Source: Massilia aquatica
Lineage (GTDB): Bacteria; Pseudomonadota; Gammaproteobacteria; Burkholderiales; Burkholderiaceae_D
Direction of reading: 5' to 3'
Length of the DNA stretch: 64,000 nucleotides
NCBI RefSeq assembly: GCF_011682045.1
Contig: NZ_VVIW01000006.1
Location: forward strand, 124,001-188,000
Positions 1-64,000 of this stretch are shown here, piece after piece. How positions within the stretch are numbered: position 1 is the stretch's first letter; each line of letters opens with the position of its first letter. The notes below the pieces were generated by a model. That model ran no database searches. It saw only the letters and a list, made by a program, of their open reading frames with translations, and was not told the DNA's origin. The translations under genes and the position numbers were made by a program.

Positions 1-1496
<1,496 letters not shown>

Positions 1497-1677
1497 AGAG
1501 GATGAGTGCGCAGGCCGGAAAACCGGCCGGATGAATGAATGAAGCACGCATTGTACCGACTCGGGACAGCTAGCACCCAATTTGCCGCCATTTAGGGCGC
1601 AAACCTCGGCTATAATTGCGGTCGATTCACGACACCGGGCCGGCCAAGGCGGGCGCCGATCGCCGAATCACAGCGTC

Positions 1678-1752
1678 CTCTCCGTAGCACAATGGATAGT
1701 GCACATGCCTCCTAAGCGTGGGATACAAGTTCGATTCTTGTCGGAGGGACCA
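1678..1752 (+). tRNA. tRNA-Arg (anticodon CCT)
   Basis: A 75-nt cloverleaf can be folded by eye. The acceptor CTCTCCG pairs with CGGAGGG (one G-U). The D-stem is GCAC/GTGC, the anticodon stem CATGC/GCGTG with loop CTCCTAA, a 4-nt variable loop follows, and the T-arm is ACAAG/CTTGT. The discriminator A and the encoded CCA end at 1752. The anticodon CCT reads AGG. The last 23 bases are repeated exactly at 3085-3107, marking this tRNA as an integration target. Confidence 0.93.
1730..1752 (+). repeat. att-like direct repeat, tRNA-proximal copy
   Basis: These 23 bases cover the T-loop to CCA end of tRNA-Arg and are identical to 3085-3107. The copy lies within the functional tRNA gene. Confidence 0.75.
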
Positions 1753-1866
1753 AAAATCCGTTGAAAATCAATAGCTTATGATTTTCTCGCGACAGGAGTG
1801 TGACAAAGAGTTATATACTCTCAGACACTAGAGCTGTAGAGGAATCAGCGTCGGTTGCTGTGCTTT

Positions 1867-1895
1867 GGCGGGTTCGATTCCCGCCGCCTTCACCA
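1867..1895 (+). other. tmRNA (ssrA) 3'-end-like fragment
   Basis: A T-arm GCGGG-TTCGATT-CCCGC is followed by CGCCTTC and ACCA, which resembles the 3' end of a proteobacterial tmRNA. No upstream tRNA-like half, mRNA-like domain or tag reading frame is present, so it is not a functional gene. Such fragments are left when an element integrates into ssrA. It could be the trace of a second, older element nested in or joined to the tRNA-Arg element. Confidence 0.45.
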
Positions 1896-2042
1896 CTAGA
1901 TAAGTTGTTGGCAGACCACGAAAGACAATGTAAGACCCTGATTTAATTGGGGATTCTTAGAAATCGAAAGTTGCCGGTTGTTGTCTTAGATAGTCTGTAC
2001 TTGTCGTCGCATTCACACGTAAATCACACGCGAGTGACACGC

Positions 2043-2073
2043 AAAAAAAGCCCGACTCTGCTCGGGCTTTTTT
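2043..2073. terminator. Rho-independent terminator (bidirectional)
   Basis: Stem GCCCGA/TCGGGC with a 6-nt loop, flanked by seven A on the left and a run of T on the right, so it can work in both directions. It separates the ssrA-like fragment from the lipoprotein gene. Confidence 0.75.
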
Positions 2074-2130
2074 ACGTCGATTGGGAATCTCATGTTACTG
2101 TAAGCCAATAAATATTTCTATAAGAAACTT

Positions 2131-2430
2131 ATGAAACGATACGCCTCTGCGCTCTTGCCCCTCGCCATCCTTTGCGCCTGTGACTCGAGCCGTCCGTCTG
2201 ATAGCCTGATTGTGGAGGCCGTTGCGTCAAAAATTGCTTTTGTTGGCGGTACTCCGGACCAGATCAGCCTTGTCAAAAACGGGAGCGTGAGCGATGTTTC
2301 CTGTTCAGCGGGTGAAATAACCACTTGCGACTTCGAGATCAACAAAGTCAAACATACTGCTCTGTTCGCGAAAACTCGATATGGGCGCTGGGCGATTGCA
2401 TACCCCTTCCGCATGAAGGCGTATCCGTAA
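2131..2430 (+). CDS. Small predicted lipoprotein, unknown function
   Basis: The product is 99 residues. It begins MKRYASALLPLAILCACDSS, a basic N-terminus, hydrophobic core and lipobox-like ILCAC, so export and lipidation are likely. The mature part is short with two further cysteines (near residues 56 and 64) that could form a disulfide. I recognise no domain. The upstream region is AT-rich with no strong ribosome binding site. It is cargo of the decayed tRNA-Arg element, and a comparison with related genomes would show whether it is ever kept outside such islands. Confidence 0.6.
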   Translation: MKRYASALLPLAILCACDSSRPSDSLIVEAVASKIAFVGGTPDQISLVKNGSVSDVSCSAGEITTCDFEINKVKHTALFAKTRYGRWAIAYPFRMKAYP

Positions 2431-2578
2431 TCGTCAATCGCAACGGCGAGACACGTCAACAGATCGAAGTCCATATCTACAAGCGGTCGGCCGGCGCCGC
2501 GATCAGCGCGCACCCCCAGGACTGGCGTAATCTACCAGCCGGCCAGCCTCGTTCTTCACGCGCTCGAATCCGGTTAAC

Positions 2579-3061
2579 GTGCACCGACCGTCGGCCGCCC
2601 ACACTATATGCGGCTCGAACAATTCGAGTAGAGGCCTGGGTGGGCGCATAGTCCTCACTCCCAGGTCGGCCAACCTAAAGGCTGCAGCGCGTCTGCCGGC
2701 AGAGGTGATCTCCGCGATCAGCCTAGGCCCCGACAAATTCACTATCGACGATTTCGCCAAGTATTTTCCCGACTCGCCCTGGCTGAAGAAGCAGCTGGCG
2801 CCGGCTGGGTCGACCTTCAGAGAAATCGCAGCAACGTGGCTGCTCCTAGCCGGACAGGAGCTGGCCGAGACGTCGGTCAAGGAATACCGCAACACGCTCA
2901 ATCGTTACTTTCTGCCAGTGTTCGGCGAGAAGCAGATCGCCACGATCACGTACGAGGATTTGTCGTTGCACATGGCGGCGGCCGACATCGCCAGCCTACG
3001 CACTGTCAACAACGTTATGATCCCCCTGCGCTGTCCTACTGGGCGAGGTTGCTGCAAATAA
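2579..3061 (+). pseudogene. Truncated tyrosine-recombinase integrase (N-terminal part)
   Basis: From about residue 25 the frame resembles phage integrases: an arm-type DNA-binding stretch ending near DDFAKYFPDSP, then a SAM-like core-binding domain with FREIAATWLLLAGQ and SVKEYRNTLNRYFLPVFGEK. The frame stops at 3061, before any catalytic Arg-His-Arg-Tyr domain, only 24 bases from the distal att repeat. A full integrase would be about 350-400 residues. The first 20 or so residues do not look native, so the true 5' end is probably lost too. This is the degraded integrase of the tRNA-Arg element. Confidence 0.65.
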
Positions 3062-3084
3062 TGCCTAAATGTGCCTTCCACAAA

Positions 3085-3107
3085 TTCGATTCTTGTCGGA
3101 GGGACCA
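3085..3107 (+). repeat. att-like direct repeat, distal copy
   Basis: Exact 23-bp copy of the tRNA-Arg 3' end (1730-1752). With one mismatch the match extends about 5 bp further upstream. It marks the far border of the remnant element. The 235 bases after it, to 3342, show no gene I can support. Confidence 0.75.
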
Positions 3108-3342
3108 TTGTTTCAGTTTGCCCGCACCCGCCTGTCTCCTTCAGCCTGGCGCAATTGATGCCCCCGGAAAACGGTTTTCGTCCGCTCAGTCAGCTGGGGA
3201 GCTATTTCTGCCTGGATCTCTTGCGCAACAGGCGCCGCTCTTGCTTGCTGCATGACGGACTGGCCGCCCTATCCACATACTGGTTCGCTGACACCCTTAC
3301 CCGGCTGTATCCATGCAAACCGGGCGGGCGCAAACCGTGCCG

Positions 3343-4278
3343 TCAGCCCGGCGCGCGCAGCGGCACGAACCGTTTCCACAGCTTGCGCACCTTGCCGTCG
3401 CCCTGCGCGGCGCGTCCGGCCAGGTAGCCGCGCACGAATGCGGCTCCCTCGGCCAGAGCGGCATCGCCCTCGCTTAACTGCCCCAGCAGGCCGGCGGCCA
3501 CGCTGGCATCGTTCATCAAGCCGAGTTCATCCTGCAAGCTGGCCAGCGCGCTGACATACGGACGCACGGTTTTGTGCGGATACAGCGAGGCGAAAAACTC
3601 GGCGGCGTAGCGGGTTTTCTTGGCGGCGATGCGGACCCGGTGGCGCGCTTCGGGATCGGCCTGCTTCAGTTTGCGCCCGCGCTTGAGCAGGCGCTGCTGG
3701 TCCTTCTCGAGAATGCCTTTGGCAAAGTCGGCGATGCGCATCTTGAGCCGCGCCCGGTCGGCCGGCAACTGCATTGCGCGCCAGCCGCGCTCGTCCAGCC
3801 AGCGCTCCAGGTGGCCGATCAGGTCCTGGTAGCGCTCGGACCCGACCGCCTCGCCGGCTGCGGCATGCAGCGCGTTGGCCTTGTCGGCGGCGGCCAGTTG
3901 CACCGGCACCAGCGGCGCCAGCGCCTCGACGCTGCCGCTGATCGCCGGCAAGGTCGAGCCGGCCAAGACATCCCAGTCACGCGCCGGTCCGAGTTGCGCC
4001 ACCAGCCAGTCGAGCTCCGCGCGCAACGCCACCGGCAGGCTGAGCGCGTCGTCGAACATGCCCAGCGCCGCACGCAGGCGGCGCAGGCCGACCCGCATCT
4101 GATGCAGGCTCTCGACATCGTGGTACTTGATGACCCCGGTTTCGTTGGCTTCGATCTGGTCGAGGCAATTGCGCATGATCGCCTGGAAGGCTTTCTCGAC
4201 GTTCATGCGCGGCGACAGCTTGAGCGCATGCGCCTTGACTGCCTTGGGTGTGGTGGGAAATCTGACTGCGGTATCCAT
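3343..4278 (-). CDS. CHAD domain-containing protein
   Basis: The product is 311 residues. The CHAD signature is visible: an N-terminal helix with FQAIMRNCLDQIEANE, then HQMRVGLRRLRAALGMFDD with conserved His and Arg/Lys, and later HRVRIAAKKTRYAAEFFASL. CHAD is an alpha-helical fold with conserved basic residues that binds polyphosphate and is often fused to or near a CYTH triphosphatase. No CYTH domain is present here. The start at 4278 has an AAGGAGG ribosome binding site about 11 bases upstream. It is read in the same direction as mscS, 77 bases downstream of it. Confidence 0.85.
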   Translation of the reverse strand: MDTAVRFPTTPKAVKAHALKLSPRMNVEKAFQAIMRNCLDQIEANETGVIKYHDVESLHQMRVGLRRLRAALGMFDDALSLPVALRAELDWLVAQLGPARDWDVLAGSTLPAISGSVEALAPLVPVQLAAADKANALHAAAGEAVGSERYQDLIGHLERWLDERGWRAMQLPADRARLKMRIADFAKGILEKDQQRLLKRGRKLKQADPEARHRVRIAAKKTRYAAEFFASLYPHKTVRPYVSALASLQDELGLMNDASVAAGLLGQLSEGDAALAEGAAFVRGYLAGRAAQGDGKVRKLWKRFVPLRAPG

Positions 4279-4355
4279 ATGGCACGTTCCTCCTTGAAGA
4301 CATTGTGCGCGGAAACGTCATGCGATGCCATTTCGTTACCGCAGCAAAAGACTAT

Positions 4356-5497
4356 TCAGGACGGCTGCTTGCGCGTCAATACGACGTTGTGCAGCGCCGC
4401 CGGCTTGGCGGACGCGGCCGGCCTGGCATTGTCGGGACGCGCCACCCGCTCGATCAGCATATGGCGCGATGCCCCGACCGTGGACACCCCCAGTTCCTCG
4501 AAGGCCTCCATGGCGTCGAGCAAAATGGCCTGCTGGATATCCATGTAGCGACCGTAGGAAGGATCGAGCACATGGAACACAACATCGAACTCGAGCGCTT
4601 CCTGGGTCACGCTTTTCAGGTGCACGCGGTCGTAGCGCACGCCTTCCTGGCGCTCGATGATGGCGCGCAGCACACCCGGCACCTGGGCCGCCTGCGCCCT
4701 GGTGGTCGACGGATTGGCGCGCAACAAGAACTGCACGCGCCGGGTCGACATGCGCTTGAAGTTGCGCAAGGTGTTTTTCAGCAACTCGGCGTTGGCGATC
4801 ACAATCTGCTCGCCGCTGTCGGAGCGGATGCGGGTGGTCTTCAGGCCCACGTGTTCCACATTGCCGGAAAAGCCGGCGACGCTGATCGAGTCGCCCACTT
4901 CAAACGGCTTGTCGACGGCGATCGACAGCGAAGCGAACAGGTCGCCCAGCACATTTTGCACCGCCAGCGCCACCGCGATGCCGCCGATGCCCAGGCTGGC
5001 TACCAGGGTCGAGACATCGATGCCGACGTTCGACAGCACGGCCAGGAAAAACACCACCCACAGCACGGTTTTGAGCACCCAGACCATGAGCGTGTTGGCC
5101 ACGGTGGCGGGCGCGTCGGGCGCACTGGCGCGGCTGCGGAAGTAGCGCTGCGCACCGACGCTGAGCGCGCGGTCCAGATACAAGGCCAGCTGCGCGCCAA
5201 GGGTAATGAACCACAGGTGGCGCACGCGCTCGGACCACGGCGCGCCGAGGTCGAGCACGGTCAGCCCGAGCAGCAGCGCGGTGATCATCAGCGCCAGCTT
5301 GCTGGTACGCGCCAGGGTGGCCTTGAGCAATTCGGCAGCCGGCCGGTCGGCCCTGCCTGCTCGCTCAGCTTGGCCAGGTGGTGGCGGAACAGCACCACGG
5401 CGCCGTGCAGGATGACATAGCTGCCCACGGCCACGCCAGCGGCGAGCAGCCAGTTGCCAGGATCGATCCCCGCCAGCGGGGAGGTAAAGGTACGCAT
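4356..5497 (-). pseudogene. mscS: MscS-family mechanosensitive channel, apparent single-base frameshift
   Basis: The gene is read in two frames. The N-terminal part starts at an ATG at 5497 (MRTFTSPLAG) with AAGGAG about 12 bases upstream. It encodes a membrane segment and runs to about LAKLSEQAG near 5355. The MscS body continues one frame away from about AAELLKATLART near 5340. It has transmembrane helices, the pore-lining TM3 region (VASLGIGGIAVALAVQNVLG), the beta domain (DKPFEVGDSISV) and a cytoplasmic C-terminus. One base change would restore about 380 residues. An ATG at 5330 could also start a shortened 324-residue channel lacking the first helix. Such channels open under hypo-osmotic stress. 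Loss or sequencing error cannot be told apart here. Confidence 0.8.
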
Positions 5498-5615
5498 ATC
5501 CAAATTGGGTCTCCTTCGAATGCGGTGGCCGGCTTGAGGCAAGCCGCCCGAAAGCCGCAGCCTACAAGCTCAGCATGAATGCTGTCGCACATTTCAGTAA
5601 GGAAACCCCAGCTCG

Positions 5616-6116
5616 TCATCGACCTTCCCCGGCTGGCGCCTGGGGCGAAGCGAGCGGCGCCGCCGGTGCGCGGGTTGCCGCCGGCCGTTCGGACAGCGGC
5701 GCAACAGGCGAGGCTGGCGGCAGGCGCGCAGCGAGGCTGTTGATCTGGGCTCCCAGATACACGCCATGGCCCGCAATGGCAACAAACACAGTCGTGGCAA
5801 TCCCGACGCACCACTTCATGTTACTCATCAACGCGGCATTGACGTCCGCTCGTAATCTGTCCATTTTTTCGTTCAGCGCCAGACGCAATTCGTTCAGTTC
5901 GGAACGAAGCTTGTCCACTTTTTCGTGCATATCGAGGCGCAACTCGGCCAGGTCGGCCTTGGTAGCCAAGGTCGGCAAGATGGTGTCGAAACGCGTTTCA
6001 AGCACGGTAAGGCGGCGGTCAAGCGCGAAATCATGGGGCGGGCCTCCACCGCCGGCAAGCGGCGCCCCTTGCTTGCCAGGCTCCGGCGGTCCGTTGGGCA
6101 CGGCGTTCATACTCAT
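5616..6116 (-). CDS. Coiled-coil protein with one membrane segment (paralogue 1)
   Basis: The product is 166 residues, function unknown. The N-terminal 45 residues (MSMNAVPNGPPEPGKQGAPL onward to LDRRLTVLETRFDTI) are nearly identical to the next gene upstream. A heptad/hendecad coiled coil follows (KVDKLRSELNELRLALNEKM), then one hydrophobic helix at about 100-120 and a Pro/Ala-rich tail. The start at 6116 has GGAG seven bases upstream. The layout resembles small DUF1640- or apolipophorin-like coiled-coil membrane proteins, but I cannot name a family. Confidence 0.65.
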   Translation of the reverse strand: MSMNAVPNGPPEPGKQGAPLAGGGGPPHDFALDRRLTVLETRFDTILPTLATKADLAELRLDMHEKVDKLRSELNELRLALNEKMDRLRADVNAALMSNMKWCVGIATTVFVAIAGHGVYLGAQINSLAARLPPASPVAPLSERPAATRAPAAPLASPQAPAGEGR

Positions 6117-6250
6117 CTACATTCTCCAGTTTGTCGCGGCGCGCGACGCACCATTAATCGTAAGCGTGTACGTTTGCAGTCACTGTACTTTCCACGCGCA
6201 TCTTGTGGTAAGTCGAGCAAGGTTCAGTGGAGGGGAATACATTGAAAAAC

Positions 6251-6832
6251 TCAACGCTGTGTGGGCGGCGAACCATCAGGTACCGGGCGATGAGGAGTGG
6301 GCGTCAATGGCGCGGTGATGACAGGCAGACGGGCAGAGAGATGGCTGATCTGATTACTGACCTGATTACTGAAATGAATAAAGACACCGACAAAGCTGAA
6401 TATAACGGTGATAGCAAGTGCACCGAACCACATCATCGCCTTCATCAAGGTAGCATGCACCTCATTGCGCAACATCACCATTTCTTCGCGAAGATCCGAC
6501 GCTAATTCACTCATTTCCCCGCGCAATTCGCAACCCAGCGCATCTATTTTTCCACGTAATCCGGAACCCAGCGCATCTATTTTTCCACGCAATCCGGAAC
6601 CCTCTGCGTCTATTTTTCCAAGCAACTCAGATCGTATTTTCTCCACCTCCAGTCGCAAGGCACCCAAGTCGGCCTTGGTAGCCAAGATAGGCACGATGGT
6701 GTCGAAACGCGTTTCAAGCACGGTAAGGCGGCGGTCTAGCGCGAAATCATGGGGCGGGCCTGCACCGCCGGCAAGCGGCGCCCCTTGCTTGCCAGGCTCC
6801 GGTGGCCCGTTGGGCACGGCATTCATACTCAT
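6251..6832 (-). CDS. Coiled-coil protein with one membrane segment (paralogue 2, 11-residue repeats)
   Basis: The product is 193 residues, a tandem paralogue of the gene at 5616-6116 with the same proline-rich N-terminus. The coiled coil carries three near-identical 11-residue repeats (GKIDAEGSGLR, GKIDALGSGLR, GKIDALGCELR) plus two degenerate ones, encoded by 33-bp DNA repeats at 6540-6625. One hydrophobic helix and a short Pro-rich tail follow. I prefer the ATG at 6832 because the one at 6838 directly abuts the GGGAG ribosome binding site, and 6832 matches the paralogue. The upstream regions of both genes are also similar, so the duplication included the promoter. Confidence 0.65.
   Translation of the reverse strand: MSMNAVPNGPPEPGKQGAPLAGGAGPPHDFALDRRLTVLETRFDTIVPILATKADLGALRLEVEKIRSELLGKIDAEGSGLRGKIDALGSGLRGKIDALGCELRGEMSELASDLREEMVMLRNEVHATLMKAMMWFGALAITVIFSFVGVFIHFSNQVSNQISHLSARLPVITAPLTPTPHRPVPDGSPPTQR
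6540..6625 (-). repeat. 33-bp tandem repeats inside the coiled-coil gene
   Basis: About two and a half units of 33 bp, with shared core GCATCTATTTTTCCACG on the plus strand. They encode the 11-residue repeats of the gene at 6251-6832. The unit length is a multiple of three, so copy-number change would alter coiled-coil length without breaking the frame. Confidence 0.7.
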
Positions 6833-6974
6833 CGACATCTCCCTGCTGGCACGGCACGCGCCGCGCCATCAAAGATAGTCTAGTACGATTGACCTCGTCG
6901 CGCTTTCCATCCGCGTCTTGTCGTAAATCAGACCAGGTACGGATGAGGGGAACCAATCAAGAAAAGTAGAGCGC

Positions 6975-7367
6975 TCAGGCCGGCACGATCGCCGTCACCT
7001 CGATTTCCACCCGCGCCCGGTCCTCGATCAGGCCGGCCACCTGCACCGCCGTCATCGCCGGAAAATGCCTGCCGATCACATCGCGATACGCAGCCCCGAC
7101 CTCCTTGTGCGCGCCAAGGTACTCATGCTTGTCGAGCACATACCACGTCATGCGCACGATGTGCTCCGGCCGCGCGCCGGCCTCGGCCAGCACGTCGACC
7201 ACATTCTGCAGCGCCTGCCGCACCTGTCCGGCGAAGTCATCCGTGTGGAACACGCCCTGCCCGTCCCAGCCGATCATGCCGCTCACACACACCGTGCGTC
7301 CGCTGGCCGCCACCCCGTTCGAATAGCCGCGCGCGCGCGCCCAGCCTTCCGGTTGTAAAAAGTCCAT
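6975..7367 (-). CDS. RidA/YjgF-family enamine/imine deaminase
   Basis: The product is 130 residues, the usual size for this trimeric family. It ends in the typical strand RVEIEVTAIVPA, and the arginine of EDRARVEIE corresponds to the substrate-binding Arg of RidA. The family hydrolyses reactive enamines and imines. It is the last gene of the CoA-ligase/hydroxylase operon, 1 nt after the acyl-CoA dehydrogenase. There it could release ammonia from the 2-amino-cyclohexene intermediate of anthranilate breakdown. That role is inferred from context; the family call is secure. Confidence 0.85.
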   Translation of the reverse strand: MDFLQPEGWARARGYSNGVAASGRTVCVSGMIGWDGQGVFHTDDFAGQVRQALQNVVDVLAEAGARPEHIVRMTWYVLDKHEYLGAHKEVGAAYRDVIGRHFPAMTAVQVAGLIEDRARVEIEVTAIVPA

Positions 7368-7368
7368 G

Positions 7369-8532
7369 CTATCCCTTCCCTTCCGGCGCCGCCGTTGCCA
7401 CCACCTCGCGCAGCAGCTCGCGCGCGATGATCAATTGCTGCACTTCGGTGGCGCCTTCATAAATGCGCAGTGCCCGGATTTCGCGGTACAGCCGCTCCAC
7501 CGGATGCTCGCTGACCACGCCCATCCCGCCGAACATCTGCAGCGCCGCGTCGATGACCTTCTGCGCCGTTTCGGTGGCCGTCATCTTGGCCATCGCCGCT
7601 TCCTTGGTGACCTTGCGGCCCTGGTCGCGCTGCCACGCCGCGCGGTACGTCAGCAGCGCGGCCGCGTCGATCCCGGTCGCCATCTCGGCCAGCCTGGCCT
7701 GCGTGAGCTGGAAGTCGGCCAGGGTCTGGCCGAACATCTTGCGCGTGCTGGCATGCGCGATCGCCTCGTCAAACGCGCGCCGCGCAAAACCCAGCGCCGC
7801 CGCCGCCACCGAGGTGCGGAACACATCGAGCGTGGCCATCGCCACCTTGAAGCCCTGCCCCGCCTCGCCCAGGCGCTGCGAGCCTGGGACGCGGCAGCCA
7901 TCGAAACGCAGCCGCGCCAGCGGATGCGGCGCGATCACCTCGATCCGTTCTGCCACCGACAAGCCCGGCGTAGCGGCATCGACGATGAACGCGCTGATCC
8001 CGCGTGCGCCGGGCGCCTCGCCGGTGCGCGCAAACACCACGTAGAAGTCGGCGATGCCGCCATTCGAAATCCAGGTCTTCTCGCCATTCAAGACATAGTC
8101 GTCGCCGTCGCGTAGCGCAGCGCACTGCATCGCCGCCACGTCCGACCCGGCCTGCGGCTCGGACAGCGCAAACGCCGCAATCGCCTCGCCGCGCGCCACG
8201 CGCGCCAGGTAGCGCTCCTTGTTGGCGGCGCTGCCGAACAGCGAAATCGCGCCCGATCCCAGGCCCTGCATGGCAAACGCAAAGTCGGCCAGCCCATCGT
8301 GGCGCGCCAGCGTTTCGCGGATCAGGCAAATGGCGCGCGTGTCGATGCTGCCAACCGCATGATCGAGCCAGCCGCCCGCGCCGAGTTGACGCACCAGCGT
8401 GCGGCAGGCGTCGTCGACATCGCGTCCGTGCGCCGGCGCCAGAGTGGCGCTGGCCCAGGCGTCGAGCTGTTGCTCCAGCGCGGCGTGCCTGGCGTCGAAA
8501 AAGGGCCAGTCCAGATAGGTTTTGTCAGCCAT
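7369..8532 (-). CDS. Acyl-CoA dehydrogenase family protein
   Basis: The product is 387 residues. The FAD acyl-CoA dehydrogenase features are clear: [33 protein letters not shown], and near the C-terminus [19 protein letters not shown], whose Glu is the usual catalytic base. I chose ATG 8532 ([12 protein letters not shown]) because GAGGGGG precedes it, although the frame is open further upstream into the preceding gene. The start lies 1 nt from the stop of the crotonase-like gene, so the two are translationally linked. In this operon it probably oxidises an alicyclic acyl-CoA made by the hydroxylase/reductase. Substrate is inferred. Confidence 0.9.
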
Positions 8533-8533
8533 T

Positions 8534-9388
8534 TCAATCCCCCTCGAACACCGGGCGCTGCTTGGCCACGAAGGCGTGATAGGCGCGGTGAAAGTCATTG
8601 GTGGCCATGCAGATGGCCTGGGCCTGCGCTTCGGCCTCGATGGCTTCGTCCACGCCCATGTTCCACTCCTGCTGCAGCATTTTCTTGGTCATGCCATGCG
8701 CGAAGGTCGGCCCGGATGCGAGCGATGCGGCCAGCGCCTGTGCGTCGGCCAGCAGCGCATCGGGCTCGCTGATACTGTTGAAGAAGCCCCAGCGTTCGGC
8801 TTCAAGGCCCGACATCGAGCGCCCCGTGTACAGCAGTTCGGCGGCGCGTCCCTGCCCGATCACGCGCGGCAGCAGCGCGCACGCGCCCATGTCGCAGCCG
8901 GCCAGACCGACCCGCGTAAACAGAAACGCTGTCTTGCTGCGCGCAGTGCCAAGCCGCATGTCCGACGACAGCGCCAGGATCGCGCCGGCGCCGGCGCAGA
9001 TGCCGTCGACCGCGCTGATCAGCGGCTGCGGGCAGGCCCGCATTGCTTTTACCAGGTCGCCCGTCATGCGCGTGAATGCCAGCAGGCCCGGCATGTCGAG
9101 CTGCGTCAAGGGCCCGATGATGTCGTGCACATCGCCGCCCGAACAAAAATTCTCGCCCGCGCCGGTAATCACCACCGTCTTCACATCGTCGGCATACGCC
9201 AGTGCGCGAAACAGGTCGCGCAGCTCGGCGTAGGAATCGAAGGTGAGCGGATTTTTGCGCTCGGGGCGGTTCAGGGTCAGGGTTGCCACTGCGCCCTCGA
9301 CCTCGAAACGGAAATGGGTGGCCTGGTACGACGCCAGCGCGCTGCGGTTGCCGGGCAGCTGCTGCGCCTGGCCTGGGAGGTAACGCAT
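8534..9388 (-). CDS. Enoyl-CoA hydratase/isomerase (crotonase) family protein
   Basis: The product is 284 residues with a crotonase fold. The oxyanion-hole stretch is [11 protein letters not shown] and the helix region [20 protein letters not shown]. By eye alignment, the two catalytic glutamates of classical enoyl-CoA hydratase are not conserved (Ile and a non-acidic residue). It may therefore be an isomerase, hydrolase or ring-processing member rather than a plain hydratase. The start at 9388 has AAGGAA just upstream and lies 8 nt after the MarR gene. It probably processes the ring-reduced CoA ester in this operon. Confidence 0.85.
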
Positions 9389-9396
9389 GGTATTCC

Positions 9397-9888
9397 TTAT
9401 TGAAGATGCTGTTTCATTTGCGAGAGCAGCGCGATGAGCTGCCCTTTGTCGTCGGGCGACATATCCTTAAGCAGGTCGGCGATCCACTCCTCGTGCACTA
9501 CCGCCATTCTGGCAAACGCGGTATGGCCCTCTTGCGTGAGCTTGACGCTGTAGGCGCGCCGGTCTTTCGGGTCGGGCACGCGCACCACCAGCGCCTCTTG
9601 TTCCAGCTGGTCGGTGATGCCGGTGATGTTCCCGCCGGTGACCATCATGCGTTTGGACAGTTCGCCCATGCGCAGCCCGTCCGGATGGCGCTCCAGCTGC
9701 GCCATCAGATCGAAGCGCGGCAGGGTGATGTCGAAGGTCGTGCGCAGGCGGCTGCGGATTTCGTTCTCGATGCGCACCGTGCACGAAAGCATGCGCAGCC
9801 ACAGCTTGAGCGACTGGTGATGGTCTTGCGTCAGGCGGCTGGCCAGGTCCAGCCCCGCGCCGCCATGTTCTTGATTGATCTCGTCCAT
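9397..9888 (-). CDS. MarR-family transcriptional regulator
   Basis: The product is 163 residues. The winged helix-turn-helix is visible: [40 protein letters not shown] for the recognition region, and wing [18 protein letters not shown] with the conserved DxRxxxxxLT-like pattern. The start ATG at 9888 overlaps the stop of the hydroxylase gene (TGATG). MarR proteins of this kind usually repress aromatic-degradation operons and release DNA on binding the aryl-CoA or free acid. Here it sits inside the operon it probably controls through the palindrome at 13942-13963. Confidence 0.88.
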
Positions 9889-12260
9889 CAGCCCTCCAGC
9901 AGCTTGGCCGCGACCTGCTGCGGGGTCAGGCCCGCACCAAGGGCGGCCAGCTGGCGTTCGCGTTCCAGGTTGCGCTCGAGCTGCTGCTTGGCCGGCCGGT
10001 ACGGCTTGGGCCAGGCGATCGCCGAAAAACCGATTTTCGCCGTCTCGGCCAGCGTCCACGCCGGGTTGGCCAGGTGCGGCCGCCCCACCGCGCACAAATC
10101 GGCGCGGCCGGCGGCGATGATGCTGTTGGCGTGATCGGCCTCGAAAATCGAGCCGACCGCGATCGTCGGAATCTTCGCCTCGTTGCGCACGCGGTCGGCG
10201 AACGGGGTCTGGAACATGCGACCATACACCGGCTTTTCGCGCTTGCTGACCTGGCCGGAGGAACAATCGATCATGTCGGCGCCGGCGTCCTTGAACAGGC
10301 GCGCGATCTGCACCGCGTCAATGGGCGTGATGCCGCCGTCGACCCAGTCGTGCGCCGAAATGCGCACGCTGATCGGTTTGTCCACCGGCCAGGCGGCGCG
10401 CATGGCGCGGAACACACGCAGCGGATAGCGGCAGCGGTTTTCCAGCGTGCCGCCAAACTCGTCGCCGCGCCGGTTGGTCAGCGGCGAAATGAACGACGAC
10501 AGCAGATAGCCATGCGCGCAGTGCAGCTCCAGCCAGTCGAACCCGGCCTCAAGCGCGGCCCGCGTGGCGCGCACAAAATCGGCTTCGATGCGCTCCATGT
10601 CCGCCAGCGTGGCGGCGCGCGCGGTCTGCGACACGCCCTCCAGGTACTGTTCGTCGGAGGCTGCCACCAGTGGCCAGTTGCCGTTCTCCAGCGGCTGGTC
10701 GATCCCGTCCCACATGGCGCGGGTCGATCCTTTGGGGCCAGCGTGGCCCAGTTGCAGCGCGATCTTCGCGTCCGAACTGGCGTGCACGAAGTCGACGATG
10801 CGCTTCCACGCCGCCGTATGCTCCGGTGCGTACATGCCGGGACAGTTCGGGGTAATGCGCGCATCGGCCGACACGCAGGTCATCTCGGCAAACACCAGCG
10901 CCGCGCCACCCAAGGCGCGCGCGCCCAGGTGCACCAGGTGGTAGTCGCCGGCCACGCCATCGACCGCCGAATACTGCGCCATGGGCGAAACCACGATGCG
11001 GTTCTTCAGCGTGACCCCGCGCAGCTTGAACGGCGTGAGCATCGGCGGCATGCGCGCGCCAGGCGGCGCCTCGATGCCCGCCTGCTCGCAGGCGCGGCGC
11101 GCGATCCAGGCTTCGAAACCGGCGACGTAGGCCGGGTCGCGCAGGCGCAGGTTTTCGTGCGACAGGCGCTGGCTGCGCGTGAGCATCGAGTACGCGAACT
11201 GCGGCGCCTCCATGGCGGTGTAGCGCTCCACGTTCTCGAACCATTCCATCGAATTGCGCGCCGCGCTTTGCAGCTTGAGCACTTCGACCGCGCGCACTTC
11301 CTGGTAGGCCGCCAGCGCCTGCGCCGCATCGGCATGCGCGCCAAAGCAGCGCGCAAGTTCGATCGCGTCTTCCAGCGCCAGCTTGGTGCCGGAACCGATC
11401 GAGTAGTGCGCCGAGTGGGCGGCGTCGCCCATCAGCACAACAGGCACAGACCCATTCCAGTGCACCCACTGCGCGCACACCACGCGCGGAAAGGTGATCC
11501 ACATGGCCGAGCCACGCAGGTGCGGCGAGTTGGACATCAGCGCATGCCCGTCCAGCTGGTCGGCGAACAGGCGCTCGCAATACGCAATGCTCTCTTCCTG
11601 CGTCATCTGGTCAAGGCCGGCGCGGCGCCACACCTCTTCCGGCGTCTCGATGATGAAGGTCGAGGTGTCGCCATCGTACTGATAGATATGCGCCTGGAAC
11701 CAGCCGTACTCCGTCTCCTTGAAGGCGAAGGTGAACGCGTCGAACTTCTTGCGCGTGCCGAGCCACACAAAGCGGCAGCGGCGCGCCTCGATATCCGGTT
11801 GATAGGTATCGGCGTAGCGCTTGCGGGTGCGGCTGTTCAAGCCGTCCGACGCAATCACCAGGTCGGCGCCATAGCTGGCGGCCAGCGCCTGGTCGTCCTC
11901 GACGTCGCTCTCGAACACCAGCTGCACGCCCAGCTCCTCGCAGCGCTCCTGCAAGATGTTGAGCAAGCGCTTGCGCCCGATGCCGCAGAAGCCGTGACCA
12001 CCCGACGTGATTTTTTCGCCCTTGAAGAAGATGTCGATATCGTCCCAGTGATTGAACGACTGCAGGATGGCGCGCGCGCTCAAGTCGTCGGCGTTCGACA
12101 GATTGCCCAGGGTCTGGTCGGAAAACACCACGCCCCAGCCGAAGGTGTCGTACGGGCGGTTGCGCTCGACCACGGTGATCTGGTGGGACGGGTCCTGCTT
12201 TTTCATGAGCAGGCTGAAATACAGTCCGGCGGGGCCGCCGCCGATACACACAATATTCAT
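9888..12260 (-). CDS. Bifunctional FAD hydroxylase / OYE-type reductase (2-aminobenzoyl-CoA or salicylyl-CoA)
   Basis: The product is 790 residues with two fused enzymes. The first 370 or so are a flavin hydroxylase: dinucleotide motif [14 protein letters not shown] motif [12 protein letters not shown] and the FAD motif [14 protein letters not shown]. From about 400 on is an Old Yellow Enzyme (NADH:flavin oxidoreductase) barrel with [34 protein letters not shown] and SVRISAHDW. This fusion and size match 2-aminobenzoyl-CoA monooxygenase/reductase of Azoarcus and the proteins annotated as salicylyl-CoA 5-hydroxylase. Those hydroxylate and then reduce the ring of the CoA ester. It follows the CoA ligase by 17 nt. 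Which aryl-CoA is used cannot be read from sequence. Confidence 0.88.
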
Positions 12261-12277
12261 GGGCTTGGTTCTTGGAT

Positions 12278-13906
12278 TTAAGCAGAGCGCAGCTTAAAGC
12301 GCTGCAATTTGCCGGTTTCGGTGCGCGGCAGTTTGTCGGTGAACCTGAGCGAACGGGGATATTTATATGGCGCGATCTGCAGCTTGACGAAATCCTGCAG
12401 CTGGATGGCCAGCGCCTCGCCCGGCGCGAAGCCGGCGCGCAGCACCACATGCGCCTCCACCACCTGCCCGCGTTCTTCGCAGGGCCGTCCGACCACGCCG
12501 CATTCGGCCACCGCTTCATGGCGTAGCAGCACCTCTTCGACTTCGGCGCCGGCGATGTTGTAGCCGGCCGAGATGATCATGTCGTCGGTGCGCGAGCGGT
12601 AGTAAAAATAGCCGTCGGCGTCCATTTCGTAGGCGTCGCCGGTGAGGTTCCAGCCATCGCACACATAGTCCTTCTGGCGTTCGTCGGCCAGGTAGCGGCA
12701 GCCGGTCGGGCCTTTCACCGCCAGCCGGCCAATCACGCCCGGCCCCACCTGCTGGCCGTTTGCGTCGAGAATGCAGGCCTGGTAGCCCGGCACCGGCTTG
12801 CCGGTCGCCCCTGGCCGGATCGCATCGCCCGCGGCCGAAATGAAGATGTGCAGCAGTTCGGTCGCGCCGATGCCGTCGATCATGCGCAGCCCGGTCGCCG
12901 CCTGCCACGCCTCGCGCGTGGCCAGCGGCAGCGCCTCGCCGGCGGATACGCTACGGGTCAGGCTCGACACATCGTAGCCGGCGGCCAGTGGCGCCATCTG
13001 GCGGTAAAAGGTGGGCGCGGTAAAGCACACCGTGGCGCGGTATTTGTCGATGGCGGCCAGCAGCGTGTCGGGCGTGAGTTTTTCGAGCAGCACGCCGGCG
13101 GCGCCCACGCGCATCGGGAACAGCAGCAGCCCGCCCAGGCCGAACGTGAACGCCAGCGGCGGCGTGCCGATAAAAATATCGTCCGCGCGCGCTTGCAAGG
13201 TATGGCGCGGGAAGCAGTCGCAAATGGCCAGCACGTCGCGGTGGAAGTGCATGGTGCCCTTCGGGATGCCGGTCGTGCCCGAGGTAAAACTGATCAGGCA
13301 CACGTCGTCGGCGGCGCTGGCGTGCGCGGCGAACGGCACCGGGTGGCGCGCCATCATGGCTTCGACCGAGGCCGGGTTGTCGGGATCGTTGAACATCACC
13401 ACGTGGCGCGGCAGCGCCGAGACGGCGTCGATCTCGCCGCGCAGGCTGGCCGCGCACAGCACCGCGTCCACATTGGCCTTGTCGACGATGGCGGTCAGCT
13501 CGCGCGCGCGCAGCAGCGGCATGGTGGGCACCGCAATCAGGCCGGCTTTCAGCACTGCCAGCAGACACGCGGCCATCATCGGGTTGTTCGCGCCGCGCAG
13601 CAGCACGCGGTTGCCGGTGACCAGTCCCAGGTCGGCGCGCAGGACGTAGGCGATGCGGTCGACCCGGCGCTGGAGTTCGGAATAGGTCCAGCTTTCGTGC
13701 TCGCCGACGATGGCGATGCGCTCCCCCGCCCCGCCTTCGACGGCAGCGTCGAGCAGTTCGGCGGCGCAGTTCAGCTGCGCCGGGTACTGGAGTTCGGGCA
13801 GGTCGAACAGGAAGGCGGGCCACTGGCCTGGCGGCGGCAGGTGTTCGCGCGCAAAGCCGTCCTGGTAGGCCGAAGCGCTCAATGCCGATGCCGTCGAATG
13901 TGTCAT
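12278..13906 (-). CDS. Benzoate/2-aminobenzoate-type CoA ligase
   Basis: The product is 542 residues, the usual length for aryl-CoA ligases. Adenylate-forming motifs are complete: P-loop [18 protein letters not shown]5-like [12 protein letters not shown], hinge region [18 protein letters not shown], and C-terminal [14 protein letters not shown] with the catalytic Lys. It activates an aromatic acid to its CoA thioester with ATP. It is the first gene of the operon, and the next gene product acts on an aryl-CoA, so 2-aminobenzoate (anthranilate) or salicylate is the likely substrate. The palindrome at 13942-13963 lies about 36 bases upstream of the start. Confidence 0.87.
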
Positions 13907-13941
13907 GGTCGCCCCGGAAAAAAATCAATCGTTCACCGAGA

Positions 13942-13963
13942 GATACTTTAGACCTAAACTATC
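13942..13963 (-). promoter_or_regulatory. Candidate MarR operator upstream of the aryl-CoA operon
   Basis: A 22-bp imperfect palindrome with arms GATACTTTAG and CTAAACTATC, 18 of 22 positions symmetric. It lies about 36 bp before the CoA-ligase start. MarR regulators bind AT-rich palindromes of this size near -10/-35, and the operon encodes its own MarR. Assignment to that regulator is inference. Confidence 0.55.
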
Positions 13964-13992
13964 ACAACATCAAGCGCTTTCGCGCAGCGGCG

Positions 13993-14712
13993 TCAGGCGC
14001 CGCCGCCAATGCGTTTGAGCGCTTCGCTCTGGTGCATCGCCGAGCGCACCACCTCGGCCAGCGCCAGCTTGACCCGGGCAGGATCGAGGGCGCCGGGCGG
14101 CAGCGCCTTGAGCGTGTCGGCCGCTCCGCTCAGGCCCAGGGTGAGGCAGCCGGCGTGCAGGCGTTCGATGCGCACATGGGCCGCGCCGTCCTCGCCGCGT
14201 TCGAGCAGGTCGGCGATGTCGGTGGCGGCGGCGGCCACCTGCGATTGCAGCCCGCCCAGGTAGACCATCAGGCGTTCGGCCCCGATCCCGAGGCGCAGCA
14301 GGGTCGCCTGCACTTTTTCGGCGCGCGGCGCCACCGCGATCGGGTCGCGCCCGGTCAGGCCGGCCATGTGCTCGCGCACCTGATCGCCCTGGAACGGCTT
14401 GACGATGTAACCCGACACGCCAAGGCCGCTGGCCTGGTCGACCGTATCGCGGTCGGTGGCCGACGAGACCAGCACGAACGGCATCGCGCCCAGGGCGCCG
14501 TCGGCGCGCACGCGCTGCAGCAGGTCCATGCCGGACAGGCGCGGCATGCGCAGGTCGCAGAAGCAGATGGCCGGACGCAGGCCGTTTTCAAGCTGGTCCC
14601 AGGCGTCGGCGCCGTCTTCCGCTTCGAGGATTTCGAATTTGCCGCAGGCGTCGATCAGGTGCATCAGCACCATGCGCGATACGATGTCGTCATCCACCAC
14701 CAGAACCTTCAT
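13993..14712 (-). CDS. Response regulator: receiver plus uncharacterised C-terminal domain (paralogue 1)
   Basis: The product is 239 residues. The receiver has acidic pocket VVDDD, phospho-acceptor Asp in ICFCDLRMPRLSGMD, and the switch residues LVSSA and YIVKPF. From about 125 there is a helical domain without a DNA-binding or GGDEF motif, with ERLHAGCLTLGLSGAADTL. This domain is shared with the paralogue at 19747-20469 and faintly resembles an HPt bundle but lacks the HxxKG signature. ATG 14712 is chosen because GGAGG lies just upstream. It follows the hybrid kinase by 109 nt and is its likely phosphorelay partner. Confidence 0.85.
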   Translation of the reverse strand: MKVLVVDDDIVSRMVLMHLIDACGKFEILEAEDGADAWDQLENGLRPAICFCDLRMPRLSGMDLLQRVRADGALGAMPFVLVSSATDRDTVDQASGLGVSGYIVKPFQGDQVREHMAGLTGRDPIAVAPRAEKVQATLLRLGIGAERLMVYLGGLQSQVAAAATDIADLLERGEDGAAHVRIERLHAGCLTLGLSGAADTLKALPPGALDPARVKLALAEVVRSAMHQSEALKRIGGGA

Positions 14713-14821
14713 TTGGCCACCTCCGTACGCAGCAACGCCATAAAACATCCTTCTCCAGCCTGTCCCGATCGCTTATACGCCAATATTACAGCATATGCAT
14801 GGCGGGTCATCGCCTGGCAGC

Positions 14822-19746
<4,925 letters not shown>

Positions 19747-19750
<4 letters not shown>

Positions 19751-20469
19751 GCAAGCGCTCCTTCGTCGGGCATGCCGGCGCGCAGGCGACTCAACTGGCG
19801 GCGCACCGATTCGCTCACTTCGCCCAGCACCATGGCCACGGTGCGGACGTCGGGCAGGCCGCGGCGCGCGGTATCGAGCTGCGAGGCCACGTGCCACAGG
19901 CCGAGCGTCATGCAGCCGGTGTGCACCGAGTCGATGCGCAGTCGGGCGTCGGCGCCCTCCCCGGCCTCCAGCAGCGCCACGATGGCGGGCCGTCCGGCCA
20001 GCAACTGCTCGCCAAACGCGGCCAGGTAGGCGGCCAGCCGGTCCGGCCCGATGTTCAGGCGGCGCATGGTGGTGGCCGGGTCTTCGGCCAGCTTGTCGAG
20101 CGTGATGCGGAAGATCTTTTCGAGATGCGCGCGCGCTTCGGCCGCATGCAGGGGTTTGAGGATGTAGCCGACCGCGCCCAGGGTCACCGCCTGCAGCACG
20201 GTGTCGCGGTCCGACGCCGACGACACCAGCACGAACGGCACCTGGGCCAGCGCCGCCTCGGCCTTCATGCGCTCCAACAAGGCGATGCCGGACATGCGCG
20301 GCATGCGCACATCGCAAAACACGATCACCGGATGCAGGCCCGCTGCCAGCAGGTCCCAGGCGGCGGCGCCGTCTTCGGCTTCGACCAGGTCAAAAATGCC
20401 GTACACCGACAGCAGGTCCATCAGCGCGATGCGCGAGACGACGTCGTCGTCGACAATCAGTGCTTTCAT
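19747..20469 (-). CDS. Response regulator: receiver plus uncharacterised C-terminal domain (paralogue 2)
   Basis: The product is 240 residues, paralogous over its whole length to the regulator at 13993-14712. The receiver has VDDDVVSRIALMD, VIVFCDVRMPRMSGIALLE with the acceptor Asp, VLVSSASDRD and GYILKPLHAAEA. The C-terminal helical domain includes DSVHTGCMTLGLWHVASQL. ATG 20469 is preceded by GGAG with 6-nt spacing; an in-frame ATG 12 bases upstream is less well placed. Its stop overlaps the presumed CTG start of the hybrid kinase, so the two are translationally coupled. With no output domain it may act by protein contact. Confidence 0.85.
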
Positions 20470-20506
20470 CAGGTTCTCCATGGCGGTGGGCCGCATCAGA
20501 CAAGGC

Positions 20507-21676
20507 TCAGGAGCCAAAAAAGGCCAGTACATCGGCGCGGCGCGCGTGCGTGTCGCGCTGGCCGAGCTGGATCAGTTCACAGGTGTAGCTCGATTCGAAC
20601 AGCAGGTACGAGGCCAGCGCCGAGCCGCGCGCTTCGGTCGCGCCGATCCCCGAGAGCATGGTGCGGATCGGCGCCGGCAGGCTGGCCGTGTGGCGGCTGG
20701 CGATCACGTCGAGCCGTTCGGACGGCGCGATCACCAGCAGCTCCACCGGTTTCAAGGGCATCTTGCTGCGGTACTCCTCGGGCAGCAGCGACAGGGTCAG
20801 GTTGATCCGGTTCAGGCGCTCGATGTCGACCGCCAGGCTGTCGAGAAAAATCGAGGACATGGCATGGCCGGCGATCTGCGCCAGGCTCGGATAGCGCGCC
20901 TGGCCGGGCGTGTCGCGGGTCGGCTCGGTCAGGCGCCCGGCGCCCACCACCAGCACTTTCGACGCCCCCAGGTGAATCGCCGGCGAGATCGGCGCGAGCT
21001 GGCGCATCGAGCCGTCGCCGCAAAACTCGCGGTGGCTGCCCAGGTACAGCGGCACCGCCGGGAAAATGAAGGGGATCGCCGACGAAGCCAGCAAATGCTC
21101 GACCCCGATCTGGTCCTGCAGGGCGATGCGCTGCATGCGCACCCACGGCGCAATGTCGGCGGCGGTCTGGTAAAAGGTGATGTGATTGCCGGCGGTGTAG
21201 GACGAGGCGGTCACCGCCAGCGCGTGCAGCAGGCCGTCGGACATGGCCGCGTCGAGCCGCGGCAGGTCGAGCATGCGGTGCAACAGCCCCACCAGCGGGG
21301 TGTTGTCGAGCAGCGAGGCCGGCGGCGCGGCGCGCCATTTGCGCAGCAGCCAGCCGAACGAGAGCAGCGAAAGCCAGCGCGCGCCGGAACGCAGCACGCC
21401 CAGCGAATCGGCGCGGTAGACCTGTTCGACGCGGAAGTTCTCCCACACGTCGAGCAGCTTTTGCACGCCCTCGCCGAAGTTATCGGCGCGGCAGGCCAGC
21501 GCCACGGCGTTGATCGCGCCGGCCGAGGTGCCGCAGATGATATCGAAGGGATTGCGCGCGGGGCGCCAGCCGGCTTCCCACAAGATTTGCGAGATCGCCT
21601 GCAGCACCCCCACCTGATAGGCGGCGCGCGCGCCACCGCCGGTGAGGATCAAGCCCGTTTTTGGTTCCGTTTCCAT
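20507..21676 (-). CDS. Patatin-like phospholipase family protein
   Basis: The product is 389 residues. Patatin hallmarks are present: the glycine-rich oxyanion motif [14 protein letters not shown], the nucleophile elbow [10 protein letters not shown] (GxSxG) and the catalytic dyad Asp in FCGDGSMRQ (DG). There is no signal peptide, so the lipase is probably cytosolic or at the inner membrane face. It is the first gene of the unit with the two response regulators and hybrid kinase (37 nt to the next gene), but a functional link is not shown by sequence. Related bacterial patatins hydrolyse phospholipid acyl chains. Confidence 0.87.
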
Positions 21677-21758
21677 CCGCCAAGCGTATCAGGGTCTGAA
21701 CGCCTTGCGGGAGAAACTTAATCAGCTGTCCACTTTTTACAATAGCTTGACTTTCGCC

Positions 21759-23534
21759 TCAGTCGCCCTTGGCCACGCCTTCGCGGCGCGGATCGGCCCC
21801 GCCAAACCACCACGGCTCGCCATGGATCAGGATGCGCTGCACGCCGTGCAGGCCGGACGTCATCTCGTAGCTGCGCAGGGTGTGGCCGCGCGCCTTGAGT
21901 TCCTCCTGCAGCGCCGGGGAAAAACGCCCGGTTTCGAGTTCGGTCGGGCCGTTGCGGCTGCCGAAGTTGGGCAGGCTGATGGCCTGCTGCACGTTCAGGC
22001 CCCAGTCGAGCGTGCCGACCAGGGTCTTGGCCACGTAGTTGATGATGGCCGGCCCGCCGGGCGAACCGATGGCCAGCACCAGTTTGCCGCTCTGGCGGTC
22101 GAACACCACCGTCGGCGACATGGCGCTGCGCGGGCGTTTACCGGCCTGTACGCGGTTGGCCACCGGGCCGGCGGCGTCGACCGAGTCGAAGGAAAAATCG
22201 GTGAGCTGGTTGTTCAGGATGAAGCCGCCCACCATCTGGCGCGAGCCGAACGCGTCTTCCACCGTGGTCGTCATCGACAAGCCGGCGCCTTTGCCGTCAA
22301 CCACCACGAAGTGCGAGGTCGATGGCGTTTCGATAGCGTTGTCCATGCCCCACGCTACTTCCATGCCGGGCGGCGTGCCGGCTTTGGCCGTGCCCATCGA
22401 TTTGTCGCCGATCAGGGCGGCGCGCTGGCGCAGGTAGGTCTTGTCGATCAGGCTCGGAATGCCGCGTCCCGGCAGCGGCACGAAGTCGGTATCGGCCGCG
22501 TAGCGGTTTCGGTCGGCGTAGGCCAGGCGGCCCGCTTCGGTAAACAAATGCACCGCCTCGGCGCCAAGGACGCCCTCCACCGGCGCATAGGCGCGCATGT
22601 CCTTCGTCTCGAGCATGCCGAGCATCTGCGCCACGGCAATCCCGCCCGACGAGGGCGGCGGCATGCCGCACACCGTGTAGGCGCGGTAGTCGCTGCATAC
22701 CGGCACGCGCACCTTGGGCTGGTAGCCGCCGATATCTTGCGCCGTCAACAGGCCCGGATTGGTCGGATGGCCCGCCACCTTGGCCGCGATGTCCCTGGCG
22801 ATGTGGCCCTTGTAGAAGGCGTCGGCGCCGCCAGCGGCGATTTCGCGCAGGGTGGCGGCCAGCGCCGGGTTGCGCAGCAGGTGGCCGATCGGCCACGGCT
22901 TGCCATCCTTGTCATAGAAATAGGCGGCGGCCACCGGGTCCTTGCGCAGGTGCTGGTCGAACATCAGCATGCCGTTCAGGCGGGCGCTGACCGGGAACCC
23001 CTTGTCGGCCATGGCGATTGCCGGCGCGAACAGGGCCTTCCAGGGCAGCTTGCCGTGCTGGCGGTGCGCCAGTTCGAGCATGCGCAGCACGCCCGGCGCG
23101 CCCACCGAGCGCCCGCCCACCACGCCGGTCGCGCGCGAGACAGGCGTACCGTCCTTGTTCTGGAACAGGTGCTCGTCGGCGGCGGCCGGCGCGGTTTCGC
23201 GGCCATCAAAAGCTTGCACGTTCTTGCCGTCGTAATGCATCAAAAAGGCGCCGCCGCCGATGCCGGACGATTGCGGCTCGACCAGGGTCAGCATCAGCTG
23301 GGTGGCAATCGCCGCGTCGATGGCGCTGCCGCCACGGCGCAAAATCTGGTAGCCGGCGTCCACGGCCAGCGGATTGGCGGCGGCGACCATGAATTTTTTC
23401 GCGGCCCAGCCGGATTTATCGGCGTAGCCGGTGTGGATTTCGGGGGCGTCGGCCGGGCGCACGGCGGCGTCCTGGGCGAACACGGGGGCGCTGAAAACGA
23501 GCAGCGCGAAAGGAAGGCACTTCAACCTGAGCAT
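21759..23534 (-). CDS. ggt: Gamma-glutamyltransferase (periplasmic)
   Basis: The product is 591 residues. It has an N-terminal signal peptide (LLVFSAPVFAQDAA) and the full GGT fold. The autocatalytic cleavage site and new N-terminal Thr lie in ETPSTSHFVVVDGKGAG. Substrate-binding features include SSGIGGGAFLMHYDG, MPPPSSGGIAVAQ and NNQLTDFS. The enzyme is made as one chain that self-cleaves into large and small subunits, and it hydrolyses or transfers the gamma-glutamyl group of glutathione. The start has GGAGAATCC upstream. It stands as a single gene; the short-chain dehydrogenase ends 75 nt upstream, across a strong inverted repeat (23551-23581). Confidence 0.93.
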   Translation of the reverse strand: MLRLKCLPFALLVFSAPVFAQDAAVRPADAPEIHTGYADKSGWAAKKFMVAAANPLAVDAGYQILRRGGSAIDAAIATQLMLTLVEPQSSGIGGGAFLMHYDGKNVQAFDGRETAPAAADEHLFQNKDGTPVSRATGVVGGRSVGAPGVLRMLELAHRQHGKLPWKALFAPAIAMADKGFPVSARLNGMLMFDQHLRKDPVAAAYFYDKDGKPWPIGHLLRNPALAATLREIAAGGADAFYKGHIARDIAAKVAGHPTNPGLLTAQDIGGYQPKVRVPVCSDYRAYTVCGMPPPSSGGIAVAQMLGMLETKDMRAYAPVEGVLGAEAVHLFTEAGRLAYADRNRYAADTDFVPLPGRGIPSLIDKTYLRQRAALIGDKSMGTAKAGTPPGMEVAWGMDNAIETPSTSHFVVVDGKGAGLSMTTTVEDAFGSRQMVGGFILNNQLTDFSFDSVDAAGPVANRVQAGKRPRSAMSPTVVFDRQSGKLVLAIGSPGGPAIINYVAKTLVGTLDWGLNVQQAISLPNFGSRNGPTELETGRFSPALQEELKARGHTLRSYEMTSGLHGVQRILIHGEPWWFGGADPRREGVAKGD

Positions 23535-23609
23535 GGATTCTCCAATGAGAAACGCGCGACTCCTGGACTGGAGCCGCGCGTCCGATCCCGCTATCGTACA
23601 GTAATTAAA

Positions 23610-24368
23610 TTACTTCGGTTGCATGCGGATCGCGCCGTCAAGACGGATGGTTTCGCCATTGAGCATGGTGTTTTCGATGATCGCCTTTGCCAGGTGCGCG
23701 TATTCGGCGGGGCGGCCGAGACGCTGCGGGAACGGAACCATGTTGCCCAGCGCCCCGCGCACTTCTTCCGGCATCCCCATCAGCATCGGGGTTTCGAAAA
23801 TGCCGGGGGCGATGGTCATCACGCGCACGCCGCTGCGGGCCAGGTCGCGCGCCATCGGCAAGGTCATGCCGGCCACCGCCGCCTTGGACGAGCCGTAGGC
23901 CGCCTGGCCGATCTGGCCGTCGAAGGCCGCCACCGACGCGGTATTGATGATGATGCCGCGCTCGCCCGAATCGAGCGCGTCGGTCTTGCCCATGGCGTCA
24001 GCCGCCAGGCGCGCCATATTAAAGGTGCCGACCAGGTTGATGTTGACGGTGCGCTGGAATACTTCCAGCGGATGCGGGCCGTCCTTGCCCACGGTCTTGA
24101 CCGCAGGCGCGACGCCGGCGCAGTTGACCAGGCCGCGCAGGGTGCCCATGGCAACAGCGGCGGCGACGACGGCCTGGCCGTCGGCCTCAAGCGTGACATC
24201 GCACTTGACGAACTTGCCCTTCAGTTCAGCGGCCAGCGCTTCGCCCGCCTCGACCTGCACATCGGCCAGCACCACTTTGCCGCCGGCTTCGGTGATCATG
24301 CGCGCCGTCGCCGCGCCCAGGCCCGATGCGCCGCCCGTGATGATGAATACATTGTCCTGAATTTGCAT
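23610..24368 (-). CDS. Short-chain dehydrogenase, 3-hydroxyacyl-CoA dehydrogenase (HSD10) type
   Basis: The product is 252 residues. NAD-binding motif TGGASGLG (residues 11-18), NCAGVAP, catalytic Ser in INTASVAAFDGQIGQ and YGSSK for the Tyr-Lys pair. The closing part APGIFETPMLMGMPEEVR matches type II 3-hydroxyacyl-CoA dehydrogenases / 17-beta-HSD10, which oxidise 3-hydroxyacyl-CoA, often 2-methyl-3-hydroxybutyryl-CoA from isoleucine. The gene is alone and has a perfect 22-bp palindrome 28 bases before its start, so it is probably under a dedicated regulator of acyl-CoA metabolism. Confidence 0.88.
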   Translation of the reverse strand: MQIQDNVFIITGGASGLGAATARMITEAGGKVVLADVQVEAGEALAAELKGKFVKCDVTLEADGQAVVAAAVAMGTLRGLVNCAGVAPAVKTVGKDGPHPLEVFQRTVNINLVGTFNMARLAADAMGKTDALDSGERGIIINTASVAAFDGQIGQAAYGSSKAAVAGMTLPMARDLARSGVRVMTIAPGIFETPMLMGMPEEVRGALGNMVPFPQRLGRPAEYAHLAKAIIENTMLNGETIRLDGAIRMQPK

Positions 24369-24395
24369 GGTGTCCTCTTTCTCTTATCGGTTCTT

Positions 24396-24417
24396 TTGAC
24401 GTTTACGTAAACGTCAA
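24396..24417 (-). promoter_or_regulatory. Perfect 22-bp palindrome upstream of the dehydrogenase
   Basis: Arms TTGACGTTTAC and GTAAACGTCAA, fully symmetric, ending 28 bp before the ATG at 24368. It has the form of a dimeric repressor site. It resembles, from memory, motifs of the MerR-type LiuR or TetR-type regulators of branched-chain amino acid and fatty acid catabolism, which would fit the gene. No regulator gene is adjacent. Confidence 0.65.
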
Positions 24418-24466
24418 TTAACCGGATTGTAGCGAACTTTCCACGCAAAACACCAGTCGCGCCGCA

Positions 24467-24886
24467 TTAAAAACACTGAACGATGCCGCCATTGTTGGTG
24501 CACGAGCGCCCTTGCGGGCCGATCACGCTGTTGCCGGCCGCGCCGTTGTAACGGGTGCCGTTGACGTCGGTGCAGCCGCCGGCGTCGCAGCGGCTGATGA
24601 CTGCGGGCGGCGGTGAAATGGACGATGGCGCCACCGTGGACGGCCCCGGCTGCGGGCTCACCGGCACCGCTGGCGGCGTGGCCAGGCGCGGACCGTAAGC
24701 AGGCATGCCATCGACGATCTGCTGCACGGCGCGGCGCCTGGGCGGCGGTTTCTTGGGTGGCGCGGGCCTGGCCTGGCCGTTGTCGGTTCGTACCTCGGGC
24801 GCGGCCGGCGTAACATCCTTCTGCGCCACCGCTTCGCCGGCGGCCAGGGACGCCGCCAGCAGCACGGCAATTTTCAGCATGATCAT
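24467..24886 (-). CDS. Secreted Pro-rich, Cys-containing small protein, unknown
   Basis: The product is 139 residues from ATG 24886, with GAGGTGAC as ribosome binding site. The signal peptide MIMLKIAVLLAASLAAG ends near EAVAQ. The middle is Pro/Ala/Arg-rich (PPKKPPPRRRAVQ). The C-terminus is a compact Gly/Cys module: CDAGGCTDVNGTRYNGA, then SCTNNGGIVQCF, with four cysteines likely forming disulfides. I have seen this kind of C-terminal module in secreted proteins of the same family of bacteria but know no function. The stop lies about 50 nt before the palindrome of the dehydrogenase promoter; the two genes point the same way. Confidence 0.7.
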   Translation of the reverse strand: MIMLKIAVLLAASLAAGEAVAQKDVTPAAPEVRTDNGQARPAPPKKPPPRRRAVQQIVDGMPAYGPRLATPPAVPVSPQPGPSTVAPSSISPPPAVISRCDAGGCTDVNGTRYNGAAGNSVIGPQGRSCTNNGGIVQCF

Positions 24887-25080
24887 GATGTCACCTCGCA
24901 TGAGGTTGATTGATGCAGCCAGCCTACCATTTTTAACAGGAATATGCCGCCAGCGGCACGTGCCGATCTGGACCAAATAGAATCATTTATTTACATACAA
25001 ACAAGGTTAATTGTTGACCAAAAGAAAGGCAGGACCGATACTTCCCAGCCCATTTGCGCATTTACCGTTCAACGCCACTC

Positions 25081-25206
25081 ATGCAGACCATGTCAGACAT
25101 CCTCAGCGCCAGCCGGCGCGACGCTTCCCTCGACCAGCAGGTAGCGGCCAGGCGTGACCCGAAGTGGCGCGGCCAGGTACTGTTCGCGGCGCCGGCCACG
25201 CCATGA
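25081..25206 (+). CDS. Small ORF (41 residues) coupled to the Sel1-repeat gene
   Basis: The frame runs from ATG 25081 to a TGA at 25204-25206 that overlaps the start ATG of the next gene (ATGA). This is the classical 4-nt overlap of coupled genes. The peptide is charged (MQTMSDILSASRRDASLD at its N-terminus) with no signal peptide and no family I know. A second ATG lies at 25090. I see no good ribosome binding site for either, so it may be a leader or coupling ORF rather than a working protein. Confidence 0.4.
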   Translation: MQTMSDILSASRRDASLDQQVAARRDPKWRGQVLFAAPATP

Positions 25207-26192
25207 CCATCCATTACAGCCCGCTGAAATGCACGGGCTGCGCGCAGGAGTTTGCGTTTCCGACGATTGCGCGCTCGTATACCGATTTACCGGAGGCGGG
25301 CGGGAGCGGCGGCGCACATTTCAGCGAGATGCTGCTGCTGCCAGTGTGGTGCCATGCATGTGAAGGCGCATCATGGGGCGAGCGCATTCCGGGCGCGCGC
25401 GAGTTCGATACGGCCGCCGGCCTGCGGCGCATGCCGGGCCGCATCGCCTGCGAGGGCATCGTGGACGACCTGCTGGAGATCGAGGAAGCCGATTTTCGCT
25501 GGCTGTACGAACACCTGTCGCGTCGCAAGGCACCGCCCAGGTGCGTGGTGTGCGCCAGCACCCGCTTTACGCCGATCGACTTCGGGCGGCGCGACACGTC
25601 CGTCGTGCACGAGGCATGCTGGGGCAGTCCGATCGAGTTTCGCGGTTTTTCGATCGGCGGCGGTGGACTGCATATTGGAGCGCGCTCCTACGCACGTCTG
25701 TTCCATGACGCCGAGGGTGATGTCGCGTGGGCAGCACTGTGCAGGCAAGCGCTTTCCACGGGCCGGCTCAACGCCGTGCTGCACGCCACGCGCCAGGATC
25801 GCGATCATGCCACGCTCACTGGCGCCATCCATCTGATCATCCAGCCGGCCACCGACGCAGCCCTGGCCGTGCTGGCGCCACTGGTTGCGGCGAACAGCCC
25901 AGCCGCACTCGGCGTGCTGGGCGCGCTGCATTACCTGGGCGAAGGCGTGACGCACAGCGGGCTTGAAGCGGCTGCCTTGCTGGAAAAAGCCAAAGCGCTC
26001 GGCGACGCCTGCGCGGCGCACAACCTGGCGTCACTGTACGCCACCGGTGCGCCAGGCGTCGCCAAGGACATCGCGCACGCACGCCAGCTGTTCGGCGAGG
26101 CGCGCGCCATGGGCGGCCAGTACGAGCGCGACGACTTCTATGCGCAGGACGACTTTGCCGTGGCGAACAACACGTTTTATCACCCAATCTGA
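25203..26192 (+). CDS. Sel1-like-repeat protein with N-terminal CxxC zinc-finger-like motifs
   Basis: The product is 329 residues from ATG 25203. The N-terminal part has KCTGCAQEF, VWCHACEG and RCVVCAST, three CxxC pairs compatible with one or two zinc sites. The C-terminal part has helical repeats including ALGVLGALHYLGEGV and AAHNLASLYATGAPGVAKDI, the Sel1/TPR-like consensus. Such proteins are usually scaffolds for protein contacts. It overlaps the small upstream ORF by 4 nt and is followed 10 nt later by another TPR-like gene with the same start context (CGCCATGACCAT), suggesting an operon. No secretion signal is seen. Confidence 0.75.
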   Translation: MTIHYSPLKCTGCAQEFAFPTIARSYTDLPEAGGSGGAHFSEMLLLPVWCHACEGASWGERIPGAREFDTAAGLRRMPGRIACEGIVDDLLEIEEADFRWLYEHLSRRKAPPRCVVCASTRFTPIDFGRRDTSVVHEACWGSPIEFRGFSIGGGGLHIGARSYARLFHDAEGDVAWAALCRQALSTGRLNAVLHATRQDRDHATLTGAIHLIIQPATDAALAVLAPLVAANSPAALGVLGALHYLGEGVTHSGLEAAALLEKAKALGDACAAHNLASLYATGAPGVAKDIAHARQLFGEARAMGGQYERDDFYAQDDFAVANNTFYHPI

Positions 26193-26202
26193 TTCAGGCG
26201 CC

Positions 26203-26857
26203 ATGACCATGCATTCCGATCCAGGCAGCGCCAGCGAGCCTGATGCTTTCCTCGATAGCGCACAGGCGCATGCCGAGGGCAGCGCGGCGCTGCGCCGGAT
26301 GCTCGATGACGGCGCAACGCTGCTGGTGCCATGGCATCGCCATGACGCTGATGGACGAGACCCGCAAGCAGCTGCCCGCGCACGAGCCCTGGCCGTTTGA
26401 TGCCGTCGCGGCGCTGGCCACGCGCTACGATGAACAGGCGCTGGTGCTGTTCGAGCGCTTTTTCGAGAACGGCGCCGGCATGTTGCGCGATGCCCACGTC
26501 CGCCTTGACGCCATCCTGTGCTGCAAGCTGGCGAACCGTTACCTGGCACTCGACCCGCTTGATGCGCGCATCGCGGTGCTGCACGAGAAGGGCCTGGCGG
26601 CGATCCCGTTCGGGGAGCAGCACGAAGGCCTGCTGCAATACCATCTCGACGCCGCCGACAGCGCCGGCATCGTCGACGCGGCGCAGCGCCTGTGGGACTT
26701 TGCGGGCAGCCATCCCTCGCTTGACCACGGTCCGGCCGGCTGCATCGGGCGCGTGGCCGACGCCCTGCGCGCGCTCGGCCGCGACGACGAGGCCGGGCGC
26801 TGGCGCGCGCCTGGAGTAAGCGCTTGGTCAGTTTCCTGCGGTACTATTCACGCATAA
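26203..26857 (+). pseudogene. TPR-like protein, apparent +1 frameshift
   Basis: The N-terminal part (MTMHSDPGSASEPDAFLDSA to GATLLVP) is read from ATG 26203. The rest (GIAMTLMDETRKQLPAHEPW onward) continues in another frame after about 26333. Removing one base at GTGCCATGGC would fuse them into a protein of about 200 residues. The second part is helical with YDEQALVLFERFFENGAG and RVADALRALGRDDEAGRW, TPR-like. The final residues before the stop at 26857 look unnatural; a stop in another frame at 26819 would give a cleaner end, so a second error is possible. The second frame could instead start by itself at ATG 26342, which would leave a real separate gene. Function unknown. Confidence 0.5.
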
Positions 26858-26871
26858 AAAAGGAGACAAGC

Positions 26872-28170
26872 ATGCAAACCCCGCACCAGCTTTACCAGCA
26901 AAAGCTCACCACGCCCCTTGATGCCCTGCGCCTCGTGCGCGACGGCGACATGATCGTCGTGCCGACCGGCGTGGGCGAACCGCCCGCCCTGCTGACCGCC
27001 TTATCGGACCAGCGCCAGCAATTTTCGGACGTGAAAGTGGCGCAGATCCTGGCCATGCGCAAATTCGGCTACTTCGACCAGGACACCGCCCACCACGTGC
27101 GCCACGCCTCGCTGTTTTTCGGCGGCGCCTCGCGCGCCTCCGGCCAGGGCGGCTGGTGCGACTTCATCCCGAACTATTTTTCCGAGCTGCCCGGCCTGTT
27201 CGAGCAGGGCCTCACGCCCGCCGACGTGGTCTTCGCCATGGCCTCGCCGATGAACGAACATGGCTTCTTTTCACTGAGCCTGGCGGTCGACTACACCATG
27301 GCGGCGATTGCCAAAGCGCGCGCGATCGTCCTCGAAGTCAATCCCAACGTGCCGTTCGCGCACGGCCAGTGCCACGTGCATGTGTCGCAGGTGACGGCGC
27401 TGGTCGAAAGCAGTGATCCGATCCTGGAAGTGGGTTTGCCGAAGATCGGCGCGGTGCAGGAAGCGATCGGCAAGTACGTGGCCGACATGATCGACGACGG
27501 CTCGACCCTGCAGATCGGCTACGGCGGCATTCCGGACGCGGTGGTGATGCAGCTGACCTCCAAGCACGACCTGGGCATCCACACGGAGATGATCGGCGAC
27601 GGCATCCTGACCCTGATCGAATCGGGTGCGGTCACCAACCGCAAGAAGACCTTCATGCCGGGCAAGATGGTGGCGACCTTCGCGCTGGGCTCGCACAAGC
27701 TGTATAAATTCCTGCATCACAATCCGATGATCGAGATGCATCCGTCGAACTTTACCAACGACCCGTACCTGGCGGCGCAAAACGACAGCTTGATGACGAT
27801 CAACGCGACCTTGCAGATCGACCTGCTGGGCCAGTGCGGCTCGGAGAGCATCGCCCACCTGCCCTATTCCGGCACCGGCGGCCAGGTCGACTTTGTGCGG
27901 GCGGGGAACCGTTCGCGCGGCGGCAAGTCGTTCATCGTGCTGCCTTCGACGGCCAAGGACAACACGATTTCGCGCATCGTGTCCACGCTCACGCCGGGCA
28001 CGCACGCCACCACCAGCAAGAACGACATCAATTACGTGGTGACCGAATACGGCGTGGCGCAGTTGCGCGGCAAGTCGGCCAAGCAGCGCGCGCAGGCGCT
28101 GATCGCGATCGCCCATCCGGACTTCCGCGCGTCGCTGCGCGCGGAAGCGAACCGGATGTGCGTGCTGTAG
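26872..28170 (+). CDS. Acetyl-CoA hydrolase / 4-hydroxybutyrate-type CoA-transferase family protein
   Basis: The product is 432 residues from ATG 26872 with AGGAGA 6 nt upstream. It belongs to the class I CoA-transferase family. The Glu region VTEYGVAQLRGKSAKQRAQALI and IGYGGIPDAVVMQL are typical, and GGQVDFVRAGNRSRGGKSFIV precedes the C-terminal part. Such enzymes move CoA between acetate and short-chain or 4-hydroxy acids. It starts just after the Sel1/TPR genes but has its own ribosome binding site and ends at a GC-rich hairpin (28178-28200) facing the convergent lipoprotein gene. Exact substrate is not readable. Confidence 0.87.
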   Translation: MQTPHQLYQQKLTTPLDALRLVRDGDMIVVPTGVGEPPALLTALSDQRQQFSDVKVAQILAMRKFGYFDQDTAHHVRHASLFFGGASRASGQGGWCDFIPNYFSELPGLFEQGLTPADVVFAMASPMNEHGFFSLSLAVDYTMAAIAKARAIVLEVNPNVPFAHGQCHVHVSQVTALVESSDPILEVGLPKIGAVQEAIGKYVADMIDDGSTLQIGYGGIPDAVVMQLTSKHDLGIHTEMIGDGILTLIESGAVTNRKKTFMPGKMVATFALGSHKLYKFLHHNPMIEMHPSNFTNDPYLAAQNDSLMTINATLQIDLLGQCGSESIAHLPYSGTGGQVDFVRAGNRSRGGKSFIVLPSTAKDNTISRIVSTLTPGTHATTSKNDINYVVTEYGVAQLRGKSAKQRAQALIAIAHPDFRASLRAEANRMCVL

Positions 28171-28207
28171 CAAGGAAGGCGCAGCGCACCCGCTGCGCCG
28201 ATGCTGC

Positions 28208-30631
28208 TTACGGCGTGACGACCTTGACCACGCCGTTAATCACGCTGACGTAGACGGTGCCCTGCGCATCGACTGCCAGCCCGTACATCCACGGCAGGGG
28301 CAAGGCGAAACTGCCGAAGGTGGCCGGCCAGCGATAGCCGATCTTTGGATCGCCCGTAAACACCGAGGTCTTGCCATCCGGCGCGATGCGCCTGATATAC
28401 CCGGTGTCCCGGCTTGCAAGATAGAGGTTGCCTGCCTGGTCGACGGTCAACAGCGTACCGTTGGCGAAACCAATGCTGTCGGTGAAGGTGCTCACCCCAC
28501 CGCCTGGCGTCATCTTCAGCACGACGCCATTATCCGCGTCGGCGATAAACAGATTGCCGGCGCGGTCGGTCGCCAGCGCTGTTGCGCTCAGGGGGCGGCG
28601 ATTACGGCCCAAGCCGCCCGGGTACACAGTCTCCGACGTCAGCAGCGTGCTGACCGCACCGGCCCCGCTAATCTTGCGGATGGTCGTGCGCGGCGTCTTG
28701 GAGGGACACGCCGACGGCGCGCCCAGGCACACTGCCCCGTCACTGACTGCCGTGAGGTACACATTACCCAGCCCGTCAGCGGCCAGCGCCTGGAAGAACA
28801 GGCGCGGCGGGCTGCCATCGCTTAACATGCCATCGTTGAAGTCGAGTGGCACCGCGATGGTGCTCACACTGCCATCTGGCGCGACCTTGCGCAGCGCATC
28901 GGTTTCATCGACTTTGTCGGTGGAGGCGGCGTCGATCACATACAGGCTGCCATCGGGACCAACCGTCACGCCGATCGGGCGAATGAAACCTGCGCCGGTG
29001 CCGCGGCCATCCCTGCGGCTGAGCGCCGGCGAACCGGCCGCCGTGCCGACAACGCCCGATGGCGAGATCTTGCGAATCACGCGGTTGAATGCATCGGCCA
29101 CGTAGACATTGCCGGCGGCGTCAGTGGCCAGCCCGCGATTGCCGTGGAAGCGGGCGCTCATGCCTGGACCGTCGGTATAACCGCTGGTGCGCAGCACGGC
29201 GGACGTGCCCGACACGGTGGACACCGTGCCGTCCGTACCGATCTTGCGGATCGCATTGTTGTCGCGGTCGGCCACGTAGATATTCCCGCCCGCATCCACA
29301 TTCACGTCGAGCGGCAGGTTGAAGGCGGCGCTGCCGGCGGGACCGTCGGCGTAGGCCTTGCGTCCGGCAAGGCCGGCGATGGTGCTTACCCGGCCATCGG
29401 CGCTCATCTTGCGGATGATGTGGTTCATGCTATCGGCAATGATCAGATTGCCGCTGCGGTCGAATGCAAGCGCATTGATGATCTTGGAAAAGCGTGCGCT
29501 CGCGCCGGCGCCATCGGCCGAGCCGATCGTGCGAACCTCTCCGGCCAGGGTGGTGACGACACCAGCCTGTGTCACTTTACGCAGCGCCGAGCCGTCGCTG
29601 ACGACCACGTTGCCCTGGGCATCGACGGCGATCGCGCCCAGATTGTTAAAGCCGGCGCCGCTGCCGACGCCGTCGCGCGGGACAGCGTACAGACCGGAGC
29701 CGGCCAGGGTAGTGACCGTACCGTTGCTGTCGATGCGCCGCACCTTGCCATTACCCGAATCGGCCACATACGCGTTCCCCTTGTCGTCGAGCGCCAGGGC
29801 GGACAGCGTGGAGAAGCGCGCCGTGGCGGCACTGCCATCGACATCGCCCGAGATCCCCTCGTCGCCCACCGTCAGGGTCGGCACGCCAGCGGGATTGAAG
29901 CGCACCATGGCGTTGTGGCACAGTACGTAGACATTGCCGGCCTGGTCGGCCTGCATATCCTGGTTGTCGCAGTAGGATGGGAGCTTGATGTCGCTGCGCT
30001 GGCCGCCGCTGCCGATCTTGAACAACGTGCTGTGGCGCCCGACGTACAAGTTACCTGCGCTGTCCACGGCGACACCGGTCGGTTGCTGGATCGACGCAAC
30101 GACGCCGAAATCGTCCTTCTCGCCGGTAACGCCCACGAACGGAAGAATGCCGCTGCCCTTCACCGTCAGCATCGCCGCGGCGCTCTCGGTCGCGCCGCCG
30201 GCATGGCGCGCACGCACGCTGTAGACGCTGCCATTGTTGGACACTCCGGCTGACGCCACGGTGTAGCTGGCGTCGGTGGCGCCGCCGATTTCCACGCCAT
30301 TGCGCAGCCATTGGTAGCTGATGGCGCCGCTGCCGGAAGCGGCGCCGCTGAAGGTGGCCGACTGACCAGGCAGCACCACCACATTGGCCGGCTGCGCCGT
30401 GATCAGCGGACCCGGCGATGTTTCAGGTGTCGGCGTCGGGGTCGGGGTCGGGGTCGGGGCCGGGGCCGGGGTTGGAGTCGGGGTCGGGGCCGGCGTCGTG
30501 CCCGGCGCCGGGGTCGGCGTGGCGTTGTTGGTGCCGCCGCCGCCGCCGCAGGCGCTGATGCCCAGCAGTGCGATCAGGGCGGCCAGCGCCACCGGGCGGC
30601 GTGCGGACGGTACATTCATATTTGCAAACAT
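28208..30631 (-). CDS. NHL-repeat lipoprotein with Ig-like domain (paralogue 1)
   Basis: The product is 807 residues. The lipobox LGISAC lies at about 25-30 and is followed by a Thr/Pro-rich linker. An Ig-like domain (PANVVVLPGQSATFSGAASG, YQWLRNGVEIGGATDASY) comes next. The rest is a string of NHL repeats such as GVAVDSAGNLYVG and NVYVADAFNRVIRKIS, forming beta-propellers, probably about twelve blades. Surface or periplasmic lipoproteins of this type bind protein or carbohydrate; no catalytic site is visible. A possible alternative start is ATG 30619. Its paralogue at 32488-33846 lies on the other side of two PEP-CTERM genes. Confidence 0.85.
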   Translation of the reverse strand: MFANMNVPSARRPVALAALIALLGISACGGGGGTNNATPTPAPGTTPAPTPTPTPAPAPTPTPTPTPTPETSPGPLITAQPANVVVLPGQSATFSGAASGSGAISYQWLRNGVEIGGATDASYTVASAGVSNNGSVYSVRARHAGGATESAAAMLTVKGSGILPFVGVTGEKDDFGVVASIQQPTGVAVDSAGNLYVGRHSTLFKIGSGGQRSDIKLPSYCDNQDMQADQAGNVYVLCHNAMVRFNPAGVPTLTVGDEGISGDVDGSAATARFSTLSALALDDKGNAYVADSGNGKVRRIDSNGTVTTLAGSGLYAVPRDGVGSGAGFNNLGAIAVDAQGNVVVSDGSALRKVTQAGVVTTLAGEVRTIGSADGAGASARFSKIINALAFDRSGNLIIADSMNHIIRKMSADGRVSTIAGLAGRKAYADGPAGSAAFNLPLDVNVDAGGNIYVADRDNNAIRKIGTDGTVSTVSGTSAVLRTSGYTDGPGMSARFHGNRGLATDAAGNVYVADAFNRVIRKISPSGVVGTAAGSPALSRRDGRGTGAGFIRPIGVTVGPDGSLYVIDAASTDKVDETDALRKVAPDGSVSTIAVPLDFNDGMLSDGSPPRLFFQALAADGLGNVYLTAVSDGAVCLGAPSACPSKTPRTTIRKISGAGAVSTLLTSETVYPGGLGRNRRPLSATALATDRAGNLFIADADNGVVLKMTPGGGVSTFTDSIGFANGTLLTVDQAGNLYLASRDTGYIRRIAPDGKTSVFTGDPKIGYRWPATFGSFALPLPWMYGLAVDAQGTVYVSVINGVVKVVTP
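30430..30490 (-). repeat. Short GC-rich tandem repeat encoding Thr-Pro linker
   Basis: Imperfect hexanucleotide repeat, GGGGTCGGGGTC-like on the plus strand, inside the linker of the NHL lipoprotein. The unit length is a multiple of three, so it changes linker length without breaking the frame. Confidence 0.6.
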
Positions 30632-30741
30632 TATTGGCTTAGTTAACTAATGAGCCACAATTATACAATTGCAAATGGACAATCTTTGAAAATTGTTACG
30701 GCGCACGCTGCGGCTACGTGCGTGCATCCCGTCAGCGCGGC

Positions 30742-31470
30742 TCAGGCAGACCGGCGGCGACGGCGGGCCAGGCCGATGACCGCCATGCCGGCCAGCAGCA
30801 TGCCATAGGTTTCCGGCTCCGGCACGGCCGAGGTGTAAATGGTCAGGGTCGGGTTGAGCACTTGCATGGTCGCCAGGGGGTACACTTCCCGGCCCGGCGG
30901 GCCATCCGGATGGCCGGGCAGATAGTAGGGATAGGAATTCACGGTCACCATCGTCCACGTCGACAAGTTGAACGTGCCCGTCACCGACAGCGGCTCACTT
31001 GCCAGCACAAACGGCAGCTTGCCGTCAACCATGCTGTAATCGGCGTGCATGGCGCTGACCGTGCCGCCTTCCGGCCTGTAGGCCTCAAACTGCAGCTTCA
31101 TCGCGTTCTTGGTAGTGCCTTCGCCGGGCAGGCCACCCGGCGTGGTGATCTCGCCGAGCCCGCCGAACATGGTGCCGGACACCGACAACCCCGTCATCCG
31201 GTAGCCGGGACGCAAGGTGATGGTATACATGCCGTTGTAGCCGTTGCCGTTCTCGCCCAAGGTGGTGGAGGTCTTGGCCATTTCCGCGGCATCGGTCATG
31301 CTGATCCGGGTAACGCCGTTGGCGTCCGACGCGATGACATCGGTATTGTAGGCCCATCTGCTGTCGATCGAAAAATGGGACGCGTCGAGCGTGGTCGGCC
31401 CTTCGGCGTGGACGGGAGCGCTGGCAAGCGCGAGTGCGAACAATGCCGCATGGGGGAGGTAAGAATTCAT
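30742..31470 (-). CDS. PEP-CTERM sorting-domain protein (paralogue 1)
   Basis: The product is 242 residues with a signal peptide (ALFALALASAPVHAEG) and a C-terminal PEP-CTERM module: VPEPETYGMLLAGMAVIGL followed by an ARRRRRSA basic tail. Exosortase processes this module and anchors or releases the protein at the envelope, usually in bacteria making exopolysaccharide or biofilm. The body has no recognisable fold. It is paralogous to the neighbouring gene at 31503-32252 (both have AFSI/HFSI...W, SNGVTR or ANGVTR, YRVTGFSFSG-like strands). No exosortase gene is in the window. Confidence 0.85.
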   Translation of the reverse strand: MNSYLPHAALFALALASAPVHAEGPTTLDASHFSIDSRWAYNTDVIASDANGVTRISMTDAAEMAKTSTTLGENGNGYNGMYTITLRPGYRMTGLSVSGTMFGGLGEITTPGGLPGEGTTKNAMKLQFEAYRPEGGTVSAMHADYSMVDGKLPFVLASEPLSVTGTFNLSTWTMVTVNSYPYYLPGHPDGPPGREVYPLATMQVLNPTLTIYTSAVPEPETYGMLLAGMAVIGLARRRRRSA

Positions 31471-31502
31471 CAGCTTCTTTCAGTGGGTGCTGCGTTGATG
31501 TA

Positions 31503-32252
31503 TTAACAAGATAGATCATACTGACAATCTTGTAAATTATCTATCTTTTTACGCATTGCGACCGATCCCAGCACACCGAGCCCGGCCAGCAGCATGCTCC
31601 ACGCCTTCGATTCCGGCACGGCCGTGGTGTAGATGGTAAACACCGGGTTGACGACGCGCAGGCTGGCGAAGGAATCGATGCCGGCCGGATGCTCTGGCGT
31701 GGTGGTCGGGTAGGCCGACACCAGGACCATGCCTTGCAGCGACAGGTTGAAATCGGTGGTCAGGGATAATTCTCCGCTCGCCATCGTGAGCGGGATGGCG
31801 CCGTCGAGCATGTCGACGCGCTGGGCATGCTCGCCATAAAAGATCCCGTACGGACGCGAACCGGCGCTCAATTCGATGTAGCCGGAATTGTAGGCGAAGC
31901 CGTCGCCGGGTGTGCCGTCCGTGTTGGGCGGCACGTAGAGCACACCTTCAAAGGTGCCGGAGAACGAAAATCCGGTGACCCGGTAGCCGGCGTTCACGGT
32001 CACTTCGAACAGGCCGCCATAGAAATTGCCATCCAGGTAGCGCGCGGTGTCGGCGCTCAGGCTGGCGCTCGCGGTATTGAGGCCGACGCGGGTTACGCCG
32101 TTGCTGTCCGACAGCAGCGTGTCGGGCGCATCGCCCCACTGGTTCACTATCGAAAAGGCAGCGGTATCGATGCGCACAGGCGTTTGCGCAGGGGCGGAAG
32201 CGGCGCTCAGAGCGAGCGCCGCAATAAGGAGCAGCCGTGTCGTCGAGTTCAT
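31503..32252 (-). CDS. PEP-CTERM-like protein, degenerate sorting signal (paralogue 2)
   Basis: The product is 249 residues with a signal peptide (LLLIAALALSAASAPAQ). The C-terminal segment is VPESKAWSMLLAGLGVLGS then VAMRKKIDN, so the PEP motif is PES and the tail is longer and ends in DLSC. Sorting may therefore be altered. The body is paralogous to the gene at 30742-31470; they are 32 nt apart, same strand. A frameshift near the 3' end could explain the odd tail. Function unknown. Confidence 0.75.
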   Translation of the reverse strand: MNSTTRLLLIAALALSAASAPAQTPVRIDTAAFSIVNQWGDAPDTLLSDSNGVTRVGLNTASASLSADTARYLDGNFYGGLFEVTVNAGYRVTGFSFSGTFEGVLYVPPNTDGTPGDGFAYNSGYIELSAGSRPYGIFYGEHAQRVDMLDGAIPLTMASGELSLTTDFNLSLQGMVLVSAYPTTTPEHPAGIDSFASLRVVNPVFTIYTTAVPESKAWSMLLAGLGVLGSVAMRKKIDNLQDCQYDLSC

Positions 32253-32487
32253 CGTTCATCCTTGTGGTCACTGTGGAAAGCGGCCAGGCATCGGCCGGGA
32301 TGCGTCGTCCCGGCGGAAAGGAGTACGTGTGCGTCAAGGACGACGAACAGAAATAGTACGTTGAGCTTGCAAAATAACCATCATGGCGGCGATGATTTTT
32401 TGCAAGCGTGGCGCTAAAACGCCAGCTTTGCACCGCCAAGACAGCGTGGCCGTCCAGTCGGGCGACCGGACGGCCACCCTGCCCGCT

Positions 32488-33846
32488 TTACGGCAAGACC
32501 AGCTTGAGTACGCGGCCGTTGCCGCTCACGTACAGCGCGCCGGCGTCCGTCGCCAGGCCGGCCGGCTGGGTGATCCAGGCGGCGCTCTTGAAGCGGGCGT
32601 CGCTGCCGTTCGGATCGGCCGCCACCGTCACCTTGCCGTCCGGGGCGATCTTGCCGATGGCGTGCATCGGCCAGGTGCTCTGGCGGCCGCTGAACGGCTC
32701 GGTGGCGAAGTACAGGTTACCGCCGGCATCGACTGTGATGGCCTTGATGAAGGCCTGGTCGGTGCCCATCAGGGTGGTCCTGACGCCGGACGCATCGACC
32801 TTCTGGATGCCTTTGTCGTTGACCACAAACAGGTTGCCGTTCTTGTCGACGGCCATGTCGAGCACGCCGCCCATCACGGACGGACCCAGGCTTTCCAGCA
32901 TGGTGGTCACCGATCCATCCCTGGCGAACCTGCGCACGATGGCGCGCTTGAAACAGGAGCTGCACTCCGGCTCGCCGGGACGCGCCACTTCGCTGGCCAC
33001 GTACACATTACCGGCGCCATCGGCCGCAATGGCGGTAACGACCGGCGGCACGATCACGCCGCTACTCAAGGCCGGGTCGCCGGGCGTGGCGCCGGTGGGG
33101 ATCGCACTGATCACATTGTCGGCCGCAATCTTGAAGGCGTAAATGGAGGGCGACTCGCTGATGCCGTCGGTGACATAGGTCACGCCGTTGAGGCCGGCGA
33201 CGATATCGCGCGGGAACTGCAGCGCCGGGGTGGTCTTCGGTCCGGCGATGGGGGTGCTGACCACGCCCGCAGGGGTGATCTTGCGCACCGACTTGCTCTG
33301 TGTATCGACCAGCAACAGGTTGCCGGCGCCGTCGTTGGCGATCGCGCCGGCGGAGAGGAAGTAGGCTTGCTTGCCGACGCCATCAAGCTGGGCGCGGCCC
33401 GGGACGATGGCGCCGCCGGCCAGCACGCGCGCGCCGACGCCGTCGACCTGCAGGGCCACGGCGTCGCTGGTGACGGTGGCGGCGTCGTTACGCACGACAA
33501 CGCTGAGCACGTCGCCGCTGTCGGCCAGGGTGACTGGCGTGGTGGTGTAGGTGGCGCCGGTGGCGCCCGCAATCTCGACGCCGTTGCGCCACCATTGGTA
33601 CTTCAGCGTGCCGGAGCCGCTGGCCGCCACCGAGAAAATGGCAGGCTGGCCGGCCGCCACCGATTGCGTCTTCGGCTGGACAGTGATCGCCGCCGCCGTC
33701 GCCGGCAGTGGCGACACCACCGGATCGGGCTGCTTGACCGGTGTCGTGCTGTCGTCGTCGCCGCCGCAGGCGGTGAGCCCGGCCAGGCACAGCAAGCCAC
33801 TGGCAAGGGCGCCGCCGCGGATGAAACGGGTTGTCAGATTCTTCAT
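32488..33846 (-). CDS. NHL-repeat lipoprotein with Ig-like domain (paralogue 2)
   Basis: The product is 452 residues, a shorter paralogue of 28208-30631. The lipobox LAGLTAC is followed by GGDDDS. An Ig-like domain follows (PKTQSVAAGQPAIFSVAASG, YQWWRNGVEIAGATGATY) and then NHL blades (DGAGNLLLVDTQSKSVRKIT, DKNGNLFVVNDKGIQKVD). The Ig-like portions are clearly similar between the two proteins. A hairpin without a T tract (32447-32478) lies after the stop. The role is inferred as envelope adhesion or scaffolding. Confidence 0.83.
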   Translation of the reverse strand: MKNLTTRFIRGGALASGLLCLAGLTACGGDDDSTTPVKQPDPVVSPLPATAAAITVQPKTQSVAAGQPAIFSVAASGSGTLKYQWWRNGVEIAGATGATYTTTPVTLADSGDVLSVVVRNDAATVTSDAVALQVDGVGARVLAGGAIVPGRAQLDGVGKQAYFLSAGAIANDGAGNLLLVDTQSKSVRKITPAGVVSTPIAGPKTTPALQFPRDIVAGLNGVTYVTDGISESPSIYAFKIAADNVISAIPTGATPGDPALSSGVIVPPVVTAIAADGAGNVYVASEVARPGEPECSSCFKRAIVRRFARDGSVTTMLESLGPSVMGGVLDMAVDKNGNLFVVNDKGIQKVDASGVRTTLMGTDQAFIKAITVDAGGNLYFATEPFSGRQSTWPMHAIGKIAPDGKVTVAADPNGSDARFKSAAWITQPAGLATDAGALYVSGNGRVLKLVLP

Positions 33847-33963
33847 CGCATCGTTCCTTCAACATTAGAAATATTGGTAAAGAATGAACGTTACGATGTT
33901 TACAAATTTGAAACCAGTAATCAATTGTCACAGAAAGATTACATGTGGACACATGCCAAACGT

Positions 33964-36108
33964 TCAGCGCGCGGGCGCCGCCAGCAGCGTGGCCGGCGTG
34001 GCCTGGACTACCGGACCCGGCTCCACCGTATTGACGGGCGGATGGGCCGGCGGCACGGTCACCGCGATCCAGCCGGTCACCGGCAGCAGCGGCACCAGCA
34101 GCAGCGCGACGATGTTAATAATCTTGATCAAGGGATTGACGGCCGGGCCGGCGGTGTCCTTGTACGGGTCGCCCACGGTGTCGCCGGTCACGGCCGCCTT
34201 GTGCGCTTCCGAGCCCTTGCCGCCGAAGTGGCCGTCTTCGATGTATTTCTTGGCGTTGTCCCAGGCGCCGCCGCCGGTGGTCATGGAAATGGCCACAAAC
34301 AGGCCGGTGACGATGGTGCCCATCAGCAGCCCGCCCAGCGCGGCTGGCCCGAGCAGCATGCCGACCACCACCGGCACCACCACCGGCAGCAAGGACGGCA
34401 GGATCATTTCGCGGATCGCCGAGGCGGTCAGCATGTCGACCGCCTTGTCGTACTCCGGCTTGCCGGTGCCATCCATGATGCCCTTGATGTCGCGGAACTG
34501 GCGCCGCACCTCGACCACCACGGCGCCGGCGGCGCGCCCTACCGCTTCCATCGCCATGGCCCCGAACAGGTAGGGAATCAGGCCGCCGATGAACAGGCCG
34601 ACGATCACCATCGGGTTCGACAGGTCGAACGAGACCTGCTTGCCGACCGACTCCAAGGCGTGGGTGTAGTCGGCGAACAGCACCAGCGCGGCCAGCCCGG
34701 CCGAACCGATGGCGTAGCCCTTGGTGACGGCCTTGGTGGTGTTGCCGACCGCGTCCAGCGGGTCGGTAATGGCGCGCACCGATTCGGGCATGCCCGACAT
34801 TTCGGCAATGCCGCCGGCGTTATCGGTAATCGGCCCGTAGGCGTCGAGCGCGACGATGATGCCGGCCATCGACAGCATCGAGGTGGCGGCGATCGCAATG
34901 CCGTACAGCTGCGCCATCTGGTACGAGGCCAGGATGGCGGCGCACACGGCCAGCACCGGGTAGGCGGTCGACTTCATGGACACGCCGAGGCCGGCGATGA
35001 TGTTGGTGCCGTGGCCGGTGGTGGAAGCTTCTGCGATGTGCTTGACCGGCTTGAAGTCGGTGCCGGTGTAGTACTCGGTGATGTAGACCATCAGCCCGGT
35101 GAGGACGATGCCGACCAGCGCGCAGCCCATCATCTTCATGCGCATGGTATCGTCGCCCCAGACCATCCAGGTCACCCCGGCGAAGCCGATCAGCGACAGG
35201 CCGGCGGCCCACCACAGGCCGGTGTACAGGGCCGACATGATTTTCTTGCCCGGCCTGGCCTTGACCAGCGAGCAGCCGACGATCGAACCGATGATCGACA
35301 CTGCCCCCAGCAGCAGCGGATAGATCACCGCTTCGCCGCCCGGGGTGGCCATCATCAGCGCGCCCAGCAGCATGGTGGCGATCAGGGTGACGACATAGGT
35401 TTCGAACAGGTCGGCGGCCATGCCGGCGCAATCGCCGACGTTGTCGCCGACGTTATCGGCGATCACGGCCGGGTTGCGCGGATCGTCCTCGGGAATCCCG
35501 GCTTCGACCTTGCCGACCAGGTCGGCGCCGACGTCGGCGCCCTTGGTGAAGATGCCGCCGCCCAGGCGCGCGAAAATGGAAATGAGCGAGGCGCCGAAGG
35601 CCAGCCCGATGAGCGGCTTGATGACGTCATGCTGGGTGGCGCTGCCGCCGGCCGCCTGGGCGGTGAGCATCCAGTAGAACAGGGTCACGCCGAGCAGGCC
35701 CAGGCCGACCACCAGCATGCCGGTGATCGCCCCGCCCTTGAAGGCGACGTCGAGCGCTTCGTTCATGCCTTTTGTGGCGGCCTGCGCGGTGCGCACATTG
35801 GCGCGCACCGAGACGTTCATGCCGATGAAGCCGCAGGCGCCGGAGAGCACGGCGCCGATCAGGAAGCCGATTGCGGTGTTCAGGTCGAGCAGCACGCCGA
35901 TGGCGATCAGCAGAACGACGCCGACCATGGCGATGGTGCGGTACTGGCGCCCGAGGTAGGCGGCGGCGCCTTCCTGGATGGCCAGGGCGATGGCCTGCAT
36001 GCGGGCATTGCCCGGGTCCTGGCGCAGGATCCAGCTGCGCGTGACCAATCCGTAAACCACGGCAATGACGCCGCACACAACTGCAAAGACAAGAAATTTT
36101 GCTGCCAT
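33964..36108 (-). CDS. hppA: K+-independent membrane H+-pyrophosphatase
   Basis: The product is 714 residues with about 16 membrane helices. The catalytic stretch is [20 protein letters not shown], and [14 protein letters not shown] carries the Lys that marks the K+-independent subfamily. The enzyme pumps protons with the energy of pyrophosphate hydrolysis. ATG 36108 is chosen because GAGGGGACGAT precedes it and the upstream residues look non-native. It stands alone, with a terminator of the adk gene beyond. Confidence 0.95.
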
Positions 36109-36308
36109 ATCGTCCCCTCGCTTTTTTATCAAGTAACACAACAACACATTCGAAAGACCGCTCCAACCACATGTGTGAAAGAGATGGGCCAACCTCACTG
36201 CGTACTGCAAAACCTTGAATCTAAAAAAATCCGGGAACGCCGGCCGCAGAGCGCGGCCAAGGCAGGACAAACGTTTGATGCTTTCGACGGCCGCAGGGCG
36301 CAGCCATC

Positions 36309-36330
36309 AAAAAAGCGGACCGAAGTCCGC
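36309..36330 (-). terminator. Rho-independent terminator of adk
   Basis: On the minus strand GCGGAC-TTCG-GTCCGC followed by six T, about 20 bp after the adk stop. It also lies in the leader of hppA, so it could influence that gene. Confidence 0.85.
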
Positions 36331-36349
36331 TCTTGTGTTCTCGCTACAG

Positions 36350-37141
<792 letters not shown>

Positions 37142-37192
37142 CTATGCGTCGGTCCTGATGAGAACCGGCACACATGCTGCGCCGTAGCAAAG

Positions 37193-37945
37193 CTAACTTG
37201 CGTAATGCCGACGCACCCGTTCAAGATCTTCAGGGGTGTCGACGCCGGCCGCCGGTGCGCTGCTTGTGACATGCACGGCAATGGGGAAACCGTGCCACAG
37301 CACGCGCAACTGCTCAAGTGCTTCGACCGCTTCGAGCGGCGCAGGCTCCAGGCTTGGATAGGTTTGCAGGAAGGCATTCGTGTACGCGTACAGGCCAATA
37401 TGGCGCAGCGCAACATAGTCCGCCGGCAGACTGTCCTTCGACTGCGCGAAGCGGTCGCGGTGCCACGGAATGGTGGCGCGCGAAAAATACATGGCGCGGC
37501 CAAGCTTGTCGAGCACCACCTTGACCACGTTCGGATTGAAGGCGTCGGCGGCCTCGTGCAGCGGATGGGCGCAGGTGGCCATCGGCACGTCCGGCCCGAC
37601 CAGGGCCGCGCTGGCGGCCAGCAGGGCCGGGTCGATCAGCGGTTCGTCGCCCTGCAGGTTGACCACCACGGCATCGGGCGCAAGCCCCAAGGTGCGCGCC
37701 ACTTCGGCGATGCGGTCGGTGCCGGATGGGTGGTCGGCGCGCGTCATGCACACTTCCACCCCGTGCTCGCGGCAGGCGCTAGCGATGGCCTCATGGTCGG
37801 TGGCGACGATGATCCGTTCGGCGCCGGAGGCGGCCGCGCGTTCTGCCACGCGCACCACCATCGGTTTGCCGCCCAGGTCGGCCAGCGGTTTGTCCGGCAG
37901 CCGGGTCGACGCCATGCGCGCCGGAATGATGACGATAAAGCCCAT
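37193..37945 (-). CDS. kdsB: 3-deoxy-manno-octulosonate cytidylyltransferase
   Basis: The product is 250 residues. N-terminal nucleotidyltransferase motif [28 protein letters not shown], and the C-terminal [17 protein letters not shown]. It activates KDO with CTP for lipopolysaccharide assembly. It lies 3 nt after the Trm112 gene and in the same unit as lpxK, another LPS gene. Confidence 0.97.
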
Positions 37946-37948
37946 CGC

Positions 37949-38119
37949 TTACAGCGCGTCGATCTTGCGCGCCTGGTCGGCCCACATGATCGGAATGCCG
38001 TCGCGGATCGGAAACGCCAGGCGGTCGCCGCGGCAGATCAGTTCCTGGGCCTTTTTGTCCAGTTCGAGCGGGCCCTTGCATACAGGGCAGACCAGGATAT
38101 CAAGCAGTCGAGCATCCAC
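37949..38119 (-). CDS. Trm112/YcaR-family small zinc-binding protein
   Basis: The product is 56 residues ([20 protein letters not shown], with [20 protein letters not shown]). The CPVCKGPL motif provides two metal ligands. I chose the GTG at 38119 because GGAG lies 7 nt upstream; the open frame extends further but overlaps lpxK. It overlaps lpxK by 20 nt. Trm112-family proteins in this lpxK-kdsB context are common and of unclear function; the eukaryotic relatives activate methyltransferases. Confidence 0.9.
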
Positions 38120-39179
38120 GACATTTCTCCACAATTTGTTGGGCCAGCGCGCCGTCAAGCTGCGCCGTCACCGGTACGACCCACAGTCTCGGGTCGTTTT
38201 TGAGATTTTCAATTTGCGCACATTTTACTGCATCCTTCTCGGTAATCAGGATGATGTCCGCATCGACAGCGGCAAAAGGCTGGTCGAGGAAATCGTGATG
38301 GTCCGGCAGCGCCAGCTCGATCACCTCCAGGCCGGCGCCGCGCAGCAAGGTGAAGAAGCGCTGCGGATTGCCGATGCCGCAGGCGGCAACGAGGCGCCGG
38401 CCGCGCAGGCTGGCAAGCGGCACGCGTTCGCCAGGGCGCAACAACGGTTCGGCGAACTCGCCGGCCAGCTGCATGCGGAACGGCTTGCCGCCCACCGCCG
38501 CGCGCACGGCCGGCGTGATGTCGGGCGCATTGACGATGGTGAAGTCGCGCCGGCGCGATGGCGCTTCGCGCAAGGGGCCGGCCGGCAGCAGCCAGCCGTT
38601 GCCGGCGCCGCGTCCGTCGAACAGCATGATTTCGATATCGCGCTGCAAGGCGTAGTGCTGCAAGCCGTCGTCGGTCAGGATCACGTCGATGTGCGGATGC
38701 GCGGCCAGCAAGGCGCGTCCGGCGGCGCCACGGTCGCGCCCCACCACCACCGGGCAGCCGGTGCGGCGTGCGATCAGGAGCGGCTCGTCGCCGACTTCGC
38801 GTGCGTGCGAGTCGGGGGTGACCTGGCGCGGGGCGCTGTCGCTGCCGCCATGCCCGCGCGAGATGATGCCGGGATTAAGACCGGCGGCGCGCAAGGCCTC
38901 GGCCAGCCAGATCGTCAGCGGCGTCTTGCCGGTGCCGCCGATAAAGATATTGCCGACCACGATGACCGGCACCGGCAGCCGGGTCGACTTCAGCACCCCG
39001 GCCCGAAACAGCAGCTTGCGCAAGCCGCTCAGGGCGCGAAACAGCAGGGAGAGCGGCCACAGCGCGCACGCGAGCGGGCCGCGCCGCAGCCAGGCGCGCG
39101 TGAGGGTCGTTTCGAGGGAGGAGGAGGTGGAAGACACGAGGTGGAAGGCACGAGGTGGAAGACACGAGGTGGAAGACAT
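38100..39179 (-). CDS. lpxK: Tetraacyldisaccharide 4'-kinase
   Basis: The product is about 359 residues if it starts at ATG 39179. The kinase features are clear: P-loop [29 protein letters not shown], and [17 protein letters not shown]. It phosphorylates the lipid A disaccharide at the inner membrane. The first 22 residues are encoded by a 14-bp tandem repeat and do not resemble typical LpxK, which begins near a helix like [13 protein letters not shown]. The true start may be one of several in or after the repeat, for example a GTG at about 39137. Confidence 0.93.
39124..39179 (-). repeat. Four tandem 14-bp units at the 5' end of lpxK
   Basis: Units GAGGTGGAAGACAC (39124-39137), the same with one change (39138-39151), exact (39152-39165), and one mismatch at the end (39166-39179). 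The 14-bp unit is not a multiple of three, so gain or loss of one unit moves the reading frame relative to an upstream start. Confidence 0.9.
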
Positions 39180-39218
39180 GCAGCGGCAGGCGAATCGCTT
39201 CGCCTGCGCTGTGTGAGC

Positions 39219-39665
39219 TTACTTCTTCTCGCCGGTCTGGGCGGCGAAGGTCAGCTTGTCGTAGCCTGCCATGCGCGCCGCTTCCATCACGTTGATGACC
39301 ATCTGGTGCATCGCGAACTGGTCGGCGTTGATGACCACAACCGGGCTCTTCTCGCCCGTTGCCGCCGCCTGGCCGGCCGAGGCAGCCGCTTTCAGGTCGG
39401 CCGCCAGGTTGGCGACATTACTGAAAGAAACCGGCTGGTTGTTGATCGTGTAGTTACCCTTGGCATCGACCGTGACGTTCAGTTCGAACGGCTTTTCCAG
39501 CGCCTTCTCGGCGTCGGCGGTCGGCAAGGTAATCTTCAACTCGGTAAACTTGCTGTAGGTGGTCGTGACCATCAGGAAAATCAGCACCACCAGCAGCACA
39601 TCGATGAAGGGGATCAGGTTGATCTCTGGATCTTCACGTTTCTGGCCGCGGCGAAAGTTCATCAT
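39219..39665 (-). CDS. exbD: ExbD/TolR-family biopolymer transport protein
   Basis: The product is 148 residues. A short cytosolic N-terminus and one membrane helix with LIPFIDVLLVVLIFLMVTT, carrying the conserved Asp that relays protons, then a periplasmic domain. With the ExbB partner it energises TonB-dependent import. It starts at ATG 39662 or 39665, overlapping the exbB stop by 4 nt. No tonB is in the window; the btuB gene in the same window is one likely client. Confidence 0.93.
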   Translation of the reverse strand: MMNFRRGQKREDPEINLIPFIDVLLVVLIFLMVTTTYSKFTELKITLPTADAEKALEKPFELNVTVDAKGNYTINNQPVSFSNVANLAADLKAAASAGQAAATGEKSPVVVINADQFAMHQMVINVMEAARMAGYDKLTFAAQTGEKK

Positions 39666-40267
39666 TTGCGGGCACCGTGCACGATGTCGACGAACTTCAC
39701 TGCTTGCAATTCCATATCGATGATGAAGCTGTCGACCAGGGCGCGGAAGTGGCGATAGGCAATCAGGGCCGGCATGGCGATGGCGATACCGAAGGCGGTG
39801 TTGTACAGCGCGACCGAAATACCGTGGGCCAGCTGGGCCGGATTGGCGCCGGTCGAGTTGGTCGAGCCGAAAATCTCGATCATGCCGACCACCGTGCCGA
39901 ACAGACCCATCAGCGGGGCCAGCGAGGCGATGGTGCCGATCGTGGTCAGGAAGCGTTCCAGCACGTGGGCCACGCCGCGGCCGGCTTCTTCGATCGATTC
40001 TTTCATGACGTCGCGCGGGGCGTCGACATTGCGCAGGGCGGCGGCGAGCACGGTGCCGAGCGGCGAGTTCTTTTCCAGCGAGTCGATCACGTCTTTGGTG
40101 ATTTTGCCGTTGTGATAGACGCGCACCACTTCATCAAGCAACTGCGGCGGCAGGATCTTGGCGCGGCGCAGATAAATAATGCGCTCGACGATCAACGCCA
40201 AGGCGACGAGTGAGGCGATCAGCAACGGCCAGATTGGCCAACCTGCAGCTTGAATAATGGGCAGCAA
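39662..40267 (-). CDS. exbB: MotA/TolQ/ExbB-family proton channel protein
   Basis: The product is 201 residues with three membrane helices and the conserved TolQ/ExbB core (LTTIGTIASLAPLMGLFGTV, VALYNTAFGIAIAMPALIAY). It forms the proton channel with ExbD. The start is TTG at 40267 (TTGCTGCCC), supported by AGGAG 7 nt upstream; no ATG is available in a suitable place. It lies at the left border of the large DnaA-box region. Confidence 0.92.
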   Translation of the reverse strand: MLPIIQAAGWPIWPLLIASLVALALIVERIIYLRRAKILPPQLLDEVVRVYHNGKITKDVIDSLEKNSPLGTVLAAALRNVDAPRDVMKESIEEAGRGVAHVLERFLTTIGTIASLAPLMGLFGTVVGMIEIFGSTNSTGANPAQLAHGISVALYNTAFGIAIAMPALIAYRHFRALVDSFIIDMELQAVKFVDIVHGARK

Positions 40268-41286
40268 AACAAACTCCTGAGTAGATGGGGACGCGTGACT
40301 TGATTCTTGTTAAGAACGAACCCCGGCAATGTAACGTGTTTGCCCGTCACTCGGCAAGTCTACTTCTGCACACCTTCTGTGGATAAGATTGTGTGCAAGC
40401 AGGCATAAGTCGCCTTATGTCATTGATATTAAAGGTAAAGTTTGCCATGCGTAAAAACTAAGCATGTGGAAAATTAAAAATTACACCGATGTTCTGAACA
40501 AAAACTGTGGATAAGATTGTTAGCAATACCGGGGGTGGGGAGTCAAGTGCCTGATTCGAAAGGAAAAAATTTTCAAGCGCAAAAATGTGGCAGACAAGCG
40601 CTACAATCTTCTGCACATCTTTTGTGGATAAGATTGTGAGCAAAGCCGCCGCTTATGGCCTAAGTCCTTGCTTTCATTGAATAAAATGACTGTGCACAAT
40701 AATGATGCAAGCGGGGATAAAGTGCGTTGCGGGCGCCCGGAACGGCCTTGCAGGCGCCCGTTTTCGGGTTTTCGGGTTGCGGTGGACAAGTCCAAGTGTT
40801 CTGCACACCTTTTGTGGACAACATTGTGAGCAAGCCGCTTAACTCATGGTTAAGCCCTTGATTTTAAACGGTAAAACGGTCGTGCTTAAATCGCAGGCAG
40901 GTGCGGCGCTGGCAAGTCCCGGTGGATCAGCGCGGCAGTTCTGCACAGCTTCTGTGGACAAGATTGTGTGCAATGTCGTTCTCGAACACGCAAGTGATTG
41001 ATTACAAAAGGATTACAACCCGGTGCGCAAGTTTGAGGCAGGCCCGCCACGGTCAGTACGGCAAAACTTCCACACAATTTCTGTGGATAACTTTGTGAGC
41101 AACTCCCTGCGGGATCGTCAAAGTGCTTGATTTAACAGGCTTTTCGGGCATTGCACTGAAAACCGGCAGCACGGCTTTTTCTTTTAAAATCATCGACTTA
41201 GAAAAAACTCTTGTTGTTTTTGGCGAAATGTGACATAAGCATGACCGCCCCGACCTTCTGTGGACAGCTATTCCGGAACTCTTCCC
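40268..41286. other. 1-kb non-coding region holding a six-unit DnaA-box array
   Basis: No credible gene is seen between exbB and xseA. The region holds six 35-bp units at 40364-40398, 40492-40526, 40609-40643, 40799-40833, 40939-40973 and 41068-41102. It also has a second AT-richer block about 20 bp after each unit. A GC-rich hairpin (GGGCGCC/GGCGCCC near 40731-40757) lies between units 3 and 4. Confidence 0.75.
40364..41102 (+). repeat. Six direct 35-bp repeats, each with a DnaA box
   Basis: Each unit has fixed architecture: TTCTGCACA, 5 bp, TGTGGATAA, 3 bp, TGTGAGCAA. The central 9-mer is the reverse of the DnaA box TTATCCACA in units 1, 2, 3 and 6 and TTGTCCACA in units 4 and 5. The flanking 9-mers resemble weaker DnaA-type boxes. 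Starts are 117-190 bp apart and all units face the same way. A second conserved block (about AAGTGCTTGATT then AAAAGG) follows each unit at about 17-23 bp. Function is not shown; DnaA titration, an origin-like or a regulatory role are possible. Confidence 0.8.
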
Positions 41287-42657
41287 ATGCAAAACGATTT
41301 CGACCAAGATTTGCCCTTCAGTGCGCCAATGGCGCCGGCGGTACTGACCGTCACCGCGCTCAATGCCCAGGTGGCGCGCCTGCTGGAGCGCTCCTTTCCG
41401 CTGACCTGGATCAGCGGCGAAGTGTCCAATTTCACCAAGGCCAGTTCCGGCCACTGGTATTTCACGCTCAAGGACGACGCGGCCCAGGTGCGCGCCGTCA
41501 TGTTCCGCGGCCGCGCCCAGTACGCCGGTTTTATCCCGCGCGAAGGCGACAAGGTGGAGGTACGCGCCCTGGTGACCCTGTACGGCGCGCGCGGCGACTA
41601 CCAGATCAATGTGGAGGCGATCCGGCGCGCCGGCGTGGGGGCGCTGTACGAAGCCTTCCTGCGCCTGAAAGACAAGCTCGGCGCGCAGGGCCTGTTCGAC
41701 CAGGAGCGCAAGCGTCCCCTGCCCTTGTTTACGCGCAGCGTCGGCATCGTCACCAGCCCGCAGGCGGCGGCGCTGCGCGATATCCTGTCCGCGCTCAGGC
41801 GCCGCGCGCCGCACGTGCGCATCGTGCTCTACCCGGCCCCGGTGCAGGGCCAGGGCGCGGCCGAGCGGATTGCCGGCGCGATCCAGGCCGCCTCGCGCCG
41901 CGCCGAGGTCGACGTGCTGCTGGTGTGCCGGGGAGGCGGCTCGATTGAAGACTTGTGGAGTTTTAACGAAGAAGTGGTGGCGCACGCGATCGCCAATTGC
42001 AGCATGCCGGTCATTGCCGGGGTCGGCCACGAGACCGATTTCACCATTGCCGACTTCGCCGCCGACCTGCGCGCGGCCACCCCCACCGCCGCCGCCGAAC
42101 TGGCGGCCACCCCGCGCGCGGACTGGATCGCCTCGCTGGCGGCCGATGCCGGCGACCTGCGCCGCGCCATGCGCCACACCCTGAACGATGCGCACCAGGG
42201 CCTGGACAACTGGCAACGCCGCTTGCTCAGCCCGTCGGCGCGCATCAGCCACCAGCGCCTCGAACTGGTGGCGCTGTCGACCGCGCTGACGCACGCCGTG
42301 CGCGCGCCGGTGCAACGCCAGGGCTATCTGCTGGCGCAGTTGCGCGCGCGCTGGGCCAGCCATCGGCCCGATGTGCGCGCCCTGCGCAGCGAAATTTCCT
42401 CGCAGCAGCGCCGCTACGCCACCGCCCTGGCCAACCAGCTCGGCCAGAAGCGCGATGCGCTCGGCGCCCTGGCCGCCCAGCTCGAACTATTGAACCCGCA
42501 GCGCACCCTGGAGCGCGGCTACGCCATCGTGCGCGACGCCAAAGGCGCCGTGCTGCGTTCGCCGGCGCAGATCAAGCCGGGTCAGCCGCTCACGGTGCGC
42601 CTGGCCGAGGGCAGCGCCGAGGTCGGCGTGGCCAGCGTCCAGCCCCAGCTGGAGTGA
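41287..42657 (+). CDS. xseA: Exodeoxyribonuclease VII large subunit
   Basis: The product is 456 residues from ATG 41287. The N-terminal OB-fold ([39 protein letters not shown]) is followed by the catalytic domain with [17 protein letters not shown] and [20 protein letters not shown]. It degrades single-stranded DNA with the small subunit XseB, which is not in the window. A GTG 27 bases upstream is less likely as start. The last unit of the DnaA-box array ends 184 bp before it. Confidence 0.95.
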
Positions 42658-42791
42658 ACAAGGCGCGCGCGGCGGTCCGCACGGCAAGCTGGCTTGCCGA
42701 CGCGAAGCAAATAAGCAACGAACGCGCATCCGAATTACAATAAGCACCGGTTCAGAATCATTGACGCTTTTCCAAACAAAAAGGACACATC

Positions 42792-43370
42792 ATGGAACAC
42801 ACACTGCCGCCTCTGCCGTATGAAATGGACGCCCTGGCTCCCCACATTTCGAAAGAAACGCTGGAATACCACTACGGCAAGCATCACCAGACCTATGTGA
42901 CCAACCTGAACAACCTGATCAAGGGTACCGAGTTCGAGAACCTGTCGCTCGAAGAGATTATCAAGAAATCCTCCGGCGGCGTGTTCAACAACGCAGCCCA
43001 GGTGTGGAACCACACCTTCTACTGGAACGGCATGAAGCCGGCCGGTGGCGGCGCGCCAAGCGGCAAAGTGGCCGACGCGATCAACGCCAAGTGGGGTTCG
43101 TTCGACAAATTCAAGGAAGAATTCACCAAGTCGTGCGTCGGCAACTTCGGTTCCGGCTGGACCTGGCTGGTGCAAAAAGCCGACGGCGGCGTTGACATCG
43201 TCAACACCTCGAACGCCGGCTGCCCGCTGACCACCGGCGACAAGCCACTGCTGACCTGCGACGTCTGGGAGCACGCTTACTACATCGACTACCGCAACGC
43301 CCGCGCCAAGTATGTCGAAACCTTCTGGGGCCTGGTCAACTGGGACTTCGTCGCGCAAAACGCGGCCTGA
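42792..43370 (+). CDS. sodB: Iron superoxide dismutase
   Basis: The product is 192 residues. The metal ligands lie in [30 protein letters not shown] (Asp and His). Fe-type features such as GSGWTWLV are present. It removes superoxide in the cytosol. The gene has AAGGACAC before the ATG and is followed by a strong terminator (43389-43418). It is a single gene next to xseA. Confidence 0.97.
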
Positions 43371-43388
43371 ATGACCGACGCATGAATA

Positions 43389-43418
43389 ACAGCCCGCCGA
43401 TGCGGGCTGTATTTTTTT
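43389..43418 (+). terminator. Rho-independent terminator after sodB
   Basis: Stem ACAGCCCGC/GCGGGCTGT, 4-nt loop, then a run of T. Confidence 0.92.
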
Positions 43419-43461
43419 GTGGGTCGCCCACCTGCATCACTACAAGGAACAAGGATCCATC

Positions 43462-44010
43462 ATGAAAGCACCGGACTTAACGCCGATCGAAGAACAGCTG
43501 TTCGCCCTGTCGATGGCGTCGATCCGCCAGTTTAGCGACGAGCATCCTGACGAGAGTTTCTATGGCTTCGGCATCGACTGCATGGCCGACAGCGGGATGT
43601 TCCTGCTGTGCTTTAACAGCGAGGCGGCCTTTGCCGAGACGGCAAAAGAATATATCGAGCGCTTCCAGTACAGCGCCGCCGACCTGGCCGCACTGAAAAC
43701 CAATTTCGGCGACTGGAAATACCAGGATTTCAACCAGGACCAGCCACATTGGGAAGCGGGCTGGGGCGTATATCGCGACGCCATCGAAGCCTATAACTTT
43801 GCCGACGAGACCGAGATCGAGGAAGCACACGATTATGTCGAACAGTTAATGCGCTGCGCATGCCGCGTTTTGGTGCGCCTGGAGCGTTCCGGCATCTTTG
43901 AACGCACCAACATGGACCCCGGATTCACCACATCGGTGATGGACCACGATGAAGATCTCCAAGAAGCAACACTTCGATTAAATAGTGTCCGAGCGGAATT
44001 TAATGACTGA
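43462..44010 (+). CDS. DUF4303-type protein
   Basis: The product is 182 residues from ATG 43462, with AAGGA upstream. It resembles the DUF4303 family by eye (FYGFGIDCMADSGMFLLCFN, then a charged helical C-terminus with DWKYQDFNQDQPHWEAGW). DUF4303 proteins occur in polymorphic-toxin immunity loci and alone. No toxin gene is adjacent here, so an immunity role is not supported. It is cytosolic with no membrane segment, and after it comes 229 nt with no gene I can support. Confidence 0.7.
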   Translation: MKAPDLTPIEEQLFALSMASIRQFSDEHPDESFYGFGIDCMADSGMFLLCFNSEAAFAETAKEYIERFQYSAADLAALKTNFGDWKYQDFNQDQPHWEAGWGVYRDAIEAYNFADETEIEEAHDYVEQLMRCACRVLVRLERSGIFERTNMDPGFTTSVMDHDEDLQEATLRLNSVRAEFND

Positions 44011-44239
44011 TTGGATTTGCGATATATCACGATAGTTTTGTCAATCCATAATCACATTTCACCGCATCATCTAAGGCAATTTTCTTAAAAAGACGAATAT
44101 GTACGCGGTTTATCAGTGTTGCTTTTCATGCACACAAATGTCCGTAGATCAGTCATAATGTTTCGCAACACGGCTGAGTTAGCCCTTCCGGACGATGACG
44201 GCGTACCCGCGCTTTTGATAGGAAAGTGACTTGAGAAGA

Positions 44240-44845
44240 ATGGACGGTGACATGACTACCCCACACAAAGCCTGCCTGTTGCAGACTCTTCGTTCAACCC
44301 TGGGTTTTCCTGCATTGTCCGGACGTTCCATCGCCCTGCTGGCCTTTCCCGCCGCCTTGATGCTGAGCGGCGCGGCGCAGGCCGAGGCGGTCAATGCGGC
44401 GACCGCCGCCGTCTTCTCGAAACCGGCCATGCTCGGTTTGCAATTGTCGATCAAGGCCGGCGCCAAACAGGGCAAAGTCACGCCGGAACAATTGAAATGC
44501 GTGCAGGGCCTCGATCCGGCCAGTTTTGACGAGGTATTCAAGCAGTTGCTGGCGTCGAATCTCGACAGCAAGGAATTGATGCGCACCCAGTCCTTCATGG
44601 CCAAATCGGTCGGCAAGAAATTCGCCAAGCACGGTTATCTGGGGGTGTTCGCCGCCGCCGGCGAGCCGCTGCCGGAAGCGCTGCCGCGCTTTACCGAAGA
44701 CGAAATGGTGGACTACGAACAGTTCCGCACCAGTTCGGCGGGCGAAAAGCTGGTTACCAATAAAGTCCTGGAAGCGCCGGCCGCAAGGACCATCCTGAAC
44801 GAGCGCATCGAAAAGGTGCTGGAAACCTGCGTTCCGCAGCAATAA
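44240..44845 (+). CDS. Secreted or exported protein of unknown function
   Basis: The product is about 201 residues. A long N-terminal region (from ATG 44240, or ATG 44252) leads to a hydrophobic core and Ala-rich cleavage region (FPAALMLSGAAQAEAV), so it is probably exported. The mature part is helical with Lys/Glu-rich stretches (KVTPEQLKCVQGLDPASFDE) and one cysteine near each end. DUF2059-like size and helix content is possible but I cannot confirm. The rstA-type regulator begins about 100 nt downstream in the same direction. Confidence 0.65.
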   Translation: MDGDMTTPHKACLLQTLRSTLGFPALSGRSIALLAFPAALMLSGAAQAEAVNAATAAVFSKPAMLGLQLSIKAGAKQGKVTPEQLKCVQGLDPASFDEVFKQLLASNLDSKELMRTQSFMAKSVGKKFAKHGYLGVFAAAGEPLPEALPRFTEDEMVDYEQFRTSSAGEKLVTNKVLEAPAARTILNERIEKVLETCVPQQ

Positions 44846-44913
44846 ACCAAGCAAGTGTCATCAAAGTGTAGCAAATTGTCCGCAGCGGCCTGCAACTGCC
44901 TTTTTTCGTAGTA

Positions 44914-44927
44914 GCTCTTATACAATG
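44914..44927 (+). promoter_or_regulatory. Promoter-like sequence before rstA, shared with the kinase leader
   Basis: The 14-mer GCTCTTATACAATG lies 20 bp before the rstA start and is identical to 53879-53892, upstream of the kinase leader ORFs. TATACAAT is a plausible -10 region. No clear -35 is visible. Confidence 0.45.
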
Positions 44928-44946
44928 GGCGGCTAGGAGAAAATTC

Positions 44947-45636
44947 ATGTTTCGAGTCATGCTGGTGGAGGACGATGCGCGCCTTGCGCAATTGGTCATG
45001 GAGTACCTGGCCGGGTACGAATTTACAATCGACCTGGTTACGCGTGGCGATGCTGCGCTAGAACGTTTCAAGGCACTGAGCCCGGATGTGGTCATCCTCG
45101 ACCTGATGCTGCCGGGCCTGGACGGCATGGTGGTGTGCCGCCAGATCCGCGAACTGAGCGAAACCCCGATCCTGATCCTCACCGCGCGCGAAGATTCCTA
45201 CGATGAAGTGTCGGTGCTGGAACAGGGCGCGGACGATTTCGTCAACAAGCCGGTCCAGCCGCGCGTGCTGCTGGCGCGCCTGCGCGCCCTGCTGCGGCGC
45301 GCCCAAGGCAAGTCGGGCAACGCCGATCCGGCGGCGCTCGAATTCGGCGCCCTGTCGATCATCGCCAGCGACCGCGTGGTGACGTGGCGCGGCGAGCATT
45401 GCCTGCTCAGCAATACCGAATACAAGCTGCTGCTGGTACTGGCTGAATCGGCCGGAAGAGTGCTCTCGCGCGACGCCCTGCTCAAGAAAATGCGCGGCAT
45501 CGAATTCGACGGGCTCGACCGCAGCATCGATAACTGCATCTCCAAGCTGCGCCGCAAGTTCGACGACGTCGATTCCGAAAAAATCAAGACCGTATGGGGC
45601 GAAGGCTACCTTTTTTCGCCGTCGGCCTGGGCTTGA
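44947..45636 (+). CDS. RstA/OmpR-like response regulator
   Basis: The product is 229 residues. Receiver with acidic pocket LVEDD, acceptor Asp in VILDLMLPGLDG, TARED and VNKPVQ. The C-terminal winged-helix with LSNTEYKLLLVLAESAGRVLS, RSIDNCISKLRRKF and GEGYLFSP is OmpR/PhoB type. I see no kinase next to it on this strand; the nearest matching one is at 54037-55335, 8.4 kb away across seven minus-strand genes. AGGAGA precedes the ATG. Confidence 0.9.
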   Translation: MFRVMLVEDDARLAQLVMEYLAGYEFTIDLVTRGDAALERFKALSPDVVILDLMLPGLDGMVVCRQIRELSETPILILTAREDSYDEVSVLEQGADDFVNKPVQPRVLLARLRALLRRAQGKSGNADPAALEFGALSIIASDRVVTWRGEHCLLSNTEYKLLLVLAESAGRVLSRDALLKKMRGIEFDGLDRSIDNCISKLRRKFDDVDSEKIKTVWGEGYLFSPSAWA

Positions 45637-45647
45637 CGGGTCGCTGT

Positions 45648-45674
45648 TGCGCGCCGCCAGCGGCGACGCGCAAA
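45648..45674. terminator. Hairpin between convergent rstA and lipoprotein A genes
   Basis: Arms TTGCGCG and CGCGCAA with CCGCC/GGCGG inner pairing. No long T tract, so intrinsic termination is only plausible. Confidence 0.5.
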
Positions 45675-45681
45675 GTGCCGG

Positions 45682-46998
45682 TCAGCGCGAGTACGATACC
45701 TGCGTCACGAATTCGACCGGCTCCTCGGTCTTGTCCAGCACCGCGATCGCCACCGGCAAATTCGATTCCATGACCGGAAAACCCTGGTTGTAGCGTCCCA
45801 GGGCGCTCACGACCGTGGTCACGCGCAGCCTGCCGCCGACGCGCTCGATACTGCCAATATCGATGCCGAACCCGCCATTCTCGGTTTCGCCGAGAAAGGA
45901 CGCCACCACCATCTGTTTGCTGAAGTCCACGCTCGGATACTCCGACGTTGGGAAGGTACCTTCCAGCAGCGCGGCCAGGGCCACCGAATCCCTGACGACC
46001 ACCTGGCGCGGTTGTCTCACCAACTGTGCCGACAGTCTGAATTGGCGGAACGCGAGATCCTCAGCTTGAACGGATTCAAACACGACCTGGGCATCGCTGC
46101 GGTCGATCACCACCATTTCCATCGGCGTCGCCGACACGGCGGCGCAAGCGGTGCCAGGCGTGACAGCGTCGCCTTGTTGATACGCAGCCACCAGTTTGTC
46201 GCCGCTGACCCGCACCGAGCGCAGGCCGATCTTGTTGCAGCCACCACCGGCGCCACCGAACAGGGCAATCACCATCTCATTCTTGAAAACGACTTTTGGC
46301 AACGGCGCCGGACTGGCCTTGCCGGCGTTATGTTCGGCCCATACTGCGGCCAGCGTGGCGGCGTCGCGGATCACCAGCTGGCGCGGCGCCTGGACGCCCG
46401 AAAAACTATCCTTCGCCAGCGGATTGAGGGGCATGAGGCTGGCCTCCCTGGGCAAGAACAGGAATTCCTGCACGCTCATGCCATCCAGAACCTCAGGCAC
46501 GTATTTTTGCGCAAAGGTCATCCTTTGGAACAAGGGAAGCATCGCAGGATCGGTGCATTTGTGGGAGAAGCGCCCGTCGTTACCCGTGCACACGATGACG
46601 TCCGGCGTAGCGCCATATAGCGTGTATCGGGCGAGCATCAAGGAATTGTCGGGCAGGGGGCAGATCCCCTTCACGGCCGAGAGCACATACTTGCGGTCGA
46701 ACACGACCAGGCGGTTGAAAGATTGAGCGCATTCCATTTCCTGCGCACGCTGCACGAACGGGGCCATGTTAACGCCAATGTCCTCAGGCGGGGTTGGCGT
46801 CGGGGTTGGCGTCGGGGTTGGCGTCGGTGTTGGTGTTGGCGTTGGCGTTGGCGTCGGCGTTGGCGTCGGCATAGGCGTCGGGGTCGGCACTGGCGCTGGG
46901 ACTGGCGTCGGCGTGGAATCGCCGTCGCCACCGCAGGCGGCCAGCAACAGCAAACCAGCCAGTGGAAGAACAAGGTGCAAGCGTTTGGCGCGGGTCAT
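45682..46998 (-). CDS. Lipoprotein with tandem PrcB-like domains (A)
   Basis: The product is 438 residues from ATG 46998. The lipobox LLLLAAC leads to a Thr/Pro repeat linker (about 46793-46908), then two domains that look like PrcB C-terminal domains. The first has [20 protein letters not shown]. The second has [20 protein letters not shown] then [16 protein letters not shown]. PrcB is the partner of a spirochaete protease; the domain is otherwise of unknown role. Three paralogues occur in this window (also 47194-48531 and 52347-53723). The upstream GTG 47022 is less likely. Confidence 0.75.
46793..46908 (-). repeat. GGCGTT/GGCGTC hexanucleotide repeat encoding Thr-Pro
   Basis: Imperfect tandem hexamers in the linker of lipoprotein A; similar repeats occur in lipoprotein C. 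In-frame copy-number change would alter linker length. Confidence 0.8.
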
Positions 46999-47193
46999 GG
47001 ACAATCTTTCAAGAACACGCACGAGGCGGCAGCCCGCACATGAAAATATTAATTTAAAATAAATATTGCATGCGCGAATAGTAAACGCTTCCCCGGCACT
47101 CGTCCACGCCCGCGCGAAACGAACTCATCGGAAGAAGCGGCCAACGGCGCGCCGGCCGGCGCCCGTTTCCTCCCCTTCCGATGTACAGCCGTG

Positions 47194-48531
47194 TTACCGG
47201 TACAGCGACATCTGTTCGACAAACTCGACCGCCTCGTCGCTGCGCTCAAGCACGACGAAGCTCACCGGGCTGGTCAGGCTGGTGGTAAAGAGGGCGCGGT
47301 TGTAACGGCCCGGGGCGGATTCGATCACGCTCACGCGCAGTTTGCCGCCGAGGCGCTCGATGCCGCCGATTCCAATGCCGTAACCGCCGTACGCCTTGCC
47401 GCCTGCAAAGGCGGCCACCACCATCTGCTTGCTGAAATCGATCTCCGGCAAGGCGGTAAGCTGAATGTGCTGCTTCCACAAGGCCGCCCACGCTTGCGCA
47501 TCCTTGATGATCAGGCGCTGCGGGTCGCCGTAGGTCTGCGCGTTGCTCTCCTCCAGGCCGCGAAACGCCACGGCTTGCGGCGCGACCTGGGTGAACGTCA
47601 CCGGCGTATCGATGCGGTCGACCACGACCAGCTCCATCGGGGTGTTGATGGCGAGGGTGCAGACGGTGCCGACCGGGACCGTGTCTTGTCCGTACTCGAC
47701 CACCAGCCCGGCGCCGGCGCTGCGCACGGCACGGATGGCGAACTTGCCGCAAGCGCTGGTGTTGCCGCCGAACACGGCGATGACCATTTCGGTGTCGAAA
47801 TTGACCGGGCTGATGTCCTTGTTGACCGGTCCGCTCCAGAGCGAGGCCAGGGTGGCCGCGTCGCGGATCACTTGCTGGCGCGCGCCCTCGACTCCCGAGT
47901 GGGCGTTCCGCGCCAGCGAGTAGAACGGCAGGCGGGTGCCCTCCTTCGGCAGGAAACGGATTTCCTCGAGCAGCGCGCCTTCACGTACCGTTTCCCCGCG
48001 CACCTGCATGGACACCATGTTGTCCATCAGCGGGTACAAGGCCGGATCGGTGCAGCCGCGCTTGACGGCGCGCCGGAGGTCGTCCATGGTGAACGAGCAC
48101 AGCTTTTCATCGGCGGTCTTGCCGTACAACACGTATTTCTCGACCGTGCTGGCACACGTGCCTTCCGCCGCCGAGAACACGTATTTTTTGTTGGCCACAA
48201 ACAGGCGGTTCGAATACTGGCCGCAGGTGGTTTCGCGGGCGCGCTGCACGAAAGGCTCCACGGTGATCCCCGCCACCACGCGATCGGACTTGAGTGCCTC
48301 GCCAGGCAGCGATATCACGATGTCGGGCATCGGCGGCGGAATGATTATCTCGACCGGCTGCGACATGACCGGCGGCAGCGGGGCCGGATTGCCGGGCTGC
48401 GGCAGTGGGGCCTGGACTGGCGGCGGCGCCGGCGTGGCGGCCGGTGCCGGATCGCTGCCGCCGCCGCAGGCGGCGAGCAGCATGGCGCTGGCCAGAGGGA
48501 CGGCGAAACGCAGGTAGTTTGCTTGGGTCAT
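47194..48531 (-). CDS. Lipoprotein with tandem PrcB-like domains (B)
   Basis: The product is 445 residues from ATG 48531. Lipobox AMLLAAC then GGGSDPAP and a Pro-rich linker without long Thr-Pro repeats. Domain 1 includes PVNFDTEMVIAVFGGNTSACG. Domain 2 includes [40 protein letters not shown]. The two-domain layout and the N-terminal Cys-containing module (TCGQYSNRLFVANKKYVFS) match the paralogues A and C. It lies 196 nt upstream of lipoprotein A in the same direction. Confidence 0.75.
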   Translation of the reverse strand: MTQANYLRFAVPLASAMLLAACGGGSDPAPAATPAPPPVQAPLPQPGNPAPLPPVMSQPVEIIIPPPMPDIVISLPGEALKSDRVVAGITVEPFVQRARETTCGQYSNRLFVANKKYVFSAAEGTCASTVEKYVLYGKTADEKLCSFTMDDLRRAVKRGCTDPALYPLMDNMVSMQVRGETVREGALLEEIRFLPKEGTRLPFYSLARNAHSGVEGARQQVIRDAATLASLWSGPVNKDISPVNFDTEMVIAVFGGNTSACGKFAIRAVRSAGAGLVVEYGQDTVPVGTVCTLAINTPMELVVVDRIDTPVTFTQVAPQAVAFRGLEESNAQTYGDPQRLIIKDAQAWAALWKQHIQLTALPEIDFSKQMVVAAFAGGKAYGGYGIGIGGIERLGGKLRVSVIESAPGRYNRALFTTSLTSPVSFVVLERSDEAVEFVEQMSLYR

Positions 48532-48686
48532 GGGAGTGTCTCGAAAAATCGGGCGCGTCGCACGCCCTCTGGTGGAAAGATTAACTAATTTAGAAGATTG
48601 CCTAAAGAATAGTAACCTTTGCACCATCGTCCGGTTGTGGTCGCTATGTGTCGAAATTGTCTCCACTTGTCGACACGCGCCGGCTC

Positions 48687-49388
48687 TTACTCGAGCAGCG
48701 GCGCGATCGCCAGCGGCGCGCTCTGCGTCACCAGCTGGCCCTTGTCGGCATGGTCGCCGAAGCGGTAGTTGACGACCCTGAAACCCTCGTTGTTGTCGTC
48801 GCCGAAGGTGGCGCCGTCGGTCACCGCCAGCAGGGCCACATCGCCGCTGCCGTTGCGCAGCTTGACCACCGGATCGGCGCCCTTGCGCTGGTAGCTCAGG
48901 CGCACGCCGCTGCAGCGCCTGGCGCGGGCCGAGGAATCGACATGGCGCAGGTACACCAGCGCCTGCTCGCAGGCGGCGCGCAGGTCGCTCGTTTCGTACA
49001 CGCCGTCCGAGCGCACCACGATCGAGACGCGCGCGCGGAACACGTACTGGCTCACGTTGCTGGTCAGGGCCAGGGTGGCGTTATCGTCGTAGGCGGCTTT
49101 GAGCAAGGGGAAGACGGCGCGCCCGGTCGCATCCAGCGGCAGGCTCAGGTTGCTGGCCTTGCTGAGCAGACTCAGCTGCAAGCCGGCGCCCAGCACGCCC
49201 TTCTCTTTCAACATGACCTGTAGATGATTCTGCAAAAAATTCTTGGGCCTGCCGTACTTTTCAAAGACCACCATCGCGCGGTAGGCATCGCGATAGCTGA
49301 GCCACTCCCCGGCCGCATCATCGGCCGTCACGCCGCCTGCCGTCAACAGCAAGGCTAGCAAGGCGGAAACGTGGCGAACGAATGGCAT
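48687..49388 (-). CDS. Periplasmic protein of unknown function (paralogue 1)
   Basis: The product is 233 residues with signal peptide (ALLALLLTAGGVTADDA). SYRDAYRAMVVFEKYGRPKN and LSLPLDATGRAVFPLLKAAY are shared with the gene at 50699-51400. The LPLD-type strand recalls DUF2987, but this is only by eye. Two cysteines lie near the middle and could pair. It starts 2 nt after the stop of a MipA-like gene, and its paralogue is coupled in the same way to a second MipA-like gene. Confidence 0.65.
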   Translation of the reverse strand: MPFVRHVSALLALLLTAGGVTADDAAGEWLSYRDAYRAMVVFEKYGRPKNFLQNHLQVMLKEKGVLGAGLQLSLLSKASNLSLPLDATGRAVFPLLKAAYDDNATLALTSNVSQYVFRARVSIVVRSDGVYETSDLRAACEQALVYLRHVDSSARARRCSGVRLSYQRKGADPVVKLRNGSGDVALLAVTDGATFGDDNNEGFRVVNYRFGDHADKGQLVTQSAPLAIAPLLE

Positions 49389-49390
49389 GA

Positions 49391-50335
49391 TCAGAATCGG
49401 TAAGCAAGTCCGGTGGACACAGTGATATTGTTGGCGCGCTCGACCAGCGGGCTGCGCCGCGCATCGCCCTGCAGACGCGCCGCGCGCGCGCCGCTGCTGA
49501 TCATCCAGCCCGGCGACAGCGCCCAGTTCCAGCGCGCGCTGACGGCCACGTCGCGCAGCCCGCCGCCGGGGGCGTAGGGCATGTTGCCGCTGTTCATGGT
49601 GTCGCGCAAGCTTACGCCGAAATAACTTTGGTTGTAGCTGCGGTTGACCATGGTCAAGTCGGCCGCCAGCGAGACGCTATGGTGCGGCGCCAGCGCGCGT
49701 GCCACATGCTGCAAACCAACGGTCCAGCTGGCGCCATGGCGATCGCGCCCCGAGCCTGCCAGCAAGTTATTCGTGACGCGCAACGACGGCGTCAGATAAT
49801 AGTTGAAAAACACCCCTCCCTGCAGGCGCGCACCGATGGCCTCGGTGCCGGCCAGGCGGTTGCCGCTGCGCTGCATGGGCAGTGGCGCAGGTTCACCGCC
49901 TATGGGCAGCACCTCGCTCGCGGGGGGCACCACCACGCCGGGATGCACTGGCGAGCCGCCGGCCGGGGTCGACGGCTTGTTCTGCGTACCCGACAGGTCC
50001 AGGCTGCCGAGCGACACGCCCATCGCGTCGTAGCTGCCCTTGTCGCTGCGGCGCGCCAGTACGGCCAGCATGGGACCATATTCGAACACGGGATTGGACG
50101 ACAGATGCAGTCCCGCGCTCATCCCTGAAATAAACACCCCATTGCTCCACTCCACTTGCAGAAGCGGCAAGGCGGTGACCCGGTGCTCGCCCGACCCCTG
50201 GTAGCGCGGGGCCGAGACGGCGCCGAGCCCGACATACATGTCGCTGCTGCCATCCGGCATCGGATTGCTGGCGGGAGTCTGGGCCCAGGCGGCGGGAACT
50301 GCGCCGGCCAGGGCAAGGGCAAAAAGGGTTCTCAT
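49391..50335 (-). CDS. MipA/OmpV-family outer-membrane protein (1)
   Basis: The product is 314 residues with signal peptide (LFALALAGAVPAAWAQ). Typical for MipA/OmpV: early DMYVGLGAVSAPRYQGSGEH, later alternating beta strands, and the terminal SPLVERANNITVSTGLAYRF ending in Phe, as in outer-membrane barrels. MipA proteins interact with murein hydrolase MltA or belong to the wider barrel family. It is followed 2 nt later by an unknown periplasmic gene. There is a Pro/Gly-rich insert with GGSPVHPGVVVPPASEV in the middle. Confidence 0.85.
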   Translation of the reverse strand: MRTLFALALAGAVPAAWAQTPASNPMPDGSSDMYVGLGAVSAPRYQGSGEHRVTALPLLQVEWSNGVFISGMSAGLHLSSNPVFEYGPMLAVLARRSDKGSYDAMGVSLGSLDLSGTQNKPSTPAGGSPVHPGVVVPPASEVLPIGGEPAPLPMQRSGNRLAGTEAIGARLQGGVFFNYYLTPSLRVTNNLLAGSGRDRHGASWTVGLQHVARALAPHHSVSLAADLTMVNRSYNQSYFGVSLRDTMNSGNMPYAPGGGLRDVAVSARWNWALSPGWMISSGARAARLQGDARRSPLVERANNITVSTGLAYRF

Positions 50336-50698
50336 GAATGTCGCCGAAAAGAGGATCAGCCGCCATTTTACGGCCTGTCGGCAACATTGCCGAAATTGCT
50401 GAGTTTTCGTCAACGCCGCCGCGCGCCTGCGTACGCGTGGCGGCGTGCCACGATGCGCCGATGGCAGGCGCCGTCGCGCGGCCCGCTGCATCGCCATCGT
50501 GCTAATGGGACACGCGTCCCTGGAATAAAAAAAGCCCACGACACCGGAGCATCGAGGGCGAACGGAAAACCCGATGCGCATAGCTTAGATGCTAAGGCTT
50601 CCCCTTTCCGCCTCGAAATGTCTGGCATTTGTCGTAAATGTGTATTCGACATCGCCGGCGCCATCCGGCCACGCCGCATGGCCTCGCTGCCGAGCCCG
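50336..50698. other. 363-bp non-coding stretch in the envelope cassette
   Basis: Holds the terminator at 50527-50559 and an inverted repeat CTTAG-ATG-CTAAG near 50584-50598. No coding frame is supported. The promoter of the downstream MipA gene should lie here. Confidence 0.5.
50527..50559 (-). terminator. Rho-independent terminator between the two MipA modules
   Basis: On the minus strand a GCCC...GGGC stem with inner CGA/TCG pairing and T bulges, followed by seven T. It separates the unit ending at 50699 from the MipA gene at 50335, so the two modules are separate transcripts. Confidence 0.7.
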
Positions 50699-51400
50699 CT
50701 ATTCGATGAGCGGTGCGATCGCCAGCGGCGCGCCAGCCGCGAGCAACTGGGCGGCGCCGGCGTGCTCGGCGAAGCGATAATTGACGACGCGGTAAGCGCC
50801 ATGCTCGTCGCCCGGAAAGGCCGCGCCCAGCGCCACCGGCAACAGCGCCGGCTGGCCGTTGCCGCGCACCCGCAACTGCGGCGCCGCGCCCTCGGCCGGA
50901 TACACGAAACGCACGCCGACGCAGGCGCTGCCGCGCGCGCTGGCGCCGGTGTAGCGCTGGTAGTCGAGCGCCTGGGCGCAGGCGGCGCGCAGCTCGGCGC
51001 TGTCGTACACGCCATCGGTGCGCGGAACAATCGAAATGCGCGCGCGAAAACTGACCGGCCCGGCCCCGCCGTCGATCAGCAGCGGCGCGTTTTCGTCGAA
51101 CGCGGCCTTTAGCACCGGAAACACCGCGCGCCCGATGGCATCGAGTGGCAGGCGCACGCTGCTGCCCTTGAGCTGCAAGCTCAGCTGTATGGTGTCGGGC
51201 AGCACGCCCTTGCGTGCCGGCACCAACTGGATCTGGTTCTGCAAATAATTTTTCGGGCGGCCATATTTCTCGAACACGATCATGGCGCGGTAGGCATCGC
51301 GGTAACTGAGCCATTCCGTACCGGCGGCACGCGTGCTGGCGCTGCCGGCTGCGGACAGCAGCGCCAGCAGCAAGGCGAGGTGGCGTGGCGCGTTCATCAT
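50699..51400 (-). CDS. Periplasmic protein of unknown function (paralogue 2)
   Basis: The product is 233 residues, similar along its whole length to the gene at 48687-49388 (SYRDAYRAMIVFEKYGRPKN, VRLPLDAIGRAVFPVLKAAF). The signal peptide is HLALLLALLSAAGSAS. Start ATGATG at 51400/51397 overlaps the stop of the second MipA-like gene. Its partner gene order repeats that of the other module, so the pair MipA plus this protein was duplicated as a unit. Confidence 0.65.
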   Translation of the reverse strand: MMNAPRHLALLLALLSAAGSASTRAAGTEWLSYRDAYRAMIVFEKYGRPKNYLQNQIQLVPARKGVLPDTIQLSLQLKGSSVRLPLDAIGRAVFPVLKAAFDENAPLLIDGGAGPVSFRARISIVPRTDGVYDSAELRAACAQALDYQRYTGASARGSACVGVRFVYPAEGAAPQLRVRGNGQPALLPVALGAAFPGDEHGAYRVVNYRFAEHAGAAQLLAAGAPLAIAPLIE

Positions 51401-52290
51401 CAGAACCGGTAAGCGAGCGCGCTCGACACGAGAAAGCCGGTGGGACGCTCCACCAGCGGGCTCTTGCGCGCGTCGCCGAGCACGCGGGTTGCTTGCACGT
51501 TATTAATCAGCAGCCAGGACGGCGTCAGGGACCAGTGCCAGCGCACCCCGGCGCTGGCACCGTTCAGGCCGGCGCCGGGCGCATACGCGCGGTTACCGCT
51601 GCGCAAAGACTCGCCCTGTGTGACGCCGAAAAAGCTGCTGTTGTAGCTGCGGTTGACCACGCTCACGCCGGCCGCCAGCGCCACCCGGTGATGCGGCGAC
51701 GATTGCACCATCACGCGCTGGATGCCCAGGTTCCAGATGACGCCGTCGGAACCCTTGCCGGCCCCGGCAAGTATATTGTTGGTCAGCCGCACATCCGGAC
51801 TGAGATAGACATTGACGAAGCCGCCCAGCTGCAGGCGCGTGTCGATCACATCCATGCCGGACAGGCGGTTGGGGCCGGCGCTACGCGCGTTCACGCCTGG
51901 CTGGTTGGGAGGCGCGCCGTCCTCCGGGGTCAGCGACGAGGTGTTCACGATCATGGAATTGAGCGACGCCCCGCCCAGCGCCGCGCCATTGCCCGATTCG
52001 CTGCGGCGCGCCTGGACCGCCAGCAGCGGCCCGAATTCGAGCGAGGGCTGGTCCGACAGATGGATTCCGGCATTCATGCCAGAAACAAAGACACCATTGC
52101 TCCACTCGCCCTGCAGCACCGGCACCGCCATGCGGCGCGGGCGGCGCGCGCCGTCGTACGCCGGGGCCGACACGAAGCCGATCCCGATGTACATGTCGCG
52201 GCTGCCGTCCGGCATCAGATTGACCGCCGGGGTGCGCGCATGAACCGGCGCGCAAGCGGCGCCGAGCAGGAAGGTCAGGAGTATTTTCAT
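51400..52290 (-). CDS. MipA/OmpV-family outer-membrane protein (2)
   Basis: The product is 296 residues, paralogous to 49391-50335 (DMYIGIGFVSAPAYDGARRP, WSNGVFVSGMNAGIHLSDQP). The signal peptide is LLTFLLGAACAPVHA, and the C-terminus SPLVERPTGFLVSSALAYRF ends in Phe. It overlaps the downstream periplasmic gene by one base in TGATG fashion. Porin-like barrel with no known substrate; a link to envelope stress is only contextual. Confidence 0.85.
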   Translation of the reverse strand: MKILLTFLLGAACAPVHARTPAVNLMPDGSRDMYIGIGFVSAPAYDGARRPRRMAVPVLQGEWSNGVFVSGMNAGIHLSDQPSLEFGPLLAVQARRSESGNGAALGGASLNSMIVNTSSLTPEDGAPPNQPGVNARSAGPNRLSGMDVIDTRLQLGGFVNVYLSPDVRLTNNILAGAGKGSDGVIWNLGIQRVMVQSSPHHRVALAAGVSVVNRSYNSSFFGVTQGESLRSGNRAYAPGAGLNGASAGVRWHWSLTPSWLLINNVQATRVLGDARKSPLVERPTGFLVSSALAYRF

Positions 52291-52346
52291 ACATGGGTCC
52301 GGCCCGACGGCACGCTGGTGCGCGCCGTCGGGTAGCGGAAACGGCC

Positions 52347-53723
<1,377 letters not shown>

Positions 53724-53878
53724 GGCGAATCCTTTCAACGATTGTGAACGAGACCCGCCGCCACCAAAGTGGCAGGCAGACCGAATACGAGTAACGCCAT
53801 CATAACGACAAGCGCGCAACAATTCCGCCAACATCTGTCCCCCATTTGTCACTTTTTTGTAATACCGCGATGCGCGCC

Positions 53879-53892
53879 GCTCTTATACAATG
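53879..53892 (+). promoter_or_regulatory. Promoter-like sequence before the kinase leader ORFs
   Basis: GCTCTTATACAATG, identical to 44914-44927. It may be the ancestral promoter of a regulator-kinase operon, retained or duplicated when the two genes were separated. Divergent promoter space for lipoprotein C is nearby. Confidence 0.45.
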
Positions 53893-53915
53893 CTGCGCAA
53901 GGAGAGGCGATAGCT

Positions 53916-53960
53916 ATGGCAACAGTTCTTGAACAACGTTGTGGCGGGGAACGCGCATGA
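53916..53960 (+). CDS. 14-residue leader ORF
   Basis: ATG at 53916, 11 nt after AAGGAG, to TGA 53958-53960 (MATVLEQRCGGERA). The stop overlaps the ATG of the next small ORF (ATGA). It has no independent function that I can name; regulation by coupled translation is possible. Confidence 0.4.
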   Translation: MATVLEQRCGGERA

Positions 53961-54040
53961 ACCGCTGCTTCTTCGTGCCGGCAATGCCGGCGAGCGCGGT
54001 GGCGACCATTGGCCTGTCTTTTGACGGGCAACCCGCGTGA
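53957..54040 (+). CDS. 27-residue ORF linking leader and kinase
   Basis: ATG 53957 to TGA 54038-54040, overlapping the GTG start of the kinase by GTGA. The first residues (MNRCFFVP) echo the kinase start (MNRIFFRFF), so this may be a partial duplication of the kinase 5' end. Coupling and a decayed copy are both possible. Confidence 0.4.
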   Translation: MNRCFFVPAMPASAVATIGLSFDGQPA

Positions 54041-55335
54041 ACCGCATCTTCTTCCGCTTCTTCGTGCTGGTGATGCTGTCGATCACGGTCGCGACGTTCT
54101 TCATCTATGTCGCCATCAGCCGCCTGTTCGGCGACCCGCTGGACGATATCGCGCGGCGCCAGGCGGCAGCCCAGATTTTCCTGCTGGAACAATATATCGA
54201 CAAAGCCCCGGCCGACGAGTGGCTGGTGCGCCTGAACAAGGTGCGCGAAGTGTCCGACGTCAAGCTCGACCTGGTGCCTCTGGCCAGCGCCCGGTCCGCG
54301 CTGCCGGCCAAGCAGCACGGCGCGCTCGACCGCGGCGAACTGGTGCTCGACACCGCCCACAAAGCCTTCTACCGCCGGGTCGACCTGCATGGCGAGAGCT
54401 ATATCGGCAGCGCCGAAGAAGTCATTCATGCGCAGGAACTGCCGATCGACATCAGCCTGGCGCTGGAAATGGAAGCGGTGCGCTACGTGATCGTGGCGCT
54501 GTTCCTGCTGGTGCCGGCCGCGCTGTGGTCGCGCTCGCACTGGCTGGGGCTGCAGGCGCTCTCGCGCGTGGCCGACGAGGTCGGGGCCGGCAAGCTGGCG
54601 GCGCGCGCCGTCTTCAAGCCGCGCGCCAGCATCTATCCGCTGGCAGAGCGTTTCAATCACATGGCCGGGCGCATCGAAGGCTTGCTCGACGCCCAGAAAA
54701 ACCTGCTCCATTCCGTCTCGCACGAACTGCGCACGCCGATTGCGCGCCTCGAATTCGCCTTGGAGCTGCTGCGCTCGGCGGCGGACGATCCGGCGCTGGA
54801 AACGCGCATCGCGGCGATGGAAGGCGACGTGGCCGAGCTGAACGGCCTGGTCAATGAACTGTTGAGCATGATCCGGCTCGACAGCCGCCAGGGGCTGCAA
54901 CAGGCCGACTTTGAACTGGCGCCCGCACTGCTCGGGTGCGTCGATGCGCTCGACCCGCTGGCGGCGCAGCCGCAGGTGCGGCTCGACGGCGCGCTGGGCA
55001 GCATGAACGGCGACCGGCGCCTGCTGCTGCGGGCGGTAGGCAACCTGCTCAGGAATGCGCAAAAGTACGGCAACGGCCGCATCGCGCTGTCGGCGCGCCG
55101 CACGGACGGGGTGGAAATCGTGGTGGAAGACGACGGGCCGGGCATTCCCGAAGGCGAACGCGGCAAGGTGTTCGAGCCGTTCTACCGGATCGACCGCAGC
55201 CGCGACCGCAGCACGGGCGGGTTCGGACTGGGACTGTCGATTGCGCAGAAGGCCGTGGCGCTGCATGGCGGCACCATTGCGGTCGAGCAGTCGGAGATGG
55301 GTGGCGCGAGGTTCGTGATCGCTTTGCCGGCGTAA
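54037..55335 (+). CDS. RstB-like sensor histidine kinase
   Basis: The product is 432 residues from a GTG start at 54037. Two membrane helices (about 8-28 and 145-163) enclose a periplasmic domain of about 115 residues, then HAMP, the H-box HSVSHELRTPIARLEFALEL, N-box NLLRNAQKYG and G boxes VEDDGPGIPEGE, GGFGLGLSIA. The architecture matches RstB/EnvZ-type kinases and the nearest suitable regulator is RstA-like at 44947. The GTG overlaps the stop of the small ORF upstream. The pair partners are separated by 8.4 kb. Confidence 0.9.
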   Translation: MNRIFFRFFVLVMLSITVATFFIYVAISRLFGDPLDDIARRQAAAQIFLLEQYIDKAPADEWLVRLNKVREVSDVKLDLVPLASARSALPAKQHGALDRGELVLDTAHKAFYRRVDLHGESYIGSAEEVIHAQELPIDISLALEMEAVRYVIVALFLLVPAALWSRSHWLGLQALSRVADEVGAGKLAARAVFKPRASIYPLAERFNHMAGRIEGLLDAQKNLLHSVSHELRTPIARLEFALELLRSAADDPALETRIAAMEGDVAELNGLVNELLSMIRLDSRQGLQQADFELAPALLGCVDALDPLAAQPQVRLDGALGSMNGDRRLLLRAVGNLLRNAQKYGNGRIALSARRTDGVEIVVEDDGPGIPEGERGKVFEPFYRIDRSRDRSTGGFGLGLSIAQKAVALHGGTIAVEQSEMGGARFVIALPA

Positions 55336-55389
55336 GCGCACAGCGTTGACGCCGCAGGGCCCGTCAATCACGGACCCGGCGGCGCGGGA

Positions 55390-55704
55390 TTACTTCTGCT
55401 CCGGCCTCAGATGGGTGATGCCATGCCAGAGATGCTGCCACCAGTGCTCGCGCGAGCTGACCACCTGCAGGCAGCGCATATCGATCTCGCCCTTGAACAC
55501 CGGATCGGCGCACTGCTTGGTCATCAGGGCGTGGCGCTGGTTTTCGGCATTGACGATGGCGATCGCAAACCACACGAGCAGGCTGCACAGCACCACGACC
55601 AGGCTCCACGCCAACTGGTTGATCCAGCTGCGCTCGAACAAATCTTCCTCTACGGGGCGCGAGCCGTCGTAGATTTTGATGAGTTTTTCTTCAGGATCGC
55701 TCAT
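55390..55704 (-). CDS. Small membrane protein of unknown function, coupled to dsbA
   Basis: The product is 104 residues with one membrane helix (SLVVVLCSLLVWFAIAIV). The C-terminal part has two Cys (QCADP, RCLQV). Its ATG overlaps the dsbA stop by 4 nt, so it is translated with dsbA. No family is recognised. A role near DsbA in the envelope is only suggested by the overlap. Confidence 0.6.
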   Translation of the reverse strand: MSDPEEKLIKIYDGSRPVEEDLFERSWINQLAWSLVVVLCSLLVWFAIAIVNAENQRHALMTKQCADPVFKGEIDMRCLQVVSSREHWWQHLWHGITHLRPEQK

Positions 55705-56417
55705 TTGCCGGCAGGTTTGGCAACAGGTTTCGCGGCAGCCGGCGCAGCGGCGCCAGCCTTCTCTTTTTGCGCCCTGGCCACCAGCGCGTCAAGCGTTTGC
55801 TGGACCGCCGGGTACACGGTCGCATTGGTCAGGCCCGGATTGGCGCCGCCGATAGCCGCTGGCGAGGTCAGGAAACGGCCATCGATGACCAGGCTCGGCG
55901 CGCCATCGATCTTGTAGTTGCGCATGACCTGCTCGGCGCCTTTGAGTTTGGTCAGCACGCCGAACGAGTTCCAGTATTCCATGAACTTGGCCTTGTCGAT
56001 GCCCTGCTTCGGCACCCAGTCGAGAATCGCGTCATCCTTGTTCAGGCGCAGGCGCTCGACGTGGAAGGCGCGGAACACTTTTGGATTCATTTCTTCGGAC
56101 TTGCCCATCGCTTCGAGCGTCAGGTGCAGGTGCGCCTCGGGATCGGTCGGACCGGAGACCGGGAAGTGCACGCGGCGGAACACGATGTTGTCGCCCTGCT
56201 TCTTGACCCAGTCGGCCAGGTGCGGCTCGAGCGCGTTGCAGGCCGGGCAGTGATACATGAAAAATTCGATGACTTCCACTTTTTTACCGACCGTCTTGGT
56301 CGGCTGCGGGCTCGCCAGCGTGACAAATTCGGCGCCATCTTTAGGATCGGCGGGCGACGCGAACGCCGTGGTGGCGACCAGGCTGGCGACAGCGAGAGCA
56401 ATACGCAGGAAACGCAT
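55701..56417 (-). CDS. dsbA: Thiol:disulfide interchange protein DsbA-like (CPAC active site)
   Basis: The product is 238 residues with signal peptide (IALAVASLVATTAFAS). Thioredoxin fold with active site FFMYHCPACNALEPHL, and the cis-Pro loop in IDGAPSLVIDGRFL. E. coli DsbA has CPHC; here the middle pair is PA. The C-terminus is Ala/Lys-rich (KEKAGAAAPAAAKPVAKPAG). It acts in the periplasm to oxidise cysteines. It starts the two-gene unit with the small membrane protein. Confidence 0.88.
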   Translation of the reverse strand: MRFLRIALAVASLVATTAFASPADPKDGAEFVTLASPQPTKTVGKKVEVIEFFMYHCPACNALEPHLADWVKKQGDNIVFRRVHFPVSGPTDPEAHLHLTLEAMGKSEEMNPKVFRAFHVERLRLNKDDAILDWVPKQGIDKAKFMEYWNSFGVLTKLKGAEQVMRNYKIDGAPSLVIDGRFLTSPAAIGGANPGLTNATVYPAVQQTLDALVARAQKEKAGAAAPAAAKPVAKPAGK

Positions 56418-56570
56418 AAATATCCTTCATGTTTAAGTTAAGACGACGTTCGCGAGATTACCACTTTTTGCGGCAGGTCCGGGGCGACAGTCCCGCATTT
56501 TACATTGCGTTGCAAATGCCGTGCCGGTTAGCCGCGCCGCCGCTGCGCGTCTTGCTCTATAAACGCGCGT

Positions 56571-57452
56571 CTACCTGCGGCGTTGACGCGCCAGCTCGAG
56601 TTTTTCGCAAAGAATGGCGGCGCCCTGCGCCAGGCGCGGCCCGGGCCGGGTCAGCAATTCGCCGTCGAGCGTGAACAAATTGCCATTACGCACCGCCAGC
56701 AGGGTCTTGTACGGCGCCCACATCGCCAGGCCGGCCTCCGACGGGTCGTGCGGCACGCTGCCGACGATCGCTTCCGGATTGGCCTGCAACACCGCCTCGA
56801 TGCCGACCGAGGGCGCCTTGACCGCCAGCGCGGCGAAAATATTCTCGCCGCCGCACAGGCCGATCGCGTCGCTCGCCACCTGCTGGCCGTTAAGGGTGTA
56901 CAGCGGCTTGTCCCAGACCTGGTAGAACACCTTGACCGGGGAACGCTTGCCGTAGCGCGCGCCCAGGGCGGCGATATCGGCCCGGAACGCGGCCGCCGCC
57001 GCCCGCGCTTCTCGCTCGGTGCCGAGCAACTGGCCGAAACGCAGCAGGCTGTCGGCCACCTGCCCGATGCGCGCCGGTTCGCTGTAGAACATCGGTATGC
57101 CGAGCTGGCGCAACTGCTCCAGCTGGCGCGCCGTGTTCCCGCTCTGCCAGACCACCAGCAAGTCGGGTTTGAGCGCCAGCACCCGTTCGATATCGATCTG
57201 GCTGTTGTCGCCCACCAGGGGAATCGTCTTGGCGGCAGGCGGATAATCGCTGTAGCTCATCGCCCCGACGATGCGCGCGCCGCCGCCGGCTGCGAACAGC
57301 AGCTCGGTGACATGCGGCGCCATCGACACGATGCGCCTGGCCGGCGCGGCGAGCGCCACCCGGCGCCCGGCGTCATCGACCACCGTTACCGGGGCGGCGC
57401 CGGCCAGGCCCGAGCACACGGCCAGCGCGGCGATGGCGAGGCGCTGGCGCAT
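56571..57452 (-). CDS. btuF: Cobalamin ABC transporter substrate-binding protein BtuF-like
   Basis: The product is 293 residues with signal peptide (AIAALAVCSGLAGAAP). Periplasmic-binding fold of the TroA/BtuF type with RIVSMAPHVTELLFAAGGG, IVGAMSYSDYPPAAKTIP, and DIERVLALKPDLLVVW. It overlaps the end of btuB (57452) and follows a B12 riboswitch, so cobalamin is the likely ligand. No BtuC/BtuD permease/ATPase is in the window. Confidence 0.85.
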   Translation of the reverse strand: MRQRLAIAALAVCSGLAGAAPVTVVDDAGRRVALAAPARRIVSMAPHVTELLFAAGGGARIVGAMSYSDYPPAAKTIPLVGDNSQIDIERVLALKPDLLVVWQSGNTARQLEQLRQLGIPMFYSEPARIGQVADSLLRFGQLLGTEREARAAAAAFRADIAALGARYGKRSPVKVFYQVWDKPLYTLNGQQVASDAIGLCGGENIFAALAVKAPSVGIEAVLQANPEAIVGSVPHDPSEAGLAMWAPYKTLLAVRNGNLFTLDGELLTRPGPRLAQGAAILCEKLELARQRRR

Positions 57453-59437
57453 CAGAAGTCGTAGCGCGCCGAGACCTTCAGCTGGCGTCCGTCGGCCGGA
57501 TAGATGCCGCTGTTGCAGCCGAAGGCGTTGCTGGTGTAGCGCTTGTCCGCCAGGTTCAGGCCGGCCACCGCGAACTCCCAGGCGCCCATCTGGCGCGCAT
57601 AACGCGCATCAAACGTCGTGGCCGACGAGATCCGCACGCCGCAGGTGTTGGCGAAATCGGCGCCGAAGCGCTGCTTGCCGGCCCACTGGGCGCCGATATC
57701 GGCACTATGGCCATTGCCCGGCACCCAGGCCAGGCGCGCCGAGACCACGTTCTTCGGCACCAGCACCATTTCGCTGCCGGCGTTGCGCCCTTCGGTGAAG
57801 CGCGCCCGCACGTACTGCCAGTTGGCGTTCACGCGCCAGTCGCGCGCGATGCTGGCGTGCGCGTCGACTTCCACGCCTTTGCGCTGGGTCGGATCGAGGT
57901 TGGTGTTGGCGCCGTAACCGCCGTTTGCGCTCGGATCGTAAAAGATCTCGTTGCGCAGCTGGTGGCGGAACAGGCGCGCGGTCGCGCCCAGGCTGCCGGT
58001 GCCGTAGACCAGGCCCAGTTCCAGGTCGCGCGAGGTTTGCGGCGCCAGCAGGCCGGGCGAGGAGCGGTAGCCGTTTTCGTCGACGTTGGCCACGCGGTAG
58101 CTGCGGCCCGCCTTGGCGTACAGGTTCACGGCCGGCATGACGTCGACACTGCCCTGCACTTCCCATGCGTTGAGGGTTTGCTTGCTATCGTAGGGCGTGG
58201 CGAAAGCGCGCGTATCGGTCGCGTCTTTCTCGAAGCGCTCGCGGCGCGCACCGACCGCCATGCGGGCCTTGTGCTCGCCGCCGAAGGTGAGTTCATCGCG
58301 CAGGTACAGCGCCCGGGACTTTTGCGCCGCGTCGGCGTTCGAGTAATCCGAATCGGTCACGCGCGTCCATTTGACCAGGTCGACGCCAGCCACCAGTTCG
58401 TTGAGCATGGCGCCCATCGGCGCCAGATAGCGCAAGCGCGGCGAAAACTGGGTCTGCACGCTCTCGTAGGTCGCCTTCGAGCCCTCGGGCGTGAAGAAAT
58501 AGGCCGAACGGGCGGTGCGCTCGCGGCGCGACAGCTCGGCGGCCAGGTCGAGCGCACCGACGCGCTGCTCGGCGAACGCGGTCAGGCGGTCCGAGTCGAG
58601 CGCGCCGACATCGTACGGGGTGCTTTCCTTGCGCGGATTGTCGCGGAACTGAGCGGCGCTCAGGGGCCCCGGCAGCTCCGACTCCTGGCGCGCGCGGTCG
58701 TAACGCACGCCGATGCGGCCGCTCTGGTAAGCCCACTGGGCGCCGCCGCTGAAGGTATCGAGTTCGAACGCGTTGTGGTCGCGGTAGTTGTCGGTGCGCG
58801 CCCTGCCGACCGAGGCGTCGAGGGCGAAACCGTTCCACGACTGCGCCAGCGCGGCGCGCAGGTCGCGCAGGCCGAACTGGCCGGCTTCCGCGCGCAGCAT
58901 GCCGCGCCGGCCGTTCGCTTGCGGACGTTTGGTGACGATGTGGATCACGCCGCCGGTGGCGCCCTCGCCATACAGTACGCTGGCGCCGCCGCGGATAATC
59001 TCGATGCGCTCGACCGTCTCGACCGGAATCGACGACAGGGCCGCATTGGTCAATTCACTTTCGGACATGCGCACGCCATCGAGCGTGATGACCATGTTCT
59101 GGCTGCTGTTGGTGCCGAAACCGCGCATATCGAGGCTGAAATCGGGCGAGCCGTCCAGGCTCTGGCGACCGTACACGCCACCGATCTTGCGGATGGCCTG
59201 GTTGACATCGGCCGCGCCGGCGCGGCGGATGTCGTCGGCGGTGATGACGGTGGCGCCGATGGGCGCGAACGCCGGGTCGCTGGCGAAACGCGCGCCGGTG
59301 ATGGTCACCTCAGGCAGGGCCTGGGCCGCCAGCGTGGCGCTTGTCGCCAAACCTGAGGCAAAACACAGGGACAGGGCGGAAACCAGGGCGAGCGGCGTGG
59401 CGGAGAGCGCGCGGCGCGGCAGTACTGCAAAAATCAT
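57452..59437 (-). CDS. btuB: TonB-dependent vitamin B12 receptor BtuB-like
   Basis: The product is 661 residues from ATG 59437 with signal peptide (ATLAAQALPEVTITG region). Plug domain with DVNQAIRKIGGVYGRQSLDG, NMVITLDGVRMSESELTNAA, SVLYGEGATGGVIHIVTKRP. A 22-strand barrel follows, ending in DGRQLKVSARYDF. It imports cobalamin across the outer membrane with TonB-ExbBD energy. A cobalamin riboswitch lies upstream. Confidence 0.92.
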   Translation of the reverse strand: MIFAVLPRRALSATPLALVSALSLCFASGLATSATLAAQALPEVTITGARFASDPAFAPIGATVITADDIRRAGAADVNQAIRKIGGVYGRQSLDGSPDFSLDMRGFGTNSSQNMVITLDGVRMSESELTNAALSSIPVETVERIEIIRGGASVLYGEGATGGVIHIVTKRPQANGRRGMLRAEAGQFGLRDLRAALAQSWNGFALDASVGRARTDNYRDHNAFELDTFSGGAQWAYQSGRIGVRYDRARQESELPGPLSAAQFRDNPRKESTPYDVGALDSDRLTAFAEQRVGALDLAAELSRRERTARSAYFFTPEGSKATYESVQTQFSPRLRYLAPMGAMLNELVAGVDLVKWTRVTDSDYSNADAAQKSRALYLRDELTFGGEHKARMAVGARRERFEKDATDTRAFATPYDSKQTLNAWEVQGSVDVMPAVNLYAKAGRSYRVANVDENGYRSSPGLLAPQTSRDLELGLVYGTGSLGATARLFRHQLRNEIFYDPSANGGYGANTNLDPTQRKGVEVDAHASIARDWRVNANWQYVRARFTEGRNAGSEMVLVPKNVVSARLAWVPGNGHSADIGAQWAGKQRFGADFANTCGVRISSATTFDARYARQMGAWEFAVAGLNLADKRYTSNAFGCNSGIYPADGRQLKVSARYDF

Positions 59438-59529
59438 GATGTCGTCTTCAGAAAATGAGTCCTGGCCTGCGTCCCCGCAAGCCGGATTGCACGGACCGGT
59501 GCGCGCTGCGCGGCATCGTGTCCACCTGT

Positions 59530-59655
59530 TTTGGCCGGTATCCGGGCTGGCAAGGCCATAGGCGCTTGCAGTACCGTTGCGGGGGCAGCACACCTGGAAC
59601 GAATCCTGTGTTTCCCGTTTAACAGCCGGCGTGAACACGCGGGCGGGCACCAAAA
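59530..59655 (-). ncRNA. Cobalamin riboswitch
   Basis: On the minus strand, in order: a start helix with TTGGTGCCCGC, AAACGGGAAACACAGG, the core box GCTGCCCCCGCAACGGT, and the closing AGCCCGGATACCGGCC. The core and closing boxes are well conserved among B12 riboswitches. It sits about 90 bp before btuB and should repress btuB-btuF when cobalamin is present. The 377-bp spacer to 59814 also carries the upstream region of the M1 peptidase; 59660-59814 shows no gene. Confidence 0.9.
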
Positions 59656-59814
59656 CTGCCGCCATTATAGTCGCAGTCGCGATCCGGGCTGAGCCTCACG
59701 TAGCGCCTGCGTGGCGACTCGCGTAGCGCACCAGCGGCTGTTGTGGCATGCTGTGCGCCTCGCCGGCTGCCGGCCCCGATCGACTGTCAGCGCCCCGGCG
59801 GCGCAGGAGAATGC

Positions 59815-61890
59815 ATGCAAGAGCGAACCCGAACCATGGCCTTAAGGGCGCTGTTGCTCGCCGCTGCCGCCATGGCCGGCGCCGAACTGCTGGCGCAGGC
59901 CGACATCACCATCACGCCGATCCCGCAACCGGCGACCGAGATCGATATCGGCTTCGCCCTGCCCTCGGCCAGCGCGGTCAACGTGCCTAGCGCCCCGCAC
60001 GCGTGGGGCGGTCCGCGCAGCGGCAGCGAGGCGACCCTGTCGGACCGCGTAGTCGACTACCGCATCGAAGCATCGCTCGACCCGGTCAGGCACACGGTCG
60101 ACGGCCGGCAAACGCTCACCTGGCGCAACCGCAGCGCCCAGACCGTGCGCAGCATCTACCTGCATCTGTACATGAACGCCTTCAAGGATGCGGGCAGCAC
60201 CTACTTCACCGAGCAGCGCGCGGCCGGCTACCGCATTCCTGTCAAGGCGGGCGAATGGGGCCATATCGCGCTGCGCAGCGTGACCCAGGGCGGGAACAAA
60301 GTCGGCTGGTCCTTCGTGCAGCCGGACGGTGGCCCCGCCACCGACCAGACAGTGGTGCGCTTCGACCTGCCGACGCCTGTTGCGCCGGGCGCCTCGACCA
60401 GCGTCGACATCGCGTTCCTGACCCAGTTGCCGCGCGTGGTCGCCAGCACCGGCTACTTCGGCAGTTTTCACCTGGTGGGCCAGTGGTTCCCCAAGATCGG
60501 GGTGCTGGAGCTGCCGGGCGAACGCGGGGCCACGCGGGCGCGCTGGAACGTGCATGAGTATCACCACGAGACCGAGTTCTACGCCGACTTCGGCCGCTTC
60601 GACGTCAAGCTGACCGCGCCCAAGGGCTATACGGTGGGCGCCACCGGCGAACTGCAAGGCGCGCCGGTCGAACGCGGCGGCATGCTGACCCACCACTACG
60701 TGCAGGGCGACGTCCACGATTTCGCCTGGACCGCCGACCGCCGCACCGCGCCGCCGCTGCGCTCAACCTGGAGCGCGCCGGACGGAGCGCAGGTGCAGCT
60801 GTCAGTGCTGTTCCCGCCCGAACGCGCGGCAACCGCCGCCCCGGCCCTGACCGCGGCCGCCGATGCGCTGAGCTATTTTTCGAAGACGCTTGGGGCCTAT
60901 CCGTACAAGACGCTCACCATCGTGGTCCCGCCGCTCAATGCCGACAGCGCCGGCGGCATGGAATACCCGACCTTTATCACCGTCACCGGCCACGAGAAGG
61001 TGGTGCCGAAGACGGCGGACGCTTTCGATCTCGATCTGGTCGCCATCCACGAAGTGGGACACAGCTACTTCTACGGCATCCTGGCCTCCAACGAAGTCGA
61101 AGAACCGCTGCTCGACGAAGGCTTGAACGAATACTGGAACCAGCGCATGCTGCGCGACACCGGACGCAAGACCTATCGCGGCCCGCCGCTGCTGGCCACG
61201 CTCGGAATTGCGCCCGGGTTCGAGCCCTTCGACGTCGAACGCCACGACGCCGCGCCCGGCGAAGCGGCCGATCCGCTGGGGCAGAACGCCCATATGCGTT
61301 TGAAGGGCATCGGCCCGGTGTACATGCGCGGCGCCACCATGCTGCGCGACCTGGAACAGCGCATCGGCAAGGAGGCGACCGAGCGCGCCTTCAAGGAATA
61401 CTACAGGCGCTGGAAGTTCCGCCATCCGAGCACCGCCGACCTGCGCGACACCTTGGCCGAAGTGAGCGGCCAGCGCGCCGCCGTGCATGCCGCGTTCGCG
61501 CAGCAGGTGTACGGCACGGCCAGCGTGGACGACCGCATCGCGCGCTTGTCGAGCCAAGCGGAGGCCGGGGGCAAGCCCGGGGCCTGGCGCACCAGCGTCA
61601 TCTTGCAGCGGCGCGGCGCTGCGGTCGCGCAAAGCCTGCTCGTCAAGTTCGCCGACGGCAGCAGCGAGACAGTACTGTGGGACGACCAGAAAAAGACGCG
61701 CACCTTCAGCTGGGTAAAGCCAGTGCGCGCGCTATCGGCCGAACTCGATCCGAAACGCCAGCATTATCTGGACGCCAGCAAACTCGATGACAGCCGCACG
61801 CTCGACCCGGACGGCAGCGCTTCGCGCCGCTGGACGGGCGAGCTGGCCGCGTTTTTCAACATTCTCTTTTCCCTGATTGCGACCGTGTGA
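59815..61890 (+). CDS. M1-family metallopeptidase
   Basis: The product is 691 residues from ATG 59815 with AGGAGA upstream. An N-terminal hydrophobic stretch (LRALLLAAAAMAGAELLAQ) is a likely signal. The zinc site is HEVGHSYFYGILASNEVEEP then LLDEGLNEY (HExxH plus downstream Glu). The aminopeptidase-type exopeptidase motif is GGMEYPTF instead of the usual GxMEN. An N-terminal beta domain precedes it. It is periplasmic or envelope-bound and overlaps the next membrane gene by TGATG. Confidence 0.88.
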   Translation: MQERTRTMALRALLLAAAAMAGAELLAQADITITPIPQPATEIDIGFALPSASAVNVPSAPHAWGGPRSGSEATLSDRVVDYRIEASLDPVRHTVDGRQTLTWRNRSAQTVRSIYLHLYMNAFKDAGSTYFTEQRAAGYRIPVKAGEWGHIALRSVTQGGNKVGWSFVQPDGGPATDQTVVRFDLPTPVAPGASTSVDIAFLTQLPRVVASTGYFGSFHLVGQWFPKIGVLELPGERGATRARWNVHEYHHETEFYADFGRFDVKLTAPKGYTVGATGELQGAPVERGGMLTHHYVQGDVHDFAWTADRRTAPPLRSTWSAPDGAQVQLSVLFPPERAATAAPALTAAADALSYFSKTLGAYPYKTLTIVVPPLNADSAGGMEYPTFITVTGHEKVVPKTADAFDLDLVAIHEVGHSYFYGILASNEVEEPLLDEGLNEYWNQRMLRDTGRKTYRGPPLLATLGIAPGFEPFDVERHDAAPGEAADPLGQNAHMRLKGIGPVYMRGATMLRDLEQRIGKEATERAFKEYYRRWKFRHPSTADLRDTLAEVSGQRAAVHAAFAQQVYGTASVDDRIARLSSQAEAGGKPGAWRTSVILQRRGAAVAQSLLVKFADGSSETVLWDDQKKTRTFSWVKPVRALSAELDPKRQHYLDASKLDDSRTLDPDGSASRRWTGELAAFFNILFSLIATV

Positions 61891-62768
61891 TGAAACAGAC
61901 GCCCGCCTTGTCGATGGCTTGCGTGCCGCGCGCGGTGCACGCCGCGCTGCAATGGCGCCTGCTGCTGCTGTGGGCCTTGTGGATGCTGGTGCCGACCCTG
62001 ATCCTGGCGCTGCCGGCCTGGCAGCTGCTGTCCGCGAACCTGGACTACTCGGTACACGCGCAAGCGCTGGCGCGCGCGCTCGACATGACCGCCATCGGCG
62101 ACCTGCTGGACGTCCAGGCGCGCCAGCAGGGAACCTTCATCCAGGTCGGCGCGCTGGCGGCCACCGTCACGCTGCTCATCTCGCCCCTGCTCTCGGGGAT
62201 GGTGGCGACCGCGGCCCGCAGCGCGCAGGCGCCGGGCTTCGCGGCGCTGCTGCGCGGCGGCGCCGGCTACTACTGGCCCATGCTGCGCATGCTGGCGATC
62301 GGTGCGCTGCCACTCGGGCTGGCCTATATGGTTGGTAACGCCGCCATCGGAGCGGCATCGACCCGCCTCACCACCGTCACCAGCGCCGGCGATGCGGCGC
62401 TGCTCATGACGCTCGCGCAGGTGCTCACGGTGCTGCTGATGGGACTTGTCGCCGCGTCGCTCGACGCCGGCCGCGCCTTTCTGGCGGCCGACCCGGGCAA
62501 GCGCTCGGCCTTATCGGCCTGGCTGTCGGGCTGCACGCTGCTGGCGCGGCACCCGCTGGCGTCCCTGGGCAGCTACATCGTCATCAGTCTCGCAGGGCTG
62601 GTGCTGGCCGCCCTGCTGTCGCTGGCGCGCGCCAACACGGCGGGCGTCGATGCGATCGGATTTGCGGAAGCGCTGCTGCTCACGCAGGCGGCGGTGGTCA
62701 CCATCGGCTGGATGCGCAGCGCGCGCCTGTTTGCGCTGATCGAACTGGCGCGCACGCGCGCCGTCTGA
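61890..62768 (+). CDS. Polytopic membrane protein of unknown function
   Basis: The product is 292 residues with about six hydrophobic helices (for example LLLLWALWMLVPTLILAL and SYIVISLAGLVLAALLSLA). No recognisable motif. Its ATG at 61890 overlaps the TGA of the M1-family peptidase gene, so the pair is co-translated. A role together with that peptidase is likely but not defined. It ends before a strong bidirectional hairpin at 62782-62830. Confidence 0.7.
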   Translation: MKQTPALSMACVPRAVHAALQWRLLLLWALWMLVPTLILALPAWQLLSANLDYSVHAQALARALDMTAIGDLLDVQARQQGTFIQVGALAATVTLLISPLLSGMVATAARSAQAPGFAALLRGGAGYYWPMLRMLAIGALPLGLAYMVGNAAIGAASTRLTTVTSAGDAALLMTLAQVLTVLLMGLVAASLDAGRAFLAADPGKRSALSAWLSGCTLLARHPLASLGSYIVISLAGLVLAALLSLARANTAGVDAIGFAEALLLTQAAVVTIGWMRSARLFALIELARTRAV

Positions 62769-62781
62769 GACAGCCACGGAC

Positions 62782-62830
62782 AAAAAAAACCCGGCAAGGC
62801 ACGGCGTTGCACCGTGTCTTGCCGGGCTTT
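62782..62830. terminator. Strong bidirectional terminator hairpin
   Basis: Arms CCCGGCAAGGCACGG and CCGTGTCTTGCCGGG with a short loop. The left flank is a run of A (T tract on the minus strand) and the right flank has CTTTGT. It serves the convergent membrane-protein and RTX genes. Confidence 0.85.
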
Positions 62831-62850
62831 GTGATGATGCTACGACAACA

Positions 62851-64000
62851 TTAGCGCCAGTTGGCGGCAATCGTCGGATTCAGGCTGTTGGCATAGTTCG
62901 CCGGCAAGGTCGTCTGGCCGGCCGCTGGCGGTGCCCAGGCCGAGTATCTTGTTTTTAACGTTTCCACCTATAAGCGCATCGGAAAAATTCGTCTCGGCGA
63001 CACCGCCAACCAAGGTTCCATCGGCGTGGTATTGCGCCTTGGTCCAGTCGTAAGAGTGGCCATTCGCGCTTAAAGGAGCATGTTGATCTCCCATAATCGT
63101 ATAGGTAGCGTTGCCTGTGTCTTTCAGACTGAGCACAATGGTATTGGTGCTGGCGATGCCGTCCGGACGGTTGTGGCTGGCCTTCAGGGTTCCGGCAGAT
63201 CGCCATCAAAGTCACCGCGCTGGACCAGCGAGAAAACGACTTCGGCCTGCCCTTTGCTCAGCGCGATGACGGCCCCTTCGGCGGCGACCAGGGCCCCGTC
63301 GACCATCACCATCAGTTTCCCGCTCACGCCGGAGAGCGACAGCGTGACTGTCTCGCCCGCGCCGGCTGGCGCGCTCAAGGACATGGTGAAGGTGGCGGCG
63401 CCACCTTCGCTGATGGTCGCCAGCTGCGCCTCCAGGCTCGATTCGACGAAGCCGGGTTCGTTGTACACGTTTTTCCCCGGACCGATTTTCAGGGCGACCT
63501 TCGACTGGCTCTCGAGTTTTAATCCCAAGATATCCTTCGCTGCTTAATGCCTTCGCCAGGTCGAAATTGTCGATCGTGATCGCGTTATTGCTGTCGAGTC
63601 CTTTGGTCATGATCATGCGCTTGCCGGTGACACTGGACGAGGCGTCGTATACCGCCAGGCCAACGTACTCGCCAGAAGCCAGTTGGGCGACCCATTGGCT
63701 GCGTTTGCCGACGCCTTTTCCATTGGTAATCACGCTCCCGGCGATCTCGATTTTGCCCAGGCCATCACTGTCGACGATGGTGTCGTTTCCAAACGCGGCG
63801 CCAAAGCTGTAGGTATCGATACCCTTGCCGCCACGCAGCCAGTCGCTGCCGGTACCACCGTCGAGCTTGTCGTCGCCGGCCCCGCCCTCGATGTAATCGT
63901 TGCCGCCGCCGCCGTCGAGCGTATCGTCGCCGTAGATCTCGTCGTACTTGTCGCCGCCTGTCAGCAGGTTGCCGTATTCACCACCAAACAGGATCTGGCG
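62851..64000 (-). pseudogene. RTX-type calcium-binding protein, 5' end outside window, three apparent frameshifts
   Basis: The frame entering at 64000 has RTX nonapeptide-like repeats (GGGGNDYIEGGAGDDKLDGG), which bind calcium in secreted proteins exported by type I systems. The frame then runs through GSVITNGKGVGKRSQWVAQL and LSSEGYLGIK. At about 63520 a run of four A shifts it. The next part (KLESQSKVALKIGPGKNVYN, EGGAATFTMSLSAPAG) looks like a Calx-beta-type domain. Shifts near 63192 and 62937 are needed to reach GQTTLPANYANSLNPTIAAN and the stop at 62851. One-base corrections restore the reading each time. The intact length cannot be known here. Real decay versus sequencing error is unresolved. 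Confidence 0.75.

Follow-up and report, generated by a model that had tools for sequence, protein, structure and literature searches.

A tandem array of six putative DARS2-like modules between an exbB-like gene and xseA in Massilia aquatica

Introduction

DARS sites time the re-arming of the replication initiator in Escherichia coli. In the parts of the papers drawn on here (cited by PubMed Central accession), they are treated as two single-copy loci of E. coli and its near relatives. DARS1 and DARS2 share a common core spacing in which box I is reversed (PMC5742627), and prominent among the features described is a head-to-head contact between the DnaA molecules of boxes I and II (PMC5742627, PMC8682772). 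DARS2 requires IHF and Fis (PMC5742627, PMC8682772) and is only partly active when its IHF sites are shifted 10 bp towards the core (PMC4245941). The two loci lie upstream of uvrB and mutH, respectively, and the DnaA regulon takes in replication and repair genes; tandem boxes 3 bp apart, resembling boxes II and III, also occur at DnaA-regulated promoters (PMC11317965, in the sections used). As to distribution, the DARS2 core is called specific to gamma-proteobacteria related to E. coli in one excerpt (PMC4245941), and DARS relatives are put as “beta- or gamma-” in another (PMC5742627).

Our searches of open-licence PubMed Central papers gave none that deals with DARS in Oxalobacteraceae or with DARS in tandem. 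A multi-copy and respaced version with natural variation in copy number would reveal which spacings between DnaA, IHF and Fis sites matter, and the variation in unit number would show whether recharging capacity scales with genome size. With the register of core, IHF and Fis sites present far from the E. coli group, the evolution of initiation control would become directly testable. Here, we analyze a six-unit array of DnaA boxes in a window of 64 kb, i.e., the whole stretch of 64,000 nucleotides under study, and compare it with the E. coli loci and with related genomes.

Materials and Methods

Cores were called with a strict triple-box test, in which box II has at most one mismatch to TTRTCCACA and boxes I and III each have at most two (three in sum) to TTNTNCACA. 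The comparison with E. coli used a somewhat looser version. Offsets of accessory sites are given in bp from the core end. Two models served for genome searches: R1, a sequence-only model of the six array units, and R2, built from 38 single cores of other families of the order and without any element of the own genome. Searches with either model favour the material from which it was built.

Within Oxalobacteraceae, 20 stretches were picked because R1 matched, and 40 further ones by their exbB-like gene, mostly with one for each genus not represented before (three are shortened by a contig end). For the rest of the order, 47 other families supplied 60 stretches upstream of xseA, chosen out of 114 genomes with an xseA match; three of the stretches are shortened by contig ends. 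They comprise the first-listed genome of each family (n = 47) and 13 stretches added after the R1 hits were known, which are thus not a neutral sample.

Results and Discussion

Architecture of the Array

The array spans positions 40364-41102 of the window, in the intergenic region from an exbB-like gene to xseA, and comprises 18 DnaA boxes within 0.74 kb. Its six 35-bp units share one orientation, with plus-strand cores at 40364..40398, 40492..40526, 40609..40643, 40799..40833, 40939..40973 and, closest to xseA, 41068..41102; the steps from unit to unit are 128, 117, 190, 140 and 129 bp. Each unit consists of a 9-mer, 5 bp, a central TTATCCACA or TTGTCCACA on the minus strand, 3 bp and another 9-mer. 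The central box is an exact TTATCCACA in four units and TTGTCCACA in units 4 and 5, and the outer 9-mers are DnaA-box-like, with zero to two mismatches to TTNTNCACA. In plus-strand view, all six cores thus read box I (+), 5 bp, box II (-), 3 bp, box III (-), as exemplified by TTCTGCACA, TTATCCACA and TTGCACACA in unit 1. Boxes I and III are weak (e.g., TTCTGCACA and TTGCNCACA), which may leave room for a role other than recharging. The strict test returned six units in the intergenic region against none in 1000 dinucleotide-preserving shuffles, and six in the whole window against none in 40 shuffles. The spans and spacing given in the initial annotation for six units of fixed architecture and equal orientation are correct.

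That annotation had also placed the array far from any dnaA gene and outside coding genes. In this 99-contig draft genome, dnaA is found on contig C9 and the array on contig C66. The array is intergenic, and the lone long open reading frame over unit 6 (41053-42363, minus strand) runs antisense through xseA. The flanking MotA/TolQ/ExbB-type gene (39662..40267, minus strand) keeps the name exbB-like from the initial annotation; its sole NCBIfam match at an E-value of 1e-20 or better is TolQ, under the TolQ cut-off. On the other side lies xseA (41287..42657, plus strand), encoding the large subunit of exodeoxyribonuclease VII. An RNA element was considered and dropped, as Rfam gave no match within 39900-41600. 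Terminator-like hairpins at 40402-40421 and 40837-40855, right after the cores of units 1 and 4, overlap the IHF sites described below, and their count equals the chance expectation.

A second AT-rich block had been noted about 20 bp after each unit. The block is present and corresponds to the IHF consensus WATCAANNNNTTR on the minus strand, with zero or one mismatch; its distance from the core end is not about 20 bp but 17 bp, in all six units. These sites lie at 40416..40428, 40544..40556, 40661..40673 and 41120..41132 in units 1, 2, 3 and 6 (one mismatch each) and at 40851..40863 and 40991..41003 in units 4 and 5 (exact). In the alignment of the six units, the 17-bp spacer is constant in length and holds no invariant column; columns identical in all six are confined to the IHF site, the DnaA core and one T immediately past the IHF site. 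Further downstream, a Fis-like site with at most one mismatch occurs at +50 or +51 in four units: an exact GNNYANNNNNTRNNC at 40449..40463 (unit 1, +50) and single-mismatch sites at 40694..40708 (unit 3, +50), 40884..40898 (unit 4, +50) and 41025..41039 (unit 5, +51). At these offsets and this threshold, units 2 and 6 have none, and units 1, 3 and 4 also have Fis-like matches at other offsets, at one mismatch. Unit 6 carries a second IHF-consensus site at +85 (41188..41200, plus strand, one mismatch) and is followed, at +156 from its core, by an extra DnaA-box-like 9-mer, CTGTCCACA (41259..41267, minus strand).

Comparison with E. coli Loci

Under the looser test, the geometry of the array is found in E. 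coli K-12 at DARS1 (L012:208-242) and DARS2 (L010:1636-1670), with the same orientation and gaps, and at none of polA, purH, nrdA, oriC/mioC, datA, priA-rpmE and guaB-xseA. The region upstream of the own dnaA gene does not contain a triple under the triple-box test either. The cut-off matters, since under the loosest scoring low-scoring triples also appear in datA (19 of 27 positions), next to DARS2, at one further place in the window and at other loci of the own genome.

DARS2, whose core lies between rppH and ygdT, upstream of mutH, resembles the array units both in its I(+)-5-II(-)-3-III(-) geometry and in the succession, in one direction, of core, IHF site and (in four of the six units) Fis-like site. 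It differs in being a single copy at another locus instead of six tandem units, in its stronger outer boxes, and in its spacing: our scans place its IHF matches at +58 and +74 and an exact Fis consensus at +110, compared to +17 and about +50 in the array. The array IHF site is thus 41 bp closer to the core than the DARS2 match at +58, or about four helical turns. For the IHF site at about +84 that prevails in the order (see below), the distance to the same-strand DARS2 match at +74 comes to about one turn. Given these near-whole turns, the direction of the bend may be kept. Against this stands the loss of part of the DARS2 activity in E. coli when its IHF sites are brought 10 bp closer to the core (PMC4245941). 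DARS1, in the bioD-uvrB intergenic region, has the same core geometry, but occurs as a single copy and shows no IHF match (at most one mismatch) in the 100 bp after its core. At polA, purH and nrdA of E. coli, double DnaA boxes with gaps of 2-3 bp resemble boxes II and III (PMC11317965, in the part used); in our test, however, they lack the opposed box I at 5 bp.

Single Cores Upstream of xseA in the Order

A triple was found upstream of xseA in 30 of the 47 first-listed genomes, each representing one other family of the order, and in 8 of the 13 added, non-neutral stretches (38 out of 60 in total). Where an exbB-like gene was also seen, the proportion is 30 out of 40. Among 468 combinations of gaps and orientations scored over the 60 stretches, the DARS geometry ranks first, with 38 stretches compared to a mean of 0.23 for the other 467; the second and third (25 and 19) seem to pick up the same boxes with a shift of one base.

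These single cores have a register of their own. An IHF site on the plus strand stands at +83 to +85 in 26 of the 38 cores, and one core has an IHF site at +16/17. The exact Fis consensus occurs at +50/51 in 17 cores, out of 20 such matches over 190 offsets, and a further DnaA box is found at +154 to +158 in 16. For the 30 first-listed cores, the corresponding numbers are 21, 13 and 13. In the alignment of the order cores, conservation outside the core is nearly complete at, among other columns, a G and a C 14 positions apart, which are the ends of a Fis consensus. Unit 6 of the window shows both registers, i.e., IHF at +17 as well as IHF on the plus strand at +85 and the DnaA-box-like 9-mer at +156. 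Because this xseA-proximal unit combines the two, the array probably grew from a single-core element, a suggested order of events in which the locus would have gained IHF sites at +16/17 in Oxalobacteraceae and expanded to as many as eight units.

Conservation and Unit Number in Oxalobacteraceae

R1 matches are present in 129 of 145 Oxalobacteraceae genomes and in 40 of 44 genera, with at least five matches in 58 genomes. Cores adjoin the exbB-like gene in all 20 stretches picked by R1, with at most seven units, and xseA was found in 18 of these stretches. In the stretches picked by the exbB-like gene, a core is present in 20 out of 40, and two or more in eight. Both sets together place a core at the locus in 28 of 44 genera and two or more in 13; the strict test gave no core in the other 16 genera, with one or two stretches per genus. 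The units are hence kept at the same place in relatives, where their absence would have counted against the initial annotation. The maximum is eight units, reached in two stretches. In one of these, L263 (genome G014), the last five units step by 245-246 bp; with nearly identical boxes at such regular steps, this looks like a recent tandem duplication.

The second block is largely, not universally, kept with its spacing. Across all 61 family stretches, 106 of 141 cores have an IHF site at +16/17 (86 at +17 and 20 at +16) and the remainder do not; the next most common offset is +84 on the other strand (n = 15). For the exbB-picked stretches, 38 of 49 cores have the site (at most one mismatch) at +16/17 on the same strand as in the array units. 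Of the 100 family cores that are not nearest to xseA, 48 carry a Fis-like site (at most one mismatch) at +50, with eight at the next offset. Over the means of 44 genera, the number of R1 matches increases with genome size (Spearman 0.58, p 3e-5), a figure uncorrected for phylogeny and model bias. Genus g26 is an exception to this trend, with genomes of 5.0-5.6 Mb and zero or one R1 match.

Elements Elsewhere in the Genome and in the Class

With R2, the own genome contains only 11 elements at five loci in 7.47 Mb, all at an E-value of 4.5e-5 or better, which is not the picture of a widely dispersed repeat family, as the initial annotation had considered. With R1, contig C24 yields two more full units (E 1.9e-9 and 2.4e-8), and weak matches appear on C6, C14 and C19 (E 0.034, 0.037 and 0.22). 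The latter three cores are full triples with stronger boxes and have IHF sites on the plus strand at +84, +83 and +84, opposite to the strand of the array IHF sites. The C14 element adjoins a gene for an UvrD/PcrA-type helicase, and the C19 element lies between hemE and priA. On C24 (L103:6575-6738), the two units are compact, each with a core and an IHF-like site at +17, and adjoin gluconokinase-like and M48-peptidase-like frames, so named by their reading frames. The genome has dnaA and ihfA as well as a homologue of Fis that is 41% identical to the E. coli protein. A short DnaA-domain frame, under the DnaA cut-off, is probably Hda.

In the class, R2 matches 202 out of 229 genomes at E-values up to 1e-3. 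Besides the own genome, 51 of these have one match, 99 have two and 51 have three or more. At E. coli polA, where a double box stands without box I, R2 gives a match too (E 3.2e-6 in 31.5 kb). Weaker class matches therefore need not be DARS, and the triple geometry was used as the criterion, as R2 alone cannot separate DARS from a double DnaA box. The 30 best-scoring loci all contain a triple. Their 31 cores have an IHF site on the plus strand at +83 to +86 in 26 cases and an exact Fis consensus at +50/51 in 16, figures that are enriched by selection since these loci are the best-scoring ones. Fourteen of the 30 loci are at priA; the other 16 have mixed neighbours (30 flanking frames), e.g., uvrB and polA, but also rapA and clpA. 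A rule that the elements sit beside DNA-repair genes was dropped in view of these mixed neighbours at gamma-proteobacterial loci away from priA.

A core with an IHF-like site at +16/+17 is also seen outside Oxalobacteraceae: the exact-pattern matches listed include at least three gamma-proteobacterial records, from a Solemya symbiont, Methylomonas lenta and a Coxiella endosymbiont (L124, L131 and L132). Local duplication has a second case in another order of the class, where stretch L356 (genome G474) holds two full triples beside priA, at a distance of 345 bp.

Proposed Function and Alternatives

Judged by its anatomy, each unit belongs to the putative DARS elements, and we consider it probable that six compact DARS2-like modules are arrayed here in tandem and convert ADP-DnaA into ATP-DnaA. 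Putative as to function, this reading draws on the box anatomy and its conservation. DnaA reactivation was among the options listed in the initial annotation, and the geometry, the IHF register and the conservation all point to it. DnaA titration or an influence on xseA may accompany it as side effects. By analogy with DARS2, ADP-DnaA would bind boxes I to III, with the molecules on boxes I and II head to head, and IHF, probably together with Fis, would bend the flanking DNA. ADP would then leave, and the resulting apo-DnaA would take up ATP. Six such modules at a presumed mid-replichore position would raise the DnaA-recharging capacity, or sharpen the switch, before initiation. The new element would be a tandem DARS-type array at a locus where many other families of the order appear to have just one DARS-type core.

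The density of 18 boxes in 0.74 kb would suit a passive titration locus, which merely sequesters DnaA and whose replication alters the level of free DnaA. We regard this as unlikely, because titration could do without a fixed three-box geometry and without IHF at a constant 17 bp, and many of the array boxes are weak. Nor is the locus near dnaA: in the seven single-contig relatives of exactly known length, out of nine single-contig genomes, the exbB-like gene beside it lies 14.7-32.8% of the chromosome away from dnaA. By coordinates, DARS1, DARS2 and datA of E. coli lie at 32.9, 20.6 and 10.1% from oriC, respectively.

Slightly more doubtful still is a DnaA-responsive control region for xseA, and perhaps exbB, in which the array would amplify transcriptional control. 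The single core upstream of xseA across the order fits such a role, as do the positions of DARS1 and DARS2 upstream of uvrB and mutH and the replication and repair genes in the DnaA regulon (PMC11317965, in the excerpts used). As a main role, however, it is weakened by units that occur where xseA was not found: five units in L100 (a stretch that extends about 4.3 kb past the last unit), one in L095 (extending about 3.9 kb past the unit) and one each in L258 and L264. L229 also has eight units without xseA, though this stretch ends 0.43 kb past the last unit. Three other loci of the own genome are situated at hemE-priA, at the UvrD/PcrA-type helicase gene and at the gluconokinase-like gene (the last by frame reading). 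Moreover, a search for sigma-70-like promoters over 40200-41350 gave none, although shuffles contain just one on average.

It is very improbable that the array is a datA-like locus, which would inactivate DnaA by IHF-dependent hydrolysis of its bound ATP, an option also raised in the initial annotation. DnaA boxes and IHF are combined in datA as well (PMC5742627, in part), yet its box layout is different, its IHF site lies between boxes and not outside a core, and it fails the triple-box test except for the low-scoring reading under the loosest scoring; we set this reading aside because of the box geometry. For the same reason, a secondary or relict origin is extremely improbable, for although the array is a box cluster with IHF sites in non-coding DNA, the triple geometry is absent from E. 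coli oriC and from the region upstream of the own dnaA, and one genome carries the elements at several loci.

Beyond the preferred reading of the array as DARS2-like modules, we see about equal grounds for and against a broader scenario. DARS would be an ancestral element of about 130 bp, with a core, Fis at +50 and IHF at about +84; genomes throughout the class (as delimited in GTDB, with the betaproteobacteria) would commonly have two, often at priA. In Oxalobacteraceae, one locus would have turned into a tandem array of compact modules, whose copy number would act as a dial on DnaA recharging, with matches rising with genome size.

A Further DnaA-Box Region

The own genome has another AT-rich intergenic region of about 1 kb with DnaA boxes, on contig C2 (165859-166619; L107:5860-6620). 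It contains five exact TTATCCACA and, within direct-repeat halves, several pairs of opposed boxes with a distance of 17-18 bp, and no triple under the looser test. It is not beside dnaA and could be a datA-like or titration locus. Similar DNA is present in 28 of 60 family genomes, the own included, and in genome G048 it lies about 363 kb from dnaA.
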